This document shows, one piece after another, positions 1 through 64,000 of a stretch of DNA of 64,000 nucleotides. The DNA comes from a virus, in IMG/VR virus record IMGVR_UViG_3300021379_000005, positions 62,001 to 126,000 of that record; one strand, given 5' to 3'. The translations under genes were made by a program, and so were the position numbers. The notes under the pieces are model-generated. The model was not told the origin of the DNA, searched no databases, and saw nothing but the letters and a program-made list of their open reading frames with translations. The stretch's first letter is position 1, and every line of letters begins with the position of its first letter.

Positions 1-2039
1 TAATAGTTAATAGCTCTCACATCTCTATCGTATCTGTCATAAATTAGAGATTTTAACGTAAATTGTCCTTGTACATCTGACAACGACATCACCGTTAATA
101 CATTTGCGCCAAATCTATAAATTGAACTACCTAATGTTGTTGGAACTACTTTCTCAGTCGAAACAATAGACCTTGCATCCAACATGGTATAGGGAACATT
201 TGTTCTTGGGTTAACTTCATATTCGATATCATATAGAAAGATTTTCCATATACCAGTTTCAACGGAAGTATTTGAAGGTCTAAAAGTAGAAGTTCCATAA
301 TTATCATCTATCGCATCATCATCAGAATCTGAGAAATATTCTACTGCCTTAACTTTTGCCGTTGCGATTACATCAATACCGTATGCGTTTGCGCCCAAGT
401 TGGTTCCACCACCAGCAAAAAATGTCAAGTCTTCATCATATGTTACTGGTTGGAAATATGCAGTATCAGCATCGTCTAAATTTGATGTTACAACTGTATA
501 GTCTTCATTAATCACTGGAGAAATGTTCATATTGACAAGTTTAACTTCTTCGTCTATCAGTGGAAGTCCCTTTGCATCTGAAATGTAGATGTATGGGCCC
601 AGATCGACAGGAATGTAATGGTTGTTTACTTGATAATTTTCTCTTGATCTTTTATAAGGAATATATGTGGTAGCCGTCTTAGTGATTTCATAACCTCTTA
701 CATACGCCTTTCCACTCTCGACTCCTAGTGCAAGATAATTTCTTACTGCGTCAACCAAGAACTGATGACTAGAGCCTGGGTAATATTTTAATCCAGTCGA
801 ATCCAAATTTTGATCGGAAAACTGTATAAGTTCCAATGCACTTACTGTATGTGCAAGGCCGTTTCCGTTCTGATCTACCATTCCATCTTCATCTGCAAAA
901 TTCTTTAGTGCGAAATCTTTCGCAGCGACTTCGGTATCAAATTCAAAGTTTTTCATGGTGTATACACCACCATTTCCATTTTCTTTGAAATATTCTCTAA
1001 TGTCTAAATTAAATGGACGAACTGTGTAATCACCAGACTCATCGTATGTTCGTCTTGCAAGCACATCTGTAATTACTGAATATTCTGTATTTCTAACATG
1101 TGTTTTAATAATACCGTCTTGAACGGTAATAATTTCTATAAAGTTATCTGTTGTTGGAGTATCTAATGTTCTTTTAGACCATACGAGATTGATTCTATAT
1201 CTATCGGCGCCAGGAGCGTTATAGTTTGTTGTTCCCTGTGCGTTATCAAAAAGAGATGGATCTTCATTTGCACTTACAACGGTTTCTTGTATTTCAAAAC
1301 CAATTTTATAACTAGGAGTGTCATCATACTTGTCTAGAATTACACTTTGCGATTGGTTCTTGACCATAAACCCCTGAGTATAATAAATTCCCTCTTCGAC
1401 AAATGCAATAGAACCCTTACCCAAAGGATTTGCGTGATCAGCACTAAGAGCAACAGTTGCGATTAAATTTAAACCATCATCATTTGTTGAAGTCAGAACC
1501 TCTCCTTCCACAAAGGAAGAAGTATCACCCTCTTTTAAATTTATAGTGTTACCGTTAACAACAAAATCAATTCCATTTTCATCGTCAATTTCAAGTGTAA
1601 CGCCGTCTACCACTCTTTGTCCACCAGCAACACCATCAAGATATTTTACAAATAAGGTTGTTGGTTCATCATCACTGTCAATCTGTGCATCTTGATTCAG
1701 ATCAACTGCATCAGCATAAGAAATGACAATAGCACGAATCCCTGTCTTATCCCCTTGAATTACTTTACCAACAAATTCTGCAGCGGTAGTAAGGCCTTCT
1801 GCAAGAGTCACTTTAATATAAGGAACAGCAACATCAACAGCAGAACTGCCAGGGATAACCATGGAACCTTCTTTAAAGAAGTGGTCTCCCATATTTGCAA
1901 TTTGTTGTTGTAAAATTGTTTGTTGTTGTGTTAATTCTCTCGCCTGCACAGAATTTCCAGGCTTATATAATACCCTCAAATACCCTTTGTCGATATCATA
2001 ATCATCATGATAGGGAGTGACGTTTAAATTTATTGCCAT
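1..2039 (-). CDS. DUF4815-type virion structural protein (partial, C-terminus outside window)
   Basis: The reading frame is open from an ATG at 2039 to the left edge of the window, giving at least 679 residues. The N-terminus reads MAINLNVTPYHDDYD, followed by a GNSVQARELTQQQTILQQQI segment and GDHFFKEGSMVIPG. This pattern is typical of the DUF4815 domain in structural proteins of T4-like marine phages. It follows gp8 in the same direction, where T4 has its gp9/gp10 wedge and fibre-attachment proteins, so a baseplate-periphery or fibre role is likely (inference). The body is rich in acidic beta-type sequence. The true length is unknown because the gene runs off the edge. Confidence 0.85.
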   Translation of the reverse strand, partial: MAINLNVTPYHDDYDIDKGYLRVLYKPGNSVQARELTQQQTILQQQIANMGDHFFKEGSMVIPGSSAVDVAVPYIKVTLAEGLTTAAEFVGKVIQGDKTGIRAIVISYADAVDLNQDAQIDSDDEPTTLFVKYLDGVAGGQRVVDGVTLEIDDENGIDFVVNGNTINLKEGDTSSFVEGEVLTSTNDDGLNLIATVALSADHANPLGKGSIAFVEEGIYYTQGFMVKNQSQSVILDKYDDTPSYKIGFEIQETVVSANEDPSLFDNAQGTTNYNAPGADRYRINLVWSKRTLDTPTTDNFIEIITVQDGIIKTHVRNTEYSVITDVLARRTYDESGDYTVRPFNLDIREYFKENGNGGVYTMKNFEFDTEVAAKDFALKNFADEDGMVDQNGNGLAHTVSALELIQFSDQNLDSTGLKYYPGSSHQFLVDAVRNYLALGVESGKAYVRGYEITKTATTYIPYKRSRENYQVNNHYIPVDLGPYIYISDAKGLPLIDEEVKLVNMNISPVINEDYTVVTSNLDDADTAYFQPVTYDEDLTFFAGGGTNLGANAYGIDVIATAKVKAVEYFSDSDDDAIDDNYGTSTFRPSNTSVETGIWKIFLYDIEYEVNPRTNVPYTMLDARSIVSTEKVVPTTLGSSIYRFGANVLTVMSLSDVQGQFTLKSLIYDRYDRDVRAINY

Positions 2040-2073
2040 GTGTCTTTTTCTCTCAACTGGTTTTTTATTTTAA

Positions 2074-3768
2074 TTAGAATTCAAATACTACTTTAATATC
2101 TTCAATTTGATCAATGGCCCTTGAAACGGGCTGGCGGTTTTCGATGTAAAGAACTTTACCTGTACCAGTTACAATATCAAATGTTTCTTCATCAGCAGAA
2201 CCAAAATCTGGGTGTTGTGGGCCTCTATATGACTCTTCATTTGCAGGAGTCGAACCACTCTGAGTCTGTGCATCAGGGTCAGCAACAATAGCAATCTGTC
2301 TAAACTGCGCCTCTGAGTTTTCGACAGGGAACATAATTTTAGTTTCTAAATTCCCTAAAGAATTTTCTCTTGTAGACTGTTCGTCATATTCAAGTTTAAT
2401 TGCAGTCATTACATAATAACCACCCAACTCTTCTACAGGATTAAATCCATGTCCATTTTCTGGAGAAACAATTGGTTTTACTTTACATGCATTAACATTC
2501 AACGTCCCATCGAAATTGTATGCTGGAACATTATCAACATCTACAGTTGCGTTGTCTACAGCAGACCAATTTGCACCAGTATTTGTGATGACAATTTTTT
2601 CAATTCGTTGATCTACAACAAGCCCATACGCACTGAAAGAAGAACCATTACCAGAAATACTAATACCAGGCGCAATAAGAATATCTCTGCCCGCACCACC
2701 AGTAAATGAACCATTTACGGTTGCAGTTGCAGTGTTACCATTAAGACTCCAGTTTGTAATTCTAAACTGTTCTTGGTTGCCAAGGTCAACTAAATCATAA
2801 CCAGTATAATCTGTCGCACCATCGACACCAGAAATTGTGACAACATTACCAGTTAGTGTAACAGAAGCAGTTTGTTGGATGTTTGGGTGATAACCCAATC
2901 CTCCACCAATTACACCACCCTCTTCGTTTGGCATAATTTTTACATGTTCAATCTGGCCAGGATTTGGTTGTGATGCAGCTTGTTTAATATCCCACTGTAC
3001 CTGAGCAGCGGTACCAGGCGCAACTGGATCTTCTAGAAGATTTTTAACTGGAATGTAATCTTTTGTCAAGAACTTAAGAGAATCTTGAAGGTCGATTGCA
3101 TACATAAACTTCCACTTATAACCATCTGCAGTCTCTTCAATTTCAGTTCCAGTAGTTGATGGTTGAATTGTTGAAGCAACTGTAGTCACTGTTTGGGCAG
3201 CAGCATCATATTTCTGGTTATTAATACACTTATAAACGTTAAATTGATTTCCAGATGCAACGATCACATATCCATTTGGGATAATTTCTTCTGGGTTGTC
3301 GTGTTCGTACATAGTGTACACTCTTCCAGAAGTCCAGTTAATTCTTGGAATTGCAAGAGTCATGTCACTGTAGTTGACTTTCTTAAGTGCAATTGTATCG
3401 TATTTAAATCTATACGAATAACCAATAGAATCTTCTGGTGTTGGTGGGTTTGAATCATTTAACCAAGGAGTTTGTTTACCGATTGCCATATAAAGCATAT
3501 TGTAAACCGATTGTCCTTGATGGGCCCACTGTACAGTGCCATCTTGGAGAGTATCTGGTGTTGGGCCATCCCCATCACCAGCAGAAACACCACTTGTGGA
3601 AGCGCCACTAATATTTCCTAGTGCAATAAATGAGTTCTGGTTGTTAACCACAACATCGCCTTCTGCATAGGTATAGTTAGGTTTCCAATTAGGTGCGGAT
3701 CTGTTAATTGATTGTAAGAATTCCATTGCATTGAAAATTCTTAATTTGTTTGTAATAATCGCTGCCAT
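2074..3768 (-). CDS. 8: Baseplate wedge subunit gp8
   Basis: The 564-residue product resembles T4 gp8 at both ends. The N-terminus (ITNKLRIFNAMEFLQS) resembles T4 IVTSKFRTEKMLNFYNS. The C-terminus (YIENRQPVSRAIDQIEDI, ending VVFEF) resembles YMENRPPIIMAMDQTEEI, ending LFTF. A central GYKWKFMYAID segment matches the T4 GYVWEYLFEIP region. T4 gp8 is 334 residues, so this version carries an insertion of about 200 residues, mostly at 270-430, rich in Gly and Thr and beta-like. gp8 forms a dimer in each baseplate wedge. The gene sits between gp7 and the DUF4815 gene and is preceded by a T4-type late promoter. Confidence 0.88.
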   Translation of the reverse strand: MAAIITNKLRIFNAMEFLQSINRSAPNWKPNYTYAEGDVVVNNQNSFIALGNISGASTSGVSAGDGDGPTPDTLQDGTVQWAHQGQSVYNMLYMAIGKQTPWLNDSNPPTPEDSIGYSYRFKYDTIALKKVNYSDMTLAIPRINWTSGRVYTMYEHDNPEEIIPNGYVIVASGNQFNVYKCINNQKYDAAAQTVTTVASTIQPSTTGTEIEETADGYKWKFMYAIDLQDSLKFLTKDYIPVKNLLEDPVAPGTAAQVQWDIKQAASQPNPGQIEHVKIMPNEEGGVIGGGLGYHPNIQQTASVTLTGNVVTISGVDGATDYTGYDLVDLGNQEQFRITNWSLNGNTATATVNGSFTGGAGRDILIAPGISISGNGSSFSAYGLVVDQRIEKIVITNTGANWSAVDNATVDVDNVPAYNFDGTLNVNACKVKPIVSPENGHGFNPVEELGGYYVMTAIKLEYDEQSTRENSLGNLETKIMFPVENSEAQFRQIAIVADPDAQTQSGSTPANEESYRGPQHPDFGSADEETFDIVTGTGKVLYIENRQPVSRAIDQIEDIKVVFEF

Positions 3769-3801
3769 TTTTTTACCTTTTTAGTGTCATGAATTTTATA
3801 C

Positions 3802-3809
3802 TATTTATA
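3802..3809 (-). promoter_or_regulatory. T4-type late promoter for gp8
   Basis: The minus strand reads TATAAATA, an exact T4 late-promoter -10 consensus, in the short gap between the gp7 stop and the gp8 start, about 34 bases before the gp8 ATG. Late promoters of this type are recognised by sigma gp55 with the co-activator gp33, which is encoded in this window. Confidence 0.75.
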
Positions 3810-3818
3810 ATTTATTTT

Positions 3819-6800
3819 TTAGTCTTTCAGAACAATCTGTTCATTTAATTCTTCAATTGTTGTTGGATTCGTATTATACAGTACAATAGACGATTCTGGT
3901 GCGACATTTGACTTATCGTGAATATGTTCTGCCTGATACTTTATAAAAGTATTCAAGTCTAATAAATTTTCGTCATAGTCAATTCTATCTACGTTATAAT
4001 CAAGTCCTGATTGTAATCTATCATTAAATTTTATTCTCTCAATTGTTAAATTTGTAGGGCCCAGTCTTTTTCTAGTTGGGATATCTGGTTCTTCCTCACT
4101 CATTATCAAGAATACAGGTGTAATATTAATAAACGAATCTAAAACTGCACGATATTTGTTATCTGCAAGTCTTACAATGTCTTCAATTACAGTATTTCTC
4201 CAATTATGATCTGTTCCGTCTGTATTTGCAATCCAATCATTATCTGTTGCATCCACTGGTAAGTGATACCAAATTCCAAGACCTTCTGCCTTTGCAGGAA
4301 TATGAGTCAATCCATTTCCATTTACAATTGGTCGTTTTATCAGATATGGAGAATTATCCATTTCTCTCTGAGGACTAAACAGTAATGGTCTCAACCTTTC
4401 CCAAGGGAATCTGGAAGTAAAGTAAAACTTAAACCTTTCTAGTGACCTATATGTAGTGTGCAATGTAGGTAGGTCGCCAGTATAGTTTTTATAGAACATA
4501 TACTTACCTGTTATATTTATCACCATTTTTTCATCTCTTGGATTTGCACCATCTGCAATAGCACCAACCCAATAGTTTGGTTGTCTGTTTACATTTCCAC
4601 GCCAAATGTTGTCCCACCTAAACTCAACTCTATTCTGAGGAGCGGTAGAAGGAAGTTCTCTATACGACTGAATAATCTTCACATCAAAAACTGCAATTCT
4701 GTCAAGATAGTCAGGATCCAATTCCACACTCTCTACAACATACTTTGCCCAAGGCCTTACATTTATCCATTCATCATTGGTCATACTCTCATCAGATGTA
4801 TCGTATATTGTAAATGTGTTACCAAGGATTTTAGATGACCAATAATGTCCATAATCTTTTCCGTATGCGTCTTTGTAGTTGATTGCGATTTTCTTTACAT
4901 CTGACCAACGCAACGCATTGTTTCCATTTTCATCCAATAATGCGTATCTACCAGACCCACTGTCTACTGTTGCTGCACCGGCCGTATCATCAGATATCTC
5001 TCCAGTTCCTACACCCTGATAAAGACCATCAATTTCACTGTCAATACTAAGTTGACGATTATCATACACAAAATAATAACCATGAGAATTCAAATCGTTG
5101 ATATCAGTTTGTTGGGCAGTAGCATATGTCCAACTTCCACTACCATCCATATTACGCATTCTCAAATTAACATTTTTAATGATCTCATACATGAGTTCAC
5201 GATATACAACTCCAAGTCCTTTTCTTACAGAGGCCTTGGTTAGAGTAGTAAATTCTCCAAACATCATCAAACCAGCGGGGTGAATAATCTTCTTAACTAT
5301 TCTTCTCCACTCATCAATATATCTGTTTACTTTTACAACATAAGAATAATCCTGCCATAGATATCCATCATGAATACGATTATCATCTGAAATAAATCCT
5401 TGTTGATTGACATAAACACCTTCACGAACACATAGAGGCCCAGTTAATACTTTAATAGATGCCTGACCGTTACCATAACCACTCAAGTCAACTTCAGGTG
5501 GTGTATCATATCCAACCCCGAAACCGTCAAAATCTTCTCTAAATGGGTTTGAGTATATTTCCAATCTATTAATCTTGCCAATATCTTTTCCAAGTCCTCG
5601 TAAAACTCCATTTCTACCTGTAGAAGTGTATGACAATGTTTCTCTCGCCACATTTCCATATGGATATCTAACATAACCTTCGCCACCTGTAATAAGTCTA
5701 GTAGTCTCAATACCAGATTTTGGAATTTCTTCCCACTCAACAGTCAGTGTGTGGGCATCAGGCAATTGATATTGAGCCATAGTGTCATCAAGAGTTTGAG
5801 GATTATCTACCCACCTTCTCAATCTGATTTTATTTGGTTCTACTAAAGATTCACTATTGAATATCACATATTCAAGTTTGTCTGATAAGGCACCATAATA
5901 TCTAATCATTATAATATCACCAGCGGCCAACGGATTAGTAAAGGTTATCGCAGTACCAGTTGTCGCATTATAATCAGCTGGGTCAAGTTCAATATAATTT
6001 TTCCACGAACCATCAATCCAGATATAATAATTATCAGCCCATTCCCATATCAACTGATCTATAGGATTTGTTGGGAATGCATCTGGAATGTTTTCTGGAG
6101 TGATAATACTATCTGTAACTTTGAATATTCTCAATGCGGAATCAACGTCATAGAATAACTCAATTTCCGTTTCTCCGCCAACGGCATTCACTCTTTCTAC
6201 ATATCTAGATGACTGTCTAATATTTTGTTTAAAAGGAATAGGATTGACATGTTCAGGACTTATTCCATTACCAGAAACAGGATTCTGGGTTCCTTTGTCT
6301 TCAATTGTAACACCAGTAGATGACCCCGATGCATCTAACAATGAAAAGTTTGCAGCATCTTGACTATGTGCGCCAAATCCCCACTGGATTGCACCTTCAA
6401 ATTTATTTAAGACTGGATTTGTACTTAAATCGACATAAAGTGTAGTTGATGAATCTAAAGAAGTTGATCCATTCTGTGAAGTAGTTGCATATATATTTGC
6501 ACCATTTTTGATTACTTTTACTTTTGTGGCGCCATTTGCACTCCAACCACCAGAAATAAATGGTACATTAGATGTTTGAAGAACAATCTGATCATCTTGT
6601 AGATAATTATATACTATTCCCCAACCAACATTAGGAGTAGTTCCGCCCATATTTCTGACCGCACTTAAAGTATATTCTTTATATCCAGCGTCTGTAGGTT
6701 GTAATCCATTAGTCACAAATCCAATTATAAGCGCAAGTGTATCATCATCTGATGAAGTACTTGACATGACGGATTCAAATTCTAAGTTTGTTGCAGGAGT

Positions 6801-9800
6801 TGGGCCAATAAAACCAGTAAAACTACCTGTGTTTGCGGTACATTCAATACTATTTGTACTAGAGTTATAAATCCATGCAGACAAGTCGCTGGGGATTGCT
6901 TGGTATGATGATGCACCAGAATGTGAAAATCTATACCAAGCATCAAATGCCGCCTCAATTGCTGCAGGATCTCCTTGCAAATTGATATTAGATTCATAAC
7001 TGGCAACGTATCTCTCTCCTTTAGTCATTCTGAATGCACCAAAGAAACCAAGAGTATAATCATTCATAATTACTAAAGAATTTCCATCTACAATCTGTCT
7101 TGCGCCAATATAGAAATTTGAATTTGTACTATAATTCAACATGTTGACGCCGGGGATAGTGTTTTCTAATAGGCCATTCATATAGATAGAAGTTCCACCA
7201 TTAGAGAAATAAATTGCAATATGGTTCCATTCTCCAAATGGAACTGATCTTGCACCAAGGGTATTACCAGAAGAATCGATTAAATCAATTGTACCATCAT
7301 AATTTTGCCAAAGAGTTAAATGCTGAGTTCCACCATCTTCACTATTGATTGCAAAGATAACACCGCCAGGCGAATCTATATCTGTAATAGAGATAGATTT
7401 TCTGAAATACCAAAAGTCTATTGTTAGTTCTTTATTAGTTAACTCATTATCAAATTTTAGATCGATGTTATCACTTCTTAACCATCCATAATCTGTGTAT
7501 AGTGCGTGTTCTCCAACTTTCGAAAGTCCCGCCTTAAATCCTTCTTTTAAGTATTGATGTGCTAATTTATAACCTTTAATCTTAAAATTTTGTCCTTCAA
7601 GATAATTAGCGCCTGGTTGATTTGGTGTAACACTATATACACCGTTATTAATATTGATATCAAAGGTTGCACCATAACCATTGGTCATAACACTAACTAG
7701 ATTTTCATTTTTGTCTAGATTTTCTGGTGATGAATTAATCGCCGTACCAGTAATATTTCCAATCTGTAATATACCACCATTATCATCAATCTTAATTACA
7801 TCAAAAACTAGATCGTTAATTCCATCAACACCTCCCAATTCACTACCAAGTATTGTGATTGAATCTCCAACAGAATAGTTAATTCCATTAAATCTTGATG
7901 CAGGATTTGTCACATAATATGTTGTTCCATCTCTTCTAATGAAATTAAATATTGCACCTGTTCCAGAAGTTCCACCATTTTGAGTAGAGGCGGTATATTG
8001 TGGTGCGTAGTAATATGAGTAACCATCCGGCATTGGAGTATTTGGGTTTAAAACTTCAAATGTTTCTATATGTCCACCTATTGGATCGGCAAAAACTTCA
8101 AAATCTTCAATTCGTCCTTCATCATTGACTTGTGTGACGGTAATTGTTATATCGTTCTCTCCATCAGTACCACCCACAACAGAACCTAAAATTGTAAATT
8201 TATCACCGACAATATAATTCGTGGTTGGTGATAAAATTCCTTGTGCATTTGCATCACTCAAAAGAACAGAAAGATTTTGAGGATATGTTGGTTCGTCTGT
8301 ATCAATATCCCATACAGCACCCGAACCAATTCTAGAGGTTGTAGTATATGAAGATGAATCTAGATTTAAGTATGCTGCGCCACCTGTAACTGTTAATACT
8401 TTTATAAAGATATCGTGAACACCAGACACACCATTATAAAATTGTTCACCATCAATTTTAATAAAATCGCCAGGAACATAGTGTTTAGAATTATCTTGAC
8501 TTCCTAAAGTAACAGAAGTTATTGCATTATCAAGATATGCAACATCAAACAACGCACCCACACCTCTACCCTGATGATAAGTTGCGGTTTGATTTCTCAC
8601 ATCTGCGACTTGTGGGAAAACATTGGTTGGACTTGCTAAGTTATTTGTAATTGAAACTCCAGTAATACCACCAAATTCATTTACAGATGTAACTTGAAAT
8701 TCTAAGTCTGTTCTTAATCTATATTCTGTAGGGTCACCTTCATTTAAATTTGTAATTATGAATGGTGGTTCTTCGACTGGAGTTATAGAACTTCTATAAG
8801 TCGAACTCAACTCCCCAGTTTTATAATCTTTGACAGCGGCAAAAAATGTTTGGGCCTGGTGTGTGATTTTTCTATTATAAATGTCCTCATAGTCATATAG
8901 ATAAAAAACATCATCATAGAGATAATCTATATTCTCAATCGTAACAGATGGGTTTTGGGCTCTAGGGCCAAAATCATAACCAGACAGTCCAATATCAAAT
9001 GACATGACTGGATATTCCAAACTTTCTGGGTTTTGAAAAAATGAAACACTAAAATTATTTTTAACAGATTGAATCGAACTAATTTGTCCAATAGCATATG
9101 AACCTAATGTATTACCATTTTGAAACTCAATTGTTTCCCCAGTAATATACTGATCTCCATTATTGACAATTTTGATATTTTCAACTGGGCCATAAGAAGT
9201 ATGTGCAATTTTTGCAGCAAACCCATAACCACTTCCATTCGAAGACAAGTTATTTTGCAGTGTTAAATTTCTTGGCATATCTTCGCCAGGATTTTCTATT
9301 TCAAATCCTACGACACATTCATATAAACTTTCTTCATAAATGGAGGCATCGTTTTGTTTTATTCTTACGGTTTCTTTACTAGAAAACTCACCATTGATTG
9401 AACTAATTACATATTCACGAACTTTATAGTCACTTAAAGTATAGTCATTAAAATATTCGATGTTCGCTGAGGCCCCACTAGATACACCTTCAATAAATAG
9501 TGGTTGATTAATTTTAATTGGGCCTTCATACGGAACAGTTCTAAGACTTGTTAGTGTTTGCCAAGTATTAGAACTTGGTTTTAACAAGTTTTCTTTTGGA
9601 TAATATATTTCTATATCTTCATTAAACAACGCCCTAAACAAAAACTTATAGGAAGCTTCGCTGCCCTTTTGTTTGTAGAACTTGTTAATTAATTTTAAAA
9701 AGTTTCTTTCATTAGTATATCTGGTTTTTTCTTTTCCACTTTCTTCAACTAATTTTTGGATTGTATCTTCAGTATCTGCGTCTGCAACAGGATTTATAAA

Positions 9801-10484
9801 AGTTCTTAAATAAAATCTGATTTTTATAATATCACGATTATCGTGAACAATCGGATCGTTATTTTCATCTTGAAAAATAATAGAATTTTCTAAAAGTCTA
9901 TAATCAATTCCCTCAATTAACTCGACCCAATCACCAGTGCTTGCTGTTGGGTCATCATTTGGGGGTGTTAAATTATCCACAACCTCACTTAATGATTCAC
10001 CGACCCTTCCAGCAAAATTAACATCATTTATAAAGACTCGTATCTTAGTAACTTTTGTATCTACATTTTGATCTGAAAAATAATAAAACGGATTGAAATA
10101 ATCCATTACATATTTTGCAGAAACTCCATCGGTAAAAAATTCTTGGTCAGCAGTAGTATCTATAGACGTTTCTGCATCCTCACCATTGTTTTCTTCTTGC
10201 AAGATTTCAGTTGCAATTTGATTATTTGTTTTAATCTTAGTAATTGTGGGCCATGCACCAGCAAGTTCAGACTTAAACTCTTGGACAAATATATCAAAAG
10301 TTTCGTCTAAATCTGTTAGAGAAGTAAGTTTTCCAGTTACATTACTAACATTGTCATCTAACGCCAACCATTCGTAATATAATTCTAAAAAACGAACAAA
10401 GTTATCATACTCACTACTGTTCAAGTAAGTAGGGAGTTGTTCTCTTATTCTAGATGCAATGTTTTGTAAATTAGTTTTATCCAT
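3819..10484 (-). CDS. 7: Giant gp7-like baseplate wedge protein with lectin-like insertions
   Basis: This 2,221-residue protein is about twice the length of T4 gp7 (1,032). Its place between gp6 and gp8 matches T4 gene order. The N-terminus has the FVRFLELYYEWL motif common at the start of this protein in marine T4-like phages. The middle (about 440-980) contains repeated beta modules with a GDxFxIxGxxxGGxDGxND-type motif. Residues about 995-1160 read like a LamG/concanavalin-type domain (LTIDFWYFRK, GEWNHIAIYFSNGGTSIYMN, NFYIGARQ), and a second jelly-roll-like segment follows at about 1190-1390. The C-terminal 600 residues resemble wedge-protein structure. The lectin-like parts suggest surface glycan contact (inference). 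Overall identity as gp7 rests mainly on position and N-terminus. Confidence 0.75.
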   Translation of the reverse strand: MDKTNLQNIASRIREQLPTYLNSSEYDNFVRFLELYYEWLALDDNVSNVTGKLTSLTDLDETFDIFVQEFKSELAGAWPTITKIKTNNQIATEILQEENNGEDAETSIDTTADQEFFTDGVSAKYVMDYFNPFYYFSDQNVDTKVTKIRVFINDVNFAGRVGESLSEVVDNLTPPNDDPTASTGDWVELIEGIDYRLLENSIIFQDENNDPIVHDNRDIIKIRFYLRTFINPVADADTEDTIQKLVEESGKEKTRYTNERNFLKLINKFYKQKGSEASYKFLFRALFNEDIEIYYPKENLLKPSSNTWQTLTSLRTVPYEGPIKINQPLFIEGVSSGASANIEYFNDYTLSDYKVREYVISSINGEFSSKETVRIKQNDASIYEESLYECVVGFEIENPGEDMPRNLTLQNNLSSNGSGYGFAAKIAHTSYGPVENIKIVNNGDQYITGETIEFQNGNTLGSYAIGQISSIQSVKNNFSVSFFQNPESLEYPVMSFDIGLSGYDFGPRAQNPSVTIENIDYLYDDVFYLYDYEDIYNRKITHQAQTFFAAVKDYKTGELSSTYRSSITPVEEPPFIITNLNEGDPTEYRLRTDLEFQVTSVNEFGGITGVSITNNLASPTNVFPQVADVRNQTATYHQGRGVGALFDVAYLDNAITSVTLGSQDNSKHYVPGDFIKIDGEQFYNGVSGVHDIFIKVLTVTGGAAYLNLDSSSYTTTSRIGSGAVWDIDTDEPTYPQNLSVLLSDANAQGILSPTTNYIVGDKFTILGSVVGGTDGENDITITVTQVNDEGRIEDFEVFADPIGGHIETFEVLNPNTPMPDGYSYYYAPQYTASTQNGGTSGTGAIFNFIRRDGTTYYVTNPASRFNGINYSVGDSITILGSELGGVDGINDLVFDVIKIDDNGGILQIGNITGTAINSSPENLDKNENLVSVMTNGYGATFDININNGVYSVTPNQPGANYLEGQNFKIKGYKLAHQYLKEGFKAGLSKVGEHALYTDYGWLRSDNIDLKFDNELTNKELTIDFWYFRKSISITDIDSPGGVIFAINSEDGGTQHLTLWQNYDGTIDLIDSSGNTLGARSVPFGEWNHIAIYFSNGGTSIYMNGLLENTIPGVNMLNYSTNSNFYIGARQIVDGNSLVIMNDYTLGFFGAFRMTKGERYVASYESNINLQGDPAAIEAAFDAWYRFSHSGASSYQAIPSDLSAWIYNSSTNSIECTANTGSFTGFIGPTPATNLEFESVMSSTSSDDDTLALIIGFVTNGLQPTDAGYKEYTLSAVRNMGGTTPNVGWGIVYNYLQDDQIVLQTSNVPFISGGWSANGATKVKVIKNGANIYATTSQNGSTSLDSSTTLYVDLSTNPVLNKFEGAIQWGFGAHSQDAANFSLLDASGSSTGVTIEDKGTQNPVSGNGISPEHVNPIPFKQNIRQSSRYVERVNAVGGETEIELFYDVDSALRIFKVTDSIITPENIPDAFPTNPIDQLIWEWADNYYIWIDGSWKNYIELDPADYNATTGTAITFTNPLAAGDIIMIRYYGALSDKLEYVIFNSESLVEPNKIRLRRWVDNPQTLDDTMAQYQLPDAHTLTVEWEEIPKSGIETTRLITGGEGYVRYPYGNVARETLSYTSTGRNGVLRGLGKDIGKINRLEIYSNPFREDFDGFGVGYDTPPEVDLSGYGNGQASIKVLTGPLCVREGVYVNQQGFISDDNRIHDGYLWQDYSYVVKVNRYIDEWRRIVKKIIHPAGLMMFGEFTTLTKASVRKGLGVVYRELMYEIIKNVNLRMRNMDGSGSWTYATAQQTDINDLNSHGYYFVYDNRQLSIDSEIDGLYQGVGTGEISDDTAGAATVDSGSGRYALLDENGNNALRWSDVKKIAINYKDAYGKDYGHYWSSKILGNTFTIYDTSDESMTNDEWINVRPWAKYVVESVELDPDYLDRIAVFDVKIIQSYRELPSTAPQNRVEFRWDNIWRGNVNRQPNYWVGAIADGANPRDEKMVINITGKYMFYKNYTGDLPTLHTTYRSLERFKFYFTSRFPWERLRPLLFSPQREMDNSPYLIKRPIVNGNGLTHIPAKAEGLGIWYHLPVDATDNDWIANTDGTDHNWRNTVIEDIVRLADNKYRAVLDSFINITPVFLIMSEEEPDIPTRKRLGPTNLTIERIKFNDRLQSGLDYNVDRIDYDENLLDLNTFIKYQAEHIHDKSNVAPESSIVLYNTNPTTIEELNEQIVLKD

Positions 10485-10502
10485 TTAATTTAACTTCTGC
10501 TG

Positions 10503-12443
10503 TTATGTTGTAGTATCAGATATTACATTTGTAATACTTGCCTGTGATGTATTATATGTTGTTCTAAGAGATCTAGTAACAACCACTCTTTGAGAAGAGA
10601 TATCATAGTTTTCATTAAACTCATCTGTATCAGGCATCATTACAATATCAAGTTCGTCATAATCAATAAAGATAATTTGATTACGAACAGGAAATATATC
10701 ATTAGATTCTGGTTCTGCAACCAAACCTAAAACGGTTGAGCCAACAATGCCTGTAATCTGAATATCATTTAAAACAACTTTACCAGTTCCATAGTTAATA
10801 GTTCCGCCCAAAACATTATTATATTTTCTAGCGAATAATGGAGTTAATGTGTATATTCTCAATCCACCCAATCCGTCATCTTCAATATAATGAGGGTCAC
10901 TTGATCCAGCAATAGTAAATGCATTAGAATACAAACTATTAGGACGTATTGCATTATTAAAATTGAATGTATATGATGCAACACCATTATATACTGGAGT
11001 TTTTTCATTAATCATCAAAATTTCTGTTATATTGTTTGTAACAGAATCATCGGTTTTATCAATGGCAGACAAGAACTGCGAATATCTAAAATAACTATTA
11101 AATTCATTTAGAAACTCGTTATTGTAAGAAATGATATTTTGTCTTACAGATTCTTTTAGTGCCGATTCGTCTAATAAAGTCGCCTCATCATTATACTTTA
11201 CATTTGTGGTTATCTTCAATTTTAAATAATCAGGGTCGACAATTTGAGGCGAAAGAGTAAGAACCGAATAATTACTTTTTAACTGATTTAAAATATATTG
11301 TTTTTCTTGAGTGGAAAGAATTAATCCAGTATTTGGTTTAATAGACATAAACACAGAACCATATGCAGGAGGGTCATTATCTTCTCCACCCCAAACATTC
11401 ATCGTGTCTACCTCTGGATAAATTTGTGGAACAATCGCTTTATAGTCTCTGGCAGTAACTGCTCTATTTTGACTTTCGAATGTTCTTGGTGCAAAAAATT
11501 TAATAGACTCAATATCTTCCCTGTCAGCACCACCATAACTTTCACCAATAATCTGAACATTTTCAGTATCAACGATCACACCTTTAGGTAATGCAACTGC
11601 AGTAAGTCTTCCAGTTATACCATTTCCATCAGCGCCCTTTGTTGTAATATAACGAACCGTAATGATATTACCATTTTCTACTTCGTCACCAAGAACACCA
11701 TCTCCAAAAAATATTTCATACTTCATATCTTTCGATTCTTGAAGAAAATATGTTTTAGAAATATCTGAAAGTTGTGTAGTATCAGTTGCCAATTTAAATT
11801 CAGTGACAACATCATCTTCTGCACTTGCCTGTACTAGAACTTGAATAGTGTCAGTATCTACAGTTTCGTTAGATAAAATAAATTTTTGGTTTGGATTATT
11901 AATATCAACAACAAACTTTTCTTCTACCTGTTGACCTTGAAACAATTCTAAATCGTTTATAGTATAGTAGTGCGCTCTTGCCCCGCCTTCTGCTTCAGAG
12001 CGTGACCTTGTAATCGATCTAGAAACCTTCGGAACAAAAATATAAGATTCGTTATCAATCGAACTAGAAAATGCAAGTTGTCTATCGATTCTTAATGTGT
12101 TGTATTGATAATCTCTTTCGGGCCTATTCTTTCTAATAATCTTAAATGTTACTGCAACCAATGCAGTCGCAGACTTATTAGAACGTGGGGTATAACCCAA
12201 TAACTTTGCTTTGGATACAACGTTCTCACGAATTCTTGCGGTATCTAAAAAACTTTCATTTGCAATCATATTCATATAATATGAGTTATAATATGTATTG
12301 TATGATAGTATGTCGAGTATACTAGACAGTGCAGAGCCATCAAAGTTATAGTCTTTGAAAACTTTATCATTCTCCATGTATTTTTTGATATTGTCTTTTA
12401 TTCCATCAAAACTTAAATCTGATATGTTTATGTTTTTAGCCAT
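10503..12443 (-). CDS. 6: Baseplate wedge subunit gp6 (baseplate J family)
   Basis: The 646-residue product has the gp6/baseplate-J signature: N-terminal LSSILDILSYNTYYNSYYMNMI and ANESFLDTARIRENVVSKAKLLGY, then AVTARDYKAIVPQIYPEVDTMNVWGG in the middle. gp6 forms the inter-wedge ring of the T4 baseplate (T4 gp6 is 660 residues). It abuts gp25 directly: the gp25 stop and this ATG are adjacent at 12443/12444, so the two are probably translationally coupled and made in a fixed ratio. Confidence 0.92.
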   Translation of the reverse strand: MAKNINISDLSFDGIKDNIKKYMENDKVFKDYNFDGSALSSILDILSYNTYYNSYYMNMIANESFLDTARIRENVVSKAKLLGYTPRSNKSATALVAVTFKIIRKNRPERDYQYNTLRIDRQLAFSSSIDNESYIFVPKVSRSITRSRSEAEGGARAHYYTINDLELFQGQQVEEKFVVDINNPNQKFILSNETVDTDTIQVLVQASAEDDVVTEFKLATDTTQLSDISKTYFLQESKDMKYEIFFGDGVLGDEVENGNIITVRYITTKGADGNGITGRLTAVALPKGVIVDTENVQIIGESYGGADREDIESIKFFAPRTFESQNRAVTARDYKAIVPQIYPEVDTMNVWGGEDNDPPAYGSVFMSIKPNTGLILSTQEKQYILNQLKSNYSVLTLSPQIVDPDYLKLKITTNVKYNDEATLLDESALKESVRQNIISYNNEFLNEFNSYFRYSQFLSAIDKTDDSVTNNITEILMINEKTPVYNGVASYTFNFNNAIRPNSLYSNAFTIAGSSDPHYIEDDGLGGLRIYTLTPLFARKYNNVLGGTINYGTGKVVLNDIQITGIVGSTVLGLVAEPESNDIFPVRNQIIFIDYDELDIVMMPDTDEFNENYDISSQRVVVTRSLRTTYNTSQASITNVISDTTT

Positions 12444-12959
12444 TTATCGTACTCTTTTTATACTAAATTGAAATGATATATCTTCTTCAGATGCAGGGAC
12501 ATTGTATACTATACTAACTTCCAAGGTATTATTATCTACTAACTGTGCCTGTCTGGTTCTTTCGTCTTCTGTCTTTATTCCTTTCAACGATGACATAACT
12601 CTTTCTCTAGAGAAAAAATTAACATCAGAAACTATTATTCTTGGTTCATGTATTTTTAACGCAAGTTTTATCTCTTCTTGCATATTTATGTCATGCGGCG
12701 AACCCTTATAATCCCAATTCGTCATTAAATCAAATAAAGTGTTGTAAATATTTCCACCGAACCTTGGTTTAAATGGTTTTTCGAGTTTATTAGTCAATAA
12801 AATATTTTTAATACTTTGATTTATTGAACTAATATCTTTTTTGATTAAAACATCTCCACTGACTGGATTTCGTCTAAACGTTAGATCAAAATCAATATAT
12901 TGATCTCTCTTAGATGGTAATATCCCAAGTTTTTCTTCTGCACTACTTAAATTTGACAT
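12444..12959 (-). CDS. 25: Baseplate wedge subunit gp25 (GPW/gp25 family)
   Basis: At 171 residues it is close to T4 gp25 (132) and has the family pattern: DFDLTFRRNPVSGDVLIKKD near the N-terminus, IKNILLTNKLEKPFKPRFGGNI in the middle, and the EPRI segment (IHEPRIIVSDV). gp25 sits at the wedge core and contacts the sheath through a handshake-type domain. The gene lies between gp5 and gp6, a conserved order in marine T4-like phages. Confidence 0.92.
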   Translation of the reverse strand: MSNLSSAEEKLGILPSKRDQYIDFDLTFRRNPVSGDVLIKKDISSINQSIKNILLTNKLEKPFKPRFGGNIYNTLFDLMTNWDYKGSPHDINMQEEIKLALKIHEPRIIVSDVNFFSRERVMSSLKGIKTEDERTRQAQLVDNNTLEVSIVYNVPASEEDISFQFSIKRVR

Positions 12960-12968
12960 GACTTCCTC

Positions 12969-15269
12969 TTATGGATTTAAATGAATGTTTGGTGCTTTTA
13001 TTGTGGTATTCCCACCAGATTCGGTATCAATTGTTCCACCGACTTTCGCATCGACATTGCCACCCACTCTAATATTTACATCTGCATCTACAACAACGTT
13101 AATCGTTCCCTTAACGTAAATATTATTATTACCAAAGATAATTTCATAATTATCCTTAACAACTTTTGTGACCACAGAACCATCTGGATGTATTTCTTCA
13201 AATGTTCCAGACCTATGATATGTATGTATTCTTTCTGCGCCGGGCGTGTCATCAAACTCTTGATGGTGTCCAGACTCAGTAGATAACACTTTGTTGTGTG
13301 GATACTCTGCAGCGTATGGAGTTGGTGGTTCATCAAATAGTTCTGTACTTTCAGTGCTTTCCTTTTTCATTTCGACAATAGAACGTGGATTATATGTGTC
13401 CTGTCCATATGAAGAGTTGCCAGAGTTTGCATTAAATGTTGATGGAGACTGATCCACATCTACCACACTACCTTCTTCCACTGCATCATCAATCACTGGT
13501 AATGGATCTTCATATACTTCCCAAAGAATGTCACCATCTTTTAAACTTGATGATGTTGGGCCGTTACCTTCCACATCAGATGTTCCAGAGTTTTTTGCAA
13601 TAAAGGTTTTTTGTTGGACAAATGTACTGTCATTAGAACCCGCTAGAAGACGCTTGGCGTTTCTTTCATGTCCTTCCATCTGATTGTTTACTTTGTCTCT
13701 TACAGTCCCTGCTGCCCCGCCAGCTGCGGTATCTGAGCGACTATAATACTTTTCTCCGATACCACCAGCATTGATTGCAGAATAAACTTCTAGTCTACCC
13801 ATGCCAGGCCTGACACCCTTATCTCGTAAATACTTAACCACCGCACCACTTGGGCCAAGTTGAGTGTCTATTGCTGTTTGTGGGGTACTGAAGTCTACGC
13901 CGTATTGTTTTGCCTGTGGCTCTCCGAATTGAATAAGTCCCCTGTGTTGACCCCATTTAGTGGTGGGCCCTCTTTTCTGAGGATCGAGTGTGCCACCAGT
14001 TTCATATGACATCACTGTTGCAAGATCAATCGCACTGATTCCAAGTGCTTCGGCAGCTGCCAAAGTTCCAGAACGCATTGTATATGGAGGCCCACTAGAC
14101 TCTTCTCCCTCTTCTAGTGGCGGCGATTTCACCAAATCACCTTCATTATAAGATTTTCCAGCAGACCATTGCGTTGCACTTGCAGAAGGCGCCTGACTTT
14201 GTTGTTGTGCAGCAGTGTCTGCGGATCTACTAGAAGTTGCTCCAGATTCACTAGTCGTTACAGTATCACACTCCTGACTCTCTCCAGGCTTCTCAGTACC
14301 ACCACCAGACGTACTTTCAGCCTGACTACCTGATGCTGGGTCAGGAACAATACCATTTCTTTTTAAGGGAGTAGAACCCCTTTCCCCAGACGCAGCACTA
14401 AAATGCATTGCATCCTTAACACTATTCCAATCGCCACCCCAACCTAGACCATACTTTCTGGCAATAGATGATACGCCATCTGGCATATCTGTTATTAGTG
14501 TATTACCATTAGGATTCTCGGCAGGATTAATATCAATAGCAGCACCACTGGCATGGTAACTAAATCTACTTGGATTATTTACATTTTTTCTATATGCATA
14601 TCCACCAATACTTTTAATAACATATCCTGTACCCTCAAGTTCATTCACAAATCCTTGGAACTGATCTTTAAATACTGTAGCAACCCAAGCACTCTTTCCA
14701 GACTTTGTAGTAATCTTACTAAGTCTTTTTCTATTTTCTTTATCACTTGAAACGCCATCTTGGTTAACTTCTTTTCCGCATTCGGTTGTATTTCCAGAAG
14801 AAGATGTGTTTTCATCACCACCGTTTGTATTGGATGTACTATCCTTTACACCTCTTGCAAGTCTATTAACATCAGATTCGTCTTTAGTAGAACCACCAAA
14901 TACTGATCCACTATCTGAAGGATATGTTCCATCTGCGTTTGTTTCGGAACCCTCTGTTGGACGGCCATAAACTGTTCCAAAAATTATAGGGTCTTGACCT
15001 TGCTCACCATCTCTAAAAAATCCCATAACCCATGCACCAGGCAATGCACCTGTTGGAGATTGTCCGATGCCACCAGTAGATGAACTAGTAATAGGCATGA
15101 TTGGGGACGCCCATGGAAGTTTTTCTGTGGGCAGAATTGCCTTATCTGCAGTATGCCATCCGATAATTCTAACCTTTACTCGGCCGAGAGCTTCTGGATC
15201 TTTTACGTCTTCGATGACACCTTGCCACCAAACCATTCCTTCTCTACCCGAAAACATATTCATATCCAT
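12969..15269 (-). CDS. 5: Baseplate hub spike gp5 with two peptidoglycan-hydrolase domains
   Basis: The 766-residue spike protein begins with a gp5 OB-fold (residues about 10-105: GVIEDVKDPEALGRVKVRIIGW, then GAWVMGFFRDGEQGQDPIIFGTVYG). An M15-type peptidase domain follows at about 180-295, with SYHASGAAID (His239, Asp246) and a closing His289-Phe. A lysozyme/transglycosylase-like domain at about 400-545 has MSYETGG (Glu423) and a GLIQFG segment. The C-terminus is a repetitive beta-helix spike (690-766, VGGNVDAKVGGTIDTESGGN). T4 gp5 carries only a lysozyme domain, so two different wall-cutting activities in one spike is unusual. It overlaps the hub gene upstream by one base. Confidence 0.9.
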   Translation of the reverse strand: MDMNMFSGREGMVWWQGVIEDVKDPEALGRVKVRIIGWHTADKAILPTEKLPWASPIMPITSSSTGGIGQSPTGALPGAWVMGFFRDGEQGQDPIIFGTVYGRPTEGSETNADGTYPSDSGSVFGGSTKDESDVNRLARGVKDSTSNTNGGDENTSSSGNTTECGKEVNQDGVSSDKENRKRLSKITTKSGKSAWVATVFKDQFQGFVNELEGTGYVIKSIGGYAYRKNVNNPSRFSYHASGAAIDINPAENPNGNTLITDMPDGVSSIARKYGLGWGGDWNSVKDAMHFSAASGERGSTPLKRNGIVPDPASGSQAESTSGGGTEKPGESQECDTVTTSESGATSSRSADTAAQQQSQAPSASATQWSAGKSYNEGDLVKSPPLEEGEESSGPPYTMRSGTLAAAEALGISAIDLATVMSYETGGTLDPQKRGPTTKWGQHRGLIQFGEPQAKQYGVDFSTPQTAIDTQLGPSGAVVKYLRDKGVRPGMGRLEVYSAINAGGIGEKYYSRSDTAAGGAAGTVRDKVNNQMEGHERNAKRLLAGSNDSTFVQQKTFIAKNSGTSDVEGNGPTSSSLKDGDILWEVYEDPLPVIDDAVEEGSVVDVDQSPSTFNANSGNSSYGQDTYNPRSIVEMKKESTESTELFDEPPTPYAAEYPHNKVLSTESGHHQEFDDTPGAERIHTYHRSGTFEEIHPDGSVVTKVVKDNYEIIFGNNNIYVKGTINVVVDADVNIRVGGNVDAKVGGTIDTESGGNTTIKAPNIHLNP

Positions 15270-16549
15270 TATTGTATACTCCCACCAGATGGAGGTGTCG
15301 GCGATTCCGCTGGTAACGGAAGTCCAATACTATCTCTAACTAACTCAATGTCGGTTTGATATCTCCCACCCTCAATTCTATGTCTAATTGCAAACACTAA
15401 ATACTTTCCACTATAATATTTGTTTGTTCCTGTATTATCTCTTTGGTATATTGGCATTTCAAGTTCTAAGACATCCCCAGCACAAACATCAGTATCTCCA
15501 AAAACAGTAATAGTTACTTTTATATTTTTCATCAACTGCATATAAAATAATCTTGGAAGAAAAAGTTTTTCCTGATTGAATGTGGGGTTTCCGCCCTGTA
15601 AGTCTCTTTCTGGAACAACATATAAGTTTTTTGGTTTATATTGCATTCCTTGGCCAGTAGTATCTTGAAAAGTGTTACTGTCCAAGTACTTATAGTCTCC
15701 ATAATTTTCCCAATATGAGTGTGTATAATTCTTAACCTGTCGTGTTAGTAAATCCACAGCATAAACTTCTGAATTATAAAACCCCTTTGTCATATTTCCA
15801 AGAACATCGAAGTTTGAATCAAAATTAAAACTAATTACTTTCTTATTTTCAACATTTGTTGAGATATCATCAAGTTCTTTTGCACCAGCACTTTTGTATG
15901 CACCAACGATGAATTTATTCTTTGGTTCTGCCTGTGTCAACATTTCTAACGGTTTCATAACATATTCTTTTGTTGTTTCAAAAAACATGTAGGAAGAACT
16001 TTTATATGTCTCACTAAACGCTTTATTACATAAAAATGAAATACTTTTCATTGGAGTATAATTTGGAATTACTAATCCATTATCACCACTATACTGGTCA
16101 CTACTCGATTCTACAGAAAGACTCTTTGAACTACCAAGTCTCGAAAAAATAGTTTGTGCAATGTCTGTAGAACTTCCTTGAAAATATTCCGACACCTTTT
16201 CTTCAAAATTTTTTGCAAAATCTTTTGAAATCAATTCTAAATTATAAGTCTGAGTTCCATCCTCATCTGTCAGTTCAGAGATTTTATGAACAAGAAAATC
16301 CAAATTAATATTTTTCCACTCTGGAACTTCAAAATCTAATGAAACTTCTTCTTGTCCCACGATTGGCATAAAAGTTAGCATATCTTCTACATCCATAAAA
16401 CTAACTGTCGCAGTAATACTAGACGATAGTATATCTTCGAAAATACGAATTGATGTAAAATATCTTTTAAGATCTAATTCAAATCCGTTGTGTGAACGAA
16501 TAGTGAATTTACGAATATTGTAATCACCTAACTTAAATGTATCTGACAT
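15269..16549 (-). CDS. 27: gp27-like baseplate hub subunit
   Basis: The 426-residue protein has the layout of the T4 gp27/VgrG hub family: an N-terminal region GFELDLKRYFTSIRIFEDILSS and TATVSFMDVEDMLTFMPIVGQEEV, a middle segment with VIPNYTPMKSISFLCNKA, and a C-terminal GDVLELEMPIYQ segment. gp27 forms the trimeric ring that joins the gp5 spike to the tube. It lies directly between gp53 and gp5 and shares single-base overlaps with both, consistent with coupled hub expression. The symbol rests on motif and position. Confidence 0.8.
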   Translation of the reverse strand: MSDTFKLGDYNIRKFTIRSHNGFELDLKRYFTSIRIFEDILSSSITATVSFMDVEDMLTFMPIVGQEEVSLDFEVPEWKNINLDFLVHKISELTDEDGTQTYNLELISKDFAKNFEEKVSEYFQGSSTDIAQTIFSRLGSSKSLSVESSSDQYSGDNGLVIPNYTPMKSISFLCNKAFSETYKSSSYMFFETTKEYVMKPLEMLTQAEPKNKFIVGAYKSAGAKELDDISTNVENKKVISFNFDSNFDVLGNMTKGFYNSEVYAVDLLTRQVKNYTHSYWENYGDYKYLDSNTFQDTTGQGMQYKPKNLYVVPERDLQGGNPTFNQEKLFLPRLFYMQLMKNIKVTITVFGDTDVCAGDVLELEMPIYQRDNTGTNKYYSGKYLVFAIRHRIEGGRYQTDIELVRDSIGLPLPAESPTPPSGGSIQ

Positions 16550-17217
16550 TAAATAACCTCTTCAAAATTCAAAAGAAAATCATTCAGTAAATTTGCTCTT
16601 AATAATTTAATTACTCTGTTTTTTTCGTTCTTTTCGTGTTCATAATCATATGCACTATAGATTGTATATTTTTTCTTATCTTGTGGAGTAAGAAGATTAT
16701 ATGTGTCTGGAGAGATTTTATGTCCTAATACATTGTGAGTATAATGGATAGGAATATTCCTTGCAATTGATAATCCGTTTAAATTGCTTGCGGAATAATC
16801 ATTCAACACAACTTCCCATCTGTCATTTCTTCTAACAAAAACCTTTTGTTCCAATGTGTCATAGATATAGTCACCAGTTTTAAATATTCTTGGATAGAAA
16901 TTTGACCCTTCATATGCAGGAGCCCCATAAACGGTTTCGATGTGAGTTTGTAGTGTTCTACTTGTCATTGGCCAATCATCATAAACATTTGCAATATCGT
17001 TCATCCATAAAACAACCCAGCCATATGTATGACTGCCATAGTATAAATGGGCAATTGTTTCTGGTGTATCTTCATCTCTTATGGTATACTCATAATGCGA
17101 AAGAGGATTTTCTCTGTATTGTTCTATAATGTATGCATTTTGAAAGATATTAGTTACCTTTTTTGGTTTTCCGTCCAGCATTAAATCATATTTCTTTTTC
17201 TCTAGATAATTAAACAT
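16549..17217 (-). CDS. 53: Baseplate wedge subunit gp53
   Basis: The 222-residue protein has the gp53 motif set: LSHYEYTIRDEDTPETIAHL, YGSHTYGWVVLWMNDIANVYDDWP, and a LysM-like N-terminal fold. T4 gp53 is 196 residues and completes the wedge by binding at its narrow end. The start overlaps the preceding gene's stop and its stop overlaps the gp27-like start, so it is in the same operon. Confidence 0.9.
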   Translation of the reverse strand: MFNYLEKKKYDLMLDGKPKKVTNIFQNAYIIEQYRENPLSHYEYTIRDEDTPETIAHLYYGSHTYGWVVLWMNDIANVYDDWPMTSRTLQTHIETVYGAPAYEGSNFYPRIFKTGDYIYDTLEQKVFVRRNDRWEVVLNDYSASNLNGLSIARNIPIHYTHNVLGHKISPDTYNLLTPQDKKKYTIYSAYDYEHEKNEKNRVIKLLRANLLNDFLLNFEEVI

Positions 17218-18062
17218 TAGTAACCCTCCGCTGCATCCGAAGATGTTACTAACTGAACCTCTTGGAAAGTCAGAGATAACTCAATAACTGCAGGAGCATC
17301 TGTTTCATTGAAAGTTGCAAACGCACCGTTGCCACCATATTTAACAGTACAGTCAGTTAATACACATGGTTTGATTTTGTGAAGAAACTCGGCAGGTCTA
17401 CCACCTAAGTAGTATTCAACAGTAAATGTATTAGGAACTTGGAAAAAATTTAATCCTGCCATTTCAGGAAGCATATTCTTTCTTAAAAATTTTATCATGT
17501 TATTAATTTCAATAGATTCTTTATCTGACCTTGGAAGAATACTATATTGATAATTGAACGCCCTAAAATCAATTCCTCTGAATAACATATGTTTATTCGC
17601 ACCAGAAACTCTACCACCAATAACTTGAGATTGCAAATTGCCATCACCACCAAATGCAAGACCTCCTGCAAATTTAGTTGCTGATAATGAAAGTTCTCCA
17701 CCAAGATTAAGTACTTTGTCGAGAAATCCATTATCTTCGCCTGCGACTGCACCAGTCTTGCCCAGCATACCCAATGCACCACTGTCAGCGCCTTCAAATT
17801 GGGACTTTGTTGAATTTTCAATATTTTCTGGAAGATGAAGAGTGACACTCCCGATCTTTTCAAGTTCGACTGCACTTCCTCTTGTCTGCATAGTCGTGTA
17901 ACCAGGCTGCTCACCTTTATATGCGGTGAATCTAACAAAATCTCGCATTGGAATTACATCAGCATGTTCATGCAATGACATTGGATAGATATAAGTTTCT
18001 CCGCCCGCTGCAACTGTTTGTCTCTGTTGCGTTAGTGTGGATGGTAAGTCTGTTGCGGCCAT
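17217..18062 (-). CDS. Tail-tube-fold baseplate protein (gp48/gp54-like)
   Basis: The 281-residue protein ends with a tail-tube-like domain: FRAFNYQYSILPRSDKES, FFQVPNTFTVEYYLGG, HKIKPCVLTDCTVKYGG and IELSLTFQEVQL. In T4, gp48 and gp54 are the tube-like proteins that cap the hub and start tube polymerisation, and this is the likely role here (inference from fold and place at the head of the gp53-gp27-gp5 operon). The middle (residues about 85-150) is Gly/Ala-rich. A late promoter and an AGGAG ribosome-binding site precede the ATG. Confidence 0.72.
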   Translation of the reverse strand: MAATDLPSTLTQQRQTVAAGGETYIYPMSLHEHADVIPMRDFVRFTAYKGEQPGYTTMQTRGSAVELEKIGSVTLHLPENIENSTKSQFEGADSGALGMLGKTGAVAGEDNGFLDKVLNLGGELSLSATKFAGGLAFGGDGNLQSQVIGGRVSGANKHMLFRGIDFRAFNYQYSILPRSDKESIEINNMIKFLRKNMLPEMAGLNFFQVPNTFTVEYYLGGRPAEFLHKIKPCVLTDCTVKYGGNGAFATFNETDAPAVIELSLTFQEVQLVTSSDAAEGY

Positions 18063-18091
18063 TAAATACTTGCTCCTAAATATTTTGATAC

Positions 18092-18099
18092 TATTTATA
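18092..18099 (-). promoter_or_regulatory. T4-type late promoter for the baseplate operon
   Basis: TATAAATA on the minus strand lies 30 bases upstream of the gp48/54-like start and is the only consensus late promoter seen ahead of the genes down to gp7. It sits in the short divergent gap shared with gp4 on the plus strand. Confidence 0.75.
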
Positions 18100-18113
18100 A
18101 AGGTTTTTATGAA

Positions 18114-18557
18114 GTGAGAAAAAGATTTACTTATAAAGGAAAATACAAACCAGCAAATCCAGAAAAATATGCAGGCAATGTGAATAACATTGTATATCGT
18201 TCTTCGTGGGAAAGAAGGTTTATGGTGTATTGCGACAACAACGAAGCAATCACTTTCTGGTCGAGCGAAGAATTAGTAATACCTTACATTTCACCAATAG
18301 ACAGAAGACAACACAAATACTATCCAGACTTTGTAATAAAGATCCAAGAAGAAAATAAAACCCGAACTATTGTTATCGAAGTAAAACCAAAAAAAGAAAC
18401 CAAACCCCCAAGAAAGCGTACCAAGATTACACCAAGATATCTGAGTGAAATGAAGACTTGGAGTATCAATGAGGCCAAGTGGAAATATGCAAAAGAATTC
18501 TGCGAAGATAGGAAATGGGAATTTAAAATTTTAACAGAAGATCAACTCGCTCAATAA
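18114..18557 (+). CDS. 4: Head completion protein gp4
   Basis: The 147-residue product closely matches the T4 gp4 (gp50) family: KYKPANPEKYAGN, IVYRSSWERRFMVYCDNN, ITFWSSEELVIPYISPID, HKYYPDFVIK, then IVIEVKPKKETKPP and SINEAKWKYAKEFCEDRKWEF. The family has a restriction-endonuclease-like fold and is needed to finish the packaged head so tails can join. The start is a GTG at 18114, since the nearby ATG at 18109 hits a stop at once. It is divergent from the baseplate operon. Confidence 0.92.
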   Translation: MRKRFTYKGKYKPANPEKYAGNVNNIVYRSSWERRFMVYCDNNEAITFWSSEELVIPYISPIDRRQHKYYPDFVIKIQEENKTRTIVIEVKPKKETKPPRKRTKITPRYLSEMKTWSINEAKWKYAKEFCEDRKWEFKILTEDQLAQ

Positions 18558-18562
18558 AACGA

Positions 18563-18570
18563 TATAAATA
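18563..18570 (+). promoter_or_regulatory. T4-type late promoter, plus strand
   Basis: TATAAATA lies on the plus strand just after gp4 and 21 bases before the ATG of the next gene. It probably drives the plus-strand tail block. Confidence 0.72.
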
Positions 18571-18590
18571 GTAAAAAACGGCATAAATTA

Positions 18591-19166
18591 ATGACAGACT
18601 TTACACCACTATTAAATAGACTCGCTACCCGAAATATTAGACCAAACACCGACAAGGCAAGGGAATGGTTTAGAAAAAAGGCAAGAGAAACAAGAATCAC
18701 AAGAGCATCTCTATTGGGAGATGGAGATCGCTCTGCGGCAACACCCAATGTTGGAAGTATGTATTGTTACCAATATGACCCTAAGTATGCAAAAAAATTA
18801 CCATACTATGATGAATTTCCACTTATTTTTATGGTGGAAAGAATTTCTGGGGGATTTGTTGGAATCAACTTGCACTATGTTTCTCCAAGAAATAGAATTG
18901 TTGTGATGAATGCGTTATCCGAAATTGCATCAAACAAAAGATATGATTCAACTACAAGACTCAGATTATCTTATAATGTTCTAAAAGGCCTGTCTAAATA
19001 TAATGTCATAAAACCTTGTCTCAAAAAATACCTGTTTGCTCATGTTAGATCAAAGTTTGTAAAAATTGAGGCAAATGAATGGGATATCGCATTGTTTTTA
19101 CCAGTACAAAAATTCAAAAAGGCCGCTGCTTCAAAAGTTTGGTCAGATTCTGCTAGGAGATCATAA
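18591..19166 (+). CDS. Conserved virion-associated protein, function unknown
   Basis: The 191-residue basic protein has a YQYDPKYAKKLPYYDEFPLIF motif and FVGINLHYVSPRNRIVVMNAL, a pattern I associate with a conserved protein of marine T4-like phages encoded near gp4. The N-terminal part is highly basic (REWFRKKARETRITRA), which would suit DNA or head binding. T4 gene order places gp2 (DNA end protector) beside gp4, so a gp2-like role is possible but not shown by the sequence. Confidence 0.6.
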   Translation: MTDFTPLLNRLATRNIRPNTDKAREWFRKKARETRITRASLLGDGDRSAATPNVGSMYCYQYDPKYAKKLPYYDEFPLIFMVERISGGFVGINLHYVSPRNRIVVMNALSEIASNKRYDSTTRLRLSYNVLKGLSKYNVIKPCLKKYLFAHVRSKFVKIEANEWDIALFLPVQKFKKAAASKVWSDSARRS

Positions 19167-19751
19167 ATGGCGTCAATAGATGATTTCATTGGAAATATTT
19201 CAAAATCTGGCCTTACTCAGGTAAATCGGTATGAACTTAGAATTCAACCGCCGCCGAAGTCGTTTCTAACAAATCCAGACAATTTCTTAAAATTTCGTGT
19301 TCCGTCAATTACTTTGCCAGGCAAAACTATTGCAACAACAGAAACCAAGATTTATGGGCCGGTAAGAATGGCACCATACACAACTACATACGATCAATTG
19401 ACGTTTAATATATATTTGAGTGATAACTTAAAAGAAAGAGATTGGTTTGAAGATTGGTTTCACCAAGTTATAGATTTTACTACACATAAAATTTCATATT
19501 ATAACGACTATGTGGCGCCACAGGCAGAACTCATTACATATGATAAAAACGATGTAAAACGACATTCCGTAACGTTTGAGAATCTATATCCATTATCTAT
19601 AGGACCAGTTGAATATGCATATGCAAACGAAGAACCAGCGCAATGTCAGATTACGATGTTCTATAGAAAATATCGTTCTGAAACAGCCAAATCTGAAGCG
19701 GAGTTTCGTGATTTTCTAAATGAACTTAGCAATCTAGATATAGACATTTAG
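19167..19751 (+). CDS. Tail-tube-like protein (gp19/gp54 family fold)
   Basis: The 194-residue protein resembles the tail-tube superfamily: NRYELRIQPPPKSFL, LKFRVPSITLPGKTIATTETKIYGP, a TYDQLTFNIYLSDNLKERDWFEDWF segment, YNDYVAPQAELITYD, and a final YANEEPAQCQITMFYRKYR. It could be the tube initiator (gp54-like) or a tube protein. It starts directly after the stop of the preceding gene and lies just before gp26. Confidence 0.68.
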   Translation: MASIDDFIGNISKSGLTQVNRYELRIQPPPKSFLTNPDNFLKFRVPSITLPGKTIATTETKIYGPVRMAPYTTTYDQLTFNIYLSDNLKERDWFEDWFHQVIDFTTHKISYYNDYVAPQAELITYDKNDVKRHSVTFENLYPLSIGPVEYAYANEEPAQCQITMFYRKYRSETAKSEAEFRDFLNELSNLDIDI

Positions 19752-19789
19752 AATATAATAATTTAAATTATACTTGAAGAGGATAAAAT

Positions 19790-20512
19790 ATGTTACCTAC
19801 AATTAATGCACCAACATATGATTTGACTATACCATCAACAAATGAAAGTGTGAAATTTCGTCCGTTTTTGGTCAAGGAAGAAAAAATTCTTCTGATGGCA
19901 CAAGAGGGAGAAGAGTTACAAGAAAAAATTGATGCGATAAAACAAATTATTGGAAACTGTTTAGTATCTGATGTAGATGTTGATAAACTTTCTACATTTG
20001 ATATTGAACACATTTTCATCAAACTTAGAAGTAAGTCTATTGGAAACGTAATTGGTTTGAGTTACAATCGGGAAGATTGTACAGAAGAAGGAGCGGGGCA
20101 GGGGGGCTGTCAAATTCCTTTCACATTAGACTTAGAAAAGGCAGAGATTGAAAATCAAGAAGGACACACCAATGAATTGAATCTAACGTCAGATATTAAA
20201 ATTATTATGAAGTATCCAGATTTTAATATCTTAAATTCTGTATTAACTGCAGATAGTGTAGATGATGTAATTGATGTTGTTGCTACTTGTATTGACATGA
20301 TCGTTGATGGAAGTGAAGTATATAATGCGTCTGATTATTCAGAAAGTGAATTAAAAACTTTTGTTGAGAATTTAACACAGCAACAGTTTGAATCTATTAA
20401 CAATTTTTTTAATACAATGCCAGAAACTGCATGTGATGTAAATATTGTTTGTAGAAAATGTGGATGGAAAAAATCGATGAAAGTAAAAGGAATTACCGAT
20501 TTTTTTTCCTAA
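19790..20512 (+). CDS. 26: Baseplate hub assembly protein gp26-like (tail assembly chaperone position)
   Basis: The 240-residue protein contains KFRPFLVKEEKILLMAQEGEE and FDIEHIFIKLRSKSIGN, the signature of the T4 gp26 baseplate-hub family, and has two Cys pairs near the end (CDVNIVCRKCGW). An RBS (GAGG) precedes the ATG at 19790. The frame ends in a run of eight T just before the stop, where a -1 shift would join it to the next frame. Its place directly ahead of the tape measure is that of lambda G/GT-type chaperones. Confidence 0.8.
   Translation: MLPTINAPTYDLTIPSTNESVKFRPFLVKEEKILLMAQEGEELQEKIDAIKQIIGNCLVSDVDVDKLSTFDIEHIFIKLRSKSIGNVIGLSYNREDCTEEGAGQGGCQIPFTLDLEKAEIENQEGHTNELNLTSDIKIIMKYPDFNILNSVLTADSVDDVIDVVATCIDMIVDGSEVYNASDYSESELKTFVENLTQQQFESINNFFNTMPETACDVNIVCRKCGWKKSMKVKGITDFFS
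20500..20506 (+). promoter_or_regulatory. Candidate -1 ribosomal frameshift site (T TTT TTT)
   Basis: The last sense codons of gp26 are GAT TTT TTT TCC, then TAA. The heptamer T TTT TTT fits X XXY YYZ exactly in the gp26 reading frame. A -1 slip continues as TTC CTA AGT into an open frame of 62 more codons ending at 20694, giving a product of about 301 residues. Confidence 0.6.
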
Positions 20513-20538
20513 GTTTAAATCATGAGTCCCTTGCATCG

Positions 20539-20694
20539 ATGTATCGAAATAATTTTGCGTTGATGCAGCACCATAAATATAGTTTGAGTGAATTAGAAGA
20601 TATGATACCGTGGGAAAGAGAAATATATTTAAATCTTTTGATAAACTATATTAAAGAAGAAGAAAAGCGTAGAAAAGACGCAATGAGGAGTTAA
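20539..20694 (+). CDS. Frameshift extension of gp26 or small separate chaperone-like protein
   Basis: This frame overlaps the end of gp26 and has the -1 relation to it. The conserved-looking part starts at Met 20539 (MYRNNFALMQHHKYSLSEL, then WEREIYLNLLINYIKEEE), but no good ribosome-binding site precedes that codon. The frame is open well upstream of the slippery run, so it may be made only as a fusion (19790-20506 plus 20506-20694). The GT part of tail chaperones in other phages is made this way. T4 has a separate hub-assembly protein, gp51, in a similar role. Confidence 0.65.
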   Translation: MYRNNFALMQHHKYSLSELEDMIPWEREIYLNLLINYIKEEEKRRKDAMRS

Positions 20695-20695
20695 T

Positions 20696-21025
20696 ATGGA
20701 AGAAGAAATTAAAGCATCTGGACATCACCCCGCCGATACTAATGGAGATGGAAAGGTTTCAAAAGAAGAAGAAAAGATGTATCTTGAGTTTAAAAGAAAA
20801 GAACTAGAAGATGCTGACGCTCGCAGAGATGCAATGCGTCAAATGGCCTGGTTCTCTTTATTCGGTATGTTACTCTATCCATTCGCAGTAGTGATTGCAG
20901 TAGTTGCAGGATTGGATCAAGCATCAAAGATTCTGGGTGACATGGCGGCAACATACTTCGTTTCTGTCGCTGCAATTGTTGCCGCATTCTTTGCGGGCAA
21001 CGCATATTCAGATAAGAAGAAGTAA
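20696..21025 (+). CDS. Small two-helix membrane protein with an EF-hand calcium loop
   Basis: The 109-residue protein has a canonical EF-hand loop at residues 14-25 (D14-T-N16-G-D18-G-K-V-S-K-E-E25, with Asp/Asn/Asp/Ser/Glu at positions 1, 3, 5, 9 and 12). A charged helix (about 26-48) and two hydrophobic segments (about 50-72 and 82-102) follow, then a basic tail. It starts two bases after the frameshift-extension stop and ends four bases before the tape measure. A virion or injection-channel role is possible. A holin-like role is also possible, but it lies far from the lysis genes. Confidence 0.7.
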   Translation: MEEEIKASGHHPADTNGDGKVSKEEEKMYLEFKRKELEDADARRDAMRQMAWFSLFGMLLYPFAVVIAVVAGLDQASKILGDMAATYFVSVAAIVAAFFAGNAYSDKKK

Positions 21026-21028
21026 TAA

Positions 21029-23584
21029 ATGGCAAGTCCTGATCTAAAAGCGGTAACAGAAAAACTTATCAGACAAAACCAAGAGGAATTGTCTGCGTCA
21101 TTTAGCGCTGCAACCGATCAGTTGCAATCTGCCGCCGCTAGACAGGCCCTTACAGAAGTTGCTGATATTCTTGGACAGCAAGAAGGTGTGTCTGTAAAAG
21201 AATTCAAAGAAACCAAAAAGAAGATTGACCTTCTTGATGCTGATTTGGCACAACTAGAAGGTGCTACTGACCAAGAAAAGAAAGCACTTCAAGAGATATT
21301 AAGAGCGTCCCAAGAAAGTATCAAACAAAACACTACATTTAAAAAATCTATTGGTGATCTTGCAACAAAGACAGTAGAAAGTTCAATTAGTGGAATTGGT
21401 GGAGTTATTACAGGTGCATTGAGTGGTAGTCCACTATTAGCATTTGGTGCATCATTTGTTGGTGACAGAATTAAACAATTCAGAGAAACAAGAAAAGCAA
21501 ATAAGGCAGAGGAAGAAGAAAGACAAAGAAGAATTATAGAACAGAGAAAAATTGAAGAAGAAGAATTTTCTGTTTTAAGAACACAAATATCAAATGAAGA
21601 AGCCATCTCAAGAGCAAATATAACATCGGAAGAAGTAGCGAACCAAGCACTTGCAAGAGGTATTACTGAACAAGAGGTTATTGACGAACAAAAGAATGCT
21701 ATAATTCGTCAGGCAAAGATTGCAAAAGAGACAGAAGATGCAAACAAGGCAAGAGAAGATGAAATTGAGTCCATTAGAAAAAGTTATGGACTTGATATGT
21801 CAGAGTCTCCAGTATCTGTTCCACAACCAGAAACCTCAGTATCAGACGATAGAGAAAATATTACAATACCATCTCCATCTGAAAATGTTCAAAGTTTATC
21901 TACAGAAGAGACATCCGCTCCAAGTGAAATTTCTCAAATCACAGCAACAAAATTAGATGAAGTAAAAGAACAACTTGGAGAAAACAGTCCATATCTAGAA
22001 GAAGTAGTAAATCTTCTAAAATTCTTGCAGGATACTTCTGACAATCCATCTCCATTAGATTTAGAAAATCAAAGAGAAAATAATAGAGAAAGAAAAATTG
22101 AACAAGATTTAGAAAAAACTCAAATCAAACTTCTCGAACAGATTGTAGAAAACACTGGAAACTTAGATGAAATCTCTGGTGATGGGGGTGGATTTTTGGA
22201 CGGATTGTTAGGTGGAATCGGAGGTGGCCTATTAGACGGCGTTGGAGATGGACGAAGAGGTAGAAGAGGCCGAGGTAACGTTAGAGGAAGAGGCGGTATT
22301 AGAGGTGCATTCTCAAGGGTTGGAGGAGCGGTAAGAAGTGGTGTCGGCCGAGTCGGTTCAGTAGTGAATAGGGCAAGCGGCGGAAGATTTGGCAGACTTG
22401 GAAATTTTGTAAGAAATGTAGGAACTGGGGTTACAGGAAGAGCAAGAAGTTTTATTGGTGGTGGATTGAATGCTGCAAGGGGTGTATTAGGGGGAATTAA
22501 AAACGTTGGATTGAATGCACTAAAACTTGGCGGCGGGGCAGTAGCAGGACTTGCTGCAACTGGAGCGGTAAAAACAGCAAACGCTGCAAGTAATGTTGCG
22601 AGTAATGTAAAAAATACAATGACTTCGATGCCTGATAGAATAAAAGGTGTTGGTAGTGCAATACCCGACAAACTTCCAAAAACGCCAAGTATTTCAGTGC
22701 CCCCAAAAATGCCATCAGTAATGGATAAAATAACAGCACCAGCAAAAGGAGTTGGTGCAAAAATAAGTGGACTTGCATCTAAAGTAACTGGAAAGGGCGC
22801 CGCAAGTGTCGCTACAAAGGGGGCTGCAACTGCTGGTAAAACTGCTAGTAAGGGACTTGGGAAATCTTTATTGAAAAAAATCCCCGGCGTTGGTTTAATT
22901 GCAGGATTGGGATTTGGTGCTCAAAGAGCATTTAGTGGAGACTTCTCTGGTGCAGGCCTAGAGGTACTTTCTGGACTTACTAGTATAATACCAGGCCTTG
23001 GTACTGCTGCGTCAACGGCGATTGATGCTGGACTCATGGCGAAGGATATGGGTGCATTTGATGGAGAAGAAGGTGCATCAGTTCCAGAGATATCTCCAGA
23101 AGATCAAAAAGCAGAACTTCAGTCAAAAATTGCAGAGGCAAAAGATAGAATTACCAGAAGTGAAGGTGGTGAAAATGTTTATTGGGGCAGAGATTCTAAA
23201 GGCAGAGAAGAAGATGCAGCAGAAATAGAAAAACTACAAGCTGAATTAGACAAATTGAACATCACTCCAAAAATGATGGATTTTGATTCTGGTGTTTCTG
23301 CACAAGAAATGATGGATGCTGATTCTGGTGTTTCTGCACAAGAATCATTCTCAAGTGATGTTCCTAACAAAAAATTAGAAGCGTCTAATATGATGGACAG
23401 TGTTGCTATGGATAAATCTACATCAGAAGCGAAACAGGCTGCGAACATTATAAATGCGCCGCAACAAAATACTGTGAATAATGTAACCAACAATTCAACA
23501 ATTATGCCTAAACAAAAACCAGAAGTAAGACATACTGATGGTGCTGTGAGGGATGCTAAGTTATCTTTAGTGGGAGCATGGTAG
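21029..23584 (+). CDS. 29: Tail tape-measure protein (gp29-like)
   Basis: The 851-residue protein has the look and place of a tape measure: the last and longest gene of the plus-strand tail block, directly after the chaperone-like pair. Residues 1-280 are coiled-coil-rich and charged (KANKAEEEERQRRIIEQRKIEEEEF). A Gly/Arg/Ala-rich central part (about 380-620) includes hydrophobic stretches, and a repeated DSGVSAQE unit lies near residue 755-775. T4 gp29 is 590 residues. The name is inferred from position and composition; no single decisive motif was seen. Confidence 0.68.
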   Translation: MASPDLKAVTEKLIRQNQEELSASFSAATDQLQSAAARQALTEVADILGQQEGVSVKEFKETKKKIDLLDADLAQLEGATDQEKKALQEILRASQESIKQNTTFKKSIGDLATKTVESSISGIGGVITGALSGSPLLAFGASFVGDRIKQFRETRKANKAEEEERQRRIIEQRKIEEEEFSVLRTQISNEEAISRANITSEEVANQALARGITEQEVIDEQKNAIIRQAKIAKETEDANKAREDEIESIRKSYGLDMSESPVSVPQPETSVSDDRENITIPSPSENVQSLSTEETSAPSEISQITATKLDEVKEQLGENSPYLEEVVNLLKFLQDTSDNPSPLDLENQRENNRERKIEQDLEKTQIKLLEQIVENTGNLDEISGDGGGFLDGLLGGIGGGLLDGVGDGRRGRRGRGNVRGRGGIRGAFSRVGGAVRSGVGRVGSVVNRASGGRFGRLGNFVRNVGTGVTGRARSFIGGGLNAARGVLGGIKNVGLNALKLGGGAVAGLAATGAVKTANAASNVASNVKNTMTSMPDRIKGVGSAIPDKLPKTPSISVPPKMPSVMDKITAPAKGVGAKISGLASKVTGKGAASVATKGAATAGKTASKGLGKSLLKKIPGVGLIAGLGFGAQRAFSGDFSGAGLEVLSGLTSIIPGLGTAASTAIDAGLMAKDMGAFDGEEGASVPEISPEDQKAELQSKIAEAKDRITRSEGGENVYWGRDSKGREEDAAEIEKLQAELDKLNITPKMMDFDSGVSAQEMMDADSGVSAQESFSSDVPNKKLEASNMMDSVAMDKSTSEAKQAANIINAPQQNTVNNVTNNSTIMPKQKPEVRHTDGAVRDAKLSLVGAW

Positions 23585-23591
23585 GAACCTT

Positions 23592-23705
23592 TCAGTTCCC
23601 ACACATAACTCTTTTTGCTTCTTCGTATAAACCCTGTTGTGCAAGAACATGTGCGGCTCTTGCTCTTCCAATACGTTCAAAAGTTTCTAAAATTCTTTTA
23701 AACAT
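23592..23705 (-). CDS. 37-residue DUF1127-companion miniprotein
   Basis: The frame encodes MFKRILETFERIGRARAAHV, then LAQQGLYEEAKRVMCGN. Its ATG at 23705 overlaps the stop of the DUF1127 gene by eight bases, which suggests translational coupling. Short Arg/Ala-rich proteins of this kind accompany DUF1127 proteins in alphaproteobacteria (from memory, not checked). No function is known. Confidence 0.6.
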   Translation of the reverse strand: MFKRILETFERIGRARAAHVLAQQGLYEEAKRVMCGN

Positions 23706-23913
23706 CTTTTAAATCCAATTCCATTGCAATAGATTTTATCTGTGATCTAGCAATACCAATATCATGTAAATCTCTATCGGATAGTGAATTTAATTCTTTT
23801 ATAGTTTCTTTTTGAAGTTTTCTCAATTTCATTCTTCTTTTTAAATCATCAATTAGATCTAAAAATGAAGAAATGTTTAACCATTCTGATGCTGTTAATA
23901 CTAATTGTGTCAT
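23698..23913 (-). CDS. DUF1127 (YjiS-like) small protein
   Basis: The 71-residue protein ends with the DUF1127 signature: LNSLSDRDLHDIGIARSQIK, following a basic helix (LKRRMKLRKLQKETIK). DUF1127 proteins are abundant in alphaproteobacteria, where some members affect small-RNA turnover and phosphate or carbon metabolism. Finding it in a phage suggests acquisition from, or mimicry of, an alphaproteobacterial host. It is convergent with the tape measure and coupled to a 37-residue downstream frame. Confidence 0.85.
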   Translation of the reverse strand: MTQLVLTASEWLNISSFLDLIDDLKRRMKLRKLQKETIKELNSLSDRDLHDIGIARSQIKSIAMELDLKDV

Positions 23914-23924
23914 CTAATTCTCCG

Positions 23925-24026
23925 TTAATTAACATACGGTAAAATAGACATAAACATAACTGCAGCCACAATAGTAAGTGATACAGTAAGAACACTCAAA
24001 CTTTTAATAATTTCTTCGACACTCAT
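23925..24026 (-). CDS. 33-residue single-helix membrane miniprotein
   Basis: The frame MSVEEIIKSLSVLTVSLTIV then AAVMFMSILPYVN has a strong ribosome-binding site (GGAGAA) nine bases upstream and one hydrophobic helix spanning most of the chain. It lies just upstream of DUF1127. The function is unknown. Confidence 0.6.
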   Translation of the reverse strand: MSVEEIIKSLSVLTVSLTIVAAVMFMSILPYVN

Positions 24027-24152
24027 TCTATTCTCCTGTGTATGATATGTGTGAAATGTCAGCGATTCTGACAAAAATATTTATTTCGCAAGTGCAGAAA
24101 ATTGTCATGTAATTATTGCAAGTTCGTTATGCAATCTAAACATATCTAAGAC

Positions 24153-24181
24153 AAAAAAAGGGCAAGGATTTCTCCCTGCCC
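24153..24181 (-). terminator. Rho-independent terminator after gp32
   Basis: On the minus strand GGGCAGGGA and TCCTTGCCC form a 9-bp stem (one G-U pair) followed by seven T. It lies about 120 bases after the gp32 stop. The stretch 24182-24302 between them shows no open frame and is a 3' untranslated region. Confidence 0.85.
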
Positions 24182-24302
24182 TTTCCCACACTCAGTTCTT
24201 TGTATGCGATAATAGATGGCGGTCGAGTGTGTTGTATACCCTCTATTACCTGTATGGACTCTGTGTCGTGTCTTACACTAACACTTCAGTGCCACCAACT
24301 GT

Positions 24303-25211
24303 CTAACTTTCATCTGCAAGACGTTCAAAGTATGAGATTGAATCGTCTTCTTCATCTTCATCATAAGATACAGACTTTGGTTCTGGCGCAGGCGCAGATT
24401 TAGTCTGAGTAGGTTCAGTATAGTATGAAGAATCATCAGAAACAAAATCTGTTTCTACTGAAACTGCAGACTGTTGAAGTCCAAGAACACGGTCAAGGCG
24501 TTCCTTGAGTTGTTCATAAGACTTGAACTTCTCTTCACTTACAAACTCTTGCAATGAATATAGTTGGTTATAGATTGTTTCCAATTCTGAATCATCATCT
24601 GCAAGTGGTGCTTGAGAGTCGAATTCAGACTTATCATAGTTACCATAACCATCAACAGTACGATACTTCAGTTTAAAGTTTGCACCGTCCCAAAAATCAA
24701 ATGGGTTGTAACGAGCTTCATCTTCAAAATGAGGATTCATTGCCTCGTTCAACTTGTCAAAGATTTTCTTACCGTATGAGTAAAGAAAAACTTTTCCTTC
24801 ATTATCTGGGTTTGCAGGATCTTTTACAACATAAATGTTCGAAAGAAACTTGAGTTTACGTTTACGATCACGAGCAAGGTTTTGATTGTCTTGTGAACCA
24901 GTATTCCATAGTTCAGTGTTAGACTCACAAACAGGACACTGTTTGTTGATTGTAGTAAGGCAGTTATCAATCAACCAACCGCCTGGGCCTTTAAATCCAT
25001 GATTAAACACACGAACCCAAGGAATATCTTCACCATCTGCAGGGGGAAGGAAACGAATTACAGCATAACTGTTACCATCCTTACCAATAGTTGGTTTCCA
25101 AAATCGATCATCGATATTTGATGTGGTTTGTTGTGGGGATTGGGTTTTTTCCAACTCTTCCGCAAGACGGGCAAAGTTAGAGCGACCTTTTTTAAGGTTT
25201 GCAAAAGACAT
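24303..25211 (-). CDS. 32: Single-stranded DNA-binding protein gp32
   Basis: The 302-residue protein (T4: 301) has the three-part gp32 layout. The basic N-terminus (MSFANLKKGRSNFARLAEEL) carries the cooperativity motif. The core OB-fold has a zinc site: His in NHGFKGPGG, Cys in IDNCLTT and the CPVC pair. The C-terminus is acidic and Ser-rich (EDEEDDSISYFERLADES) and in T4 binds replication partners. It is the central ssDNA protein for phage replication and recombination. It has its own sigma70-like promoter and terminator, so it is a single-gene unit beside gp59. Confidence 0.95.
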   Translation of the reverse strand: MSFANLKKGRSNFARLAEELEKTQSPQQTTSNIDDRFWKPTIGKDGNSYAVIRFLPPADGEDIPWVRVFNHGFKGPGGWLIDNCLTTINKQCPVCESNTELWNTGSQDNQNLARDRKRKLKFLSNIYVVKDPANPDNEGKVFLYSYGKKIFDKLNEAMNPHFEDEARYNPFDFWDGANFKLKYRTVDGYGNYDKSEFDSQAPLADDDSELETIYNQLYSLQEFVSEEKFKSYEQLKERLDRVLGLQQSAVSVETDFVSDDSSYYTEPTQTKSAPAPEPKSVSYDEDEEDDSISYFERLADES

Positions 25212-25254
25212 AAATTTTCTCCTTTATACGTTATATGCGTTTTGTATTTTTACT

Positions 25255-25283
25255 AATATACTATATTATCCAAGAGCTGTCAA
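25255..25283 (-). promoter_or_regulatory. Sigma70-type promoter for gp32
   Basis: On the minus strand TTGACA and TATATT are separated by exactly 17 bases, 44 bases before the gp32 ATG. The -35 box overlaps the last codons of gp59. Confidence 0.75.
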
Positions 25284-25975
25284 CTAGTTTTTTTAATTAA
25301 TTGACCATAATCTTCATAATAATCATCAATCAATATGTCCCTAAGAACATTAACATAATAATTAACATCTATGTCCAAGAAAGACATATAGTCTTTTACT
25401 TTCTTAGTATATATAGGCCAATAAGTTGTATCATTTATTTTGACCTTATCTATGAAAGCAAAAATCTTTTCAAAGATAATTAACGTTTCTAATGAAAGTT
25501 CTCCACGTTTTTCTAAGAATACAATAAATGGGTAGTCATTGTCAATAGATTTAAATATAGAATTGAATTCCATATTTTCTTCAGACGCCCTTGTAAACAA
25601 CACATGACAATCATTAGTAAAAGTATACTTTATACTTTGAATTCTTTTCTTCCAATTTTTATATGTATCATAGGATTCTTTATCTAAAAGATTTCCTGTC
25701 CACATAAACTCATTGCGAGAAATTGCAAGATTACCATTTTCTGTTACATTCAAGAACAAGGCAAGTAAAAACTCTTCCAAACTCTTTTTATCAAATCTTC
25801 TGGAAAGTTCTTCAAAAGTTCTTCTGTCTCTCCTGTTATAATAAGTTTCTTTCTTTGGGGAAACCTTCCCCTTATACTTTATAAAATCATACTCACTATT
25901 AAAATGACTTTTCATTGCAAGATAAATTTTAAACGCTTCAAAGTCATCTATCTTTTTTCCAGACATGGTAATCAT
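25280..25975 (-). CDS. 59: Helicase loader gp59
   Basis: The 231-residue protein resembles T4 gp59 (217 residues): FKIYLAMKSHFNSEYDFIKY, YYNRRDRRTFEELSRRFDKK, EFLLALFLNVTENGNLAI, WKKRIQSIKYTF and an aromatic C-terminal half. gp59 loads the gp41 helicase onto gp32-coated forked DNA. The order gp33-gp59-gp32 is the same as in T4. The start at 25975 overlaps the gp33 stop by four bases. Confidence 0.9.
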   Translation of the reverse strand: MITMSGKKIDDFEAFKIYLAMKSHFNSEYDFIKYKGKVSPKKETYYNRRDRRTFEELSRRFDKKSLEEFLLALFLNVTENGNLAISRNEFMWTGNLLDKESYDTYKNWKKRIQSIKYTFTNDCHVLFTRASEENMEFNSIFKSIDNDYPFIVFLEKRGELSLETLIIFEKIFAFIDKVKINDTTYWPIYTKKVKDYMSFLDIDVNYYVNVLRDILIDDYYEDYGQLIKKTS

Positions 25976-26196
25976 AGAGGCAATTTTTCTGTAGACTTCT
26001 GAACCATGTTCAGTCCTTCTGCCTCGTATTTAATTTTTTCTTTAATGAAAGGACTCAACAGAGAAACTACATTTTCTATTTCTAAATTATTCTTTTCACA
26101 GTAGTATGTGATTGTGTCGATATACGAACTGTTTAATTTAGAAACCTGTTTTTCTATCTCATCACTAAATTCTTTCGAACTCTTAAGTTTCAACAT
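25972..26196 (-). CDS. 33: Late-transcription co-activator gp33
   Basis: The 74-residue protein aligns by eye with the core of T4 gp33: SSYIDTITYYCEKNNLEIEN corresponds to T4 MSYLEATTAFLEENSIPETQ, and FIKEKIKYEAEGLN to GIIEKIQSEAIDENL. gp33 bridges RNA polymerase to the sliding clamp so that late promoters (TATAAATA) fire. It is shorter than T4 gp33 (112), lacking the long N-terminal arm. It is first in the gp33-gp59 operon and has a strong AAGGAG ribosome-binding site. Confidence 0.85.
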   Translation of the reverse strand: MLKLKSSKEFSDEIEKQVSKLNSSYIDTITYYCEKNNLEIENVVSLLSPFIKEKIKYEAEGLNMVQKSTEKLPL

Positions 26197-26219
26197 TATA
26201 ATAAATTCTCCTTAGATAT

Positions 26220-26260
26220 GTGTTACAGCGTATAATACGCTATAACACACGTTTTGTCAA
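26220..26260 (-). promoter_or_regulatory. gp33-gp59 promoter with an overlapping palindromic operator
   Basis: TTGACA (26255-26260) and TATTAT (26232-26237) are 17 bases apart on the minus strand. A 29-base imperfect palindrome at 26220-26248 (arms GTGTTACAGCGTA and TACGCTATAACAC, 12 of 13 pairs) covers the -10 box and start point, where a repressor dimer would block initiation. Confidence 0.65.
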
Positions 26261-26264
26261 TAGA

Positions 26265-26426
26265 TTATTCTGATTTCCAGATAGTCCAAAGACCATAAAC
26301 AATCGCTGCATATGCAGCCCATGTAATTAAACCATCAAAGAGAAGTGCAACAACACCCATCGCAATAAGTGCGCCGCCATCCCATGATGTTCTTTCTGCC
26401 AATCTGGCTTTGATCCAATTTACCAT
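26265..26426 (-). CDS. 53-residue membrane protein
   Basis: The frame starts MVNWIKARLAERTSWDGGAL, followed by one or two hydrophobic helices (IAMGVVALLFDGLITWAAY, AAIVYGLWTIW). A GGGAGA ribosome-binding site lies 10 bases upstream. I recall similar small membrane proteins in marine T4-like phages, but their function is unknown. It follows the 263-residue gene by one base. Confidence 0.65.
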   Translation of the reverse strand: MVNWIKARLAERTSWDGGALIAMGVVALLFDGLITWAAYAAIVYGLWTIWKSE

Positions 26427-26427
26427 A

Positions 26428-27219
26428 TTACATTCTCCCTATAATGCTTGTGATTTCAACTTGTGCCACTGGGTCTAAATTCATAGCACTTACATCTTCT
26501 GTTTCGAAGGTGATATCTGCCCTGCAGTCTACCTTAGACCCCTGCTTTGAAAAATAATTGGGCAGAACTTTAAAATAACTATTCTGCGAATTTATAAAAT
26601 CTCTAAAAATAAACTCATTCTCGCCAAGTTCCTTGCCCACAGACAAAGAAAATCCTACGGTTGGAATCTTATCTATATCCCATCTTAAAATTCTTTGCCA
26701 TCCAAGTGGAGCGCCTGGACATAAATCTCCTTTAGTATAAAGTTCCGTACTACGAACAGGAGTATTATCAGAGATTACTTCTGTAATTCTGAATCTCAAC
26801 TTAGAATCTACTGATGCTTTATAATTACAATATATTTTTATAGATTGTTCTTGTGCTGTATTGTTTTGATAAATGTGGGTAGAATTGTTTGCGGTGCTAA
26901 TACTTTCACCAATCTCTGGTTCATCAAGTGGAATGATACCACATTGAACTCGATCTAAAGTATTTGTTTTTTCATATTCAAATTTAATAGTAGTAGCGGG
27001 GTTTACTCGAAAGATTTTTTCTCTGTAATTGTTAGTAGCAGGCAAAAGAATGTTTCCATCAAATAGTACAATATCACTAGATCGAATGCCAGGCTTTCTT
27101 TTAAAACCACCGACAAACAAATGTCCCGCTCTTGTTCTTGTGTTGTAATCATACATCACTCCCAAATAGTCTGGGACTCCTACATATCTTCTTGCACTAC
27201 TTTTTAGATATTGAACCAT
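26428..27219 (-). CDS. Hypothetical protein, 263 residues
   Basis: I do not recognise this protein. It is beta-rich, with an N-terminal basic part (YLKSSARRYVGVPDYLGVMY), a central segment with regular Asn/Thr strands, and a C-terminal DITFETEDVSAMNLDPVAQV. It has no signal peptide or membrane helix. The composition suits a structural protein, but it lies in the replication block downstream of the exonuclease, so no role is assigned. Confidence 0.75.
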   Translation of the reverse strand: MVQYLKSSARRYVGVPDYLGVMYDYNTRTRAGHLFVGGFKRKPGIRSSDIVLFDGNILLPATNNYREKIFRVNPATTIKFEYEKTNTLDRVQCGIIPLDEPEIGESISTANNSTHIYQNNTAQEQSIKIYCNYKASVDSKLRFRITEVISDNTPVRSTELYTKGDLCPGAPLGWQRILRWDIDKIPTVGFSLSVGKELGENEFIFRDFINSQNSYFKVLPNYFSKQGSKVDCRADITFETEDVSAMNLDPVAQVEITSIIGRM

Positions 27220-27231
27220 GTTTTTTATTTC

Positions 27232-27900
27232 CTACAATTGTGCTTTATATTCTGTTATCATTTCTATCAATCCATTGATATGACTATCACGTTTAGAAGT
27301 ATAAACTTCCGCATCTTTTTGGTCATCAATGGCCGCAATGATTACTAGATTATTTATAGGAATTTTTGTCCTCTCTTCAAACATAACAGCATAACCAGAT
27401 GCTTGTCTGAAGTAGTTTTCCAGTTTATTTGGATGCATTGACTTTCTTGATGTTTTAAAATCAATAATAGAAAGTTTACCATCAAAATATGCAATACAAT
27501 CACATTTTCCTGCAATTCCTAGATGTTCAGAATACATTGGCCACTCTTGAACATACACATCATCTAATCTAGTATCAAGAGTTTCTTTCAATGTAAGAAA
27601 CATCTCTGTATCATTCGGCATGAGTTTACTATAATCTATTTCTATGTTATTTATATAATCTTCGCACAACTGATGAACAGAAGTTCCTCTTCTCGCAGCT
27701 TGGGTGGTAATTCTATTAGCTTCCTTTTCGCCTACACGCTTTCTCCATTCCATAATGGACTTCTTAGAAAAATGTGATATGACAGTTGTTATCGAAGGAT
27801 ATTTGTTGCCATTTTCATCATAGTAATATCTAGTACCAGACTTAAGGGTTTCACTTCTAAGTGAAATTTCAGGCAGATCCAATTCAACATGATTAAACAT
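27232..27900 (-). CDS. PD-(D/E)XK exonuclease (RecB/Cas4-like)
   Basis: The 222-residue protein has the RecB-type nuclease core: a GTSVHQLCEDYI helix, then GIAGKCDCIAYFDGKLSIIDFKTSRK, where the Asp of KCD, the Asp of IIDFK and the Lys form the PD-(D/E)XK active site, and a QASGYAVMFEE helix. Marine T4-like phages often encode an exonuclease of this kind, used in recombination or host DNA breakdown. It has its own sigma70-like promoter. Confidence 0.85.
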   Translation of the reverse strand: MFNHVELDLPEISLRSETLKSGTRYYYDENGNKYPSITTVISHFSKKSIMEWRKRVGEKEANRITTQAARRGTSVHQLCEDYINNIEIDYSKLMPNDTEMFLTLKETLDTRLDDVYVQEWPMYSEHLGIAGKCDCIAYFDGKLSIIDFKTSRKSMHPNKLENYFRQASGYAVMFEERTKIPINNLVIIAAIDDQKDAEVYTSKRDSHINGLIEMITEYKAQL

Positions 27901-27921
27901 AAATTACTCCAAATTTATTAA

Positions 27922-27950
27922 AGTATATCAAATATCCTTCGATATGTCAA
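27922..27950 (-). promoter_or_regulatory. Sigma70-type promoter for the exonuclease
   Basis: TTGACA and TATACT are separated by 17 bases on the minus strand, 22 bases before the exonuclease ATG. Confidence 0.72.
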
Positions 27951-27956
27951 GCAGTT

Positions 27957-28304
27957 TTATGAAATTTCTTCCTTTTCGTGTCTCGACTTAAGTTCTTCTA
28001 TCGCCTCATCAATATTCTGTATCATTGCATTTTCAATACCATAATGTCTATCCATTATGGCCTGCAGTATAATCCCAAGGAAACTTAAATCATCGACAAG
28101 AACTTTATTACTTAAATCAAATCCATACTCGTCTGACATAATATAAACAAATTCATCAAGGAGTTCATTTGTCATTCCAATAGACACATCATAATCTTCA
28201 TCCATACCACCTAAGTTAATAAACGACTTTATATCTTCCAAGTTATTACTTTTAGATTTTGTTTTAGCAGAAAAAATATCTTTTGCTTCGATTATGTTTT
28301 TCAT
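27957..28304 (-). CDS. Hypothetical acidic protein, 115 residues
   Basis: Not recognised. It is an acidic, helical protein (DEFVYIMSDEYGFDLSNKVL, EAIEELKSRHEKEE) located 12 bases after PhoH in the same direction, with an AGGAGG ribosome-binding site. It is likely co-transcribed with PhoH. There is no membrane segment or Cys cluster. Confidence 0.72.
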   Translation of the reverse strand: MKNIIEAKDIFSAKTKSKSNNLEDIKSFINLGGMDEDYDVSIGMTNELLDEFVYIMSDEYGFDLSNKVLVDDLSFLGIILQAIMDRHYGIENAMIQNIDEAIEELKSRHEKEEIS

Positions 28305-28316
28305 TTTGAGCCTCCT

Positions 28317-29033
28317 TTAGGCAAAACCCAATTCTAATTTATTAATTATGTAGGATTTTACCAAAGGACTTCTGACAATATCTTGTTGCATAAACTCAAT
28401 GAAAGAAAAACGATCCATACTTTTTATGATTTTCATAAAGTCAAGTATTCCATCTTTTTCATCTTTCCATTTAAAGTCTGACTGTCTAAAGTCTCCACAG
28501 AAAATTATTTTACAGTTGTCTCCTATTCTAGTTATGACAGAATCCAGTTCATGAAAATTCATGTTCTGGCATTCATCCACAATAATAATACTATCATAAA
28601 AGGTCATACCTCTTATGTAAGATGTTGAATTAAAATTTATGAGGGAAGTTTTTCGTAAACTTTCGTATGCACTACCGCATTCGAATAATTCGTTTATTAT
28701 GGTTCTATATGGGGTTTCGTATGATTGAAGTTTTTGTTTTTCCGAGCCGGGCAGAAAACCCATATCCCTTGTCGGAACAACACTTCTGATAATTTGTATA
28801 TCTCTATAACTAGAAGATTTGTTCATTAATTCATCTAGTGCAAGGTATAGAGAAATATATGTTTTTCCTGTCCCTGCAACTCCATGAAGAAACAAATGAT
28901 CTTCATAAAAGGCATCGAATACTTCTTCTTGTGCCGGTGTTATTGGTGTAATTTTTTTTAGTTGTGTTCGTGCGTCAATCCCTATTAATCTACTATTATT
29001 GTTTGATTTTGTCTTTCTAGCTTTTCTACTCAC
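28317..29033 (-). CDS. phoH: PhoH-family ATPase
   Basis: The 238-residue protein has a Walker A motif GVAGTGKT (residues 51-58), SVVPTRDMGFLPGS, a Walker B IIVDECQN, and the IIFCGDFRQSD sensor motif, all typical of PhoH. The N-terminus is basic. PhoH is common in marine phages of many families. Its role is unclear, but it is linked to phosphate stress in bacteria and related to RNA/DNA helicase-like ATPases. It is followed by the 115-residue acidic gene. Confidence 0.92.
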   Translation of the reverse strand: MSRKARKTKSNNNSRLIGIDARTQLKKITPITPAQEEVFDAFYEDHLFLHGVAGTGKTYISLYLALDELMNKSSSYRDIQIIRSVVPTRDMGFLPGSEKQKLQSYETPYRTIINELFECGSAYESLRKTSLINFNSTSYIRGMTFYDSIIIVDECQNMNFHELDSVITRIGDNCKIIFCGDFRQSDFKWKDEKDGILDFMKIIKSMDRFSFIEFMQQDIVRSPLVKSYIINKLELGFA

Positions 29034-29073
29034 TAATGAGACTCCTCTGAAAGCTGGAATCTACGGCGAAAAA

Positions 29074-29343
29074 TTACATATTAAATTTAGACTCTGTTTT
29101 AGCTGCTCCAGGCACCTTTGCCACTTTATCTAATACATTCTCCTTAAATGATTGTGGAACCTTTTGTCTGCCCATACGAATAGGATCTCCAATAGAAGGA
29201 GCACCAGTAAGAAATTGTTGGATTTTTCCTGTAACGTTACAGTTGGGACAAGAGCCATTTAAATGTTCTTCTCTTTCAGCAATACGACACCAAATTTCAT
29301 ATTCATGTTCACAATCAGTACATTTAAAATCATATCTTGGCAT
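29074..29343 (-). CDS. FmdB-type zinc-ribbon protein
   Basis: The 89-residue protein begins MPRYDFKCTDCEHEYE and has a second Cys pair CPNC near residue 32, forming a zinc ribbon typical of the FmdB/CxxC_CxxC_SSSS family. The C-terminal half is unstructured. Proteins of this family occur in marine T4-like phages and are presumed regulatory. It lies just upstream of PhoH. Confidence 0.88.
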   Translation of the reverse strand: MPRYDFKCTDCEHEYEIWCRIAEREEHLNGSCPNCNVTGKIQQFLTGAPSIGDPIRMGRQKVPQSFKENVLDKVAKVPGAAKTESKFNM

Positions 29344-29487
29344 AATTTATTGTTTCTCCATAATAAGTTCTTGCGTGAATTTATTTTTCACAATAGTATT
29401 CCATTGGTTAAGGTTTTAGAGGTTTAATTACCTCTATCATTATATATCACTAACAATGTCTACAACCTTGCGTTTCACGCATTTTTA

Positions 29488-29512
29488 AAAATGGGGGGCA
29501 TTGCACCCCCCA
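29488..29512 (-). terminator. Rho-independent terminator with GGGGGG/CCCCCC stem
   Basis: The minus strand reads GGGGGGTGCAATGCCCCCC followed by ATTTTT, seven bases after the stop of the 82-residue gene. The same 19-base hairpin occurs at 48,768-48,786. The stretch from the hairpin to the FmdB start (29344-29487) shows no supported gene. Confidence 0.85.
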
Positions 29513-29518
29513 TCAAAT

Positions 29519-29767
29519 TTACTCTTTAGTTGAAATAAAAGTATACAACTCTTGAGCCTTTTTCATAATGTCTTGAGGGGCGGGCATTTCTGGTTTCAAG
29601 TGTTGTGTATGTTGAACCAATTCCTCAACACTTTTATTCCATGTCTCTGCAGTCGCATTCAAAGTTTGCCAATATGTATCCATTGCCATATGGTAACTTT
29701 GTTCAGACATATCTTTTGCCATTTTTAAAACTTCTAATCTAATTTCAAATGGATTTTTATTACTCAT
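29519..29767 (-). CDS. Conserved small helical protein, 82 residues
   Basis: The protein starts MSNKNPFEIRLEVLKMAKDM, a pattern I associate with a conserved marine T4-like phage protein often encoded near structural or late genes. It is fully helical with a Pro break near residue 60. Start 29767 gives a seven-base gap from the GGAG site; a second ATG one codon upstream is also possible. It ends just before a terminator, so it closes a transcript. Confidence 0.75.
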   Translation of the reverse strand: MSNKNPFEIRLEVLKMAKDMSEQSYHMAMDTYWQTLNATAETWNKSVEELVQHTQHLKPEMPAPQDIMKKAQELYTFISTKE

Positions 29768-29846
29768 CATATTTCTCCTTTTCTGTGTGATGTGTGTAAT
29801 TAGCAACTTTATAGGAAGTTGCCACCTTTATTATATAGTATGAAAC

Positions 29847-30194
29847 TCAGAATGTAAAGCGAACACCAACTGATGTATCTTCATATTCAAAGTCATGATC
29901 TGCACTAATATCACTGTAAAGAGAAAGTGCAGGAGATACTGCATATGAAACTCCCAAATTAACACCGTCAAAATTAATTGTATCAGATGCTAAGTTACGG
30001 TCATATGAAAAATCTGCCCATGGGCGCAGCACCAATCCTTGTGGAAGTGCCATTGTGTATCCTAATTCAGATGTAAATTTTTCATTTTCCAAACTATATT
30101 CAACTTCACCATCTACATGGCCTCTAATGCCTTCTGCCATTGCAGATGTGCATAAAAAAACCGCCGAAGCGGCTCCAACTAAAAACTTTGTCAT
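29847..30194 (-). CDS. Secreted beta-barrel-like outer-membrane protein
   Basis: The 115-residue protein has a clear signal peptide (MTKFLVGAASAVFLCTSAMA, cut after AMA). The mature chain has alternating hydrophobic strands and ends in a classic C-terminal barrel motif (TSVGVRFTF). At about 95 mature residues it is too short for a full 8-strand barrel, so it may oligomerise or act as a surface-altering peptide. It sits between the tmRNA gene and the 82-residue gene. Phage-coded outer-membrane proteins can block superinfection, but that is only a possibility here. Confidence 0.75.
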   Translation of the reverse strand: MTKFLVGAASAVFLCTSAMAEGIRGHVDGEVEYSLENEKFTSELGYTMALPQGLVLRPWADFSYDRNLASDTINFDGVNLGVSYAVSPALSLYSDISADHDFEYEDTSVGVRFTF

Positions 30195-30219
30195 TTATTA
30201 AATCCTTTTACTATGACTG

Positions 30220-30600
30220 CGGGCCCGTTTGGTAACAAGGTGGAGCCCATACCCCGCTGATTATGCTGCTAGAGCAAATTCAGGTGCAAAGTTATCGTTT
30301 GCGTTTAGTTTTGTTCGACCGAATATCGTAGGTCAACACGGTAATCTACTCTCATCTCTACACACCTGTCGATCCTAGTTCGCCCCCATCATAAACACAC
30401 GAATAAGTAATGGCCCAAATCTATAACTTTTATAAGGATTCCCACTGTTAAATCTAAATTCGCCCCATTGAAAAGGTGTTCCTTTAAACCAACTAATCCA
30501 GTGCCAATCCCAATTCATTATATCCTCATGTGTTTATGGTGGAGGCGTTGGGTACTGCCCCCAAGTCCAGTATGCATGTTGAATCGTATCAACAATTACA
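30220..30600 (-). ncRNA. ssrA: Circularly permuted two-piece tmRNA (alphaproteobacterial type)
   Basis: Read on the minus strand, the acceptor piece comes first (from about 30600): a T-stem TTGGG/CCCAA with a seven-base loop, then CGCCTCC and encoded ACCA, ending at 30537. A 149-base spacer follows, then the coding piece, which starts at 30387 with GGGGGCG. This pairs with CGCCTCC to give a 7-bp acceptor stem with one G-U. The tag frame at 30261-30302 encodes ANDNFAPEFALAA then TAA. Sequence beyond both ends of the stem continues to pair (ATAAACACA with TGTGTTTAT), as in a precursor that is processed into two RNAs. The role is ribosome rescue and tagging for proteolysis. Exact mature 5' and 3' ends are estimates. 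Confidence 0.92.
30375..30518 (-). CDS. 47-residue Trp-rich protein encoded inside the tmRNA spacer
   Basis: An open frame fills the spacer between the two tmRNA pieces: MNWDWHWISWFKGTPFQWGE, then FRFNSGNPYKSYRFGPLLIR and VFMMGAN. A GAGG ribosome-binding site lies just upstream of the ATG at 30518. The last four codons, including the TAG, lie inside the coding piece, so RNA processing would remove the stop. The amino-acid make-up looks like a real protein, not chance, but I cannot test conservation. It may be the reason the spacer is long. Confidence 0.55.
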   Translation of the reverse strand: MNWDWHWISWFKGTPFQWGEFRFNSGNPYKSYRFGPLLIRVFMMGAN

Positions 30601-30604
30601 AGTT

Positions 30605-30635
30605 TATTTATACACTATTCTTTTATTTTTGTCAA
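30605..30635 (-). promoter_or_regulatory. Overlapping sigma70 and T4-late promoters for the tmRNA
   Basis: TTGACA (30630-30635) and TATAAA (30607-30612) have a 17-base spacer. The same -10 region reads TATAAATA (30605-30612), the T4 late consensus. The expected start is near 30600, at the 5' edge of the acceptor piece. The promoter lies within the 3' end of the upstream membrane-protein gene. Confidence 0.75.
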
Positions 30636-30812
30636 GCAAAAAATAATATAAAAAATATAGTGTAATAATACAACACCAAGAAATTCATACAATACGATAT
30701 TTTCTTCTGGTGTAAATACCATTAAACTTTTTCCAAATAAACCTAAAAGGAATAAAAGGATAAAGTAAGAAACTATGGGGATACACACAAAGTACCCCCA
30801 ACTTATTTTCAT
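30615..30812 (-). CDS. Two-helix membrane protein, candidate holin
   Basis: The 65-residue protein has two hydrophobic segments (YFVCIPIVSYFILLFLLGLF and VLYEFLGVVLLHYIFYIIFC) and a short charged tail. Its ATG overlaps the stop of the endolysin gene (30809-30812), so the two are coupled. A small membrane protein next to an endolysin is commonly a holin or antiholin; that is inference. The 3' end holds the tmRNA promoter. Confidence 0.68.
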   Translation of the reverse strand: MKISWGYFVCIPIVSYFILLFLLGLFGKSLMVFTPEENIVLYEFLGVVLLHYIFYIIFCLTKIKE

Positions 30813-31264
30813 ACCATCAGCTCAAAGTGTGGAGCGTCAATAAATGGGCGTCTTCCTTGAGAGCGCCTCAAATCAACATAGGCGTTCATGGCGTCTTCCA
30901 TGGAACCATCCCACTCTCTAATGTCATCAATGTGCCAGGCTGCGCCCCAGCGGACTGCTACACCTTCTTCTATTGCAGCGGCCTTCATTGCGTCTGCAAC
31001 TTCATCATACACATTGAGTTCCCAGACTCCACGGCCTCCAACATAAGCCATTAAGTCTACTGCAAGTCCGTCAAGATGCTTACTCTTCATTGTTTGACTT
31101 GCACCCTTAGCAACTAAAGCCTCTTGTTCTTCAAGAGTTCTTAAACCTTGGATCACTCCAAAGTCGACCTCAGTCAATTCGATAGCACGGCTGACAACTC
31201 TAACCATGTCATCATGAACACCTTCCAGTTTAGAAAGTGATCTGTTTGATAATTTAAAAGTCAT
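30809..31264 (-). CDS. M15-family peptidoglycan peptidase (endolysin)
   Basis: The 151-residue protein has the M15C (L-alanyl-D-glutamate / VanY-like) zinc peptidase motifs: a GLRTLEEQEAL segment, SKHLDGLAVD (zinc ligands His63 and Asp70) and a final DAPHFEL (His146). There is no signal peptide, so a holin is needed for release. It is the only free-standing endolysin-like gene near a membrane-protein partner in this window. Confidence 0.9.
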   Translation of the reverse strand: MTFKLSNRSLSKLEGVHDDMVRVVSRAIELTEVDFGVIQGLRTLEEQEALVAKGASQTMKSKHLDGLAVDLMAYVGGRGVWELNVYDEVADAMKAAAIEEGVAVRWGAAWHIDDIREWDGSMEDAMNAYVDLRRSQGRRPFIDAPHFELMV

Positions 31265-31266
31265 TT

Positions 31267-31794
31267 TTAATCCTTTTCTTTGTCTTTGTCAAAATTAATT
31301 GTAATATCACTTGGAGTAAGTGACACATTATATGAGTCTGTAAAAGTGATATCAGAAGTATCTAGTGTGACATCCATATTATCGAAGGTGACAGAACCGA
31401 TGTCATAATCTCCAGTAAAAAGCAAATCATCCAACCCATTACCAGTTAATGTTATGGTATCTTCTGAATCTTCTTTTTTAGGAAATTCAACAATTTTGGC
31501 AGTGGTATCTAAACCATTAAGTCTATTATACATTTCTTCTGCACTTACAGAATATTCATCAAATAATTCTTTTCCTGCAGCAAGGTCATAGTCTTCATCG
31601 GAAACACTTTCGATATGTTGAATTTCACCTTTCTTAATCCAATCAAAACCTGCAGCGATCAAAAAGATTTCGATTTTCTCCAACACTTCACCAAGTGTTG
31701 CATCTGTCCCATCAAATGAATAAGTAACAACATCTTCTTTGCCCCCGTCATCGTGTACACTACTAAAAGTGTATTTTGTACTATAGTCTTCCAT
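31267..31794 (-). CDS. Hypothetical acidic protein, 175 residues
   Basis: Not recognised. It is strongly acidic, with a helical middle (LGEVLEKIEIFLIAAGFDWI) and a C-terminal half of repeated Thr/Asp strands (TLDTSDITFTDSYNVSLTPS, ITINFDKDKEKD). It lies two bases before the endolysin gene, so it is in the same transcript. Confidence 0.7.
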   Translation of the reverse strand: MEDYSTKYTFSSVHDDGGKEDVVTYSFDGTDATLGEVLEKIEIFLIAAGFDWIKKGEIQHIESVSDEDYDLAAGKELFDEYSVSAEEMYNRLNGLDTTAKIVEFPKKEDSEDTITLTGNGLDDLLFTGDYDIGSVTFDNMDVTLDTSDITFTDSYNVSLTPSDITINFDKDKEKD

Positions 31795-31918
31795 TATTAA
31801 TCTCCTGAGATATTTTCATCTGTCTGTTTATATACGCCTGTCGTTGTAAATATTGCCTCATCCTTGACCTTGCGTCTCGCAATCTAATCCTTAATTGATT
31901 TATATTTGATCTTTTCAT
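31781..31918 (-). CDS. Small basic protein, 45 residues
   Basis: The frame begins MKRSNINQLRIRLRDARSRM and is very rich in Arg and Gln. A GGAG site sits six bases before the ATG at 31918. It overlaps the start of the next gene by 14 bases. It could bind nucleic acid. Support is the ribosome-binding site and tight packing only. Confidence 0.5.
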   Translation of the reverse strand: MKRSNINQLRIRLRDARSRMRQYLQRQAYINRQMKISQEINNGRL

Positions 31919-31944
31919 TATATACTCCACAATTATATAGGTTA

Positions 31945-32742
31945 TCAAAAAAAACTATCAATCGTAATATCTGCCTTGTATCTTGCGATATTACTCTTAT
32001 TATGTTTTATGTCATTACTGTGAATGAATGGCATATCATCACACCATTCGTATTCTGTTTCGCCAGGCCGTTTAATTTTCCACTGCAAATCATCATCTTT
32101 TGGATACTGATTTGTCCAACAACAAGTTGAATATCTATTCATATACTTTCTATCTGTTTTTGTCAATGGATAGATATATCTGAACTGTTTACCCCATACT
32201 CTTGAAAACCCCATATCACCCATTTTGGCGTCATTTGGTCGAGGGCCATACTTCGTATCATGTCTACCCATCTCTTTCTTCATCTTCCTCTGTATAGTCC
32301 TAAAATGCACCTTCTCGCCTGTCTCAGAGACATATACATCAGACCATATAAAACCGCCGTAAAGAAAGTTTGCAGATTGGTAAACATATCCTGGCTTTCC
32401 AACTATTCCATCTGCCCAAGTATACAGATATTTTGCATCTGTATTTTCACGCATCCACTTTACCGTTTGAGATAACATTTGGGATTCGGAGTTTCTGGGC
32501 ATAGAATCATCCATGCACATCTTTCCGATCTCAAAGTAATCGGATGTAGTCAAATCTGGAAACATCTTTTTAATAGTTCCCATCGGATTAGTTCCCCATC
32601 CTAATGTTAAAACCCCAACCAACTTATCATCTAAGTGAAAACCTAGATAATGTTTAGTTAATCGAGGCATAACTGCAGAATAATGGCGTTCTGCAACAAA
32701 TACAGAAGCATTATTCTTGTGAAGGGGCCTTATATCATACAT
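31945..32742 (-). CDS. Mom-like DNA-modification acyltransferase homologue
   Basis: The 265-residue protein resembles the Mom family (GNAT-related enzymes that modify adenine in phage DNA): ERHYSAVMPRLTKHYLGFHL, LVGVLTLGWGTNP, YFEIGKMCMDDSMPRNSESQ, KYLYTWADGIVGKPGYVYQS and ANFLYGGF. Mom of phage Mu protects DNA from host restriction. The call is by motif pattern. It overlaps the peroxiredoxin gene by one base. A plain GNAT role cannot be excluded. Confidence 0.7.
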   Translation of the reverse strand: MYDIRPLHKNNASVFVAERHYSAVMPRLTKHYLGFHLDDKLVGVLTLGWGTNPMGTIKKMFPDLTTSDYFEIGKMCMDDSMPRNSESQMLSQTVKWMRENTDAKYLYTWADGIVGKPGYVYQSANFLYGGFIWSDVYVSETGEKVHFRTIQRKMKKEMGRHDTKYGPRPNDAKMGDMGFSRVWGKQFRYIYPLTKTDRKYMNRYSTCCWTNQYPKDDDLQWKIKRPGETEYEWCDDMPFIHSNDIKHNKSNIARYKADITIDSFF

Positions 32743-33329
32743 TAAACAACCTTATAATCGCCCATAGTGGTTCGTTGTTCAACTTCATTCCACATACTTT
32801 TCTGATCTAGATAACTAATCATATTTTCTGGAGTTGTTTGAACATATGGGTCATCATCACTACCATCGTTATTGATGCCTGGCTCTTGCCACCAATGTTC
32901 AACAACCCCATCATTAATTACACACATGTATCTCCAACTACGCATACCAAAACCTAAGTGGTTTTTACCAATCAACATTCCCATGAAACGAGTAAAGTTT
33001 CCAGAACCATCTGGAATCACTTTTACATTTTGAATGTTCTGTGCCTTGGCCCATGCATTCATAACAAATGCATCGTTAACTGAAATGCAGTATACTTCGT
33101 CAATACCATAATCTTTAATCTTTGAATAATTACTCTCAAAGCCTGGCAATTGGTATGTAGAACAAGTGGGCGTAAATGCGCCGGGCAAACTGAATAAAAC
33201 TACTCTCTTACCTTTAAACAATTCATCACTTGTTACATCTTCCCATCTAAATGGGTTTGGGCCTTCGATTGATTCATCTCTAACCCTAGTTCTGAATACC
33301 ACACAAGGTGGTCTAAATCCTTCTATCAT
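32742..33329 (-). CDS. Peroxiredoxin (AhpC/TSA, Prx5 type)
   Basis: The 195-residue protein has the peroxidatic motif PGAFTPTCS (Cys56) and FLPGFE-like PGFESNYSKI, then VYCISVNDAFVMNAWAKAQN, all typical of Prx5/hybrid peroxiredoxins. It reduces hydrogen peroxide or alkyl peroxides with thiol donors. Peroxiredoxins occur in some marine T4-like phages, where they may protect infected cells. It overlaps both neighbouring genes by one to four bases. Confidence 0.92.
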   Translation of the reverse strand: MIEGFRPPCVVFRTRVRDESIEGPNPFRWEDVTSDELFKGKRVVLFSLPGAFTPTCSTYQLPGFESNYSKIKDYGIDEVYCISVNDAFVMNAWAKAQNIQNVKVIPDGSGNFTRFMGMLIGKNHLGFGMRSWRYMCVINDGVVEHWWQEPGINNDGSDDDPYVQTTPENMISYLDQKSMWNEVEQRTTMGDYKVV

Positions 33330-33598
33330 ACAGCCGGTTCTCCTCTCATCATAAACTTTTTCTGTTTTCTAAAATCGCCCCAAACCTCACTTGCCTTAAC
33401 TCTTATAAAAGGTTTATTTGTTTCTGAGGTATTTGGGTTTGGAATTGTAAGAACTACATTCTTTCCTTGCTGCCATGCCTCTCGTTGACGAATTGCATGT
33501 GCAAGAGTTCCTTTTGGGTTTTTAGTTCTATTCTTCCGTGATACACTAGGGCGTTCGCCCTTAGATGTGTAATTCTTTCCCTTTGATTTTCCACCCAT
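33326..33598 (-). CDS. Basic conserved phage protein, 90 residues
   Basis: The N-terminal third is extremely basic (MGGKSKGKNYTSKGERPSVS, RKNRTKNPKG), followed by AHAIRQREAWQQGKNVVLTI and a C-terminal KPFIRVKASEVWGDF. It could bind nucleic acid. It overlaps the peroxiredoxin start by four bases and abuts the SH3-like gene stop. No function is known. Confidence 0.72.
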   Translation of the reverse strand: MGGKSKGKNYTSKGERPSVSRKNRTKNPKGTLAHAIRQREAWQQGKNVVLTIPNPNTSETNKPFIRVKASEVWGDFRKQKKFMMRGEPAV

Positions 33599-33894
33599 TA
33601 ATCTAAATCTCCATACTCTTTAAGCCTTTCAAATCGAAACGATCTCCATCCCTCTTTTTCCAAATCCCAAACAACAATAAGGTTTGGGTCTTTTTCTTTT
33701 TGAACTGATCCTTCCACCTCTACTGGGTTATCAGGCCACGGCACGATCTTCGGATTTGTCGTGCAATGCATTACTCTTAGAGTTCCGTCTGCCTTTTCGA
33801 ACACTACTCGTTGTGCCTTTTCCTGTAGTATTGCCCTTAGTGTTGGTGCGTCCAGATTTGATATTGGACTTTGTTGTTGCATTTGTTCTACCAT
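33598..33894 (-). CDS. SH3-like beta-barrel phage protein
   Basis: The 98-residue protein has the pattern RVVFEKADGTLRVMHCTTNP, VVWDLEKEGWRSFRFERL, shared by a family of small SH3-fold proteins in T4-like phages. The role is unknown. The start at 33894 has a GGTGAG ribosome-binding site and overlaps a stop as TAATG. About 164 bases at its 5' end are also covered by the C-terminal tail of the upstream gene in another frame. Confidence 0.8.
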   Translation of the reverse strand: MVEQMQQQSPISNLDAPTLRAILQEKAQRVVFEKADGTLRVMHCTTNPKIVPWPDNPVEVEGSVQKEKDPNLIVVWDLEKEGWRSFRFERLKEYGDLD

Positions 33895-34396
33895 TATTTC
33901 TCACCTTTTTTGCATTTACATTTTTATCAGTATCGCATGTTTTTTTGTATAAGTCAAGATAAAAATTCCAATGTTTTTCAGTATCATTATATTTTGCATC
34001 ATATAATATACTCCAATCACCCATTCCCCAAGACAATACATGTCTACCATGTTTTGTTTCCTTAGTAATTGCGTACTTGGCGCCATCTTTGCCTGGAAAT
34101 TTTATTTGTTCATCAATTAAACTAGTATCGAACTTTTGTCTTGGTGGGGGTGGGGGATATGAACGAGGTTTCTTTTTTGATTTTGGTGGGGACGGTTTTG
34201 GGCCCTTATACCCAATCTCATACCACTTGGGTTCTGGTGGTAATGATGCTGCCCGAGCGGCCTCCATCTCTGCTTTGGTTCTGCGCTTCCTCTTTTGTTT
34301 TGGTTTTGAGGATTGAGACTCGGCCGCTCGGGCGGCCTCCATTTCTGCCTTTGTTCTTCTTTTCCGTTTAGGTTTCGCTTCCGTCTTCTTCACCAT
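33731..34396 (-). CDS. Basic repeat protein with an out-of-frame C-terminal tail
   Basis: The 221-residue protein begins MVKKTEAKPKRKRRTKAEME and holds two copies of KRKRRTKAEMEAARAA, then a Pro-rich linker (PPPPP) and a folded part (about 80-165, ISKETKHGRHVLSWGMGDWS-like: HGRHVLSWGMGDWSILYDAK). After NVNAKK the frame runs 59 more codons across the start of the SH3 gene and becomes low-complexity Lys/Thr/Asn/Gly. A slippery A AAA AAG lies at that point; a -1 shift gives GEK and then a stop. Start 34396 was chosen for its GGGA site; 34408 is also possible. Confidence 0.7.
   Translation of the reverse strand: MVKKTEAKPKRKRRTKAEMEAARAAESQSSKPKQKRKRRTKAEMEAARAASLPPEPKWYEIGYKGPKPSPPKSKKKPRSYPPPPPRQKFDTSLIDEQIKFPGKDGAKYAITKETKHGRHVLSWGMGDWSILYDAKYNDTEKHWNFYLDLYKKTCDTDKNVNAKKVRNNGRTNATTKSNIKSGRTNTKGNTTGKGTTSSVRKGRRNSKSNALHDKSEDRAVA
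33905..33911 (-). promoter_or_regulatory. A AAA AAG slippery heptamer in the basic repeat gene
   Basis: On the minus strand the codons GCA AAA AAG GTG contain A AAA AAG in the correct phase for -1 slippage. The shifted frame reads GGT GAG AAA TAA, and its stop overlaps the ATG of the SH3 gene (TAATG). The same outcome would follow from one extra A in the run. Confidence 0.5.
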
Positions 34397-34637
34397 TATC
34401 ATTCCCAATCAATTTTTCTGCACTCTTGTCATCAATGACTTCACGAATGTCCATAATTTTTTCTCTTCCAATCATATCTATTATAAGATTTGTTAGGTCG
34501 ATTTCTTTGCGAATGAAAAACATTTTATGATTTAATTTTTCTAACTCTCGTTGATAATATTCAAGCTCTTTTTCTTTTCGAACCTTTTGTTCTATTATAT
34601 CAGTTAGAAGAATTATTTTTCTTTCTTTGTCTTCCAT
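34368..34637 (-). CDS. Coiled-coil protein, 89 residues
   Basis: Residues 10-55 form a long charged coiled coil (IIEQKVRKEKELEYYQRELE), followed by an acidic tail (NDNGEEDGSET). It overlaps the basic repeat gene by 29 bases at its 3' end. Not recognised further. Confidence 0.7.
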   Translation of the reverse strand: MEDKERKIILLTDIIEQKVRKEKELEYYQRELEKLNHKMFFIRKEIDLTNLIIDMIGREKIMDIREVIDDKSAEKLIGNDNGEEDGSET

Positions 34638-34739
34638 TTACATACAACAGTCTTCGTATCTTTCGCTATGCAATCTATGTTTTGAAAGATCGCCGTGATG
34701 TTCTTTCATTTTAAAGAAGTTTATTATCCAATTAAACAT
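34638..34739 (-). CDS. 33-residue miniprotein
   Basis: The frame MFNWIINFFKMKEHHGDLSK then HRLHSERYEDCCM has an AGGA site eight bases before the ATG. Its stop is directly followed by the ATG of the coiled-coil gene (TAAATG). The N-terminal ten residues could form an amphipathic membrane anchor. Function unknown. Confidence 0.55.
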   Translation of the reverse strand: MFNWIINFFKMKEHHGDLSKHRLHSERYEDCCM

Positions 34740-34752
34740 ATTAAATTCCTAA

Positions 34753-34941
34753 CTATACTTCAATATCTTCTCTATATATACAAATTGCCTGACTGTCTGG
34801 TTTAAAATAACCATCACCTCTGCCAACTTTATACGATAATAATTCTCTATTGTCAAAGCATTCGTACATTGTTGGGTATGTTCCTTCCACTGTAGACGTT
34901 AGTTCGCCTTGAATGAAGACAATAAAAACTAAAGTCCACAT
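34753..34941 (-). CDS. Small exported protein, 62 residues
   Basis: The protein begins with a hydrophobic segment (MWTLVFIVFIQGE) like an uncleaved or short signal, then TYPTMYECFDNRELLS and a second Cys (AICIYRE). A GGAGA site precedes the ATG. The two-Cys layout is shared with the 80-residue protein at 46135, which may be a distant paralogue. Confidence 0.65.
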   Translation of the reverse strand: MWTLVFIVFIQGELTSTVEGTYPTMYECFDNRELLSYKVGRGDGYFKPDSQAICIYREDIEV

Positions 34942-34957
34942 AAGATTCTCCTCTAAT

Positions 34958-35031
34958 TGGCACAGGCGGACAGAATCGAACTGCCATCTTCAGTTTTGGA
35001 GACTGATGTGTTGCCACTACACCACACCCAT
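34958..35031 (-). tRNA. tRNA-Trp(CCA)
   Basis: The minus strand folds as a 74-base tRNA: acceptor ATGGGTG/CGCCTGT (several G-U pairs), anticodon stem TCAGT/ACTGA with loop CTCCAAA (anticodon CCA), T-stem GGCAG/CTGTC with loop TTCGATT, and an encoded CCA end. Confidence 0.85.
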
Positions 35032-35036
35032 ATTAA

Positions 35037-35112
35037 TGGTGCCGCTAGAGAGATTCGAACTCCCGACCTACTGATTACAAATCAGTTGCTCTACCAACTG
35101 AGCTACAGCGGC
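35037..35112 (-). tRNA. tRNA-Thr(TGT)
   Basis: A 76-base cloverleaf with acceptor GCCGCTG/TAGCGGC, D-arm AGCTCAGTTGGTAGAGC, anticodon stem ACTGA/TCAGT with loop TTTGTAA (anticodon TGT), T-loop TTCGAAT and encoded CCA. It lies six bases from tRNA-Trp, probably in one transcript. Confidence 0.93.
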
Positions 35113-35300
35113 GTATTTTCTATTTCACTTTCTCTTTTTTTAATCCATTCCTTTAATTCACATACCTTTTCAACATACATCATGTATGCTTCATACCATT
35201 CTGCATCTCCAGTAAGTATCCATTGTTGACTGCACTGATCGGCGTTCTGAACTAAATTCTTAATTATGTTTTGGTAATTGTCCCTAAACCCAAGTGACAT
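35103..35300 (-). CDS. Hypothetical helical protein, 65 residues
   Basis: The frame begins MSLGFRDNYQNIIKNLVQNA and is Trp/Tyr-rich (QQWILTGDAEWYEAYMMYVE). An AGGA site lies six bases before the ATG. Its last ten bases overlap the 5' end of tRNA-Thr, so the mRNA and tRNA share a transcript. Not recognised further. Confidence 0.68.
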   Translation of the reverse strand: MSLGFRDNYQNIIKNLVQNADQCSQQWILTGDAEWYEAYMMYVEKVCELKEWIKKRESEIENTPL

Positions 35301-35372
35301 AACTGTTCCTATTCTTTTAAAGTTAACTCCAACTTAATTAGAATGCATTTTCATAATATATAAATCCTTTTT

Positions 35373-35429
35373 CACTCCTCATCAAATTCACTTAATAGCC
35401 AGTGTAACTCAATGAGGAGTGATTGTCAA
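35373..35429 (-). promoter_or_regulatory. Sigma70-type promoter with a 10-bp inverted repeat
   Basis: TTGACA (35424-35429) and TACACT (35401-35406) lie 17 bases apart on the minus strand. A perfect inverted repeat (CACTCCTCAT at 35373-35382 and ATGAGGAGTG at 35412-35421) has one arm in the promoter spacer and the other in the early leader, so it could be an operator pair or a leader hairpin. Confidence 0.55.
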
Positions 35430-35441
35430 TAGGTAAATTTA

Positions 35442-35708
35442 TTATTTACCGTAACCCTCTGGGCGATAGTAGTATGACGTATCCTCACCAGAGAACATGT
35501 TCTGCATCGAACCTTCACCATCTGCATCAAAGTCTGCTTTGGTGTTTGCAGATGCAGAGAAGTTCATAGAGAAGGTTGCAACACCACGGCCTTCTGCGTC
35601 ACCGTTCATTGTAGATGATGCGCCACCAGACGAATTGCCATTACCATCATTGATAAATGCAAATGCAGAAGTCGAAGTCATTGCCAAAATTGCGATTAAA
35701 GTTTTCAT
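35442..35708 (-). CDS. Secreted Gly/Ser/Ala-rich protein, 88 residues
   Basis: The protein has a clean signal peptide (MKTLIAILAMTSTSAFA) and a mature chain of low complexity rich in Gly, Ser, Asn and Ala (GNGNSSGGASSTMNGDAEGR), ending SYYYRPEGYGK. I recall similar small exported proteins in marine T4-like phages. The function is unknown; a periplasmic or surface role is likely. Confidence 0.72.
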   Translation of the reverse strand: MKTLIAILAMTSTSAFAFINDGNGNSSGGASSTMNGDAEGRGVATFSMNFSASANTKADFDADGEGSMQNMFSGEDTSYYYRPEGYGK

Positions 35709-35846
35709 TGTATTTTCCTTGCACCAATTGGTGCGGTAGTGCTAATATATTAGTAAATGATTAATTACTAACAGATACTAGTATATATCAAAAAAGTATA
35801 AGAAATCAAGACTTTTTTGCACAGAAATTTTTTATGGGGTATAAGT

Positions 35847-36131
35847 TTATTTTATGTCGTATAATGTATACTCACATGTAAGTTCTTCGCCTGGCCAAAT
35901 ATCTCTAGTGGCAACAATAAAGAACCTACTATCTTTTCTAATCTTTACTATATTCGGCTCATCAGAGTGATTATAAAAAGCACCCAATGGAGTTCTTTGC
36001 AATTCTTCTCCCCAATAAAAATGTGACATTCCGATCTCTGTTCCTTCTTTGATCGGTTTTACACACCAAAGGCCAAGTCCATGTATACCTGATTTTTTTA
36101 TTGTTACTTCTTCTGGTAGAGGTTTATACAT
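35847..36131 (-). CDS. Minimal SET-domain protein
   Basis: The 94-residue protein shows the SET-domain pattern: IKKSGIHGLGLWCVKPIKEG, then GAFYNHSDEPNIVK (the NHS..PN motif) and ATRDIWPGEELTCEYTLYD (GEE(L/I)..Y motif). SET enzymes transfer methyl groups to lysines using S-adenosylmethionine. At 94 residues it lacks much of the usual insert region but keeps the key motifs. A target could be a host or virion protein. It lies just before tRNA-Asn. Confidence 0.8.
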   Translation of the reverse strand: MYKPLPEEVTIKKSGIHGLGLWCVKPIKEGTEIGMSHFYWGEELQRTPLGAFYNHSDEPNIVKIRKDSRFFIVATRDIWPGEELTCEYTLYDIK

Positions 36132-36152
36132 CTTGTGTCCTTACTGTTTATT

Positions 36153-36228
36153 TGGCTCCCAGAGAGGGGTTCGAACCCCCGACCCAATGATTAACAGTCA
36201 TTTGCTCTACCAACTGAGCTATCTGGGA
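36153..36228 (-). tRNA. tRNA-Asn(GTT)
   Basis: A 76-base cloverleaf: acceptor TCCCAGA/TCTGGGA, D-arm AGCTCAGTTGGTAGAGC, anticodon loop CTGTTAA (anticodon GTT), T-arm GGGGGTTCGAACCCCTC-type and an encoded CCA. Confidence 0.93.
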
Positions 36229-36240
36229 ATATTCCTAAAT

Positions 36241-36317
36241 TGGTCGGGGTAGCTGGATTCGAACCAACGACCCTCTGCTCCCAAAGCAGATGCGCTACCA
36301 GACTGCGCTATACCCCG
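36241..36317 (-). tRNA. tRNA-Pro(TGG)
   Basis: A 77-base cloverleaf: acceptor CGGGGTA/TACCCCG, anticodon stem TCTGC/GCAGA with loop TTTGGGA (anticodon TGG), T-loop TTCGAAT and an encoded CCA. Confidence 0.93.
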
Positions 36318-36326
36318 ATAAATTTT

Positions 36327-36400
36327 TGGAGCGGATGAGGGGAATCGAACCCCTGTCATTAGCTTGGAAGGCTAAGGTAATACCATTATACGACATCCGC
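36327..36400 (-). tRNA. tRNA-Gly(TCC)
   Basis: A 74-base cloverleaf: acceptor GCGGATG/CATCCGC, anticodon stem TTAGC/GCTAA with loop CTTCCAA (anticodon TCC), T-loop TTCGATT and an encoded CCA. Its 5' end touches the stop codon of the next gene upstream. Confidence 0.93.
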
Positions 36401-36604
36401 CTAAACTTCAACATCAACTTTACTAACTGGTTCGACTGTTCTAATCTTTCCAGTTTTGTCGTATGTTCTATAAACTTCTTCAACCCTAACAGAGTTTCCA
36501 AAGTCTTTATGCGTTACTACAATGTTATGAATCTTATCACCGACATTTAGTTGCCTAACATACTCACTCACAATTCTTACTGGTGGTACTGGTGATACTT
36601 GCAT
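36401..36604 (-). CDS. Hypothetical beta-type protein, 67 residues
   Basis: The frame begins MQVSPVPPVRIVSEYVRQLN and continues with alternating strands (VGDKIHNIVVTHKDFGNSVR). A GGAG site precedes the ATG at 36604. Its stop is immediately followed by tRNA-Gly, so RNase P processing would trim the mRNA end. Not recognised. Confidence 0.65.
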   Translation of the reverse strand: MQVSPVPPVRIVSEYVRQLNVGDKIHNIVVTHKDFGNSVRVEEVYRTYDKTGKIRTVEPVSKVDVEV

Positions 36605-36690
36605 TATAGTAACTCCGAATAAAAGGGACAGTAGGTGTTTTTACTTTTAGCAGTTTGAGGGGTTACAGGCCGCTTTATTTTCTTATACAT
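36604..36690 (-). CDS. 28-residue basic miniprotein
   Basis: The frame MYKKIKRPVTPQTAKSKNTY then CPFYSELL has an AGGAAGAGG site upstream and its stop overlaps the next ATG (TAATG), which suggests coupling. The same reading frame is open, apart from two stops, for about 120 bases upstream. Confidence 0.5.
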   Translation of the reverse strand: MYKKIKRPVTPQTAKSKNTYCPFYSELL

Positions 36691-36849
36691 TAGTCGCCTC
36701 TTCCTACTGTCCGCCCCTGTTTAATCTTGTTGGTTTCTAGTGAGGGATTTCCAACTTCCCACCTGAGTCTTCTATTTAGTGTCGTTTTCAGGCTTAACCG
36801 TGTTTTTACTCACTCGACAAATCGAGCGTCCGACTCGCCCGATATTAAT
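36691..36849 (-). other. Spacer between tRNA-Arg and the miniprotein; no clear gene
   Basis: This stretch has no confident gene. It holds a small hairpin (CTCGA-CAAA-TCGAG, 36810-36823) and one arm of a 10-bp inverted repeat (CCTACTGTCC here, GGACAGTAGG near 36628). A frame starting at GTG near 36815 reads through TAG and TAA stops in phase with the 28-residue miniprotein. An unrecognised RNA is possible. Confidence 0.4.
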
Positions 36850-36926
36850 TGGCCTGCCCTGTAGGATTCGAACCTACGACCCACAGCTTAGAAGGCTGTT
36901 GCTCTATCCAGCTGAGCTAAGGGCAG
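36850..36926 (-). tRNA. tRNA-Arg(TCT)
   Basis: A 77-base cloverleaf: acceptor CTGCCCT/AGGGCAG, D-arm AGCTCAGCTGGATAGAGC, anticodon stem ACAGC/GCTGT with loop CTTCTAA (anticodon TCT), T-loop TTCGAAT and an encoded CCA. It is the first tRNA of the cluster in the direction of transcription. Confidence 0.93.
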
Positions 36927-36962
36927 ATTTCTATGTTTCATAAAATAGTCATTACAAGTATT

Positions 36963-36991
36963 AATGTACCATATATGAAACATATTGTCAA
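36963..36991 (-). promoter_or_regulatory. Sigma70-type promoter for the tRNA cluster
   Basis: TTGACA and TACATT lie 17 bases apart on the minus strand, about 37 bases before tRNA-Arg. It could drive tRNA-Arg and the genes and tRNAs downstream. Confidence 0.65.
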
Positions 36992-36998
36992 TATATTT

Positions 36999-37190
36999 TT
37001 AATTTTTTTCCCTTAACTTTATCCATTCTTCATGAACTCTAAGTTGATGCTCAAGTTCATAAACTGTTTCTTCTAATAGAACAACCTTTTTAAAAAGATG
37101 TTTAATAAGTTCTCTATCAGAGATACCAAACATTTTTGCTTCATCATCGTTAATACGAATATCTGAAACTTCACTTTCTAAAAAATTCAT
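36999..37190 (-). CDS. Small coiled-coil protein, 63 residues
   Basis: The chain is acidic then helical (ELIKHLFKKVVLLEETVYEL, EHQLRVHEEW), forming a likely coiled coil. Its start overlaps the stop of the 74-residue gene by one base. Part of a run of tightly packed small genes. Unknown function. Confidence 0.65.
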   Translation of the reverse strand: MNFLESEVSDIRINDDEAKMFGISDRELIKHLFKKVVLLEETVYELEHQLRVHEEWIKLREKN

Positions 37191-37414
37191 TACACACCAA
37201 GAATTCTGGCAACATCATTGTGTCCAGTTTGAATTCTTCCCCCATCACGCAACCAATCTTCTACCTGTCCAAAGTAGAATGCAGCATCTTCTTCTCCACG
37301 CTCTTCTAAAAGAACCTTTGCATTTTTGCAGAAAGTAGTTAAAGACATTGCATCTATTTTACTACTATCATTCATTGCAGCTGGTTTCCAGTTTCCTCTT
37401 CGCTGATTACTCAT
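37190..37414 (-). CDS. Hypothetical protein, 74 residues
   Basis: The frame starts MSNQRRGNWKPAAMNDSSKI and has a helical middle (FCKNAKVLLEERGEEDAAFY, FGQVEDWLRDGG). Start and stop overlap those of its neighbours by one to four bases. Not recognised. Confidence 0.65.
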   Translation of the reverse strand: MSNQRRGNWKPAAMNDSSKIDAMSLTTFCKNAKVLLEERGEEDAAFYFGQVEDWLRDGGRIQTGHNDVARILGV

Positions 37415-37674
37415 TTTCTACTCCCAATTATTTTGAGTTTCATGTCATCACTTCTAACGAAGGCATTTAAAACAAATCGTCCAGTCTCATTAACTGCATA
37501 AATCAATACACTGCGGAAACTATTTTCTTTATGAATTTCATATGCCATTTTTATAGCATCTTCAAAAGTTTTTGTTTCCCCGACTTGTTTTGTTGAGGTT
37601 TGAGGTTTAAATGCTATAATACTATAACTTACTGCATTTAATCTAATATCTTCCTCATACTCATCCAAATCCAT
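37411..37674 (-). CDS. Hypothetical protein, 87 residues
   Basis: Acidic start (MDLDEYEEDIRLNAVSYSII) followed by an alternating beta/helix pattern (ETKTFEDAIKMAYEIHKENS, FRSVLIYAV), compatible with a small alpha/beta fold. It lies directly after the 67-residue gene. Unknown function. Confidence 0.65.
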   Translation of the reverse strand: MDLDEYEEDIRLNAVSYSIIAFKPQTSTKQVGETKTFEDAIKMAYEIHKENSFRSVLIYAVNETGRFVLNAFVRSDDMKLKIIGSRK

Positions 37675-37878
37675 CTAAGTTCCTTTCTTGAAGAAATTTA
37701 AATTGGCGAAATACATATGTTCATACCTATTCCACTCTTCATCAAAAATTGTTTCCAACTTTTCTCTAGAAATCTTTTCATATGCAGACTCAAAAAACTG
37801 TTTCTTTGCAGAATCATAATCAAGTCCAACAGAATACAGTCTACCTATATTATTTTTTACTTCAGAAATTTGTGACAT
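37675..37878 (-). CDS. Hypothetical helical protein, 67 residues
   Basis: A helical protein (LYSVGLDYDSAKKQFFESAY, EKISREKLETIFDEEWNRYE) packed one base from both neighbours. Not recognised. Confidence 0.65.
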   Translation of the reverse strand: MSQISEVKNNIGRLYSVGLDYDSAKKQFFESAYEKISREKLETIFDEEWNRYEHMYFANLNFFKKGT

Positions 37879-37879
37879 T

Positions 37880-38179
37880 TTAACTCTCCATCAAATTGAC
37901 TTGAACAGGAATTTCTTTTGTAATGGTATGAAGTTTTTTTATGATCGTATCAACTTCATCTTCTGTCAAGTATCCCTTAACATCATCTTCAACAATGCCA
38001 GGCAAATTTGCAAATTCTCCATTGATGAATACTGCGATTTCATAAGGGGCATTCTTGGAACCATATGCACCTTCACCACTGACAACACTCAGTTGATGAT
38101 GCTCACCAAAAGACAATAATGAATGGAAACCGCCAGGCATATAGTCCTTTTCAATCATTTTAAAATCTGCAAGTTTCAT
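37880..38179 (-). CDS. Hypothetical protein, 99 residues
   Basis: Start 38179 (MKLADFKMIEKDYMPGGFHS) was chosen because the frame upstream overlaps the previous gene. The protein has a beta-type core (HHQLSVVSGEGAYGSKNAPY, EIAVFINGEF) and a helical C-terminus (EDEVDTIIKKLHTITKE). Unknown function, probably cytoplasmic. Confidence 0.65.
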   Translation of the reverse strand: MKLADFKMIEKDYMPGGFHSLLSFGEHHQLSVVSGEGAYGSKNAPYEIAVFINGEFANLPGIVEDDVKGYLTEDEVDTIIKKLHTITKEIPVQVNLMES

Positions 38180-38180
38180 T

Positions 38181-38387
38181 TTAAATAGTCCACTTCCTTT
38201 GTTCTTCAAAAGCGATTTGTGCCGCTTGATAGTAATCACGATCTTCATCGTTCATGTGACTGAAGTAAAGTCCAACTTTATCCAGTTCAATCATAAACTC
38301 TTCTGGTGACTCAATATGTCTCTGACTCTCTAAACTCTCTTGTACAGTATCCATGAGGGTTTTTATTTTTTCTTGTATTTTCGACAT
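38181..38387 (-). CDS. Hypothetical helical protein, 68 residues
   Basis: The chain is mostly helical (KIQEKIKTLMDTVQESLESQ, YYQAAQIAFEEQRKW). An AGGAGA site precedes the ATG. It is first in the local run before a short gap. Not recognised. Confidence 0.65.
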   Translation of the reverse strand: MSKIQEKIKTLMDTVQESLESQRHIESPEEFMIELDKVGLYFSHMNDEDRDYYQAAQIAFEEQRKWTI

Positions 38388-38446
38388 TTATAATTCTCCT
38401 TAACTATAATACTTAGTCGAAAAAACCAAAAATGTAAAGTAACATT

Positions 38447-38587
38447 CTACATTTCTCCAATTTCAAATGACCAATATTTACCATCAGATTTAAGTTTTGC
38501 AACAACATCTAATGCCTGTTCTTCCGTTAGTGCTTCCCAACGGAATTTTTCTTCACCGAATCTTTCTTTCACTTCAACAAAAAACAT
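38447..38587 (-). CDS. Hypothetical protein, 46 residues
   Basis: The frame MFFVEVKERFGEEKFRWEAL then TEEQALDVVAKLKSDGKYWS and FEIGEM starts inside the last codons of the 82-residue gene (overlap 38574-38587). A compact beta-alpha fold is plausible. Support is codon pattern and overlap. Confidence 0.55.
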   Translation of the reverse strand: MFFVEVKERFGEEKFRWEALTEEQALDVVAKLKSDGKYWSFEIGEM

Positions 38588-38822
38588 CTAAGTACTCCTG
38601 ATTACTAGTTTCCAAAACTACGATGTGTCCAAAATTCTCTTCAAATACTTTAAGGAGATTGAGATAATCTCCAGATTTCATATCTTGTATGATAGACTCC
38701 GAATCTACACCACATATAGAGGCAAGTTTTTCTGCGATACCAAAAAGAACAAATGCATTCCCTTGGGGGCCATCCAAATCGATATGAATTTTTTCATTGT
38801 ATTTTTTTGTACGAACTGCCAT
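38574..38822 (-). CDS. Hypothetical protein, 82 residues
   Basis: An alpha/beta protein (NAFVLFGIAEKLASICGVDS, ESIIQDMKSGDYLNLLKVFE) three bases downstream of the 140-residue gene. The GNAFVLFGIAEKLA segment recalls a small conserved phage family, but no function is known. Confidence 0.68.
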   Translation of the reverse strand: MAVRTKKYNEKIHIDLDGPQGNAFVLFGIAEKLASICGVDSESIIQDMKSGDYLNLLKVFEENFGHIVVLETSNQEYLDVFC

Positions 38823-38825
38823 GAA

Positions 38826-39248
38826 TTATGCCGCCTCTTCTAGAGCCGTGCAAACATAAGGTTTATCCCACTTACCCACATTGATATCCAAGTAGTATGC
38901 AATATCAAAATAGTCAATCTGGGCATCTGTGTTGTTATACCAACCAGTACCTTTCATTGCAGCAATAAGTTCTTCTAGAAACTCTTGCGCTTCACCGTAG
39001 TGTTCGGGATAGTAGGTATTGACTTGAATATATCCTTCACTTGGATAATAACGGCCATTGCGGCGTTCTGCGATCTCTTTGTTTTTAGCATTTGCCATAC
39101 CAATAAAATCAGCAACACCTTCTTTAATGTTCACAACAAGAGAACTATGATTGTCCACTGCAATCGAACCCTTATAACCGTACTTCTTAAGAACGGATTT
39201 GATCGCAGGGGCGAGTGATTTTTTCATTTCTTGGGAAACATATGCCAT
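38826..39248 (-). CDS. Conserved phage protein, 140 residues
   Basis: The protein starts MAYVSQEMKKSLAPAIKSVL KKYG-like and contains SIAVDNHSSLVVNIKEGVAD and YIQVNTYYPEHY. I recognise this pattern as a protein conserved in many large phages, but no function is established. It has its own sigma70-like promoter and heads a run of small genes. Confidence 0.78.
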   Translation of the reverse strand: MAYVSQEMKKSLAPAIKSVLKKYGYKGSIAVDNHSSLVVNIKEGVADFIGMANAKNKEIAERRNGRYYPSEGYIQVNTYYPEHYGEAQEFLEELIAAMKGTGWYNNTDAQIDYFDIAYYLDINVGKWDKPYVCTALEEAA

Positions 39249-39289
39249 AATTTAGATCCTCATCACTGTTTTCATCAACTTACATATAT

Positions 39290-39318
39290 AATATAATACT
39301 TTTTGGGGTGTTTGTCAA
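39290..39318 (-). promoter_or_regulatory. Sigma70-type promoter
   Basis: TTGACA and TATATT with a 17-base spacer on the minus strand, 42 bases before the 140-residue gene. The -35 box touches the end of the 112-residue gene. Confidence 0.72.
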
Positions 39319-39653
39319 GCCCTAAAGAAGAATTTTTTACATATTTCGTCAATTTTTTCCTTGCCCAATTCCCATTCGTAGAGATAATTCTCTAATTTTC
39401 TATAACAATATGCATCCGATTGAAGATCAAACGGTTCCGCATCGTTTTTTTCTACTTGATACATGGTTCTGAGGGCGGGGATCCAACTACAATCGTAAAT
39501 CATCATAGCTTGTTTTAGAGCAGACTTGAAGGCACTAAGTTTTTCTTTATAATATTCTTCATAATACGCTTCAATGTCGGGTTCTGGATAATCTGGCTCA
39601 TCCCAAAGTCCATCTTCCATCAAACCAACAACATAATTACCCATCTTCGACAT
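39315..39653 (-). CDS. Hypothetical protein, 112 residues
   Basis: An acidic, aromatic-rich protein (EPDYPEPDIEAYYEEYYKEK, YDCSWIPALRTMYQVEKN), with a basic C-terminus. It has its own promoter at 39685-39713. Not recognised. Confidence 0.68.
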   Translation of the reverse strand: MSKMGNYVVGLMEDGLWDEPDYPEPDIEAYYEEYYKEKLSAFKSALKQAMMIYDCSWIPALRTMYQVEKNDAEPFDLQSDAYCYRKLENYLYEWELGKEKIDEICKKFFFRA

Positions 39654-39684
39654 TTTTTCACCTCATCTGTTCACTATATTTTAT

Positions 39685-39713
39685 ATAATACAGTAAAATT
39701 ACGATAAAGTCAA
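39685..39713 (-). promoter_or_regulatory. Sigma70-type promoter
   Basis: TTGACT and TATTAT with a 17-base spacer on the minus strand, about 32 bases before the 112-residue gene. Confidence 0.68.
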
Positions 39714-39729
39714 GAATATTTTACAATTT

Positions 39730-39939
39730 TTAGTAATCGGCCAAGTATTTTGACCAGTGTTCACTCCAAAGGTCTGCAATAAAGTCATCAATTTCTTCTT
39801 GACTCCAGTGTTCGACAAGTTCTTTAGATTTCATACACTCATTTTTTGCATGTTCTAAACTTTCAGACTCCTGTACAGTCTGAATTACAATTTCTTCAAA
39901 CGCTTCTTCTTGCTGGCATTGACGTTCAGCCAAATACAT
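39730..39939 (-). CDS. Small acidic helical protein, 69 residues
   Basis: The chain is very Glu/Gln-rich (AERQCQQEEAFEEIVIQTVQ, VEHWSQEEIDDFIADLWSEH). It lies four bases after the SprT-like gene and is probably co-translated with it. Unknown function. Confidence 0.65.
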   Translation of the reverse strand: MYLAERQCQQEEAFEEIVIQTVQESESLEHAKNECMKSKELVEHWSQEEIDDFIADLWSEHWSKYLADY

Positions 39940-39943
39940 TCGG

Positions 39944-40396
39944 TTAGACTCCTAAGAATTTCCATCCATGAATATTAATAAATGATTCTGATAGTTGTTT
40001 TTCTAATGAAAACGCTTCAATTTCCCATGGACGTTCTTCATATTTAGTTTCTGAGGGTATTTGACCACCCTTCCACAACTGATGTTTGATTGAGTGTTGT
40101 ATTAATTCTTTACGAACATACTGTTTTACATGAACCATCTCATGTAAAATTGTCTCAACAAAGTCTTTTGCAGGCAATTTGGAATCAACACGAACAATAT
40201 ACCAACGATCATCATCGTCAATACAATCGCCCCAGATACCTTCTTTACCATTTAAGTTTGGAATGAGTTCGACTTCGACAACAACGTTTCTGTGTCGAGG
40301 AAATAAAATACTTTTAGCGAAAGTTACTACTAACTCCGCCAGTTTTCTTTTATTTTTAGTGGAACCTTTGACATAGAGTTCTTCAAAATCTACCAT
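39944..40396 (-). CDS. SprT-like metallopeptidase, copy 1
   Basis: The 150-residue protein has an HExxH zinc motif (ETILHEMVHVKQYVRKEL) and the downstream RPWEIEAFSLEKQL segment, typical of SprT/WSS1-type or phage minor metallopeptidases. A second gene at 44669 shares both segments. The role may be proteolysis of a DNA-protein crosslink or of a host protein (inference). It has its own promoter. Confidence 0.78.
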   Translation of the reverse strand: MVDFEELYVKGSTKNKRKLAELVVTFAKSILFPRHRNVVVEVELIPNLNGKEGIWGDCIDDDDRWYIVRVDSKLPAKDFVETILHEMVHVKQYVRKELIQHSIKHQLWKGGQIPSETKYEERPWEIEAFSLEKQLSESFINIHGWKFLGV

Positions 40397-40425
40397 AACA
40401 ACCTCTAACTGTTCCCTATACTATT

Positions 40426-40454
40426 AATATAGGTACTCCACATACAAATGTCAA
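40426..40454 (-). promoter_or_regulatory. Sigma70-type promoter
   Basis: TTGACA and TATATT with a 17-base spacer on the minus strand, 30 bases before the SprT-like gene. Confidence 0.72.
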
Positions 40455-40462
40455 GCTCTATT

Positions 40463-40678
40463 TTAAGATTTTTTATATTTTTTATCGGGGTTATTTGTTA
40501 ATTCTTTAACTATTTTATGAAACTCGACTGAATCTTCTGGAATTACTTTTTCCATTGAGTTTAATAAGACGGTTGCTCCCATACAAAAACCTTCAAAGTG
40601 TGCCTTTTTCCAAGTTCTTGTAAGTGCGACTACAAAGAATATCCCGATGGTGATAATCATCCACCATTCTAGATACAT
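40463..40678 (-). CDS. Single-helix membrane protein, 71 residues
   Basis: One N-terminal membrane helix (MYLEWWMIITIGIFFVVALT) is followed by a soluble, basic tail. AAGGA ribosome-binding site. Unknown function. Confidence 0.65.
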   Translation of the reverse strand: MYLEWWMIITIGIFFVVALTRTWKKAHFEGFCMGATVLLNSMEKVIPEDSVEFHKIVKELTNNPDKKYKKS

Positions 40679-40690
40679 TTGATATCCTTT

Positions 40691-40903
40691 TTAATTATAT
40701 TTACTAAAGTAATCATCTATGTATGATGGAATTACTTCTAAAACTGAATCTATTCTAGTTTCTTGATATGTTCTAACTTTCAAACCAATTTGTGTTATAA
40801 TATATTCAAGATACTCTATACGTTCATTGTGTTCGTTATGTTTAAGGGGCAATGGTGGGTCACTAAACAATTCTAACTGTACTTCATGCATATTATTCTC
40901 CAT
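40691..40903 (-). CDS. Hypothetical protein, 70 residues
   Basis: The frame has a Pro-rich start (LFSDPPLPLKHNEHNERIEY) and a helical part (LEYIITQIGLKVRTYQETRI). A GGAGAATAAT stretch precedes the ATG. Not recognised. Confidence 0.62.
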   Translation of the reverse strand: MENNMHEVQLELFSDPPLPLKHNEHNERIEYLEYIITQIGLKVRTYQETRIDSVLEVIPSYIDDYFSKYN

Positions 40904-40920
40904 TTTTTATTTTTTATTTT

Positions 40921-41124
40921 TTAAGAATATGCCTTCTCTAGAACCCAAGTCATTGCAGTTTCCCAACCATCTCTCCATGCCTGTTTTCGAAAATCATCAT
41001 CCGTCCAAGGACAATGTTCAAATCCAAGTCCTTCACGGCATGCTAATGCGCCTTGTTGGAATGCTTCTCTGTATTTCACAATAGTTCTTTTATTATGAAA
41101 TAAATTTTCTTCTAACTTTTCCAT
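40921..41124 (-). CDS. RMF-like protein (ribosome modulation factor family)
   Basis: From the ATG at 41124 the 67-residue chain is MEKLEENLFHNKRTIVKYRE then AFQQGALACREGLGFEHCPW, then RKQAWRDGWETAM. The pattern G-x(3)-C-x(2)-G-x(4)-CP-x(6-8)-W-x(2)-GW-x(2)-AM matches the RMF/CrpP family. E. coli RMF pairs ribosomes into inactive 100S dimers. In a phage it could hold back or protect ribosomes. An upstream GTG (41166) has no ribosome-binding site and overlaps the previous gene, so I prefer 41124. Confidence 0.65.
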   Translation of the reverse strand: MEKLEENLFHNKRTIVKYREAFQQGALACREGLGFEHCPWTDDDFRKQAWRDGWETAMTWVLEKAYS

Positions 41125-41309
41125 GATGAAAGTTTCGATAAATTTACTACAACTCCAGTGTTCCACTTTTTAGCTTCAATCAGAGCATCTTCTTTATTGT
41201 CAAACGTTAAGACGGAATCAGCTGTCGTCCAACTATTTCCTTTTTGTTTCCTAACATATTCATATTCGCCCTCATCGATTTCGATTTGGACTCCATATAG
41301 TATATCCAT
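41112..41309 (-). CDS. Hypothetical protein, 65 residues
   Basis: A small alpha/beta protein (MDILYGVQIEIDEGEYEYVR, TFDNKEDALIEAKKWN) with an AAGGA site. It overlaps the RMF-like gene start by 13 bases. Not recognised. Confidence 0.65.
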   Translation of the reverse strand: MDILYGVQIEIDEGEYEYVRKQKGNSWTTADSVLTFDNKEDALIEAKKWNTGVVVNLSKLSSWKS

Positions 41310-41328
41310 ATTTAGTTCCTTTCAAAAA

Positions 41329-41532
41329 CTAATCACCGATATGATTCCACTTTAAGAGTTCAATGTTATCATCATTGTCCTTACGAAAACGCAAGTATCC
41401 ATTATCGATGAGTTGATCTAAAGTGTTTTCGATTGCTGCAACATCACTTTCTTTTTTGTTTCCTCGGCCCCATATGAAACCAAACACAGTGAAAATGACT
41501 GCAGTAATTAACAACCAAGCTTCTATTGACAT
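41329..41532 (-). CDS. Membrane-anchored protein, 67 residues
   Basis: One N-terminal helix (WLLITAVIFTVFGFIWGRGN) then a soluble part that reads like a small winged or helical domain (AAIENTLDQLIDNGYLRFRK). AGGAGA ribosome-binding site. Unknown function. Confidence 0.66.
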   Translation of the reverse strand: MSIEAWLLITAVIFTVFGFIWGRGNKKESDVAAIENTLDQLIDNGYLRFRKDNDDNIELLKWNHIGD

Positions 41533-41562
41533 TTTTTGTCTCCTTTAAGATTTCGATATAAT

Positions 41563-41727
41563 CTAGTATTCTTCATCCGCAAGAGCATTAAGTTTGGGAA
41601 TTGCCCATAACATAAGAGTCAATCCAAGCAGTGAACCAAGAATTGCTTCCGTAAAGGTAGCAGTATCCTGTTCAAGTCCACCAACAGAACCAAAAACCAA
41701 CAACATTCCAATCATAAAACGAATCAT
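41563..41727 (-). CDS. Two-helix membrane miniprotein, 54 residues
   Basis: The frame MIRFMIGMLLVFGSVGGLEQ, then TFTEAILGSLLGLTLMLWAI and a short tail, has an AAGGA site upstream of the ATG. I recall similar small membrane proteins in marine T4-like phages. It has its own promoter at 41758-41786. Confidence 0.68.
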   Translation of the reverse strand: MIRFMIGMLLVFGSVGGLEQDTATFTEAILGSLLGLTLMLWAIPKLNALADEEY

Positions 41728-41757
41728 AATCTAATCCTTTCGTTATTTCACTATAAC

Positions 41758-41786
41758 ATTATGACAGAAAGAACGAAACTTGTCAA
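41758..41786 (-). promoter_or_regulatory. Sigma70-type promoter
   Basis: TTGACA and CATAAT with a 17-base spacer on the minus strand, about 31 bases before the 54-residue membrane protein. Confidence 0.72.
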
Positions 41787-41794
41787 GTACTTTT

Positions 41795-42046
41795 TTAACC
41801 CCAATCCTTGAAGTCACCACGTTCTTCGTTGTCATTATAACCTTTAGTGTACTCTACAATTTCTTGAGCAGTCATATCCTGCATTTCAACACGGTCAGAA
41901 TTGTATGACGCACCTTTATAATAGTGAGGACTGTAAGCTCGTCTATAATAACTATCCGCACTTCCTCTATCGTAAGGGCCTCCATGACGTTTATCATAGT
42001 CACATTCACTCAATTGAGTTTGAGCTAGTTTATTCCACCATCCCAT
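41795..42046 (-). CDS. Conserved small phage protein, 83 residues
   Basis: A Tyr/Asp/Arg-rich protein (MGWWNKLAQTQLSECDYDKR, GSADSYYRRAYSPHYY) whose middle and C-terminal EIVEYTKGYNDNEERGDF segment recall a family in marine T4-like phages. A late-type promoter lies 60 bases upstream. Function unknown. Confidence 0.7.
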   Translation of the reverse strand: MGWWNKLAQTQLSECDYDKRHGGPYDRGSADSYYRRAYSPHYYKGASYNSDRVEMQDMTAQEIVEYTKGYNDNEERGDFKDWG

Positions 42047-42107
42047 TTCACAGTTCCTTTCATATTATATTAAAGACTTTGACCTGACCGATTTTTCGAC
42101 TCATTTC

Positions 42108-42115
42108 TATTTATA
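42108..42115 (-). promoter_or_regulatory. T4-type late promoter candidate
   Basis: TATAAATA on the minus strand, 61 bases before the 83-residue gene. It lies in the divergent gap with the plus-strand coiled-coil gene. Confidence 0.5.
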
Positions 42116-42155
42116 CATATACTATATCAGAAAGTCTTACAGGAGTCAATAGAAA

Positions 42156-42347
42156 ATGTCGGAAGGAAACCCCAATAGAACCATGGAAAGAATGCGAGTC
42201 TTAGAAGAATCTCTCAATATTGCACACGATAAAATCAATTCACTGGAGATGGCACTCTATCTTGCAAAGAAACAAGAGAAAGAACTCAAAGAAAAGATTT
42301 TGAACTACGAGAGAAAACTCCCACCGTCACTTCCGAATTCCCTTTAA
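42156..42347 (+). CDS. Plus-strand coiled-coil protein, 63 residues
   Basis: A rare plus-strand gene in this region. An AGGAG site lies 11 bases before the ATG. The chain is a charged coiled coil (MRVLEESLNIAHDKINSLEM, ALYLAKKQEKELKEKILNYE) ending in a Pro-rich tail. Its 3' end overlaps the convergent hydrolase gene by 21 bases. Unknown function. Confidence 0.6.
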   Translation: MSEGNPNRTMERMRVLEESLNIAHDKINSLEMALYLAKKQEKELKEKILNYERKLPPSLPNSL

Positions 42348-42923
42348 ACAGTCTGAAATCAAACTGACAGTTCTTTTTGATTGAACAATCTCGTAGTGAT
42401 TACGGTCAATTGCATAGTAATCAACATCCTCTCGACTCATCATAGATTCCATTGTGACTACGCCATCATTCTTTCCTGCTATTAAAGGAATATCTCCAGT
42501 TGTTGTAATCACCTGTTTCCAAGGAATTGCAATTCTAATCTTTCGTGACTCTGTGATAAATCGACTGGTAGGAACGATATCTGCAAACAATTGATATTGA
42601 GGTGCAACCCATCTTCCCCATTGTGCTACTTCAGAACCATTGAAAGGAGTTGCAAGTGAAACCGCAAACGAAGAGTTGTATGCAAATTCTTCCTGCAAGT
42701 AGATTCCGTAGATGCCTCCTAGAGAATGCATAATATAAAATAACTTGTCATTAGGACGCATTTGTTCTCTCAACGTTTCCTTTAGAAAGTCTAGGTTCTC
42801 TTTCGCAGTTGCATCTTTGGAATTATAGTTAAGGTATATTGGATTCTTTGCATTGATATTTTTTTGAATAAACGCAAAGGTTCTTTCAGTTGCGGTTGCA
42901 CCGTGAATGTAAACAATTCTCAT
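42327..42923 (-). CDS. Alpha/beta hydrolase
   Basis: The 198-residue protein starts MRIVYIHGATATERTF (oxyanion-hole HGA) and has a nucleophile elbow MHSLGG (Ser in HSLGG), a possible acid in AGKNDGVV, and the catalytic His in DRNHYEIV. These make a full Ser-Asp-His set in a compact lipase/esterase-like fold. There is no signal peptide. It is coupled to the membrane protein and alternative oxidase upstream by a four-base overlap. Confidence 0.82.
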   Translation of the reverse strand: MRIVYIHGATATERTFAFIQKNINAKNPIYLNYNSKDATAKENLDFLKETLREQMRPNDKLFYIMHSLGGIYGIYLQEEFAYNSSFAVSLATPFNGSEVAQWGRWVAPQYQLFADIVPTSRFITESRKIRIAIPWKQVITTTGDIPLIAGKNDGVVTMESMMSREDVDYYAIDRNHYEIVQSKRTVSLISDCLKGIRK

Positions 42924-43222
42924 CTCTTAAACAACTCCCAAAATCTTCCAAGAAGTATTAAAATGCCTCCAAAGAATAACCAAGTCGTAAAGGCGCCGAA
43001 TCCATCATAGTACCAAATAAATGGCATTGCGCCGATCCAGACTGTCTTTGCTAGATAAGACTTCCAGTTCCATAGAATGTATAGAAATCCATCAAAGGAA
43101 CGTAAAGACTTCGGACGTTCTGGGCCAAAGTCCAGTTTTGTTTTCGGTGTATCCTTATTCATCCACCAAACCCACCAACAGATAGGAAGAAAAACAATTA
43201 GAAATACTAGGATATCAGACAT
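42920..43222 (-). CDS. Trp-rich membrane protein, 100 residues
   Basis: Two to three hydrophobic, Trp-rich segments (LVFLIVFLPICWWVWWM, FIWYYDGFGAFTTWLFFGGI, LILLGRFWELF). It overlaps the alternative oxidase gene by eight bases and the hydrolase by four, so the three form one operon. It could be a partner or anchor for the oxidase, but I recognise no family. Confidence 0.68.
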   Translation of the reverse strand: MSDILVFLIVFLPICWWVWWMNKDTPKTKLDFGPERPKSLRSFDGFLYILWNWKSYLAKTVWIGAMPFIWYYDGFGAFTTWLFFGGILILLGRFWELFKR

Positions 43223-43781
43223 TAGAGAACTTCTTATTCACTTCTGAATGTTTTCTTTCATCTTCTCTTACACACTTTATCATATCCGATAAACGTGCAT
43301 TCTGATTTAAACCATAGTAATCGATTGCTAATTGTGGTGCTGGAACATTTTCTATTTGTTTATTCTCTATCATTGCTAGGTATTCTGTGTAGGATTTGAC
43401 GGCTTCATCTTCGAAGTAATGTATCATAAGATGTGCTGTCTTTGGACTGAGAACGTATAATAAGAAATAGAAATTCCAAAAGAGTATCTGTGCAATTAGA
43501 ATAATCTGTCTTTCTAACCAATTAGGTTTTGCAATCTCTATAAAGAACATTAAATGCATACGTTCATTTTCTGCTTCTGCGAGAAGTTCTCTAATCATAG
43601 GGCCGTAACCTGTCTTTGCTTGTCTTAGAGACTTGAGATGAATCCACATTCCTGCAACCATGCCTGGGACTCCTGCAATTGTCTCTAAGACTACTGCACG
43701 ATGTCCATAACGCTTTGCAAAGAATGTATCTGCAAAAAACCTAAAAAACTTTGTCATACTTCTTGCAAGACTTTCTCGCAT
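43215..43781 (-). CDS. aox: Alternative oxidase (di-iron quinol oxidase)
   Basis: The 188-residue protein has the diagnostic alternative-oxidase motifs in order: LET (Glu33), NERMHL (Glu73, His76), FEDEAVKSYTEYL (Glu124/126) and REDERKH (Glu175, His178). These supply the six di-iron ligands. The VVLETIAGVPGMVAGM segment and the two hydrophobic faces around residues 34-55 and 92-120 fit a monotopic membrane enzyme. It moves electrons from quinol directly to oxygen without pumping protons. It is a little short compared with bacterial forms. A related oxidase (PTOX) is known from cyanophages; here the setting is a non-photosynthetic host. Confidence 0.92.
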   Translation of the reverse strand: MRESLARSMTKFFRFFADTFFAKRYGHRAVVLETIAGVPGMVAGMWIHLKSLRQAKTGYGPMIRELLAEAENERMHLMFFIEIAKPNWLERQIILIAQILFWNFYFLLYVLSPKTAHLMIHYFEDEAVKSYTEYLAMIENKQIENVPAPQLAIDYYGLNQNARLSDMIKCVREDERKHSEVNKKFSNV

Positions 43782-43975
43782 TGTGTTATTCCTTCTTTTT
43801 CTCTCTTAAAGGTATTTAGAGATTTTACCCCCCAAAAAAAATTTTTTAAAAACACCTTTTAGAAAACTTGCAGACTTTTTAGAGGCGTGTCGGGTGACTA
43901 TATCATCTCCGCAATATTTTTTAGGAGTCCCATAAATTTAAAGTTACACTCTAAGTATTTTCGAAGATGACAAAT

Positions 43976-44014
43976 AAAAAAACCCTTAGAGAATCCTTGC
44001 AGACTCCCTAAGGG
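43976..44014 (-). terminator. Rho-independent terminator
   Basis: CCCTTAG/CTAAGGG outer stem with further inner pairing, followed by seven T on the minus strand. It closes the transcript of the 79- and 82-residue genes upstream. The stretch 43782-43975 between it and the oxidase gene shows no supported gene or promoter. Confidence 0.8.
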
Positions 44015-44074
44015 CAAGTTACCATTATCTAAGGAGATATTTCAGTCAGTTCCTAATACTACTTAGGTAAAATA

Positions 44075-44314
44075 TCATGCACCGATGGTCAAATAATAGC
44101 CATCAGCACTCACAGTCACATACTCATCTTCACTACTCATTACTCTCAGTTCACTACCTGTAAAATGAATACAGGCTTCATTCATGATGTCGAAATCCTT
44201 TGAGAATATTCTAACATTCTCAATAGGATCTTTCCAATTCTCCATACCTTCTGTCAAAACATCAAAGGCTTCATTTAGAATGGATTGTCTTTGCATATCA
44301 AAAACAGTATTCAT
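44075..44314 (-). CDS. Hypothetical protein, 79 residues
   Basis: Helical N-terminus (MQRQSILNEAFDVLTEGMEN) and beta-type C-terminus (ELRVMSSEDEYVTVSADGYY). It is the last gene before a terminator. Not recognised. Confidence 0.65.
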   Translation of the reverse strand: MNTVFDMQRQSILNEAFDVLTEGMENWKDPIENVRIFSKDFDIMNEACIHFTGSELRVMSSEDEYVTVSADGYYLTIGA

Positions 44315-44325
44315 ATCTAACTCTC

Positions 44326-44574
44326 CTAACTCATAGCACGAACATGTTTACCTACTTGGCCGTCTAAGAAGTCTCCCTTACTAGCCCAGTTACGAAAGGC
44401 TGAACATTCAGTTTCATTTACCATACATGAAGCAGCTAAAGGACAAGTATCACAAGGACATGATCTCTTATTCAGTGGCCCTAAGATTTCTTCAATCTTC
44501 TCTGAGAGAACATCTGAGAAAGCATCAGGAACACCTTTCATAGCTTCTGCATCTATCCAAACTTCATGAGTCAT
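44326..44574 (-). CDS. Cys-rich hypothetical protein, 82 residues
   Basis: The middle holds five Cys (KRSCPCDTCPLAASCMVNETEC), compatible with a zinc site or Fe-S cluster. The start MTHEVWIDAEAMKGVPDAFS is acidic. It has its own promoter at 44627-44655. Not recognised. Confidence 0.68.
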   Translation of the reverse strand: MTHEVWIDAEAMKGVPDAFSDVLSEKIEEILGPLNKRSCPCDTCPLAASCMVNETECSAFRNWASKGDFLDGQVGKHVRAMS

Positions 44575-44626
44575 TCACAATCTCCATAGAATATTTAAAT
44601 TTATCTGAATCATCATCAGCATAGTT

Positions 44627-44655
44627 AATATAACAGTTTGTCAAGAAGAAGTCAA
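44627..44655 (-). promoter_or_regulatory. Sigma70-type promoter
   Basis: TTGACT and TATATT with a 17-base spacer on the minus strand, about 53 bases before the Cys-rich gene. A second TTGACA lies inside the spacer. Confidence 0.68.
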
Positions 44656-44668
44656 GCACTTTTTTAAA

Positions 44669-45055
44669 TTATTTCCAATTTTTTTTAAATAATTTTTCTT
44701 CCTGAGCATAAGCAGATATCTCCCAAGGCTGTGTCTCGTAATTACAGTCATAATAATTACGGCCTTTATACATATATCCGTCAACCAATTCTTTCTTGAT
44801 TATTTGTTTTGCGTGAACCATTTCATGAGCAAGTGTAGTCATCATCTGGTTCATATCAGATGTCTTTAAGATATCGATATAGACAAGTTTCTCAGTACCC
44901 CAACAGAGTCCAAGACAATCATCTAAATCTTTTCGAAAACGGATTTGAATAAGGCGGGAATAATATCGATTAATACCTAGATCTTTTTCTAGATCTTTTA
45001 CATATTGATATACTTTTGCAGAGTCTTTAATACGTCCCAGTGCAATCGTAGCCAT
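44669..45055 (-). CDS. SprT-like metallopeptidase, copy 2
   Basis: The 128-residue protein has HExxH in MTTLAHEMVHAKQIIKKEL and the TQPWEISAYAQEEKL segment, closely matching the layout of the 39944 gene (HEMVH.KQ..(K/R)KEL, PWEI.A...E..L). The rest is diverged, so this is an old duplication or two separate captures. No signal peptide. Confidence 0.78.
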   Translation of the reverse strand: MATIALGRIKDSAKVYQYVKDLEKDLGINRYYSRLIQIRFRKDLDDCLGLCWGTEKLVYIDILKTSDMNQMMTTLAHEMVHAKQIIKKELVDGYMYKGRNYYDCNYETQPWEISAYAQEEKLFKKNWK

Positions 45056-45346
45056 ACAGTAATATCTCTAACCAAACAATATGCATATTTTCGCATGGCC
45101 TAGAGACCCTGTCAAGCATTTTCGAAGGTTTTTTCATGGATTTTTTCGATAATTCTCTGAGATATCATCGATATTATCTATGATTTGTTTCGAACCCCTC
45201 AGCGGCGAGCAGAAATTTGCTCCGCAGATTTAGACCAAGGGGGTAAAAACTTGTAGCCCTCGTATTTCTATGGTTTCTGCAACAGATTCAATGGTTTTTT
45301 GTGGGTCTTTGTGGGAAAACGTGGGATGATTTGGATAAATTTCTTA
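45056..45346. other. Gene-free stretch with a hairpin
   Basis: I see no supported gene on either strand. It holds a hairpin around 45201-45226 (GAGCA-GAAATT-TGCTC, with GCGG/CCGC flanks) and a G/T-rich patch (45280-45335). A weak -35 (TTGACA, near 45107) faces the SprT-like gene but the -10 is poor. Confidence 0.5.
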
Positions 45347-45472
45347 TTATATTCCAAGAATTCTTGGTATGCAGTTCATTATAACACAGTGTGTAAGTAG
45401 TCCTATCAATACTCCATACGCAAAGCATTCTTCTCTACTGCAGTATCCTAAAAACGTTGACAATTTTTCCAT
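45347..45472 (-). CDS. Cys-rich membrane miniprotein, 41 residues
   Basis: The frame MEKLSTFLGYCSREECFAYG then VLIGLLTHCVIMNCIPRILG has four Cys and one hydrophobic segment. A GAGGGG site precedes the ATG and a consensus late promoter lies 21 bases further upstream. This pairing of promoter and site supports a real late gene. Confidence 0.6.
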   Translation of the reverse strand: MEKLSTFLGYCSREECFAYGVLIGLLTHCVIMNCIPRILGI

Positions 45473-45492
45473 GGTTTTTCCCCTCTGAGTCC

Positions 45493-45500
45493 TATTTATA
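45493..45500 (-). promoter_or_regulatory. T4-type late promoter
   Basis: TATAAATA on the minus strand, 21 bases before the 41-residue Cys-rich gene. Confidence 0.65.
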
Positions 45501-45506
45501 ACTCTT

Positions 45507-45593
45507 TCAGGTTAATTGCATATATGTCCATGAAAGACTAAAAACGACTATCAGAATACTCAGTAATTCTGTCTTTGTAATGATTCGATACAT
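45507..45593 (-). CDS. 28-residue membrane miniprotein (tentative)
   Basis: The frame MYRIITKTELLSILIVVFSL then SWTYMQLT has one hydrophobic helix. It starts five bases after the lipoprotein stop, with AAGGAG directly against the ATG, so spacing is poor. Translational reinitiation is possible. Confidence 0.38.
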   Translation of the reverse strand: MYRIITKTELLSILIVVFSLSWTYMQLT

Positions 45594-45597
45594 CTCC

Positions 45598-45801
45598 TTA
45601 TCCTATTGTATTTACATACCCTGTTCGATTAAATAAATCTGCAGGATTGCACTGAGGCTGACTCCTACAATTTCTTATATTATGTTCCCATTGTAATGAA
45701 TTTGGCATCCAGTCAAACTCTGGTAATTCTCTATTAGAATTTGTTTCTGTTATACCTGTACATGATACCAAGAATGGCAAAAAGAATATTAATTTTTTCA
45801 T
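45598..45801 (-). CDS. Small lipoprotein, 67 residues
   Basis: A lipoprotein signal (MKKLIFFLPFLVSC, lipobox Cys14) is followed by a short Asn/Pro-rich mature chain with two Cys (RNCRSQPQCNP). AAGGAG site nine bases before the ATG. It may be an outer-membrane spanin-like or exclusion protein; no homologue is recognised. Confidence 0.72.
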   Translation of the reverse strand: MKKLIFFLPFLVSCTGITETNSNRELPEFDWMPNSLQWEHNIRNCRSQPQCNPADLFNRTGYVNTIG

Positions 45802-45861
45802 AGCATTTCTCCTTAGTTTATCTATAGAGTATACTACGAAATTACTCTTATTTTAGTTGTG

Positions 45862-46035
45862 TTAAATTGTAACTTCTACGAACTTTCTTCGTGACTTACT
45901 GAACTGCTTAGAGGGTTTATTAAATCTCAGTAATTCTTTTGTACCTTGTTTAATATATCCTACACATTGTCCATTCTCAAAAGCATAGATATGATTAGGA
46001 TATTCCCACTCTGTAATCTCTTTTAGAAATTTCAC
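45862..46035 (-). CDS. Conserved small phage protein, 57 residues (GTG start)
   Basis: The frame reads GTG-start MKFLKEITEWEYPNHIYAFE, then GQCVGYIKQGTKELLRFNKP and SKQFSKSRRKFVEV. The VGYIKxGT and FSKSRRKF pattern recalls a small conserved protein of marine T4-like phages. A GGAAGAG site lies five bases before the GTG, which overlaps the stop of the 43-residue frame. Confidence 0.7.
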   Translation of the reverse strand: MKFLKEITEWEYPNHIYAFENGQCVGYIKQGTKELLRFNKPSKQFSKSRRKFVEVTI

Positions 46036-46163
46036 TCAGTCTCTTCCTTAACGATAAAATTAACTTTTACAATATTATCTTTTTCTTTCTTAATAAAGAA
46101 TTCTAGATTATTCTCTGTAAGAATCTTTCTCAATTCAACGAGTGTAACTTGTCTTAACTTCAT
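46032..46163 (-). CDS. Hypothetical protein, 43 residues
   Basis: The frame MKLRQVTLVELRKILTENNL then EFFIKKEKDNIVKVNFIVKE starts inside the end of the 80-residue gene and ends overlapping the GTG of the 57-residue gene, so it fills the gap exactly. Supported by packing and codon pattern. Confidence 0.55.
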   Translation of the reverse strand: MKLRQVTLVELRKILTENNLEFFIKKEKDNIVKVNFIVKEETE

Positions 46164-46377
46164 TCAATAACTCTTTCGTAATTCTATTTGCAGGCAGACA
46201 TGCAACATTGACAATTTCATCATTAAATCCAGCAATCGAAATCACCTCTATTGCAAGACGATCACTATTTGCAGGGTTATTAATGAAACTCTTGCATTCG
46301 TTCTGTGTATCGAATTGCAGACTCTTTACTACAAATGGTTCTGTATTCATCATGACAAATAAAATTAACCACTTCAT
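46135..46377 (-). CDS. Small exported protein, 80 residues
   Basis: Starting at the ATG 46377 (MKWLILFVMMNTEPFVVKSL), with an AAAGGAG site upstream. The hydrophobic start could export the chain, which has two Cys (NECKSFI, NVACLPA) and resembles the 62-residue protein at 34753 in layout. Unknown function. Confidence 0.65.
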   Translation of the reverse strand: MKWLILFVMMNTEPFVVKSLQFDTQNECKSFINNPANSDRLAIEVISIAGFNDEIVNVACLPANRITKELLNEVKTSYTR

Positions 46378-46448
46378 CAATCTTCTCCTTTAAGAATCCA
46401 CCAGAAGGCAACAATAAAGAGTGCGAATATTAAAAAAATAAATTCCAT
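46377..46448 (-). CDS. 23-residue membrane miniprotein
   Basis: The frame MEFIFLIFALFIVAFWWILK then GED overlaps the next ATG at its stop (TGATG). A single hydrophobic helix. Short but well placed between two genes. Confidence 0.45.
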   Translation of the reverse strand: MEFIFLIFALFIVAFWWILKGED

Positions 46449-46450
46449 GA

Positions 46451-46879
46451 TTACTCATACTTTATTTGTTCATCTTCATGAAATGCAGGATATCCAAACG
46501 GCAAACTTCCATCAGAAACTGAATTGAGTTTACTAGGGGCACGATCCCAATCAATCTCAGAATCTTTCTGTGCATACTCCGCACGTTTCCGTAACTCATG
46601 GTGTTCTTTGCAGACTGCTTCGAAAGTTGTCCATAATTTCTGAAACTTCACATCATACAATTCTTTAATACCAAAGTAACGATTCATTAGTGCATCTGCA
46701 ACCTTTGAATCCATTCCTTCCCACTCAGGGGCATCTATGAAGTTGGATGTAACGACATCAATATCCTCACATACATTCCAACAACTCATTATATCTTGTT
46801 CTAAATCAAATATTTTCATGAAATCTTGTTCTGAATCATGAATTTTAATATTATCTTGTTCTGAATCATGAATTTTCAT
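46451..46879 (-). CDS. Hypothetical protein with an N-terminal tandem repeat, 142 residues
   Basis: The chosen start at 46879 gives MKIHDSEQDNIKIHDSEQDF then MKIFDLEQDIM: three copies of a ten-residue unit coded by a 30-base tandem repeat. The rest is helical and acidic (EGMDSKVADALMNRYFGIKE, AVCKEHHELRKRAEY). A longer start at 46930 would lie inside the upstream gene. Not recognised. Confidence 0.65.
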   Translation of the reverse strand: MKIHDSEQDNIKIHDSEQDFMKIFDLEQDIMSCWNVCEDIDVVTSNFIDAPEWEGMDSKVADALMNRYFGIKELYDVKFQKLWTTFEAVCKEHHELRKRAEYAQKDSEIDWDRAPSKLNSVSDGSLPFGYPAFHEDEQIKYE

Positions 46880-47027
46880 ATTTTTCCCATTCTTTACTAA
46901 ACTCCAACAACCATTCACGTTGTTCGTCATTTACACAATCTTCCCAAGCAAGTTCATCTGCACTCATAGCAGGAAGTCCTTGTTGTGCAATCCAATTGTT
47001 GTAAGTTTCAATAAGTTGTTCTAGCAT
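46866..47027 (-). CDS. Conserved small phage protein, 53 residues
   Basis: The frame MLEQLIETYNNWIAQQGLPA, then MSADELAWEDCVNDEQREWL and LEFSKEWEKYENS matches a small protein I associate with marine T4-like phages (the LP.MSADEL..E and QREWL..F..EW pattern). It has a perfect sigma70-like promoter upstream. Function unknown. Confidence 0.75.
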   Translation of the reverse strand: MLEQLIETYNNWIAQQGLPAMSADELAWEDCVNDEQREWLLEFSKEWEKYENS

Positions 47028-47056
47028 TTTTCTACCTTTTTTCATATTACTCTCTT

Positions 47057-47085
47057 ATTATAGAGAAAGTGCAAGAACTTGTCAA
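47057..47085 (-). promoter_or_regulatory. Sigma70-type promoter (full consensus)
   Basis: TTGACA and TATAAT, both perfect, with a 17-base spacer on the minus strand, 30 bases before the 53-residue gene. Confidence 0.82.
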
Positions 47086-47147
47086 GCACTTTCTCGTTGT
47101 CTAAGGAATAAAATTTACGGGCGTAACCGCAGGGCGGTCACAGGCGG

Positions 47148-48668
47148 TCAGGTCAAATTGACAGAACCCATTGATCTATTCTCCCCAGAGTCTTGAAGAA
47201 CAAGATTCTCAGTAGAGTTAGATCCCCCATTATGTTTAGAGACTATGTGTCCTCTATCCAAGTTGTTTAGGTCACGAACAGAAATACGATTTCCTTTTGA
47301 GTCTTTTCGATTGTTCGCTTCCCATACGACTTCTTTCTGTGGCATTGGCATTGAAAGAGCTGCATCAATAACGATGTTGTCACTTTTCAAATGTTCCTCA
47401 TTTTCGATGAATTTTTTGCAGAGTAATTCTACTCGACAACGAATAAACTCCTCTTTGATTTCAGAACATGCCCAGAAGAAACCATTCGGTACTTTTGTGG
47501 GTGTTGGTAGTCTTACCCCATTCAAATCATGAGTAATGCGTCCATCAGGATCTTCTCTCATTGATTTTTGTGCGGCATCATACTCTTTCACAAAACCTTC
47601 TACATCTTTTATTTTCCATAGAGGGGTCGTAATATCCGCATACACTCGATTGTCCAGTTGATAACGGAAATAGATGTAGTTTCGTACCATTACATTGTTA
47701 TACTGTTTTGCAGAAGTCATGGTTTTCATTCCCATTGCAAATTCACGAAGATAACGTCTTACTTGATCTACTTGGGATTTTGTCACAGTCTCCATACCAG
47801 AAAACATGAGTTCATGAGCACCGATTTTTGAAGAAGATGGTTGTGTACCTTTCGCAATCCAGTAAAACACTTCTGACAAGAACAATTCGTGTCCTGCAAG
47901 TTCTTCACTATATGTTTTCCCAGAAAGACTTTGTAATGCAGTAATTGCACATTTGTCTTCAAGAATTGATGTTAATTGACGGCGATACGTTGAGAACCAG
48001 AAACGTGTAATCATTTTTTGCCATTCTGTCCATGGGTATCCTTCATTTTTCGCAATCAATGCATTTACGAGTTCTTGGATATCTCCCTCTTCTGCAACCA
48101 TATACAACAATTCGATATTCATAAATGCAACTTGAAGAGATTCATGCAAATCTTGATAAAGTTTTCCTTGTGCAAACTCCACAATTTTTCCATTCTCATC
48201 TACAATTGGAATATCTGTAGCACCAAGAGGAAATTCGTTGTTGATAAACGGAACAATGGCATTTAAAATTCGGTTTTGTCCGTCAATGATATAGTTTTCA
48301 ACACCACCAGCAACATCTTTTCGAATTTCTTCAATCTCCTGTGCAAGAGCAGTTTTTCGTTCTTTTTCGATAGTGCGGTCGTGATCGTTGATCAATCCTT
48401 GCAATAGAAGGTTCGCAGGCACAACGATAATTTTGTCCAAGAATTCCAATCCTTGAATTACAGTGTTAAGATAGGACTGCCTACGATGGTTGTCCCATGC
48501 ATCTGTTTGTAGTTTTCGTTGAAGTAATCCTGCAGCAGTTGATAATACTGCATATGAAGTGTTGTCTCCAGCTTCATCTTTTATTGGTGATGCAAGTTTG
48601 TATAAATCACCAACAGTAATAGTTTCCAGAAAAAATCTAGTTTTTTTTGCGAATTGTAGCTTTGACAT
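47148..48668 (-). CDS. DUF262-like protein with C-terminal HNH nuclease
   Basis: The 506-residue protein has a DUF262-type core (GVENYIIDGQNRILNAIVPF, like the DGQQR motif of this ParB-related family) and ends with an HNH-type finger: NNLDRGHIVSKHNGGSNSTE and NLVLQDSGENRSMGS. DUF262 with an HNH or DUF1524 nuclease occurs in GmrSD-type systems, which cut modified phage DNA, and in other defence islands. In a phage it could attack host or rival DNA. It is bounded by a terminator upstream and a promoter downstream. Confidence 0.8.
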   Translation of the reverse strand: MSKLQFAKKTRFFLETITVGDLYKLASPIKDEAGDNTSYAVLSTAAGLLQRKLQTDAWDNHRRQSYLNTVIQGLEFLDKIIVVPANLLLQGLINDHDRTIEKERKTALAQEIEEIRKDVAGGVENYIIDGQNRILNAIVPFINNEFPLGATDIPIVDENGKIVEFAQGKLYQDLHESLQVAFMNIELLYMVAEEGDIQELVNALIAKNEGYPWTEWQKMITRFWFSTYRRQLTSILEDKCAITALQSLSGKTYSEELAGHELFLSEVFYWIAKGTQPSSSKIGAHELMFSGMETVTKSQVDQVRRYLREFAMGMKTMTSAKQYNNVMVRNYIYFRYQLDNRVYADITTPLWKIKDVEGFVKEYDAAQKSMREDPDGRITHDLNGVRLPTPTKVPNGFFWACSEIKEEFIRCRVELLCKKFIENEEHLKSDNIVIDAALSMPMPQKEVVWEANNRKDSKGNRISVRDLNNLDRGHIVSKHNGGSNSTENLVLQDSGENRSMGSVNLT

Positions 48669-48760
48669 CGCATTCTCCTTTTTAATAAGCGTCTTCGATA
48701 TTCGATAGACTGTCCAAATACTTGGATATTTTTTTAGGTCGTTACCAAGTTTATCGACTC

Positions 48761-48786
48761 AAAATGTGGGGGGCATTGCACCCCCC
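48761..48786 (-). terminator. Rho-independent terminator, same hairpin as at 29,493
   Basis: The minus strand reads GGGGGGTGCAATGCCCCCC then ACATTTT, just after the winged-helix gene. The 19-base hairpin is identical to the one at 29,493-29,511. Confidence 0.8.
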
Positions 48787-48799
48787 TAGTTTTTTATTA

Positions 48800-49072
48800 T
48801 TATGCAGCTTGTGCAGCCAATGCCCTATAACCAGCAGCAACAACTGAACGAGGCGGAGTACCAAGACGATAGAAAGTCTTAGTGCGTCCCTTAGTATCAG
48901 TGTGCTGGTTTGCAAAAATTGCAAAACCCTTCATGCGAAGGCTAGATACTGTTGCACGAGCATTTCCAACCTTGAATTGGTTTTCAATCTGAGCAGCAGT
49001 CAAACCTTTATCATTATTACGAAGAGCCTCAAGGACTCGATCTTGTTTTGTCACAACATTTGCATTAGCCAT
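48800..49072 (-). CDS. Winged-helix DNA-binding regulator
   Basis: The 90-residue protein has a helix-turn-helix core (DRVLEALRNNDKGLTAAQIE, NQFKVGNARATVSSLRMKGF) and a C-terminal wing with TFYRLGTPPRSVVAAGYRAL. I associate this LGTP..VVAAGY.AL ending with small regulators of marine T4-like phages. It stands alone between a promoter with an inverted repeat and a terminator, so it may regulate itself. Confidence 0.82.
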   Translation of the reverse strand: MANANVVTKQDRVLEALRNNDKGLTAAQIENQFKVGNARATVSSLRMKGFAIFANQHTDTKGRTKTFYRLGTPPRSVVAAGYRALAAQAA

Positions 49073-49088
49073 GTTTTACATTCTCCAT

Positions 49089-49173
49089 TTTAAGTTTACT
49101 TTAAGTTTACGAAATGTTAACACTTCACATGTTAACTATAGACAATATATCACAAATAATTCCTCTTTGTCAA
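49089..49173 (-). promoter_or_regulatory. Promoter, inverted repeat and tandem repeat ahead of the regulator
   Basis: TTGACA (49168-49173) and TATATT (49144-49149) are 18 bases apart on the minus strand. A perfect inverted repeat GTTAACA-N7-TGTTAAC (49116-49136) lies at the expected start point. Two tandem 11-base copies of GTAAACTTAAA (49089-49110) follow in the leader. These are likely operator sites. Confidence 0.65.
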
Positions 49174-49178
49174 GAAGT

Positions 49179-49388
49179 TTATTCATTAATATACTGAATT
49201 ATTTTAGACTTTACTGTTCCACCAGCAAGTCCAAGATTGAAAACATATGATTCAGCATCATCATATGAGTCAAATACTACAGGCACCATGTTAAAATCAC
49301 ATCTGCCAGTGTCTTCAGTTACATACATCCAAGTATCCTCTCTATTAGAAGGATTAATCATAACAACATATCTATCTTCATTTGACAT
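49179..49388 (-). CDS. Hypothetical protein, 69 residues
   Basis: A small alpha/beta protein (RYVVMINPSNREDTWMYVTE, FDSYDDAESYVFNLGL) whose start overlaps the stop of the 47-residue gene by 11 bases. Not recognised. Confidence 0.68.
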   Translation of the reverse strand: MSNEDRYVVMINPSNREDTWMYVTEDTGRCDFNMVPVVFDSYDDAESYVFNLGLAGGTVKSKIIQYINE

Positions 49389-49521
49389 TTTGTTTACCTT
49401 TTAGAAATTTGTATAACTTTACATAATATGCAAAACTTTTTGGATAGTGTACAGGGCTTGGATGATTAGGAAACATCAATAGAAATTTTTTATATTCTAG
49501 TTCTGCTTCCTCATTCGACAT
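49378..49521 (-). CDS. Hypothetical protein, 47 residues
   Basis: The frame MSNEEAELEYKKFLLMFPNH then PSPVHYPKSFAYYVKLYKFL starts at the stop of the Sm-like gene (TAATG) and ends inside the next start. Aromatic and basic. Unknown function. Confidence 0.6.
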   Translation of the reverse strand: MSNEEAELEYKKFLLMFPNHPSPVHYPKSFAYYVKLYKFLKGKQNVK

Positions 49522-49796
49522 TATACAATTAATCCACTAGTTTGTTCTTGCCATGCCTTTTGTACATCTTCATTAGCTTCTGTAACAAACACTGCATGTC
49601 GGATCTTCATTTCTGTAGGGTCTGAATTTCCAGTTGCAGCAATACCATGTGCGAACCCCATGTTTTGATTTTCACCAAACACAATCATTCTGGGGTTACT
49701 AAGAGTAATACCAGTGGCATCATCCTCAACTAATCGTCCAATAAACTCACCAACAGGTGTCACTACAGTGATAATTTGATTTTTTTCTAAACTCAT
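49521..49796 (-). CDS. Small Sm-like or SH3-like protein, 91 residues
   Basis: The N-terminal half (IITVVTPVGEFIGRLVEDDA, GITLSNPRMIVF) has the strand pattern of an Sm/Lsm-type barrel, which would suit RNA binding. The rest is helical (EANEDVQKAWQEQTSG). I recall similar proteins in marine phages. Function not shown. Confidence 0.65.
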   Translation of the reverse strand: MSLEKNQIITVVTPVGEFIGRLVEDDATGITLSNPRMIVFGENQNMGFAHGIAATGNSDPTEMKIRHAVFVTEANEDVQKAWQEQTSGLIV

Positions 49797-49807
49797 TTTA
49801 GTTTCCT

Positions 49808-50248
49808 TTAAGTATTTAATCTAGATTGGGTTTGCATTCTCTCTTTTAGGTAAGTTTGATAGTGAACCCATTCACCATCTTTGATAAATCCCCATTCTTT
49901 CTTCTTACCAAATCGAAAGAACAGTGTCCATGCCGAACCACCTTGAGGAATTTCCAAATAGTGCAGACTTCCTGCCTTTGAAAATCTCATGTGACCAGGC
50001 CCTCTCCAAAACTTACCTTCTGGAGTGTGTTCCCAATAACCACCTTTTAGGATGATGGTAAAATAATCCCATGGATGGTCATGAAAAACTGGTTCATCGG
50101 ATAAAACTATTTTGTGTAGGTAGGCGTTAAATGGAACTTTCCGTCCCTTTGAAAAATTGTCTACCTTATCTCTAAACAATAGATGCCAGCGATGCATGTA
50201 TGGTGTAGTACCATCTCTGTCATAGATAATTCTTTTCCTACCGAACAC
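49808..50248 (-). CDS. Cupin-fold protein
   Basis: The 146-residue protein contains HDHPWDYFTIILKGGYWEHT and GPGHMRFSKAGSLHYLEIPQ, the two cupin motifs with His metal ligands (HDH, later His in LHYLEI). Cupins bind metals and act as isomerases, dioxygenases or sugar-modifying enzymes. Its own promoter lies 29 bases upstream. The substrate cannot be told. Confidence 0.78.
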   Translation of the reverse strand: MFGRKRIIYDRDGTTPYMHRWHLLFRDKVDNFSKGRKVPFNAYLHKIVLSDEPVFHDHPWDYFTIILKGGYWEHTPEGKFWRGPGHMRFSKAGSLHYLEIPQGGSAWTLFFRFGKKKEWGFIKDGEWVHYQTYLKERMQTQSRLNT

Positions 50249-50276
50249 TTAAGTCTCCAATTCAAATATTATGTTT

Positions 50277-50305
50277 ATAATACACTAAACATCATATACT
50301 GTCAA
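50277..50305 (-). promoter_or_regulatory. Sigma70-type promoter
   Basis: TTGACA and TATTAT with a 17-base spacer on the minus strand, 29 bases before the cupin gene. Confidence 0.74.
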
Positions 50306-50312
50306 TATGTTT

Positions 50313-50828
50313 TTATAAAATTCTTTCGTATGCCCATTCTGGTGTGTCTGTTCTACTCTTACCATTTACTACACCATCTGCACCAAACGATGCAGCCCAA
50401 CTATTTGGTTTCAACTTTGGTTGAATACCAGTCATACCAAGAACATACCCTGCCGCCTCTGATGCGGCGCAATTAGAACCGTGTTGGGGATTTGTATTAA
50501 TATCTAAATGTATTTCAATATCAAACTCATCGATAAAAGGTATAACTTGTGTATATAATTCACATACCTTTCTCACCTCGTTTAACATTCTCATTTTAGG
50601 TCTGTCTTTCTTTAAATCATAATCATCTTCATATGATATATTAGAGAATATCCGACAACCACTGTTTCCATTCATATGGACAATACACACTGCAGCGTAT
50701 CTGGCCTTTTTCTTTCCTTTTTTAGTAAGAAAACGAACACTGTCACACCCTAGATATATCTTTGTTCGATTATCTAGGGTGGCCAGCAATTCTACCATAT
50801 TCTCTATCTGTTCAGATGAGAGCATCAT
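50313..50828 (-). CDS. RNase H-fold protein (DUF458/YkuK-like)
   Basis: The 171-residue protein has KIYLGCDSVRF, ARYAAVCIVHM, MRMLNEVRKVCELYTQ, FDIEIHLDINTNPQHGSNCA and AAGYVLGMTGI, the pattern of DUF458/YkuK-like RNase H-fold proteins, with Asp residues on three strands. It could be a nuclease acting on RNA or hybrids. It overlaps the 96-residue gene start by four bases. Confidence 0.75.
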   Translation of the reverse strand: MMLSSEQIENMVELLATLDNRTKIYLGCDSVRFLTKKGKKKARYAAVCIVHMNGNSGCRIFSNISYEDDYDLKKDRPKMRMLNEVRKVCELYTQVIPFIDEFDIEIHLDINTNPQHGSNCAASEAAGYVLGMTGIQPKLKPNSWAASFGADGVVNGKSRTDTPEWAYERIL

Positions 50829-51115
50829 TCAACCTCAACATACAATCCTTCCTCATCGATGCTCATGATTCGTTTCACAATCAACGGTTTTTGTTTAGTA
50901 CCTTCGTGAATCTCATCCCAGTAGATTTTACTACCGATAGCAACATAAGGCCCGCCGCTTGGATCGAACATACCAAGGTCACTGTAGTCAATACCCTCTT
51001 GACCTTCCTTGCCTCCATATCGCATATACTTCATGCCCTCGTCTGACATATCAAAACGATATAGTTTATCGTCACACTTGACATAATTGTATTCTACACC
51101 GTATCTATTTTTCAT
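50825..51115 (-). CDS. Hypothetical protein, 96 residues
   Basis: A Tyr/Gly/Asp-rich protein (KCDDKLYRFDMSDEGMKYMR, DPSGGPYVAIGSKIYWDEIH) ending in acidic strands. Overlaps both neighbours, so it is in the RNase H operon. Not recognised. Confidence 0.68.
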   Translation of the reverse strand: MKNRYGVEYNYVKCDDKLYRFDMSDEGMKYMRYGGKEGQEGIDYSDLGMFDPSGGPYVAIGSKIYWDEIHEGTKQKPLIVKRIMSIDEEGLYVEVE

Positions 51116-51260
51116 AACTAAAGTCCGCTTTCATTGCCTCTATCGCATCACGCAGAACTTTATTGAACCCGATTTCTACTAGCCATGCTCGGGCTTCTTC
51201 GTCAAGTTCTAGTTCTACTTTCCCAGTTTCTTCGTCTACTGATATTACTTCAATGTTCAT
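51105..51260 (-). CDS. Hypothetical acidic protein, 51 residues
   Basis: The frame MNIEVISVDEETGKVELELD then EEARAWLVEIGFNKVLRDAI and EAMKADFSYEK has a GGGAG site upstream and overlaps the next start by 11 bases. Small alpha/beta protein; unknown function. Confidence 0.62.
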   Translation of the reverse strand: MNIEVISVDEETGKVELELDEEARAWLVEIGFNKVLRDAIEAMKADFSYEK

Positions 51261-51294
51261 CACCCAATCTCCCGCTAGTTTGTGTCTTCTGACA

Positions 51295-51921
51295 TTAGTG
51301 TAACACGGCTCTTAAATTAAACGACATTGTTATTCTCTCATCACCATTATGTTCTGCAACCCCATGTTCATAATCGGCAGGGAAGATTGCAACATAACCG
51401 TCTTTTCCACTATACTGAACCTCATTATTAAAATTTGTTGGAGAAGATTCAGTATTTTTTACATATAGAACACCAGATAGTTGGCCAACATGAGTATGCA
51501 TCGGATTTACATCGCCAGCATTTGCATAATTAATCCAAACACCCCAATCATAATGATCTTGAGTTCCATAAAAAGAAACTCTATGGCGTAAAATTTCTAA
51601 CCTTTCTCCCATACTCTTTTTTAGCAATGGTGGAAATGTTTTTGCAATATACAACTTTCCAAGTGTAATCAAATATGCCTGTGTAAAAGAAGACTCCTGT
51701 AAATGTTTAGGAACACTAATTTGATAGCTGTTTAGTCCAGCATTAACATGTTCTAATAATATACTTAACTCATGATCTTTAAACTTTCTACAATGTTCAG
51801 TCCACTCCAGTAATTCTTGGTGTATCGCAGTTGGAAGTTTACCAACAAAAACTGGAGTATTTTCTAAGAACTGAAAACCTTCATAGATGTTTAACAGATC
51901 CTTTACAGATTGTTGTTTCAT
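51295..51921 (-). CDS. 2OG-Fe(II) oxygenase
   Basis: The 208-residue protein ends with the 2OG oxygenase core: NPMHTHVGQLSGVLYVKN (metal His/His and strand), GYVAIFPADYEHGVAEHNGD (distal His) and ERITMSFNLRAVL (Arg for 2-oxoglutarate). Proteins of this type are frequent in marine T4-like phages. Substrates could be proteins, nucleic acids or small molecules. It abuts the 100-residue gene. Confidence 0.85.
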   Translation of the reverse strand: MKQQSVKDLLNIYEGFQFLENTPVFVGKLPTAIHQELLEWTEHCRKFKDHELSILLEHVNAGLNSYQISVPKHLQESSFTQAYLITLGKLYIAKTFPPLLKKSMGERLEILRHRVSFYGTQDHYDWGVWINYANAGDVNPMHTHVGQLSGVLYVKNTESSPTNFNNEVQYSGKDGYVAIFPADYEHGVAEHNGDERITMSFNLRAVLH

Positions 51922-52223
51922 TACATACCGTTTTCTGGATACTTTTCTGGTTCTTGTGTATCTTCATCGACTACAATTGTATCTTCATCGACTACAGTTT
52001 CTTCAACGATTTCTGTATTAACAATCGCCTCTGGTTGCGGTGCCATTTGCATTCCCTGAGTTCTCATTGCATGAGCGATCATTTTTCTAATCCGCCTTTC
52101 TTGCAATTTTTGGTTGTTTTCAGCAACTTTTAACGCAAGCCGATGTTTTCTGCGTTTAGTGTTATGCAGGCCATGTTTTTTTGCCCTTCGTGCAACACCA
52201 GCTCTATCTTTTAGTTTATACAT
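51921..52223 (-). CDS. Hypothetical bipolar protein, 100 residues
   Basis: A highly basic N-terminal half (MYKLKDRAGVARRAKKHGLH, NTKRRKHRLALK) is joined to an acidic C-terminal tail with a seven-residue repeat (TVVDEDT-IVVDEDT). This charge layout would suit nucleic-acid binding with a displaceable tail. Overlaps its neighbours by one to eight bases. Not recognised. Confidence 0.68.
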   Translation of the reverse strand: MYKLKDRAGVARRAKKHGLHNTKRRKHRLALKVAENNQKLQERRIRKMIAHAMRTQGMQMAPQPEAIVNTEIVEETVVDEDTIVVDEDTQEPEKYPENGM

Positions 52224-52440
52224 TTAATTCTTCTCCAAGTTTTTTAATTCCATTTGCCCAATTTTCTGCAGCATCCTCTACATAGTTTATCGATTTTTGC
52301 GGAAAATCTTCTGTAAAAAATAACATTCCTTCATTATCGAAATATTTAATAAAATTGATATTTTGTACAAAATCGACATGCACCTCTGCATATCCTTTTT
52401 GATTATCAGCGTAATAGGTAGATATTTTTCGTGTTTTCAT
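52216..52440 (-). CDS. Hypothetical protein, 74 residues
   Basis: Start 52440 (MKTRKISTYYADNQKGYAEV) has a GGGAGA site; the longer frame has no site. Alpha/beta protein with a helical end (YVEDAAENWANGIKKLGEEL). It follows a terminator. Not recognised. Confidence 0.66.
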   Translation of the reverse strand: MKTRKISTYYADNQKGYAEVHVDFVQNINFIKYFDNEGMLFFTEDFPQKSINYVEDAAENWANGIKKLGEELNV

Positions 52441-52473
52441 TTTTTTCTCCCTGTATAAACTGCACATTGTGCA

Positions 52474-52510
52474 TAAAAAAAGGGATGCAAGATTTTCTCT
52501 ACATCCCTTT
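52474..52510 (-). terminator. Rho-independent terminator
   Basis: AGGGATG and CATCCCT form the stem on the minus strand with a run of seven T after it. It ends the transcript of the 85-residue gene, five bases after its stop. Confidence 0.85.
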
Positions 52511-52514
52511 GTCT

Positions 52515-52772
52515 TTAATTCTTATTCTTAGTCGTAATCCGATTCATCATATCATTAAATTCATTGGGATCTATTAACTGATCTCTATTTTTTTCAAAAT
52601 GGTTGTCTAATATTTCTATCCTAACTAACTCCATTAGAGTTTCTGCAATCTGTCTTTTTCCTGGCGAACATGAAGTCAAATATATTCTCAATTCAGTCTG
52701 TGTTGTACAACTCCACAATTCGTCCATTATACCATGATATTTTTTTGGTATGTTATCGACTCTAAATTCCAT
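52515..52772 (-). CDS. Hypothetical protein, 85 residues
   Basis: Start 52772 (MEFRVDNIPKKYHGIMDELW) has an excellent GAGGAG site six bases before it; the longer frame from 52802 lies inside the hydrolase stop. Mostly helical (GKRQIAETLMELVRIEILDN). Not recognised. Confidence 0.66.
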   Translation of the reverse strand: MEFRVDNIPKKYHGIMDELWSCTTQTELRIYLTSCSPGKRQIAETLMELVRIEILDNHFEKNRDQLIDPNEFNDMMNRITTKNKN

Positions 52773-52795
52773 ACTAGTCTCCTCATTCATATTTA

Positions 52796-53362
52796 TTACC
52801 ATTTTGCCCGATAAAATATATGAGAACCAATACGGCCAATGCGATCTTTTTTAGTTGACCAATACGGTTTGACATAGGTGGCATGATAGTGAGTTGCACC
52901 CTCAGTCAATCCACGATATGAACCAAGATAAAAATCTCTTGCAAATTTTCTAGAGCGATCCCATGCAGTGATATCACTTGGAACATCAGATTTTCCATCA
53001 CAATACCAAGAGAACTGACATCGATTTCGAACCATTACCAATTTATCTGGATTTTTCCAAGATGGTTTCTTTTCACCTTGATAAACAACATCACAGATTG
53101 TATCTGGAAAATGTTTATGATTTACTCTGTTCTGAACAACATCACTGACAGCCATTGCATCAGCGAGTGAAACTGCTCTTGTCTCCCAATATATATTGAG
53201 TGCAAGACACTCAATGGACGCAATATCATCAACAGTCATCTCTCGTTTTTCATCCATGTGTGTCGCTGCGGATGCGACTGAGAGCATACTAACAACTATA
53301 AGTCCATTTAATGCAATAACTGCAGTATTTTTAATCTTTCTTCCGTAATGTGTAAGTGCCAT
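52796..53362 (-). CDS. SleB-like cell wall hydrolase, membrane-anchored
   Basis: From the ATG at 53362 (MALTHYGRKIKNTAVIALNG, GGAAGAG site) the 188-residue protein has a membrane anchor or signal (LIVVSMLSVASAA) and a Hydrolase_2/SleB domain: CLALNIYWETRAVSLADAMA, VSDVVQNRVNHKHFPDTICD, CQFSWYCDG and TEGATHYHATYV, then IGSHIFYRA. These enzymes cut peptidoglycan. As an exported phage enzyme it may aid lysis with the M15 endolysin. It lies downstream of a likely late promoter at 53971. Confidence 0.85.
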   Translation of the reverse strand: MALTHYGRKIKNTAVIALNGLIVVSMLSVASAATHMDEKREMTVDDIASIECLALNIYWETRAVSLADAMAVSDVVQNRVNHKHFPDTICDVVYQGEKKPSWKNPDKLVMVRNRCQFSWYCDGKSDVPSDITAWDRSRKFARDFYLGSYRGLTEGATHYHATYVKPYWSTKKDRIGRIGSHIFYRAKW

Positions 53363-53564
53363 GTTGTGTCTCTTCCCATAATAAATCATCACCAATATCC
53401 CAACCCATTTGATTTAGTAATTCAGTAGGTAGGGGCAGCACAAGATTTCCTTCATCGTCTTCTTCTAATTGTACTGTCATCAACTGTTCTTCTTTCGCCT
53501 GTTCTTCTCTAAGACGCCGGCCCATATAATCCCAATAAGATTCTCGCCTGATATTGTCAACCAT
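53331..53564 (-). CDS. AbrB-like small protein, 77 residues
   Basis: The C-terminal half (NLVLPLPTELLNQMGWDIGD, DLLWEETQHGTYTLRKK) has the swapped-hairpin pattern of AbrB/SpoVT-type proteins: a LP.ELL..MGW..GD core. Such proteins bind DNA as dimers and are common as antitoxins or regulators. Its 3' end overlaps the SleB-like gene by 32 bases. Confidence 0.65.
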   Translation of the reverse strand: MVDNIRRESYWDYMGRRLREEQAKEEQLMTVQLEEDDEGNLVLPLPTELLNQMGWDIGDDLLWEETQHGTYTLRKKD

Positions 53565-53935
53565 TAACTAGGGTCTCCCTTCTCTACATTTTTATATGGC
53601 ACAAAATTATTACCATTTAGTATGAGACAACCATATCCATTTGGAAATACCGCAATAATACTATATGTACCTTTCTCTGGATTCATTAACCAAAAAGTTT
53701 CAACTTGAACCCACTGTCCATTTAATAGTCTTATAGTTGATATAGAACTACCTAGTGGGAGTTCTCCATATTTGTTTTGAACCAATTCGAATAGATAATT
53801 TGATTCAGTATCACAACCATGCATGGTTACTAATGGCGTTGGTGTTGGCCTCGGTGTTGGTTGAATCTCTTGTCCGTTTGCAATCCCTGCTGTCATAAAG
53901 AGCAGGGGTAACGCTAATACTGCTCTTTTGAACAT
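53564..53935 (-). CDS. Secreted protein, 123 residues
   Basis: A signal peptide (MFKRAVLALPLLFMTAGIANG) precedes a Pro/Thr-rich linker (QPTPRPTPTPLVT) and a domain with two Cys (HGCDTES, GYGCLIL). It overlaps the AbrB-like start by one base. A periplasmic role at the late stage is likely. No family recognised. Confidence 0.7.
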   Translation of the reverse strand: MFKRAVLALPLLFMTAGIANGQEIQPTPRPTPTPLVTMHGCDTESNYLFELVQNKYGELPLGSSISTIRLLNGQWVQVETFWLMNPEKGTYSIIAVFPNGYGCLILNGNNFVPYKNVEKGDPS

Positions 53936-53970
53936 CTTGATACCTCTCTGTAGGGGGAATACCCATCTAA

Positions 53971-53978
53971 TATTTATG
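53971..53978 (-). promoter_or_regulatory. T4-late-like promoter (CATAAATA)
   Basis: CATAAATA on the minus strand lies 36 bases before the secreted 123-residue gene, at the very end of the 179-residue gene. One base off the late consensus. It would place the secreted protein, AbrB-like and SleB-like genes in the late class. Confidence 0.5.
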
Positions 53979-54513
53979 CGGCCTCATACTCTTTATATGA
54001 AACCACCTCAAGAAGACGGTTTACCAGTTCACGACCATAGTCTGTAAACAAAATACCTTGGTTGTATACCCAATGTTCCACATCTTGCGAATGATAAAAC
54101 TCTTCACTTTGAGTTAACCAACGAAGTGCAGTTTCTTCATCACCAGCACCCATCTCAATTGTATTCTGCACTAGAGATTTAAACTCGGCAACAGCCTCGG
54201 CGTTACGAGCCTTTTCACGCTCAATCTCACGAGCAACTTCTTCAGATAACTCATCGGCCCACTGATTCAGTTCGTCCATGGTCATGGTGTCCCAATCGTA
54301 GCCACGAGGCCGAAAACCATATGCATCTTTATGTGCATCGGAAATATAACTAACTACTTGATACCGCTTATAATCTTCAACAGTAAACACGCCCATCTCC
54401 GCCCAATGTGCAGGGTCGGTAACAGTGGTAGTATACCACTCTGCACCATTAGCCTGACACTCTGCAACCCACTTGGCATTTTCGGTTTCGATGTATTGTT
54501 GAAGTTCTGTCAT
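53974..54513 (-). CDS. Conserved phage protein, 179 residues
   Basis: The motif YISDAHKDAYGFRPR, followed by DTMTMDELNQWADELSEEVA, marks a protein family found in many large phages and their hosts with no known function. The C-terminal half is helical and acidic. It has its own sigma70-like promoter inside the gene upstream. Confidence 0.75.
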   Translation of the reverse strand: MTELQQYIETENAKWVAECQANGAEWYTTTVTDPAHWAEMGVFTVEDYKRYQVVSYISDAHKDAYGFRPRGYDWDTMTMDELNQWADELSEEVAREIEREKARNAEAVAEFKSLVQNTIEMGAGDEETALRWLTQSEEFYHSQDVEHWVYNQGILFTDYGRELVNRLLEVVSYKEYEAA

Positions 54514-54522
54514 AACTTTCTC

Positions 54523-54732
54523 CTAGTAATCAATCGGGTCTTCATTATTATCATAACGAATTGGGTCGAAGTTGTCAAGCATTTTTTCACTATTTGACGA
54601 AAAATAATCTTCCCAATATTCAATGACGTAATCTTCGAAAAGATCTTTATTAAAATGGCTATACTTCTTAGTAATCCATTCTTGGATATCATCGTATACC
54701 ATTTCTTCTAGTGTTTTTTCGATGATACTCAT
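54523..54732 (-). CDS. Hypothetical acidic protein, 69 residues
   Basis: Rich in Asp/Glu and aromatics (YDDIQEWITKKYSHFNKDLF, EDYVIEYWEDYFSSN). Its 3' end contains the next promoter (54550-54578). Overlaps its upstream neighbour by four bases. Not recognised. Confidence 0.66.
   Translation of the reverse strand: MSIIEKTLEEMVYDDIQEWITKKYSHFNKDLFEDYVIEYWEDYFSSNSEKMLDNFDPIRYDNNEDPIDY
54550..54578 (-). promoter_or_regulatory. Sigma70-type promoter inside a coding region
   Basis: TTGACA and TATGAT with a 17-base spacer on the minus strand, 37 bases before the 179-residue gene and inside the 3' part of the 69-residue gene. Confidence 0.7.
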
Positions 54733-54938
54733 CGCACCATTCCTTCTCCGATACCATCAAGATAGATCAGGGACTGTTCTTCAACCCAAGCATCATATGC
54801 TTCTACCTCTACCAATTTTTGATTAAGAAGGTTTTCCAGAGTAGTAAGTGCCATGCGTTTTTCGTCACTTGCACCTTCTTTAAATGCAATGATTGCATTT
54901 TCTAAAACCTCAACTTCTTCAAACATACCAAAAGTCAT
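54729..54938 (-). CDS. Hypothetical helical protein, 69 residues
   Basis: Helical chain (MFEEVEVLENAIIAFKEGAS, TTLENLLNQKLVEVEAYDAW) coupled to the 69-residue acidic gene downstream. Not recognised. Confidence 0.66.
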   Translation of the reverse strand: MTFGMFEEVEVLENAIIAFKEGASDEKRMALTTLENLLNQKLVEVEAYDAWVEEQSLIYLDGIGEGMVR

Positions 54939-54941
54939 GTA

Positions 54942-55250
54942 TTAACTCCCACAAAAAAGTTCTAAATTTCCATCATCTGTCATATCAAAATTTTCAATGA
55001 AGATATGATGGGTATCACCAGATTTTTCAACCGCCTCATTGGCAGCACGATATAAATCTAACCAAGTATTTCCTTCAACCTTAACTTCCAGTCCTTCATA
55101 AAGAACATAACGAGTCTTAGCTTTGAGAGGCATCTCTTCATTACAACTATTGATATGGTCGTAAATACTCCAACGAGCAGTGAAGTCATTTGCATCCTTC
55201 ACACCATCCCAATATTGCATTTGACGTTCAAAAGGTAATTGACTTAACAT
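54942..55250 (-). CDS. Hypothetical protein, 102 residues
   Basis: An alpha/beta protein (YVLYEGLEVKVEGNTWLDLY, THHIFIENFDMTDDGNLELF). The last third is beta-rich. It overlaps the next start by one base. Not recognised. Confidence 0.67.
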   Translation of the reverse strand: MLSQLPFERQMQYWDGVKDANDFTARWSIYDHINSCNEEMPLKAKTRYVLYEGLEVKVEGNTWLDLYRAANEAVEKSGDTHHIFIENFDMTDDGNLELFCGS

Positions 55251-55447
55251 TATACAAACTCCACATTATTTTCGAACATGTCGAAAGCAGATACGAAATC
55301 GATCTCCCCACTAGGGAGTTCAACAGTAAATTGAATATCGGGTTGTGAACCGAATTTAACACGGCGGTCAACAACCGTGTTACCTGAGATTGATGAAGCA
55401 GTCCAAACTGCTTCCATGAAAGATTTGAGTTCTGGAGTAACTGTCAT
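55250..55447 (-). CDS. Hypothetical protein, 65 residues
   Basis: Start 55447 (MTVTPELKSFMEAVWTASSI) has an AAGGA site; the frame upstream of it is only leader sequence shared with the promoter at 55480. Beta-rich end (IQFTVELPSGEIDFVSAFDM). Not recognised. Confidence 0.66.
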   Translation of the reverse strand: MTVTPELKSFMEAVWTASSISGNTVVDRRVKFGSQPDIQFTVELPSGEIDFVSAFDMFENNVEFV

Positions 55448-55479
55448 AACGAATCCTTTTTTATCAACCTTACATGTAT

Positions 55480-55508
55480 AATATAAGGGTTTTCGAACCA
55501 AATGTCAA
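55480..55508 (-). promoter_or_regulatory. Sigma70-type promoter, copy A of a duplicated cassette
   Basis: TTGACA and TATATT with a 17-base spacer on the minus strand. A block of about 50 bases (from AGCTTGACATTTGG through the -10 to AAGGTTGAT) is repeated almost exactly at 56,360-56,410. Confidence 0.78.
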
Positions 55509-55546
55509 GCTTTTTCTTCAAAAAAGAATCGTTTAAAATCAATGAC

Positions 55547-55705
55547 TTATGATTTTTTTTGATCTTTTTTTCGAAAATCTTTTTCCCATGGAAGAGGGAT
55601 TCTTTTCCCTCTTTTTCCCTCTTCAACAACATGAGCACTCATGTATGCAAAGAATACCATGACAATCACTAAGAAAATAGAGAAAATTGTCTCTAAAATT
55701 TCCAC
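55547..55705 (-). CDS. Membrane miniprotein, 52 residues (GTG start)
   Basis: From the GTG at 55705 the chain reads MEILETIFSIFLVIVMVFFA, then YMSAHVVEEGKRGKRIPLPW and EKDFRKKDQKKS: one membrane helix and a basic tail. An AGGA site lies nine bases before the GTG, inside the end of the previous gene. Support is moderate. Confidence 0.55.
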   Translation of the reverse strand: MEILETIFSIFLVIVMVFFAYMSAHVVEEGKRGKRIPLPWEKDFRKKDQKKS

Positions 55706-55707
55706 AG

Positions 55708-56034
55708 TTAGATTTCCTCAAATCCAACTGCAGCAACACGGTACTTTGTATTACCCATCAACATCTGGTCACCAACACTGGTTGAACGCAATCCCATGTG
55801 AGTCTGGTGTCGTTCACTCCAATGTAGAGGAGCCATGACAGTAACATCATCATTGTAATCTCCATTTTTTTCGCCTCCAAGAAACTGTTCTTTGATACTC
55901 CAAGAACCCATTACATTATTAGTCCAACGATACGCATACTCAAGCGCTTCTGTACCTGTTCGTTCACCAACTTCTACAAACGCTACTGTTTGTGGCGCAT
56001 CTTCAAAGGCGGTATGTATTACTGCAACTTGCAT
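55708..56034 (-). CDS. Conserved phage protein, 108 residues
   Basis: The segment TGTEALEYAYRWTNNVMGSW and later MGLRSTSVGDQMLMG recall a small protein family of marine T4-like phages. The chain starts MQVAVIHTAFEDAPQTVAFV. Function unknown. Its start overlaps the stop of the 58-residue gene (TAATG). Confidence 0.72.
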   Translation of the reverse strand: MQVAVIHTAFEDAPQTVAFVEVGERTGTEALEYAYRWTNNVMGSWSIKEQFLGGEKNGDYNDDVTVMAPLHWSERHQTHMGLRSTSVGDQMLMGNTKYRVAAVGFEEI

Positions 56035-56210
56035 TATTGTATTTCCTCTTTACGATAAACTTTAACTGCACCATCTTCATACATGACGGTAACTAATTCG
56101 TCACCATTTGCATCAGTATGAAGAGATGTTACTTCACCATTTACTGTCCAGTACCCATAATCAGTAATGATAGGGGCACCGATTTCTAACTCTTGGAACA
56201 TTACATTCAT
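56034..56210 (-). CDS. Hypothetical protein, 58 residues
   Basis: The frame MNVMFQELEIGAPIITDYGY, then WTVNGEVTSLHTDANGDELV and TVMYEDGAVKVYRKEEIQ reads as a small beta-barrel-like domain. Its start overlaps the stop of the previous gene (TAATG); a second ATG at 56201 is possible. Confidence 0.65.
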   Translation of the reverse strand: MNVMFQELEIGAPIITDYGYWTVNGEVTSLHTDANGDELVTVMYEDGAVKVYRKEEIQ

Positions 56211-56347
56211 TATGCTACATCCAATTCTGCATATGTTACTTTGGGGGATTTGCGGATCTTGTGAAAGAACTTCTTTGCCTGTTCATACGATTCAAATGAA
56301 TAGACATGAGAGTACTTTCCGTAGATTTTGTATATCACTTTGTACAT
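56210..56347 (-). CDS. Hypothetical protein, 45 residues
   Basis: Three ATG codons follow an AAAGGA site; the third (56347) has the best spacing and gives MYKVIYKIYGKYSHVYSFES, then YEQAKKFFHKIRKSPKVTYA. A small basic alpha/beta protein. It is first after promoter copy B. Confidence 0.6.
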   Translation of the reverse strand: MYKVIYKIYGKYSHVYSFESYEQAKKFFHKIRKSPKVTYAELDVA

Positions 56348-56376
56348 CATCATTCCTTTATCAACCTTACATATAT

Positions 56377-56405
56377 AATATAAGGGTTTTCGAACCAAAT
56401 GTCAA
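56377..56405 (-). promoter_or_regulatory. Sigma70-type promoter, copy B of a duplicated cassette
   Basis: TTGACA and TATATT with a 17-base spacer on the minus strand, nearly identical over about 50 bases to the copy at 55480-55508, including the transcribed leader ATATGTAAGGTTGAT. Confidence 0.78.
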
Positions 56406-56426
56406 GCTTTTTGAAGAAAAAAGTTC

Positions 56427-56455
56427 AAAAAAAAGTCCTTGAAAAACAAGGACTT
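56427..56455 (-). terminator. Strong rho-independent terminator
   Basis: AAGTCCTTG-TTTTT-CAAGGACTT on the minus strand is a perfect 9-bp hairpin followed by eight T. It lies 21 bases after the Fe-S carrier stop and separates the late-type curli/cyclase block from the early-type small genes. Confidence 0.9.
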
Positions 56456-56475
56456 ATGATTTTTTTAAAAAAATG

Positions 56476-56811
56476 TTAAATATTTACACTAACACCACAT
56501 CCACAAGAACTCTTTGCTTGTGGATTATCTACCACTAACATACTGCCTGCTAGACTTTCTTGATAGTCAATAGTACTACCTAATATATACATTAAACTAT
56601 GACTATCTACTACAAAGACTTTACCATCTGATAATTCTATAATTTCATCTAAGTCTTTTATGGGTTCTTCACTACCAAGTTTCCAAAAGTATTCAAACCC
56701 AGCACACCCACCACCTTGCAGTCCAAACATTATATGAGTTTCATTATTTTTATTTAAAATATTCATTAGATGTTTTTTTGCACTTTCGGTAATTGATAAT
56801 ACTTTTGTCAT
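56476..56811 (-). CDS. A-type iron-sulfur cluster carrier (IscA/ErpA/HesB family)
   Basis: The 111-residue protein has the three conserved Cys of A-type carriers: Cys36 in GGGCAGFEY and Cys103/Cys105 in SSCGCGVS. It also has ITESAKKHL at the start and DYQESLAGSMLVVDNPQAKS. These proteins deliver Fe-S clusters to client enzymes. The ATG overlaps the coiled-coil gene stop (ATGA), so it is at the end of the cyclase transcript and just before the strong terminator. Confidence 0.92.
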   Translation of the reverse strand: MTKVLSITESAKKHLMNILNKNNETHIMFGLQGGGCAGFEYFWKLGSEEPIKDLDEIIELSDGKVFVVDSHSLMYILGSTIDYQESLAGSMLVVDNPQAKSSCGCGVSVNI

Positions 56812-57104
56812 TTACTCTTCTTTCTTAGTTTTTCTCGCAACAAGTCCATTTCACTACTGGCGACTTTTTTCTCGTTCCTCTTTTCCACTTCAACAGTGCG
56901 TTCCCGCCGTAAGGAATGAATGTATTCTGTTTCAGTGAACCCACTTCTAAGTTCTGCAATTTTTTGTTTGAGTTGTCTTGTTCTTTCTTCTCGTTCATTT
57001 TGTTGTTGCTCTAAAAATTCCGTCCCAATCTTCTGGGAGATCTTGCGTTGACATGTAATCACAACGTTCCATCCACATATCGTAATATCCATCCATTTTG
57101 CCAT
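56808..57104 (-). CDS. Coiled-coil protein overlapping the cyclase gene
   Basis: The frame from ATG 57104 (MAKWMDITICGWNVVITCQR, AGGA site) overlaps the last 110 bases of the cyclase gene. Past the cyclase stop it becomes a charged coiled coil (NEREERTRQLKQKIAELRSG, RRERTVEVEKRNEKK) and ends coupled to the Fe-S carrier by ATGA. The true start is uncertain; only the part after 56995 is clearly protein-like. Confidence 0.58.
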   Translation of the reverse strand: MAKWMDITICGWNVVITCQRKISQKIGTEFLEQQQNEREERTRQLKQKIAELRSGFTETEYIHSLRRERTVEVEKRNEKKVASSEMDLLREKLRKKSK

Positions 57105-59037
57105 CAAATTGTCCTTTCAATAACTCACACAGTTCTATGGCTTTGTCGAACTGTTTTTTTCTATAAAACTTTAACATATTTCTATGTACTAATTTATACT
57201 TTGACCAATCAGACTTTTCATCATCCAAAACTGTGTATATCGGCAAACCAATACTTTTTCCTTTTACCGCAAGGTCGTCCAATTTTAAATAAAAGAAATC
57301 TTCTTTAGTTCTTCTATATGTTTCTGGGCCGATGATCAACAGTACACCATATGCCTTACACTGTCCCTCTAATCGTGCAGTAGTAGAAACCGAATCACCA
57401 AGAACATCATAACTATATCTTTTAGTCGAACCCATCTCTCCAATATAACCAACACCAGTATTAATACCAGCACCCATACCAACTGGTGGTCTTCCATCTG
57501 CAACAAGTCTATCGTTAAACTTTTCAACCGCCTTTAACATCTCCAATCCTGTTCTTACAGATGTGTGTGCGTGTGATTCATCATCAATTGGTGCGTTATG
57601 AATATGCATAGACGCATCACCAATATACTTAATTATCATTCCATTATTTTTTAGTACTGGTTCTGTAATGGCATCCATATATCCGTTCATTATTTCCGTT
57701 AATCCCTGCACATCATCCCCAAAAGATTCCCCCAACGGAGTAAATCCTCTCAAATCAGAAAAACAGATACTGATATCTCTTTTCGTACCTTTCTTCACAA
57801 GGTCTGGATTTTCTTGTAATATTTTAACCACTGCTGGTGACGCATATCCTTCAAACTGTTTCTTGATAGCCTGTTTTTGTAAAAATTCATCTAAAAATTT
57901 TGCAACATATCTACTAAGTCCAACCAATAGTAATATTGCAGAAATGGTTGCACCATCAATGAGTAGATTCTCTGTTCTAAATGCATATATTGATCCACCA
58001 ACAAATCCTACTATTGATACAACATAAAATCCTAATCCTAGATATGTCCACTTTGATAATAATATGACAAGAAGTCCTGCAATTACTAATGCGGCAATTT
58101 CTCCCCATGCCTTTGCGTCTGGATGTCTTACTATATTAGATTCGTTGAATACGGTTCCTAACATCGCTGCCTGTATTTCGTGTGGCCACACTCCACCCTT
58201 TGCAGTAGAAATTGGTTGTGTGACTCCAGATGCACTAACTCCAACAAATACAACCGCACCGTCAAAACTATCTGGTAAATCCATAATACTTGCACTTCTA
58301 TATCCCTGTGACCAATCAATCCAAACTTCTCCTAATTCATTTGTCTGAATAGGCCCATATTGGGGTATTCTAAGTTTATCTACCCCCAATGGAGATAACT
58401 TAATTTGGAATGATTTGTCACCAGCAAGTACTCTTAATACTTCCATCGTCAAACTAGGGTATAATACACCACCAGATTCAAAAACTAGTGGAGCCCGTCT
58501 TGTAACACCATCAATTTCTGGATAAGTATCAACTATCCCTGAACCAAGTGCATAAGTTTCAAGTAGTTTAATATTAGATGTGATGCCAGATACACTTGGA
58601 ATGAGATGCATATACTCAGAATTAATAATTCCAGCGCCAGGGTTAATCGGTTCATTTTTATTCTCCTCTGATCCTATAATACTCAGAATGACTGGATATT
58701 CCATCATTACTCTTGATAGAACTTCATCCTTTTCAAATCTATCACTCTCACTCATAAGTACATTAAATACAACTAATCCTGCACCTCTATCGTACAAATC
58801 TTTAATTATATCAGCGTATATGTTTCGTGGAAATGGCCATTGTCCGTATTGATTAATAGTAGCATCATCAATATTAACAGTATAGATATTATTTTCTTGA
58901 ATTGGTTGATTTACTATAAGACTATCGAAATATCTAAGTCTTAAACTTTCTAATAAATTTGGATTTGTATAGTATCCATAAGTACATAAAAGAAGTATGA
59001 TAATACTCCATATGGGGGATAATAAAAACTTTCTCAT
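56995..59037 (-). CDS. CHASE2-domain class III adenylate/guanylate cyclase
   Basis: The 680-residue protein has an N-terminal membrane helix (about 5-24), an extracytoplasmic CHASE2 sensor (about 35-290: YFDSLIVNQP, VNIDDATINQYGQWPFPRNI, FVGVSASGVTQPISTAKGGV), a set of three membrane helices (about 310-385) and a class III cyclase domain (about 420-610). The catalytic parts are visible: ISICFSDLRGFTPL (metal Asp), IIKYIGDASMHIH (second Asp) and MGSTKRYSYDVLGDSVSTTA then RLEGQ. It should make cAMP (or cGMP) in response to a signal outside the inner membrane. It lies downstream of the curli-like genes in the same direction. Confidence 0.92.
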   Translation of the reverse strand: MRKFLLSPIWSIIILLLCTYGYYTNPNLLESLRLRYFDSLIVNQPIQENNIYTVNIDDATINQYGQWPFPRNIYADIIKDLYDRGAGLVVFNVLMSESDRFEKDEVLSRVMMEYPVILSIIGSEENKNEPINPGAGIINSEYMHLIPSVSGITSNIKLLETYALGSGIVDTYPEIDGVTRRAPLVFESGGVLYPSLTMEVLRVLAGDKSFQIKLSPLGVDKLRIPQYGPIQTNELGEVWIDWSQGYRSASIMDLPDSFDGAVVFVGVSASGVTQPISTAKGGVWPHEIQAAMLGTVFNESNIVRHPDAKAWGEIAALVIAGLLVILLSKWTYLGLGFYVVSIVGFVGGSIYAFRTENLLIDGATISAILLLVGLSRYVAKFLDEFLQKQAIKKQFEGYASPAVVKILQENPDLVKKGTKRDISICFSDLRGFTPLGESFGDDVQGLTEIMNGYMDAITEPVLKNNGMIIKYIGDASMHIHNAPIDDESHAHTSVRTGLEMLKAVEKFNDRLVADGRPPVGMGAGINTGVGYIGEMGSTKRYSYDVLGDSVSTTARLEGQCKAYGVLLIIGPETYRRTKEDFFYLKLDDLAVKGKSIGLPIYTVLDDEKSDWSKYKLVHRNMLKFYRKKQFDKAIELCELLKGQFDGKMDGYYDMWMERCDYMSTQDLPEDWDGIFRATTK

Positions 59038-59044
59038 TTTTACC

Positions 59045-59728
59045 TCAATTACTTCCGTTTATAGTTACCGAGCATCCCGCCGAATTTGTACAATATCCTG
59101 TAACACTATAAGAGTCTGGAGATGAAGTTACATTTTGAGTTAAATTTAAGGTATATGCACCACCAGAGTTGGTTAAATCTATTGCAGCTGTTGCACTATG
59201 ACTACCTCTTTGGTCTACATCAACTGTATGTCCATCTCCAGTAAGTACAATATCTGCCCATTTCTGTCCACCATTCCCTCTTTGATATAGGTCTACTGTG
59301 TTACTGTCGCCCTGTATCTCTACAAAACCATCGTGTCCAGCCTTACCCATTTGTATATGTTCTACTGTATTACTGTCGCCATTTACTATATTTGCTATGT
59401 GATGTGGTGCGCCGCCACCTCCGCCTCTGTTGGTATCTGTTTGGTAACTTGCAACTGTATTTCCATCGCCTGTTACAGTCCAGTATGCTTCATGTCCGCC
59501 TGTTTCATCGCCATCATATGTGTTATCATTGTGAATACCTTGCCGTACAGTAATGTCGTTATTTGGGCCTGTAGAACTTAGATTAATATAGTTATTTTCA
59601 CTGCGCTGTTGAATCTCCAAAGTGAGATTGTCTCCACTTTGAGTAATATAGATTTCGTTACTACTGACTTTGGGTGATATCGATAGTGTTAGTACCAACA
59701 CCAAGGCGGTAATCGTATACTGCTTCAT
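59045..59728 (-). CDS. Curlin-repeat secreted protein, copy 1
   Basis: The 227-residue protein has a signal peptide (MKQYTITALVLVLTLSISPKVSS) and then NEIYITQSGDNLTLEIQQ, followed by repeats with a GDxNTVxxxQ core (GDGNTVASYQ, GDSNTVEHIQ, GDSNTVDLYQ, GDGHTVDVDQ). This is the CsgA/CsgB curlin-repeat layout (Ser-x5-Gln-x-Gly-x-Gly/Asn-x-Asn-x5-Gln) of amyloid fibre subunits. A closing two-Cys tail (GYCTNSAGCSVTI) is unusual. The first 68 bases overlap the 3' end of the FecR gene. Confidence 0.85.
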   Translation of the reverse strand: MKQYTITALVLVLTLSISPKVSSNEIYITQSGDNLTLEIQQRSENNYINLSSTGPNNDITVRQGIHNDNTYDGDETGGHEAYWTVTGDGNTVASYQTDTNRGGGGGAPHHIANIVNGDSNTVEHIQMGKAGHDGFVEIQGDSNTVDLYQRGNGGQKWADIVLTGDGHTVDVDQRGSHSATAAIDLTNSGGAYTLNLTQNVTSSPDSYSVTGYCTNSAGCSVTINGSN

Positions 59729-60785
59729 CTCCCTGCTCCACGTTTATTGTGTATCCGTTTTCTTGGTGCAATTTCAAATCTAGTCTTTGAGTAACACCAG
59801 CATCTTCTCTTATAATTCTCCACATAGGATTAATATCTTCTATGGTGATTCTTGTTGTTTCGTCATAACCATACACTCTTTCTACGAAAAATTCTTCATT
59901 CTGTTTATCTAATTCATCTCTAAATATTTCTGCAAGTGCCAAATTTAACTGATCTAACATGTCGTGTAATAGTTCTTGTAGATAATAATTAGAATCGTGC
60001 AATTCAGTTACCCATATATTTTTAATATCATCAGTTAATGCATCTTGATCTAAATCATCAAATTCTAGAAAGTCTATATCCAGAAAATCAAACATTTTTC
60101 TGGCCTTTTTTGCAATTTCTTGTTCTTCTTCTTCGTATGGTGTCTTTTTTCTTAACATTAATAAATTATTAATATCGCCTTCAGATATATCTAGTGTAAT
60201 TGGCGGTAATGGTTTCGACCACATACTTTTTACGATAGTAGATTGAAATGCCTGAGTCATTATAACAAACCCTGTATCAGTTTCAACCAAAATTTCACCA
60301 GTGACACAATAACCATCTATATCACAACTTGGCAGTAATGTAATCATACTGCCACCAATTTCATCAACAACCATAATAAAATCAGTACCCCTTACACTAA
60401 TCTTTGCACTTGGAGTTCTGATGTTAACTCTTTGTCTACTGTTTGTGGCGATTTTACCACTTGCATAACGAATAGTGCCTAATGTAGCCCTCAATCCAAG
60501 AGAACCAGTTCCACTATTGGGGTCATAAACAAAATCATCTATTAATAGTCTGGTATGTTCTGTCAAGTCTACTCTAGTATTATCAATGAAATCTATTCGC
60601 ATCTTACCACGTTCAGTAACTGCGACATCCATAGACTCAACACCTATGCCGTAATCACCAATAATAACATCACTATCTCTTTCCAGTACTCCACTTCCAC
60701 TCAGGTCAGTTATAGTCCCTGCAGCACCATATAGGTTATGTGGAAAACATAACACTAAGAGTAATAAGAAGATGTACCTAAACAT
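59661..60785 (-). CDS. FecR-domain secreted protein with curlin-like C-terminus
   Basis: The 374-residue protein has a signal peptide (MFRYIFLLLLVLCFPHNLYG), a FecR domain (about 20-170: TDLSGSGVLERDSDVIIGDY, RIDFIDNTRVDLTEHTRLLI, ATLGTIRYASGKIA, ISVRGTDFIMVVDE), a long acidic helical part (about 210-300) and a C-terminus NGYTINVEQGDEAVYDYRLG then TIDITQSQ that looks like a single curlin repeat. FecR proteins sense or bind outside the inner membrane. The end overlaps the curlin gene by 68 bases in another frame. In bacteria, FecR proteins are often encoded beside CHASE2 cyclases. Confidence 0.85.
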   Translation of the reverse strand: MFRYIFLLLLVLCFPHNLYGAAGTITDLSGSGVLERDSDVIIGDYGIGVESMDVAVTERGKMRIDFIDNTRVDLTEHTRLLIDDFVYDPNSGTGSLGLRATLGTIRYASGKIATNSRQRVNIRTPSAKISVRGTDFIMVVDEIGGSMITLLPSCDIDGYCVTGEILVETDTGFVIMTQAFQSTIVKSMWSKPLPPITLDISEGDINNLLMLRKKTPYEEEEQEIAKKARKMFDFLDIDFLEFDDLDQDALTDDIKNIWVTELHDSNYYLQELLHDMLDQLNLALAEIFRDELDKQNEEFFVERVYGYDETTRITIEDINPMWRIIREDAGVTQRLDLKLHQENGYTINVEQGDEAVYDYRLGVGTNTIDITQSQ

Positions 60786-61519
60786 CAGTCTCGTTGTGTT
60801 ATATTAACGTCTGCGTTATCGCCAGAAAAAGTGGCGTCAATTAAGGTATCATAAATTCCTGATTGGGAAATTTTAAAATTTCCACCACCACCAGTAATGT
60901 CTAGTGTAATACTGTGTCCGTTAATATCCCCATTTCCAGTTTGATCTATATCAATGTAGTTTCCTGGCGCACTTGTAGAAAGTCCTGTAGTTGCATGTGT
61001 GATTGTGCCAGATGCAAGACTTGAAGAAGAATCAACTGTAACAGTGATATCTGCTTCTGTTCCATCTTGTACTAAATCGATCACATTACCGTCACCAGTA
61101 ATTGTGAAATCTGCAACCAAATTTTCTGCATCATTATTTTCACCGATATACATTTGGAATTGGTTATTATCGCCAGTTGTAGTAATATCTAATGTAACAG
61201 TTTCACAGTTAACGCCTGAAGTGGCATCACAAGTCAAATCTACTGTATTTGTATCTCCAGTAAACGCCCATGTTCCTGTATAGGTATTACCTTTAATTAC
61301 AGCGTCAATTTCATTGAAATTGCCCGTTTGGGTAATATCAAATGTCATTGTATCGCCTTCCAGTGTCATATCAGTAGTCGAATCGCCGATTTTATTGTCT
61401 TGCCCATCTTGTACAATATCTAAGTCCAGATTATCGCCAGATTGTGTAATGTAGATTTCATTAGCGTATACTGGAATAGTGTACAGAAGTGCAAAAATTA
61501 GTAGTATTTTTTTAAACAT
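60785..61519 (-). CDS. Curlin-repeat secreted protein, copy 2
   Basis: The 244-residue protein has a signal peptide (MFKKILLIFALLYTIPVYA) and then NEIYITQSGDNLDLDIVQDG, the same start as copy 1. Repeats are GDxNxVDLxxD/Q-type (GDTNTVDLT, GDNNQFQMY, GDGNVIDLVQ, GNYIDIDQTG) and the chain ends ISQSGIYDTLIDATFSGDNA. It is probably a second fibre subunit or nucleator (CsgB-like). One-base overlap with the FecR gene start. Confidence 0.85.
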   Translation of the reverse strand: MFKKILLIFALLYTIPVYANEIYITQSGDNLDLDIVQDGQDNKIGDSTTDMTLEGDTMTFDITQTGNFNEIDAVIKGNTYTGTWAFTGDTNTVDLTCDATSGVNCETVTLDITTTGDNNQFQMYIGENNDAENLVADFTITGDGNVIDLVQDGTEADITVTVDSSSSLASGTITHATTGLSTSAPGNYIDIDQTGNGDINGHSITLDITGGGGNFKISQSGIYDTLIDATFSGDNADVNITQRD

Positions 61520-61520
61520 A

Positions 61521-62339
61521 TTAGTCCTCTTGATTTAATTCCATTTTCCAGAGTTGTTTTTTTACTCCACCATAAACTAACTCGATCACGCCCTGTTCTA
61601 TTGCTGCTCTGACAGCATAATTAACAGGTTCATTTGATGAAAAGCCGGTTTCAGTTTCTACGAGTTTTGTACCAAGATCTAAAAATTTAAATATATCTGC
61701 ACCACTTCGATAACTTGCAATGGTTTTATCCGTTGCGATACTCATTAACACCTTACCTGTACTAACACTTACTAGTCGCATAACCACAGTAACAGTATCT
61801 ATTCTGTATTCTGTTTGTGCGCCAACCCCTAAGTATCTAGCGCCGACACCGCCTGTCGCCGTATTTGAATCATAACCAACCACTCCCCCCTCAAGGATAA
61901 GTCCTGCAAAAATCATAGGACTTAATGGTTCTGGGCCGCCTGGTTTGTCTTTATCATAGACATCTCTTGTCTGTCTAATTAATTGTCTTTCTTTTATTAA
62001 ATTGTCCATACCAACACGCTCTACAACTTCAAACCATGTTCCATTACCTACATCTTGAAGTGCCTTTATAACCCAAACTTCTGATCCTTGAGTTACTGCA
62101 GAACTTAAACTTGCAATATTAGATGCCGCCTTTCTTTGTCCAGTTTTATCTAAAAACTGATAGACTGCAATCGTAATTTTTGGCCCGTCAATCGGTGGCA
62201 CCGCCGCAAGACGTTCCTTGATAGGACTCTCTTGCAATTCTGGAGAAGTATTAACATCCCATAAAGTCTCAAGACTCTTTTGAGTTGCACATCCAGATAA
62301 AACTAAAAGAGAAAATATTAATGGTAACAACTTTCTCAA
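61521..62339 (-). CDS. csgG: CsgG-like outer-membrane secretion lipoprotein
   Basis: The 272-residue protein has a lipobox (LVLSGCATQ, Cys17) and CsgG motifs: KITIAVYQFLDKTGQRKAAS, VTQGSEVWVIKALQDVGNGT, WFEVVERVGMDNLIKERQLI, LILEGGVVGYDSNTATGGVG and ARYLG. CsgG forms a nine-fold pore through which curlin subunits leave the cell. The length is close to E. coli CsgG (277). It overlaps CsgF by four bases and precedes curlin copy 2 by one base. Confidence 0.92.
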   Translation of the reverse strand: MRKLLPLIFSLLVLSGCATQKSLETLWDVNTSPELQESPIKERLAAVPPIDGPKITIAVYQFLDKTGQRKAASNIASLSSAVTQGSEVWVIKALQDVGNGTWFEVVERVGMDNLIKERQLIRQTRDVYDKDKPGGPEPLSPMIFAGLILEGGVVGYDSNTATGGVGARYLGVGAQTEYRIDTVTVVMRLVSVSTGKVLMSIATDKTIASYRSGADIFKFLDLGTKLVETETGFSSNEPVNYAVRAAIEQGVIELVYGGVKKQLWKMELNQED

Positions 62340-62797
62340 AAACCAAACTCCCCTGTTGGAATTGTTATTTCAGTAACACTTCCATCTTCTTCAACAACGG
62401 TTAATGTTATGGTACCAGCAACTGGGTCTTTTATCCAAGTTATAGTAGAACCCTCAATTTCAGCGGTTCCAGTATTCGAACAAACATCCCCACAATCAGC
62501 AAACATTGCGTCTACCATCTGTTTAGATAGTGTTGCGTAAATTCTAGATTCGATATTTCTTAGAAACTTTGCCAGAGTTGTATTTTCAAGTTCTCTCTGA
62601 ATTCTTGCAGCCTCTGCCTCTGCCTCTTTTCTCAAATCCTCTTTTCTATTATGTTGTAACTGTTCGACACTCAAAACATGAGTAGAATAACCATTTCCAT
62701 AGTGAAACGCTGGATTCTTAAACCCCCATGTCAGTTCAGAAGCATATAGATTACTGCTCACAAATATTAAACCTATAACTGTCAGTATTTTTTTCAT
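62336..62797 (-). CDS. csgF: CsgF-like curli assembly factor
   Basis: The 153-residue protein has a signal peptide (MKKILTVIGLIFVSSNLYA) and the mature CsgF start SELTWGFKNPAFHYGNG, the part that plugs into CsgG. The rest is helical (EDLRKEAEAEAARIQRELEN) then beta-rich. CsgF couples secretion to fibre nucleation. Coupled to CsgG by a four-base overlap. Confidence 0.88.
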   Translation of the reverse strand: MKKILTVIGLIFVSSNLYASELTWGFKNPAFHYGNGYSTHVLSVEQLQHNRKEDLRKEAEAEAARIQRELENTTLAKFLRNIESRIYATLSKQMVDAMFADCGDVCSNTGTAEIEGSTITWIKDPVAGTITLTVVEEDGSVTEITIPTGEFGF

Positions 62798-62807
62798 AAG
62801 TTTTCCT

Positions 62808-63101
62808 CTAGGAATTTTCTTTTCGTTTTTTTATAACTTCTTCTACTTCTTCGTCAGATGGGACAACAACTCCCTTTTGTTGTAAAATCATATTTAACTT
62901 TGTGTTCAATCTTATTAAATCATTGTCCAACATTCTAACCCTATCGATTAGTGCTATCAGAGTCATATGCGATTCTTCGATAACAGGATCTACCTCTTCT
63001 GTTACCCAATGCCAGATATAGTATATGAAATAACCCAGTCCAAATGCGGCTATGATAGGAAATCCATATTGTCCTATTAATGATCCTAATTCTAATTCCA
63101 T
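62808..63101 (-). CDS. Membrane coiled-coil protein, copy 1
   Basis: The 97-residue protein has one membrane helix (YGFPIIAAFGLGYFIYYIWH) and then a coiled coil (LIALIDRVRMLDNDLIRLNT) and a charged tail. It shares the pattern GFPI-helix-R(V)x(M/L)(D/N)N(D/E)LxR with the 95-residue gene at 63485, so the two are paralogues. They may form a complex near the curli apparatus, or act in virion assembly. Confidence 0.7.
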   Translation of the reverse strand: MELELGSLIGQYGFPIIAAFGLGYFIYYIWHWVTEEVDPVIEESHMTLIALIDRVRMLDNDLIRLNTKLNMILQQKGVVVPSDEEVEEVIKKRKENS

Positions 63102-63102
63102 T

Positions 63103-63303
63103 TTACTCTCTATTTACACCGTCATCGCCAGAGATATGACATAACCAACCTTTTTCGTTCACACGAAAAAGGTCTCCAGGCTTATACAGAAAGTGTTCTT
63201 TCTCACTTCCGTCTGCATCTATTCCCATAAGTTCACCTTCCCATTCACCACGAACTTTAAAGTTCCTTCCAGCTTGCTCGATGACATATTCTAACCAAAT
63301 CAT
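63103..63303 (-). CDS. Hypothetical protein, 66 residues
   Basis: A small beta-type protein (QAGRNFKVRGEWEGELMGID, FLYKPGDLFRVNEKGWLCHI). The PGDLFRVNEKGWL segment resembles QIGDLYQVGPNGYF in the 61-residue gene just upstream, so the two are likely paralogues. Unknown function. Confidence 0.66.
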   Translation of the reverse strand: MIWLEYVIEQAGRNFKVRGEWEGELMGIDADGSEKEHFLYKPGDLFRVNEKGWLCHISGDDGVNRE

Positions 63304-63485
63304 GTCGTAGTATCCTCTGCAACACTTCCAATTTTTTCAAAATAACCATTAGGCCCAACTTGATATAAATCACCAATCTGTAACTCAACATCATCAATAA
63401 CAAAAAATTTATCGTCTGGATCTTTTGCCGATGTAATTCTAAATCCGTTTTTAAATTTCATTAATAGTAAGTCTTTCCAAAGCAT
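63300..63485 (-). CDS. Hypothetical protein, 61 residues
   Basis: A small beta-type protein (MLWKDLLLMKFKNGFRITSA, DDVELQIGDLYQVGPNGYFE), related in pattern to the next gene downstream. It overlaps both neighbours. Unknown function. Confidence 0.66.
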   Translation of the reverse strand: MLWKDLLLMKFKNGFRITSAKDPDDKFFVIDDVELQIGDLYQVGPNGYFEKIGSVAEDTTT

Positions 63486-63772
63486 TAATCTTTCCTCGCA
63501 TCTGTTTGTCCATCCGCTCTTGCAATTCTATTAAGATCTGCAGGCAATAATGGAATATTAAATGATCTACACATTAGTATATCAATTCGCAAGAGTTCAT
63601 TATTCATGGTCTTCACTCTATTATCTAAAGATTGCACAAACCCTCTTTGTGTTTTGATATTATCCAAAACCCCAGCAAGAATAAATTTTAATGTTAAGAA
63701 AACGAAAAAACCTCCGGCAAGAGCAGAGGCAATCGGAAACCCGACATCGGCTACTAAAGATAAAAAGTCCAT
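63485..63772 (-). CDS. Membrane coiled-coil protein, copy 2
   Basis: The 95-residue protein has one membrane helix (VGFPIASALAGGFFVFLTLK) and a coiled coil (FVQSLDNRVKTMNNELLRID), matching copy 1 at 62808. It is the first gene after the late-like promoter at 63792 and so heads the curli/cyclase block. GAGA/AGGA site before the ATG. Confidence 0.7.
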   Translation of the reverse strand: MDFLSLVADVGFPIASALAGGFFVFLTLKFILAGVLDNIKTQRGFVQSLDNRVKTMNNELLRIDILMCRSFNIPLLPADLNRIARADGQTDARKD

Positions 63773-63791
63773 AAAAGAATCCTCTCACCTG

Positions 63792-63799
63792 TATTTATG
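63792..63799 (-). promoter_or_regulatory. T4-late-like promoter ahead of the curli/cyclase block
   Basis: CATAAATA on the minus strand, 20 bases before the first gene of the block, one base off the late consensus. No other promoter was seen down to 56.8 kb. Confidence 0.5.
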
Positions 63800-63819
63800 A
63801 TTTTGATTCATTCTAGGCC

Positions 63820-63847
63820 AAAAAAAAGGGCAGTAATGATACCACCC
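63820..63847 (-). terminator. Rho-independent terminator
   Basis: GGGTGGTA-TCAT-TACTGCCC on the minus strand gives an 8-bp stem with two G-U pairs, followed by eight T. It separates the partial membrane gene from the curli/cyclase block. Confidence 0.85.
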
Positions 63848-63871
63848 TTTGTAACATTTGTCAGATTTGCA

Positions 63872-64000
63872 TCAAGTTATATACCATATTACCAAAGATG
63901 CAAGAACAATCCATAAAGAATGCTGGAAACCAAACTTAATAAAACCAAATACGATACTAAGAAATATTCCTATAGAAACACCTAACACTGCAAGTATTGA
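63872..64000 (-). CDS. C-terminal end of a membrane protein (partial)
   Basis: The last 42 codons are visible: two hydrophobic segments (SILAVLGVSIGIFLSIVFGF and HSLWIVLASLVIWYIT) ending at a TGA. The rest lies beyond the window. Function unknown. Confidence 0.6.
   Translation of the reverse strand, partial: SILAVLGVSIGIFLSIVFGFIKFGFQHSLWIVLASLVIWYIT

What the first reader, a model, noticed from the sequence alone, without database searches (positions are those of the whole stretch)
30220..30635. Phage-encoded circularly permuted two-piece tmRNA
The minus strand holds an acceptor piece ending in encoded CCA, a 149-base spacer, and a coding piece with tag ANDNFAPEFALAA. The acceptor strands CGCCTCC and GGGGGCG pair, and pairing continues into the flanks. 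Two-piece tmRNAs are typical of alphaproteobacteria. A permuted tmRNA in a T4-like phage would give the phage its own ribosome rescue and points to the host group. The pieces, tag and pairing are read directly; the function is from family knowledge.
Basis: partly seen in the sequence, partly recalled or inferred. Interest (0 to 1): 0.9.

Follow-up and report, generated by a model that had tools for sequence, protein, structure and literature searches.

The report
Phage tmRNA carrying a swappable gene
A marine T4-like phage carries a two-piece ribosome-rescue RNA (tmRNA), as some phages are already known to do. The stretch cut out between the two pieces holds a tiny protein gene that is conserved and has been swapped in and out among related phages, which I found no report of.

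Summary
The minus strand holds a complete alpha-type permuted tmRNA: acceptor piece, 149-nt spacer, coding piece, tag ANDNFAPEFALAA, with a G3·U70 pair, over both Rfam cut-offs. The T arm and a helix extending the acceptor stem covary across viral relatives. The headline is not new: isolated phage Melnitz carries one, and 53 of 133 distinct phage tmRNA structures were already counted as two-piece.

The unreported part is the spacer. It holds a 47-codon gene (30375-30518, minus) with a ribosome-binding site; its stop codon lies inside the mature coding piece. The gene evolves as protein-coding sequence (pN/pS 0.21) and recurs in 38 viral tmRNA contexts plus 4 free-standing copies. The spacer is 91-99% identical between tmRNAs whose flanks are about 50% identical. 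In syntenic relatives (88-94% identity) exactly this stretch is replaced by other sequence. About a dozen unrelated small ORFs fill spacers of other phages, including Melnitz, where the ORF is unannotated. Bacterial spacers from the same search are 4-82 nt (SAR11 11-16) with no such excess.

Best reading: a working phage tmRNA whose excised spacer is an exchangeable slot for small genes. Translation, protein function and the exchange mechanism are inferred.

The parts
30606..30635 (-). sigma-70-type promoter: TTGACA (30630-30635), 17 nt, TATAAA (30607-30612)
   Evidence: Read. In phage relatives TTGAYN-16-19-TATAN sits mostly 67-77 nt upstream of the CCA end in 100 of 184 distinct loci (2.2 expected from shuffles); bacteria 1 of 107. 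The generic scan did not list it because it demands T at the last base of the -10 box.
30537..30599 (-). acceptor piece of the two-piece tmRNA, ending in encoded CCA
   Evidence: RF04321/RF01849 alignments, ARAGORN, T-stem covariation
30548..30564 (-). T arm TTGGG-GGCAGTA-CCCAA
   Evidence: covariation in relatives
30388..30536 (-). 149-nt spacer (intervening sequence), the exchangeable stretch
   Evidence: replaced in syntenic relatives between 30400 and 30528; 91-99% identical across otherwise diverged tmRNAs
30529..30536 (-). 5' arm of the helix that extends the acceptor stem (TAAACACA)
   Evidence: covariation; fold
30392..30399 (-). 3' arm of the same helix (TGTGTTTA)
   Evidence: covariation; fold
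30523..30527 (-). ribosome-binding-site-like GAGGA, partly paired in the predicted precursor fold
30375..30518 (-). spacer gene F1, 47 codons: MNWDWHWISWFKGTPFQWGEFRFNSGNPYKSYRFGPLLIRVFMMGAN; stop TAG at 30375-30377 lies in the mature coding piece
   Evidence: pN/pS 0.207 and variable columns by codon position 1/4/15 among 10 distinct 47-codon sequences; 42 viral loci
30218..30387 (-). coding (mRNA-like) piece of the tmRNA, from GGGGGCG at the presumed RNase P site
   Evidence: RF01849 match to 30218; coordinates
30261..30302 (-). tag reading frame ANDNFAPEFALAA and stop
30154..30179 (-). terminator-like hairpin with T run, inside the first codons of the next gene (29847-30194)
   Evidence: kept in relatives L407 and L418

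Best explanation
The locus is a working alpha-type two-piece tmRNA gene of a T4-like phage, transcribed from its own promoter at the 5' end of the acceptor piece. Its spacer, which processing removes, holds a translated small gene (F1) in the loop of the extended acceptor stem. In this phage group the spacer is an exchangeable slot: the stretch between the two arms of the extension helix is swapped or inserted between tmRNA genes of diverged phages, bringing in unrelated small genes or non-coding filler while the tmRNA pieces stay intact. F1 is made from the precursor before, or instead of, its processing. Shown by sequence analysis: tmRNA anatomy, covariation, the fixed promoter motif, coding selection on F1, mobility of the spacer. 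Inferred: transcription and processing in vivo, translation of F1, recombination at the conserved arms as the mechanism, and the role of F1 (I presume a small phage accessory protein).
For: tmRNA. Coding: F1 pN/pS 0.207 with variable columns 1/4/15 by codon position; F9 0.12, F4 0.18, F2 0.29, F3 0.35. Excess: in the viral sample not chosen for ORFs, 10 of 34 distinct spacers of 100 nt or more hold a ribosome-site-led ORF that fills them, against 0.53 expected from shuffles; bacteria 2 of 21 (40 nt or more) against 1.0 expected. Length: viral 5-266 nt with one unverified 1428-nt parse, bacterial 4-82 nt with the same pattern, SAR11 11-16 nt. Mobility: F1 spacers 91-99% identical (mean 94.6%) where the 86 nt upstream average 49% and the 230 nt downstream 51%, and neighbouring proteins of carriers are about 25-62% identical to the window's apart from one at 82%. 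In L429, L407, L408, L418 and L437, colinear with the window at 88-94%, the only unaligned stretch at the tmRNA is 30401-30527, filled by three different spacers. L124 and L212 carry F1 inserted right after CCA in front of an older spacer. L157 carries two small ORFs in tandem in one spacer.
Against: No expression data. F1 has no PHROG or Pfam match and a low-confidence model (pLDDT 56), so its role is unknown. Four F1 copies lie outside tmRNAs, so F1 does not need the tmRNA. Many viral spacers hold no ORF. Nearly all relatives are metagenomic contigs; only Melnitz is an isolate, and its ORF is of another family.
Confidence: 0.78

Rival explanations
1. The spacer gene and the tmRNA regulate each other. 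RNase P cleavage at 30387/30388 cuts the F1 frame inside a codon and removes its stop, leaving a non-stop mRNA whose product would be tagged by tmRNA, as for E. coli ArfA (family knowledge). Full F1 would accumulate only from unprocessed precursor, and ribosomes on the ORF would open the acceptor stem and block maturation.
For: F1, F3, F6, F7 and F10 end at +13 and F2 at +42, inside the mature coding piece. The predicted precursor fold pairs AUAAACACAUGAGG, with part of the ribosome site, with the 3' end of the ORF.
Against: Families F4, F5, F8, F9, F11 and F12 stop before the cleavage site (-15 to -7), and the L124/L212 copies of F1 stop in the spacer. Reading frames into the coding piece are mixed, so a shared non-stop design is not required. 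Free-standing F1 copies exist.
Confidence: 0.2
2. The spacer ORF is accidental; the spacer is neutral filler that happens to be open.
For: Many viral spacers have no ORF; the protein matches no known family.
Against: Codon-position pattern 1/4/15 and pN/pS 0.21 for F1, low ratios in four other families, 10 observed against 0.53 expected filling ORFs.
Confidence: 0.05
3. The phage tmRNA is a decoy that blocks host trans-translation rather than a working tmRNA.
For: No phage SmpB found. A tag-less phage DS6A tmRNA inhibits endogenous tmRNA when expressed in E. coli (PMC11915505).
Against: Here the tag frame ending ALAA, G3·U70, the T arm and the acceptor stem are intact and covary in relatives.
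Confidence: 0.1
4. The shared spacers reflect strong sequence constraint and common descent, not movement.
For: The protein is conserved under purifying selection.
Against: Synonymous difference among F1 copies is only 0.14 while the flanks average about 50% identity. Close syntenic relatives carry unrelated spacers. Inserted and tandem states exist.
Confidence: 0.04

Closest known systems
Two-piece ssrA of Methylophilales phage Melnitz (PMC9004378; MZ577095-98)
   Same: T4-like marine phage, alpha-type permuted tmRNA, own early promoter proposed; its spacer also holds an ORF right after CCA (54 aa, MFKWLSKTRLVV..).
   Different: The ORF is of another family, runs to +42 in another frame and is not annotated. 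The paper describes a glutamine riboswitch at the ssrA 3' domain; no riboswitch passed the Rfam cut-off here.
Alphaproteobacterial two-piece tmRNA (RF01849), e.g. SAR11 and Caulobacter
   Same: Anatomy, tag type, G3·U70, Rfam match.
   Different: Bacterial spacers from the same pattern are 4-82 nt, SAR11 11-16 nt. The few long ones looked at (L512-L515) show no ribosome-site-led ORF. The fixed -35/-10 placement is absent.
tmRNA with other inserts: group I intron tmRNA, and one permuted tmRNA with a tRNA-Ala gene in its intervening sequence (PMC11915505)
   Same: Extra genetic cargo inside a tmRNA gene.
   Different: The introns self-splice and sit in the T loop, some with homing endonuclease genes. 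Here the cargo lies in the natural spacer, needs no splicing, and is unrelated small proteins.
E. coli ArfA (non-stop-regulated rescue factor; from family knowledge)
   Same: For F1, processing would remove the stop codon.
   Different: No Pfam match; not all spacer ORFs share this layout.

Membership tests
Permuted two-piece tmRNA, alpha type (RF01849 / RF04321) | Score over the curated covariance-model cut-off | tested here: met
   114.6 bits (cut-off 50) and 123.2 bits (cut-off 47), full model length
Permuted two-piece tmRNA, alpha type (RF01849 / RF04321) | Acceptor stem between the two pieces with G3·U70; encoded CCA | tested here: met
   Sequence; pair 67-6 covaries in relatives
Permuted two-piece tmRNA, alpha type (RF01849 / RF04321) | Tag frame with resume codon GCA and hydrophobic ALAA end | tested here: met
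   ANDNFAPEFALAA
Permuted two-piece tmRNA, alpha type (RF01849 / RF04321) | Stems kept by compensatory change in relatives | tested here: met
   T stem and extension helix
Permuted two-piece tmRNA, alpha type (RF01849 / RF04321) | SmpB partner | tested here: inconclusive
   None found in the phage record, which may be incomplete; presumably host-supplied
Permuted two-piece tmRNA, alpha type (RF01849 / RF04321) | Precursor cut into two RNAs and charged with alanine in the cell | not testable with these tools
   Needs RNA from infected cells
Self-splicing intron or homing element | Ribozyme in the insert | tested here: not met
   No Rfam intron or ribozyme in the window or in 17 loci with other spacers
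Self-splicing intron or homing element | Insert encodes a homing endonuclease | tested here: not met
   F1 has no Pfam match; an HNH gene lies next to an F1 copy only in L204
ArfA-like rescue factor | Sequence match to a known family | tested here: not met
   No Pfam match for F1
ArfA-like rescue factor | mRNA made non-stop by RNA cleavage | tested here: inconclusive
   The layout predicts it for F1 (stop at 30375-30377, cut at 30387/30388); cleavage not observed

The most novel reading that the evidence does not exclude
In marine phages the tmRNA spacer is a gene-capture slot where tmRNA maturation and translation of the captured gene exclude each other on the same transcript, so the phage couples ribosome-rescue supply to expression of an interchangeable set of small proteins.
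Probability: 0.2. Interest if true: 0.9.

Novelty: new variant of a known kind. Interest (0 to 1): 0.7.

Why it matters
Two-piece tmRNAs have a spacer that is thrown away. Finding conserved, exchangeable protein genes there shows that phages use it as a place for cargo, in a transcript that must also fold and be cut into a working RNA. It gives a natural system for the competition between translation and RNA processing, adds about a dozen uncharacterised phage protein families that tmRNA annotation hides, and can be tested in an isolated phage (Melnitz). It also explains why phage tmRNA genes have long and variable spacers.

Tried and rejected
Non-ORF spacers as structured or known RNAs: no Rfam match in 17 loci and no excess folding energy (median z -0.5). 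F1 in cultured phages: no match; F8 and F9 none either; two-ORF spacer L157 none. An exact empty site for the L124 insertion: none found, though syntenic relatives with other spacers served instead. Function from families: no PHROG or Pfam match. Structure: AlphaFold pLDDT 56, not usable. T4 capsid family PF07068 gave no hit, but the control genomes rang nowhere, so this says nothing. Phage SmpB: none. First-pass coding-piece finder lost some diverged tmRNAs (19 viral loci with room), so the spacer counts are lower bounds. Literature: terms for tmRNA with ORFs in the intervening sequence gave nothing relevant, but only open-licence papers are held.

Full report
OBSERVATION. The minus strand at 30218-30599 is a permuted tmRNA. 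Rfam RF04321 matches 30599-30261 with 123.2 bits and RF01849 matches 30654-30218 with 114.6 bits; ARAGORN gives the tag ANDNFAPEFALAA. Acceptor piece 30537-30599, encoded CCA, spacer 30388-30536 (149 nt), coding piece from 30387, tag 30261-30302. CGCCTCC and GGGGGCG pair with G3·U70. The window is part of a 128,880-base virus record; baseplate, baseplate hub/lysozyme and single-strand DNA-binding protein matches support a T4-like phage.

THE HEADLINE IS KNOWN. Melnitz, an isolated T4-like phage of OM43, carries a two-piece, alpha-type ssrA. That paper counted 133 unique phage tmRNA structures, of which 53 were two-piece and 50 of those marine or aquatic (PMC9004378). Host inference from tmRNA type is weak for the same reason: Melnitz does not infect an alphaproteobacterium.

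THE SPACER IS A GENE. An ORF starts 18 nt after CCA behind GAGGA and ends at a TAG inside the coding piece (30375-30518): MNWDWHWISWFKGTPFQWGEFRFNSGNPYKSYRFGPLLIRVFMMGAN (here F1). Among 10 distinct 47-codon sequences pN/pS is 0.207, and the variable columns fall 1, 4 and 15 on codon positions 1, 2 and 3. So it evolves as a protein.

IT IS A GENERAL FEATURE OF PHAGE tmRNAs. One T-arm pattern was scanned in viral contigs and in bacterial genomes. Viral spacers run 5-266 nt, apart from one unverified parse of 1428 nt; bacterial ones 4-82 nt, SAR11 11-16 nt. In the viral sample, which was not chosen for ORFs, 10 of 34 distinct spacers of 100 nt or more hold an ORF led by a ribosome site that fills the spacer, against 0.53 expected from shuffles. 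Viral spacers of 40-99 nt (1 of 30 against 1.4) and bacterial spacers (2 of 21 against 1.0) show no excess. A second scan, chosen for such ORFs, gave many more. The proteins fall into about a dozen unrelated families of 28-78 aa, several membrane-like by eye; the ten tested match no PHROG. Families F2, F3, F4 and F9 also have low pN/pS (0.12-0.35). Melnitz itself has one, unannotated in GenBank. A sample of 190 genomes of the class of a SAR11 genome gave mostly short matches; of the longest, four were read and show no ribosome-site-led spacer ORF.

THE SPACER MOVES. F1 spacers are 91-99% identical (mean 94.6% over 190 pairs) between loci whose 86 nt upstream average 49% and whose 230 nt downstream average 51% identity. 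Neighbouring proteins shared between carriers and the window are mostly 25-62% identical, with one at 82%. Conversely L429, L407, L408, L418 and L437 are colinear with the window at 88-94% overall, and at the tmRNA the alignment breaks only between 30400 and 30528: three other spacers of 73, 103 and 92 nt sit there. These breakpoints are the two arms of the extension helix. L124 and L212 carry F1 inserted directly after CCA with an older spacer still behind it; L157 has two small ORFs in tandem, related to those of L017 and L037. L204 holds acceptor piece plus F1, then an HNH gene, then an intact tmRNA without the ORF.

F1 OUTSIDE tmRNA. Of 42 F1 loci, 38 follow a tmRNA acceptor piece; L469, L481, L482 and L490 do not. 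L469 and L482 end in GTGTGTTTCTGAGGGGGTCGAAC, which resembles the tmRNA coding-piece start, and L490 keeps the TAAACACATGAGGATATA leader, so these look like escapes from tmRNAs (inference). F1 therefore does not depend on the tmRNA for its existence.

ANATOMY OF THE TRANSCRIPT. An 8-bp helix after CCA covaries in viral loci: 87% paired, 30-57% when slid, 0 of 1000 re-pairings. The ORF lies in its loop. The predicted fold of the window precursor extends this helix over part of the ribosome site (z -2.46). A TTGAYN/TATAN promoter sits mostly 67-77 nt upstream of CCA in 100 of 184 phage loci (2.2 expected) and in 1 of 107 bacterial ones, so transcription probably starts at the 5' end of the acceptor piece. 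A terminator-like hairpin follows at 30154-30179.

MECHANISM. Most likely the tmRNA works with host SmpB, AlaRS, RNase P and RNases, and the spacer is an exchangeable slot whose gene is translated from the precursor. For F1, cutting at 30387/30388 would remove the stop codon; whether this matters (a non-stop feedback like ArfA) is open, because half the families stop before the cut. Recombination between the conserved arms and acceptor sequences could explain the swaps; homing endonucleases may help in cases such as L204. None of this is shown.

LIMITS. No expression data; nearly all relatives are metagenomic contigs; F1 has no known relatives and no usable structure model. The literature held is open-licence only.

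Noticed in passing
window 30154-30194 (-): A terminator-like hairpin with seven T lies inside the signal-peptide-like start of the next gene (MTKFLVGAASAVFLCTSAMA), and is kept in L407 and L418.
   Followed up: partly
window 31945-32742 (-): Protein matches the Mom family (Pfam PF25680, E 3.3e-48), DNA modification.
   Followed up: no
window 30809-31264 (-): Peptidase M15-like protein just upstream of the tmRNA, possibly an endolysin.
   Followed up: no
L204:1091-2138: Acceptor piece plus F1, an HNH gene on the other strand, then an intact tmRNA without the ORF; the same contig carries TRAP transporter genes DctQ and DctM.
   Followed up: partly
L481 around 690-1647: Two F1-like copies outside any tmRNA, on both sides of a thyX-like gene.
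   Followed up: partly
L062:3108-3284: A manA RNA (RF01745, 60.8 bits) directly after the tmRNA, comparable to the glutamine riboswitch reported for Melnitz.
   Followed up: no
L016, L023, L054, L077 spacers: Non-ORF spacers recur as families and several hold T-arm-like GGGTTCRARTCCC motifs; no Rfam match, not unusually stable.
   Followed up: partly
L003:2510-3200: Sinorhizobium phage Phosso has what looks like an unannotated tmRNA with a spacer of several hundred bases holding another tmRNA-like part.
   Followed up: no
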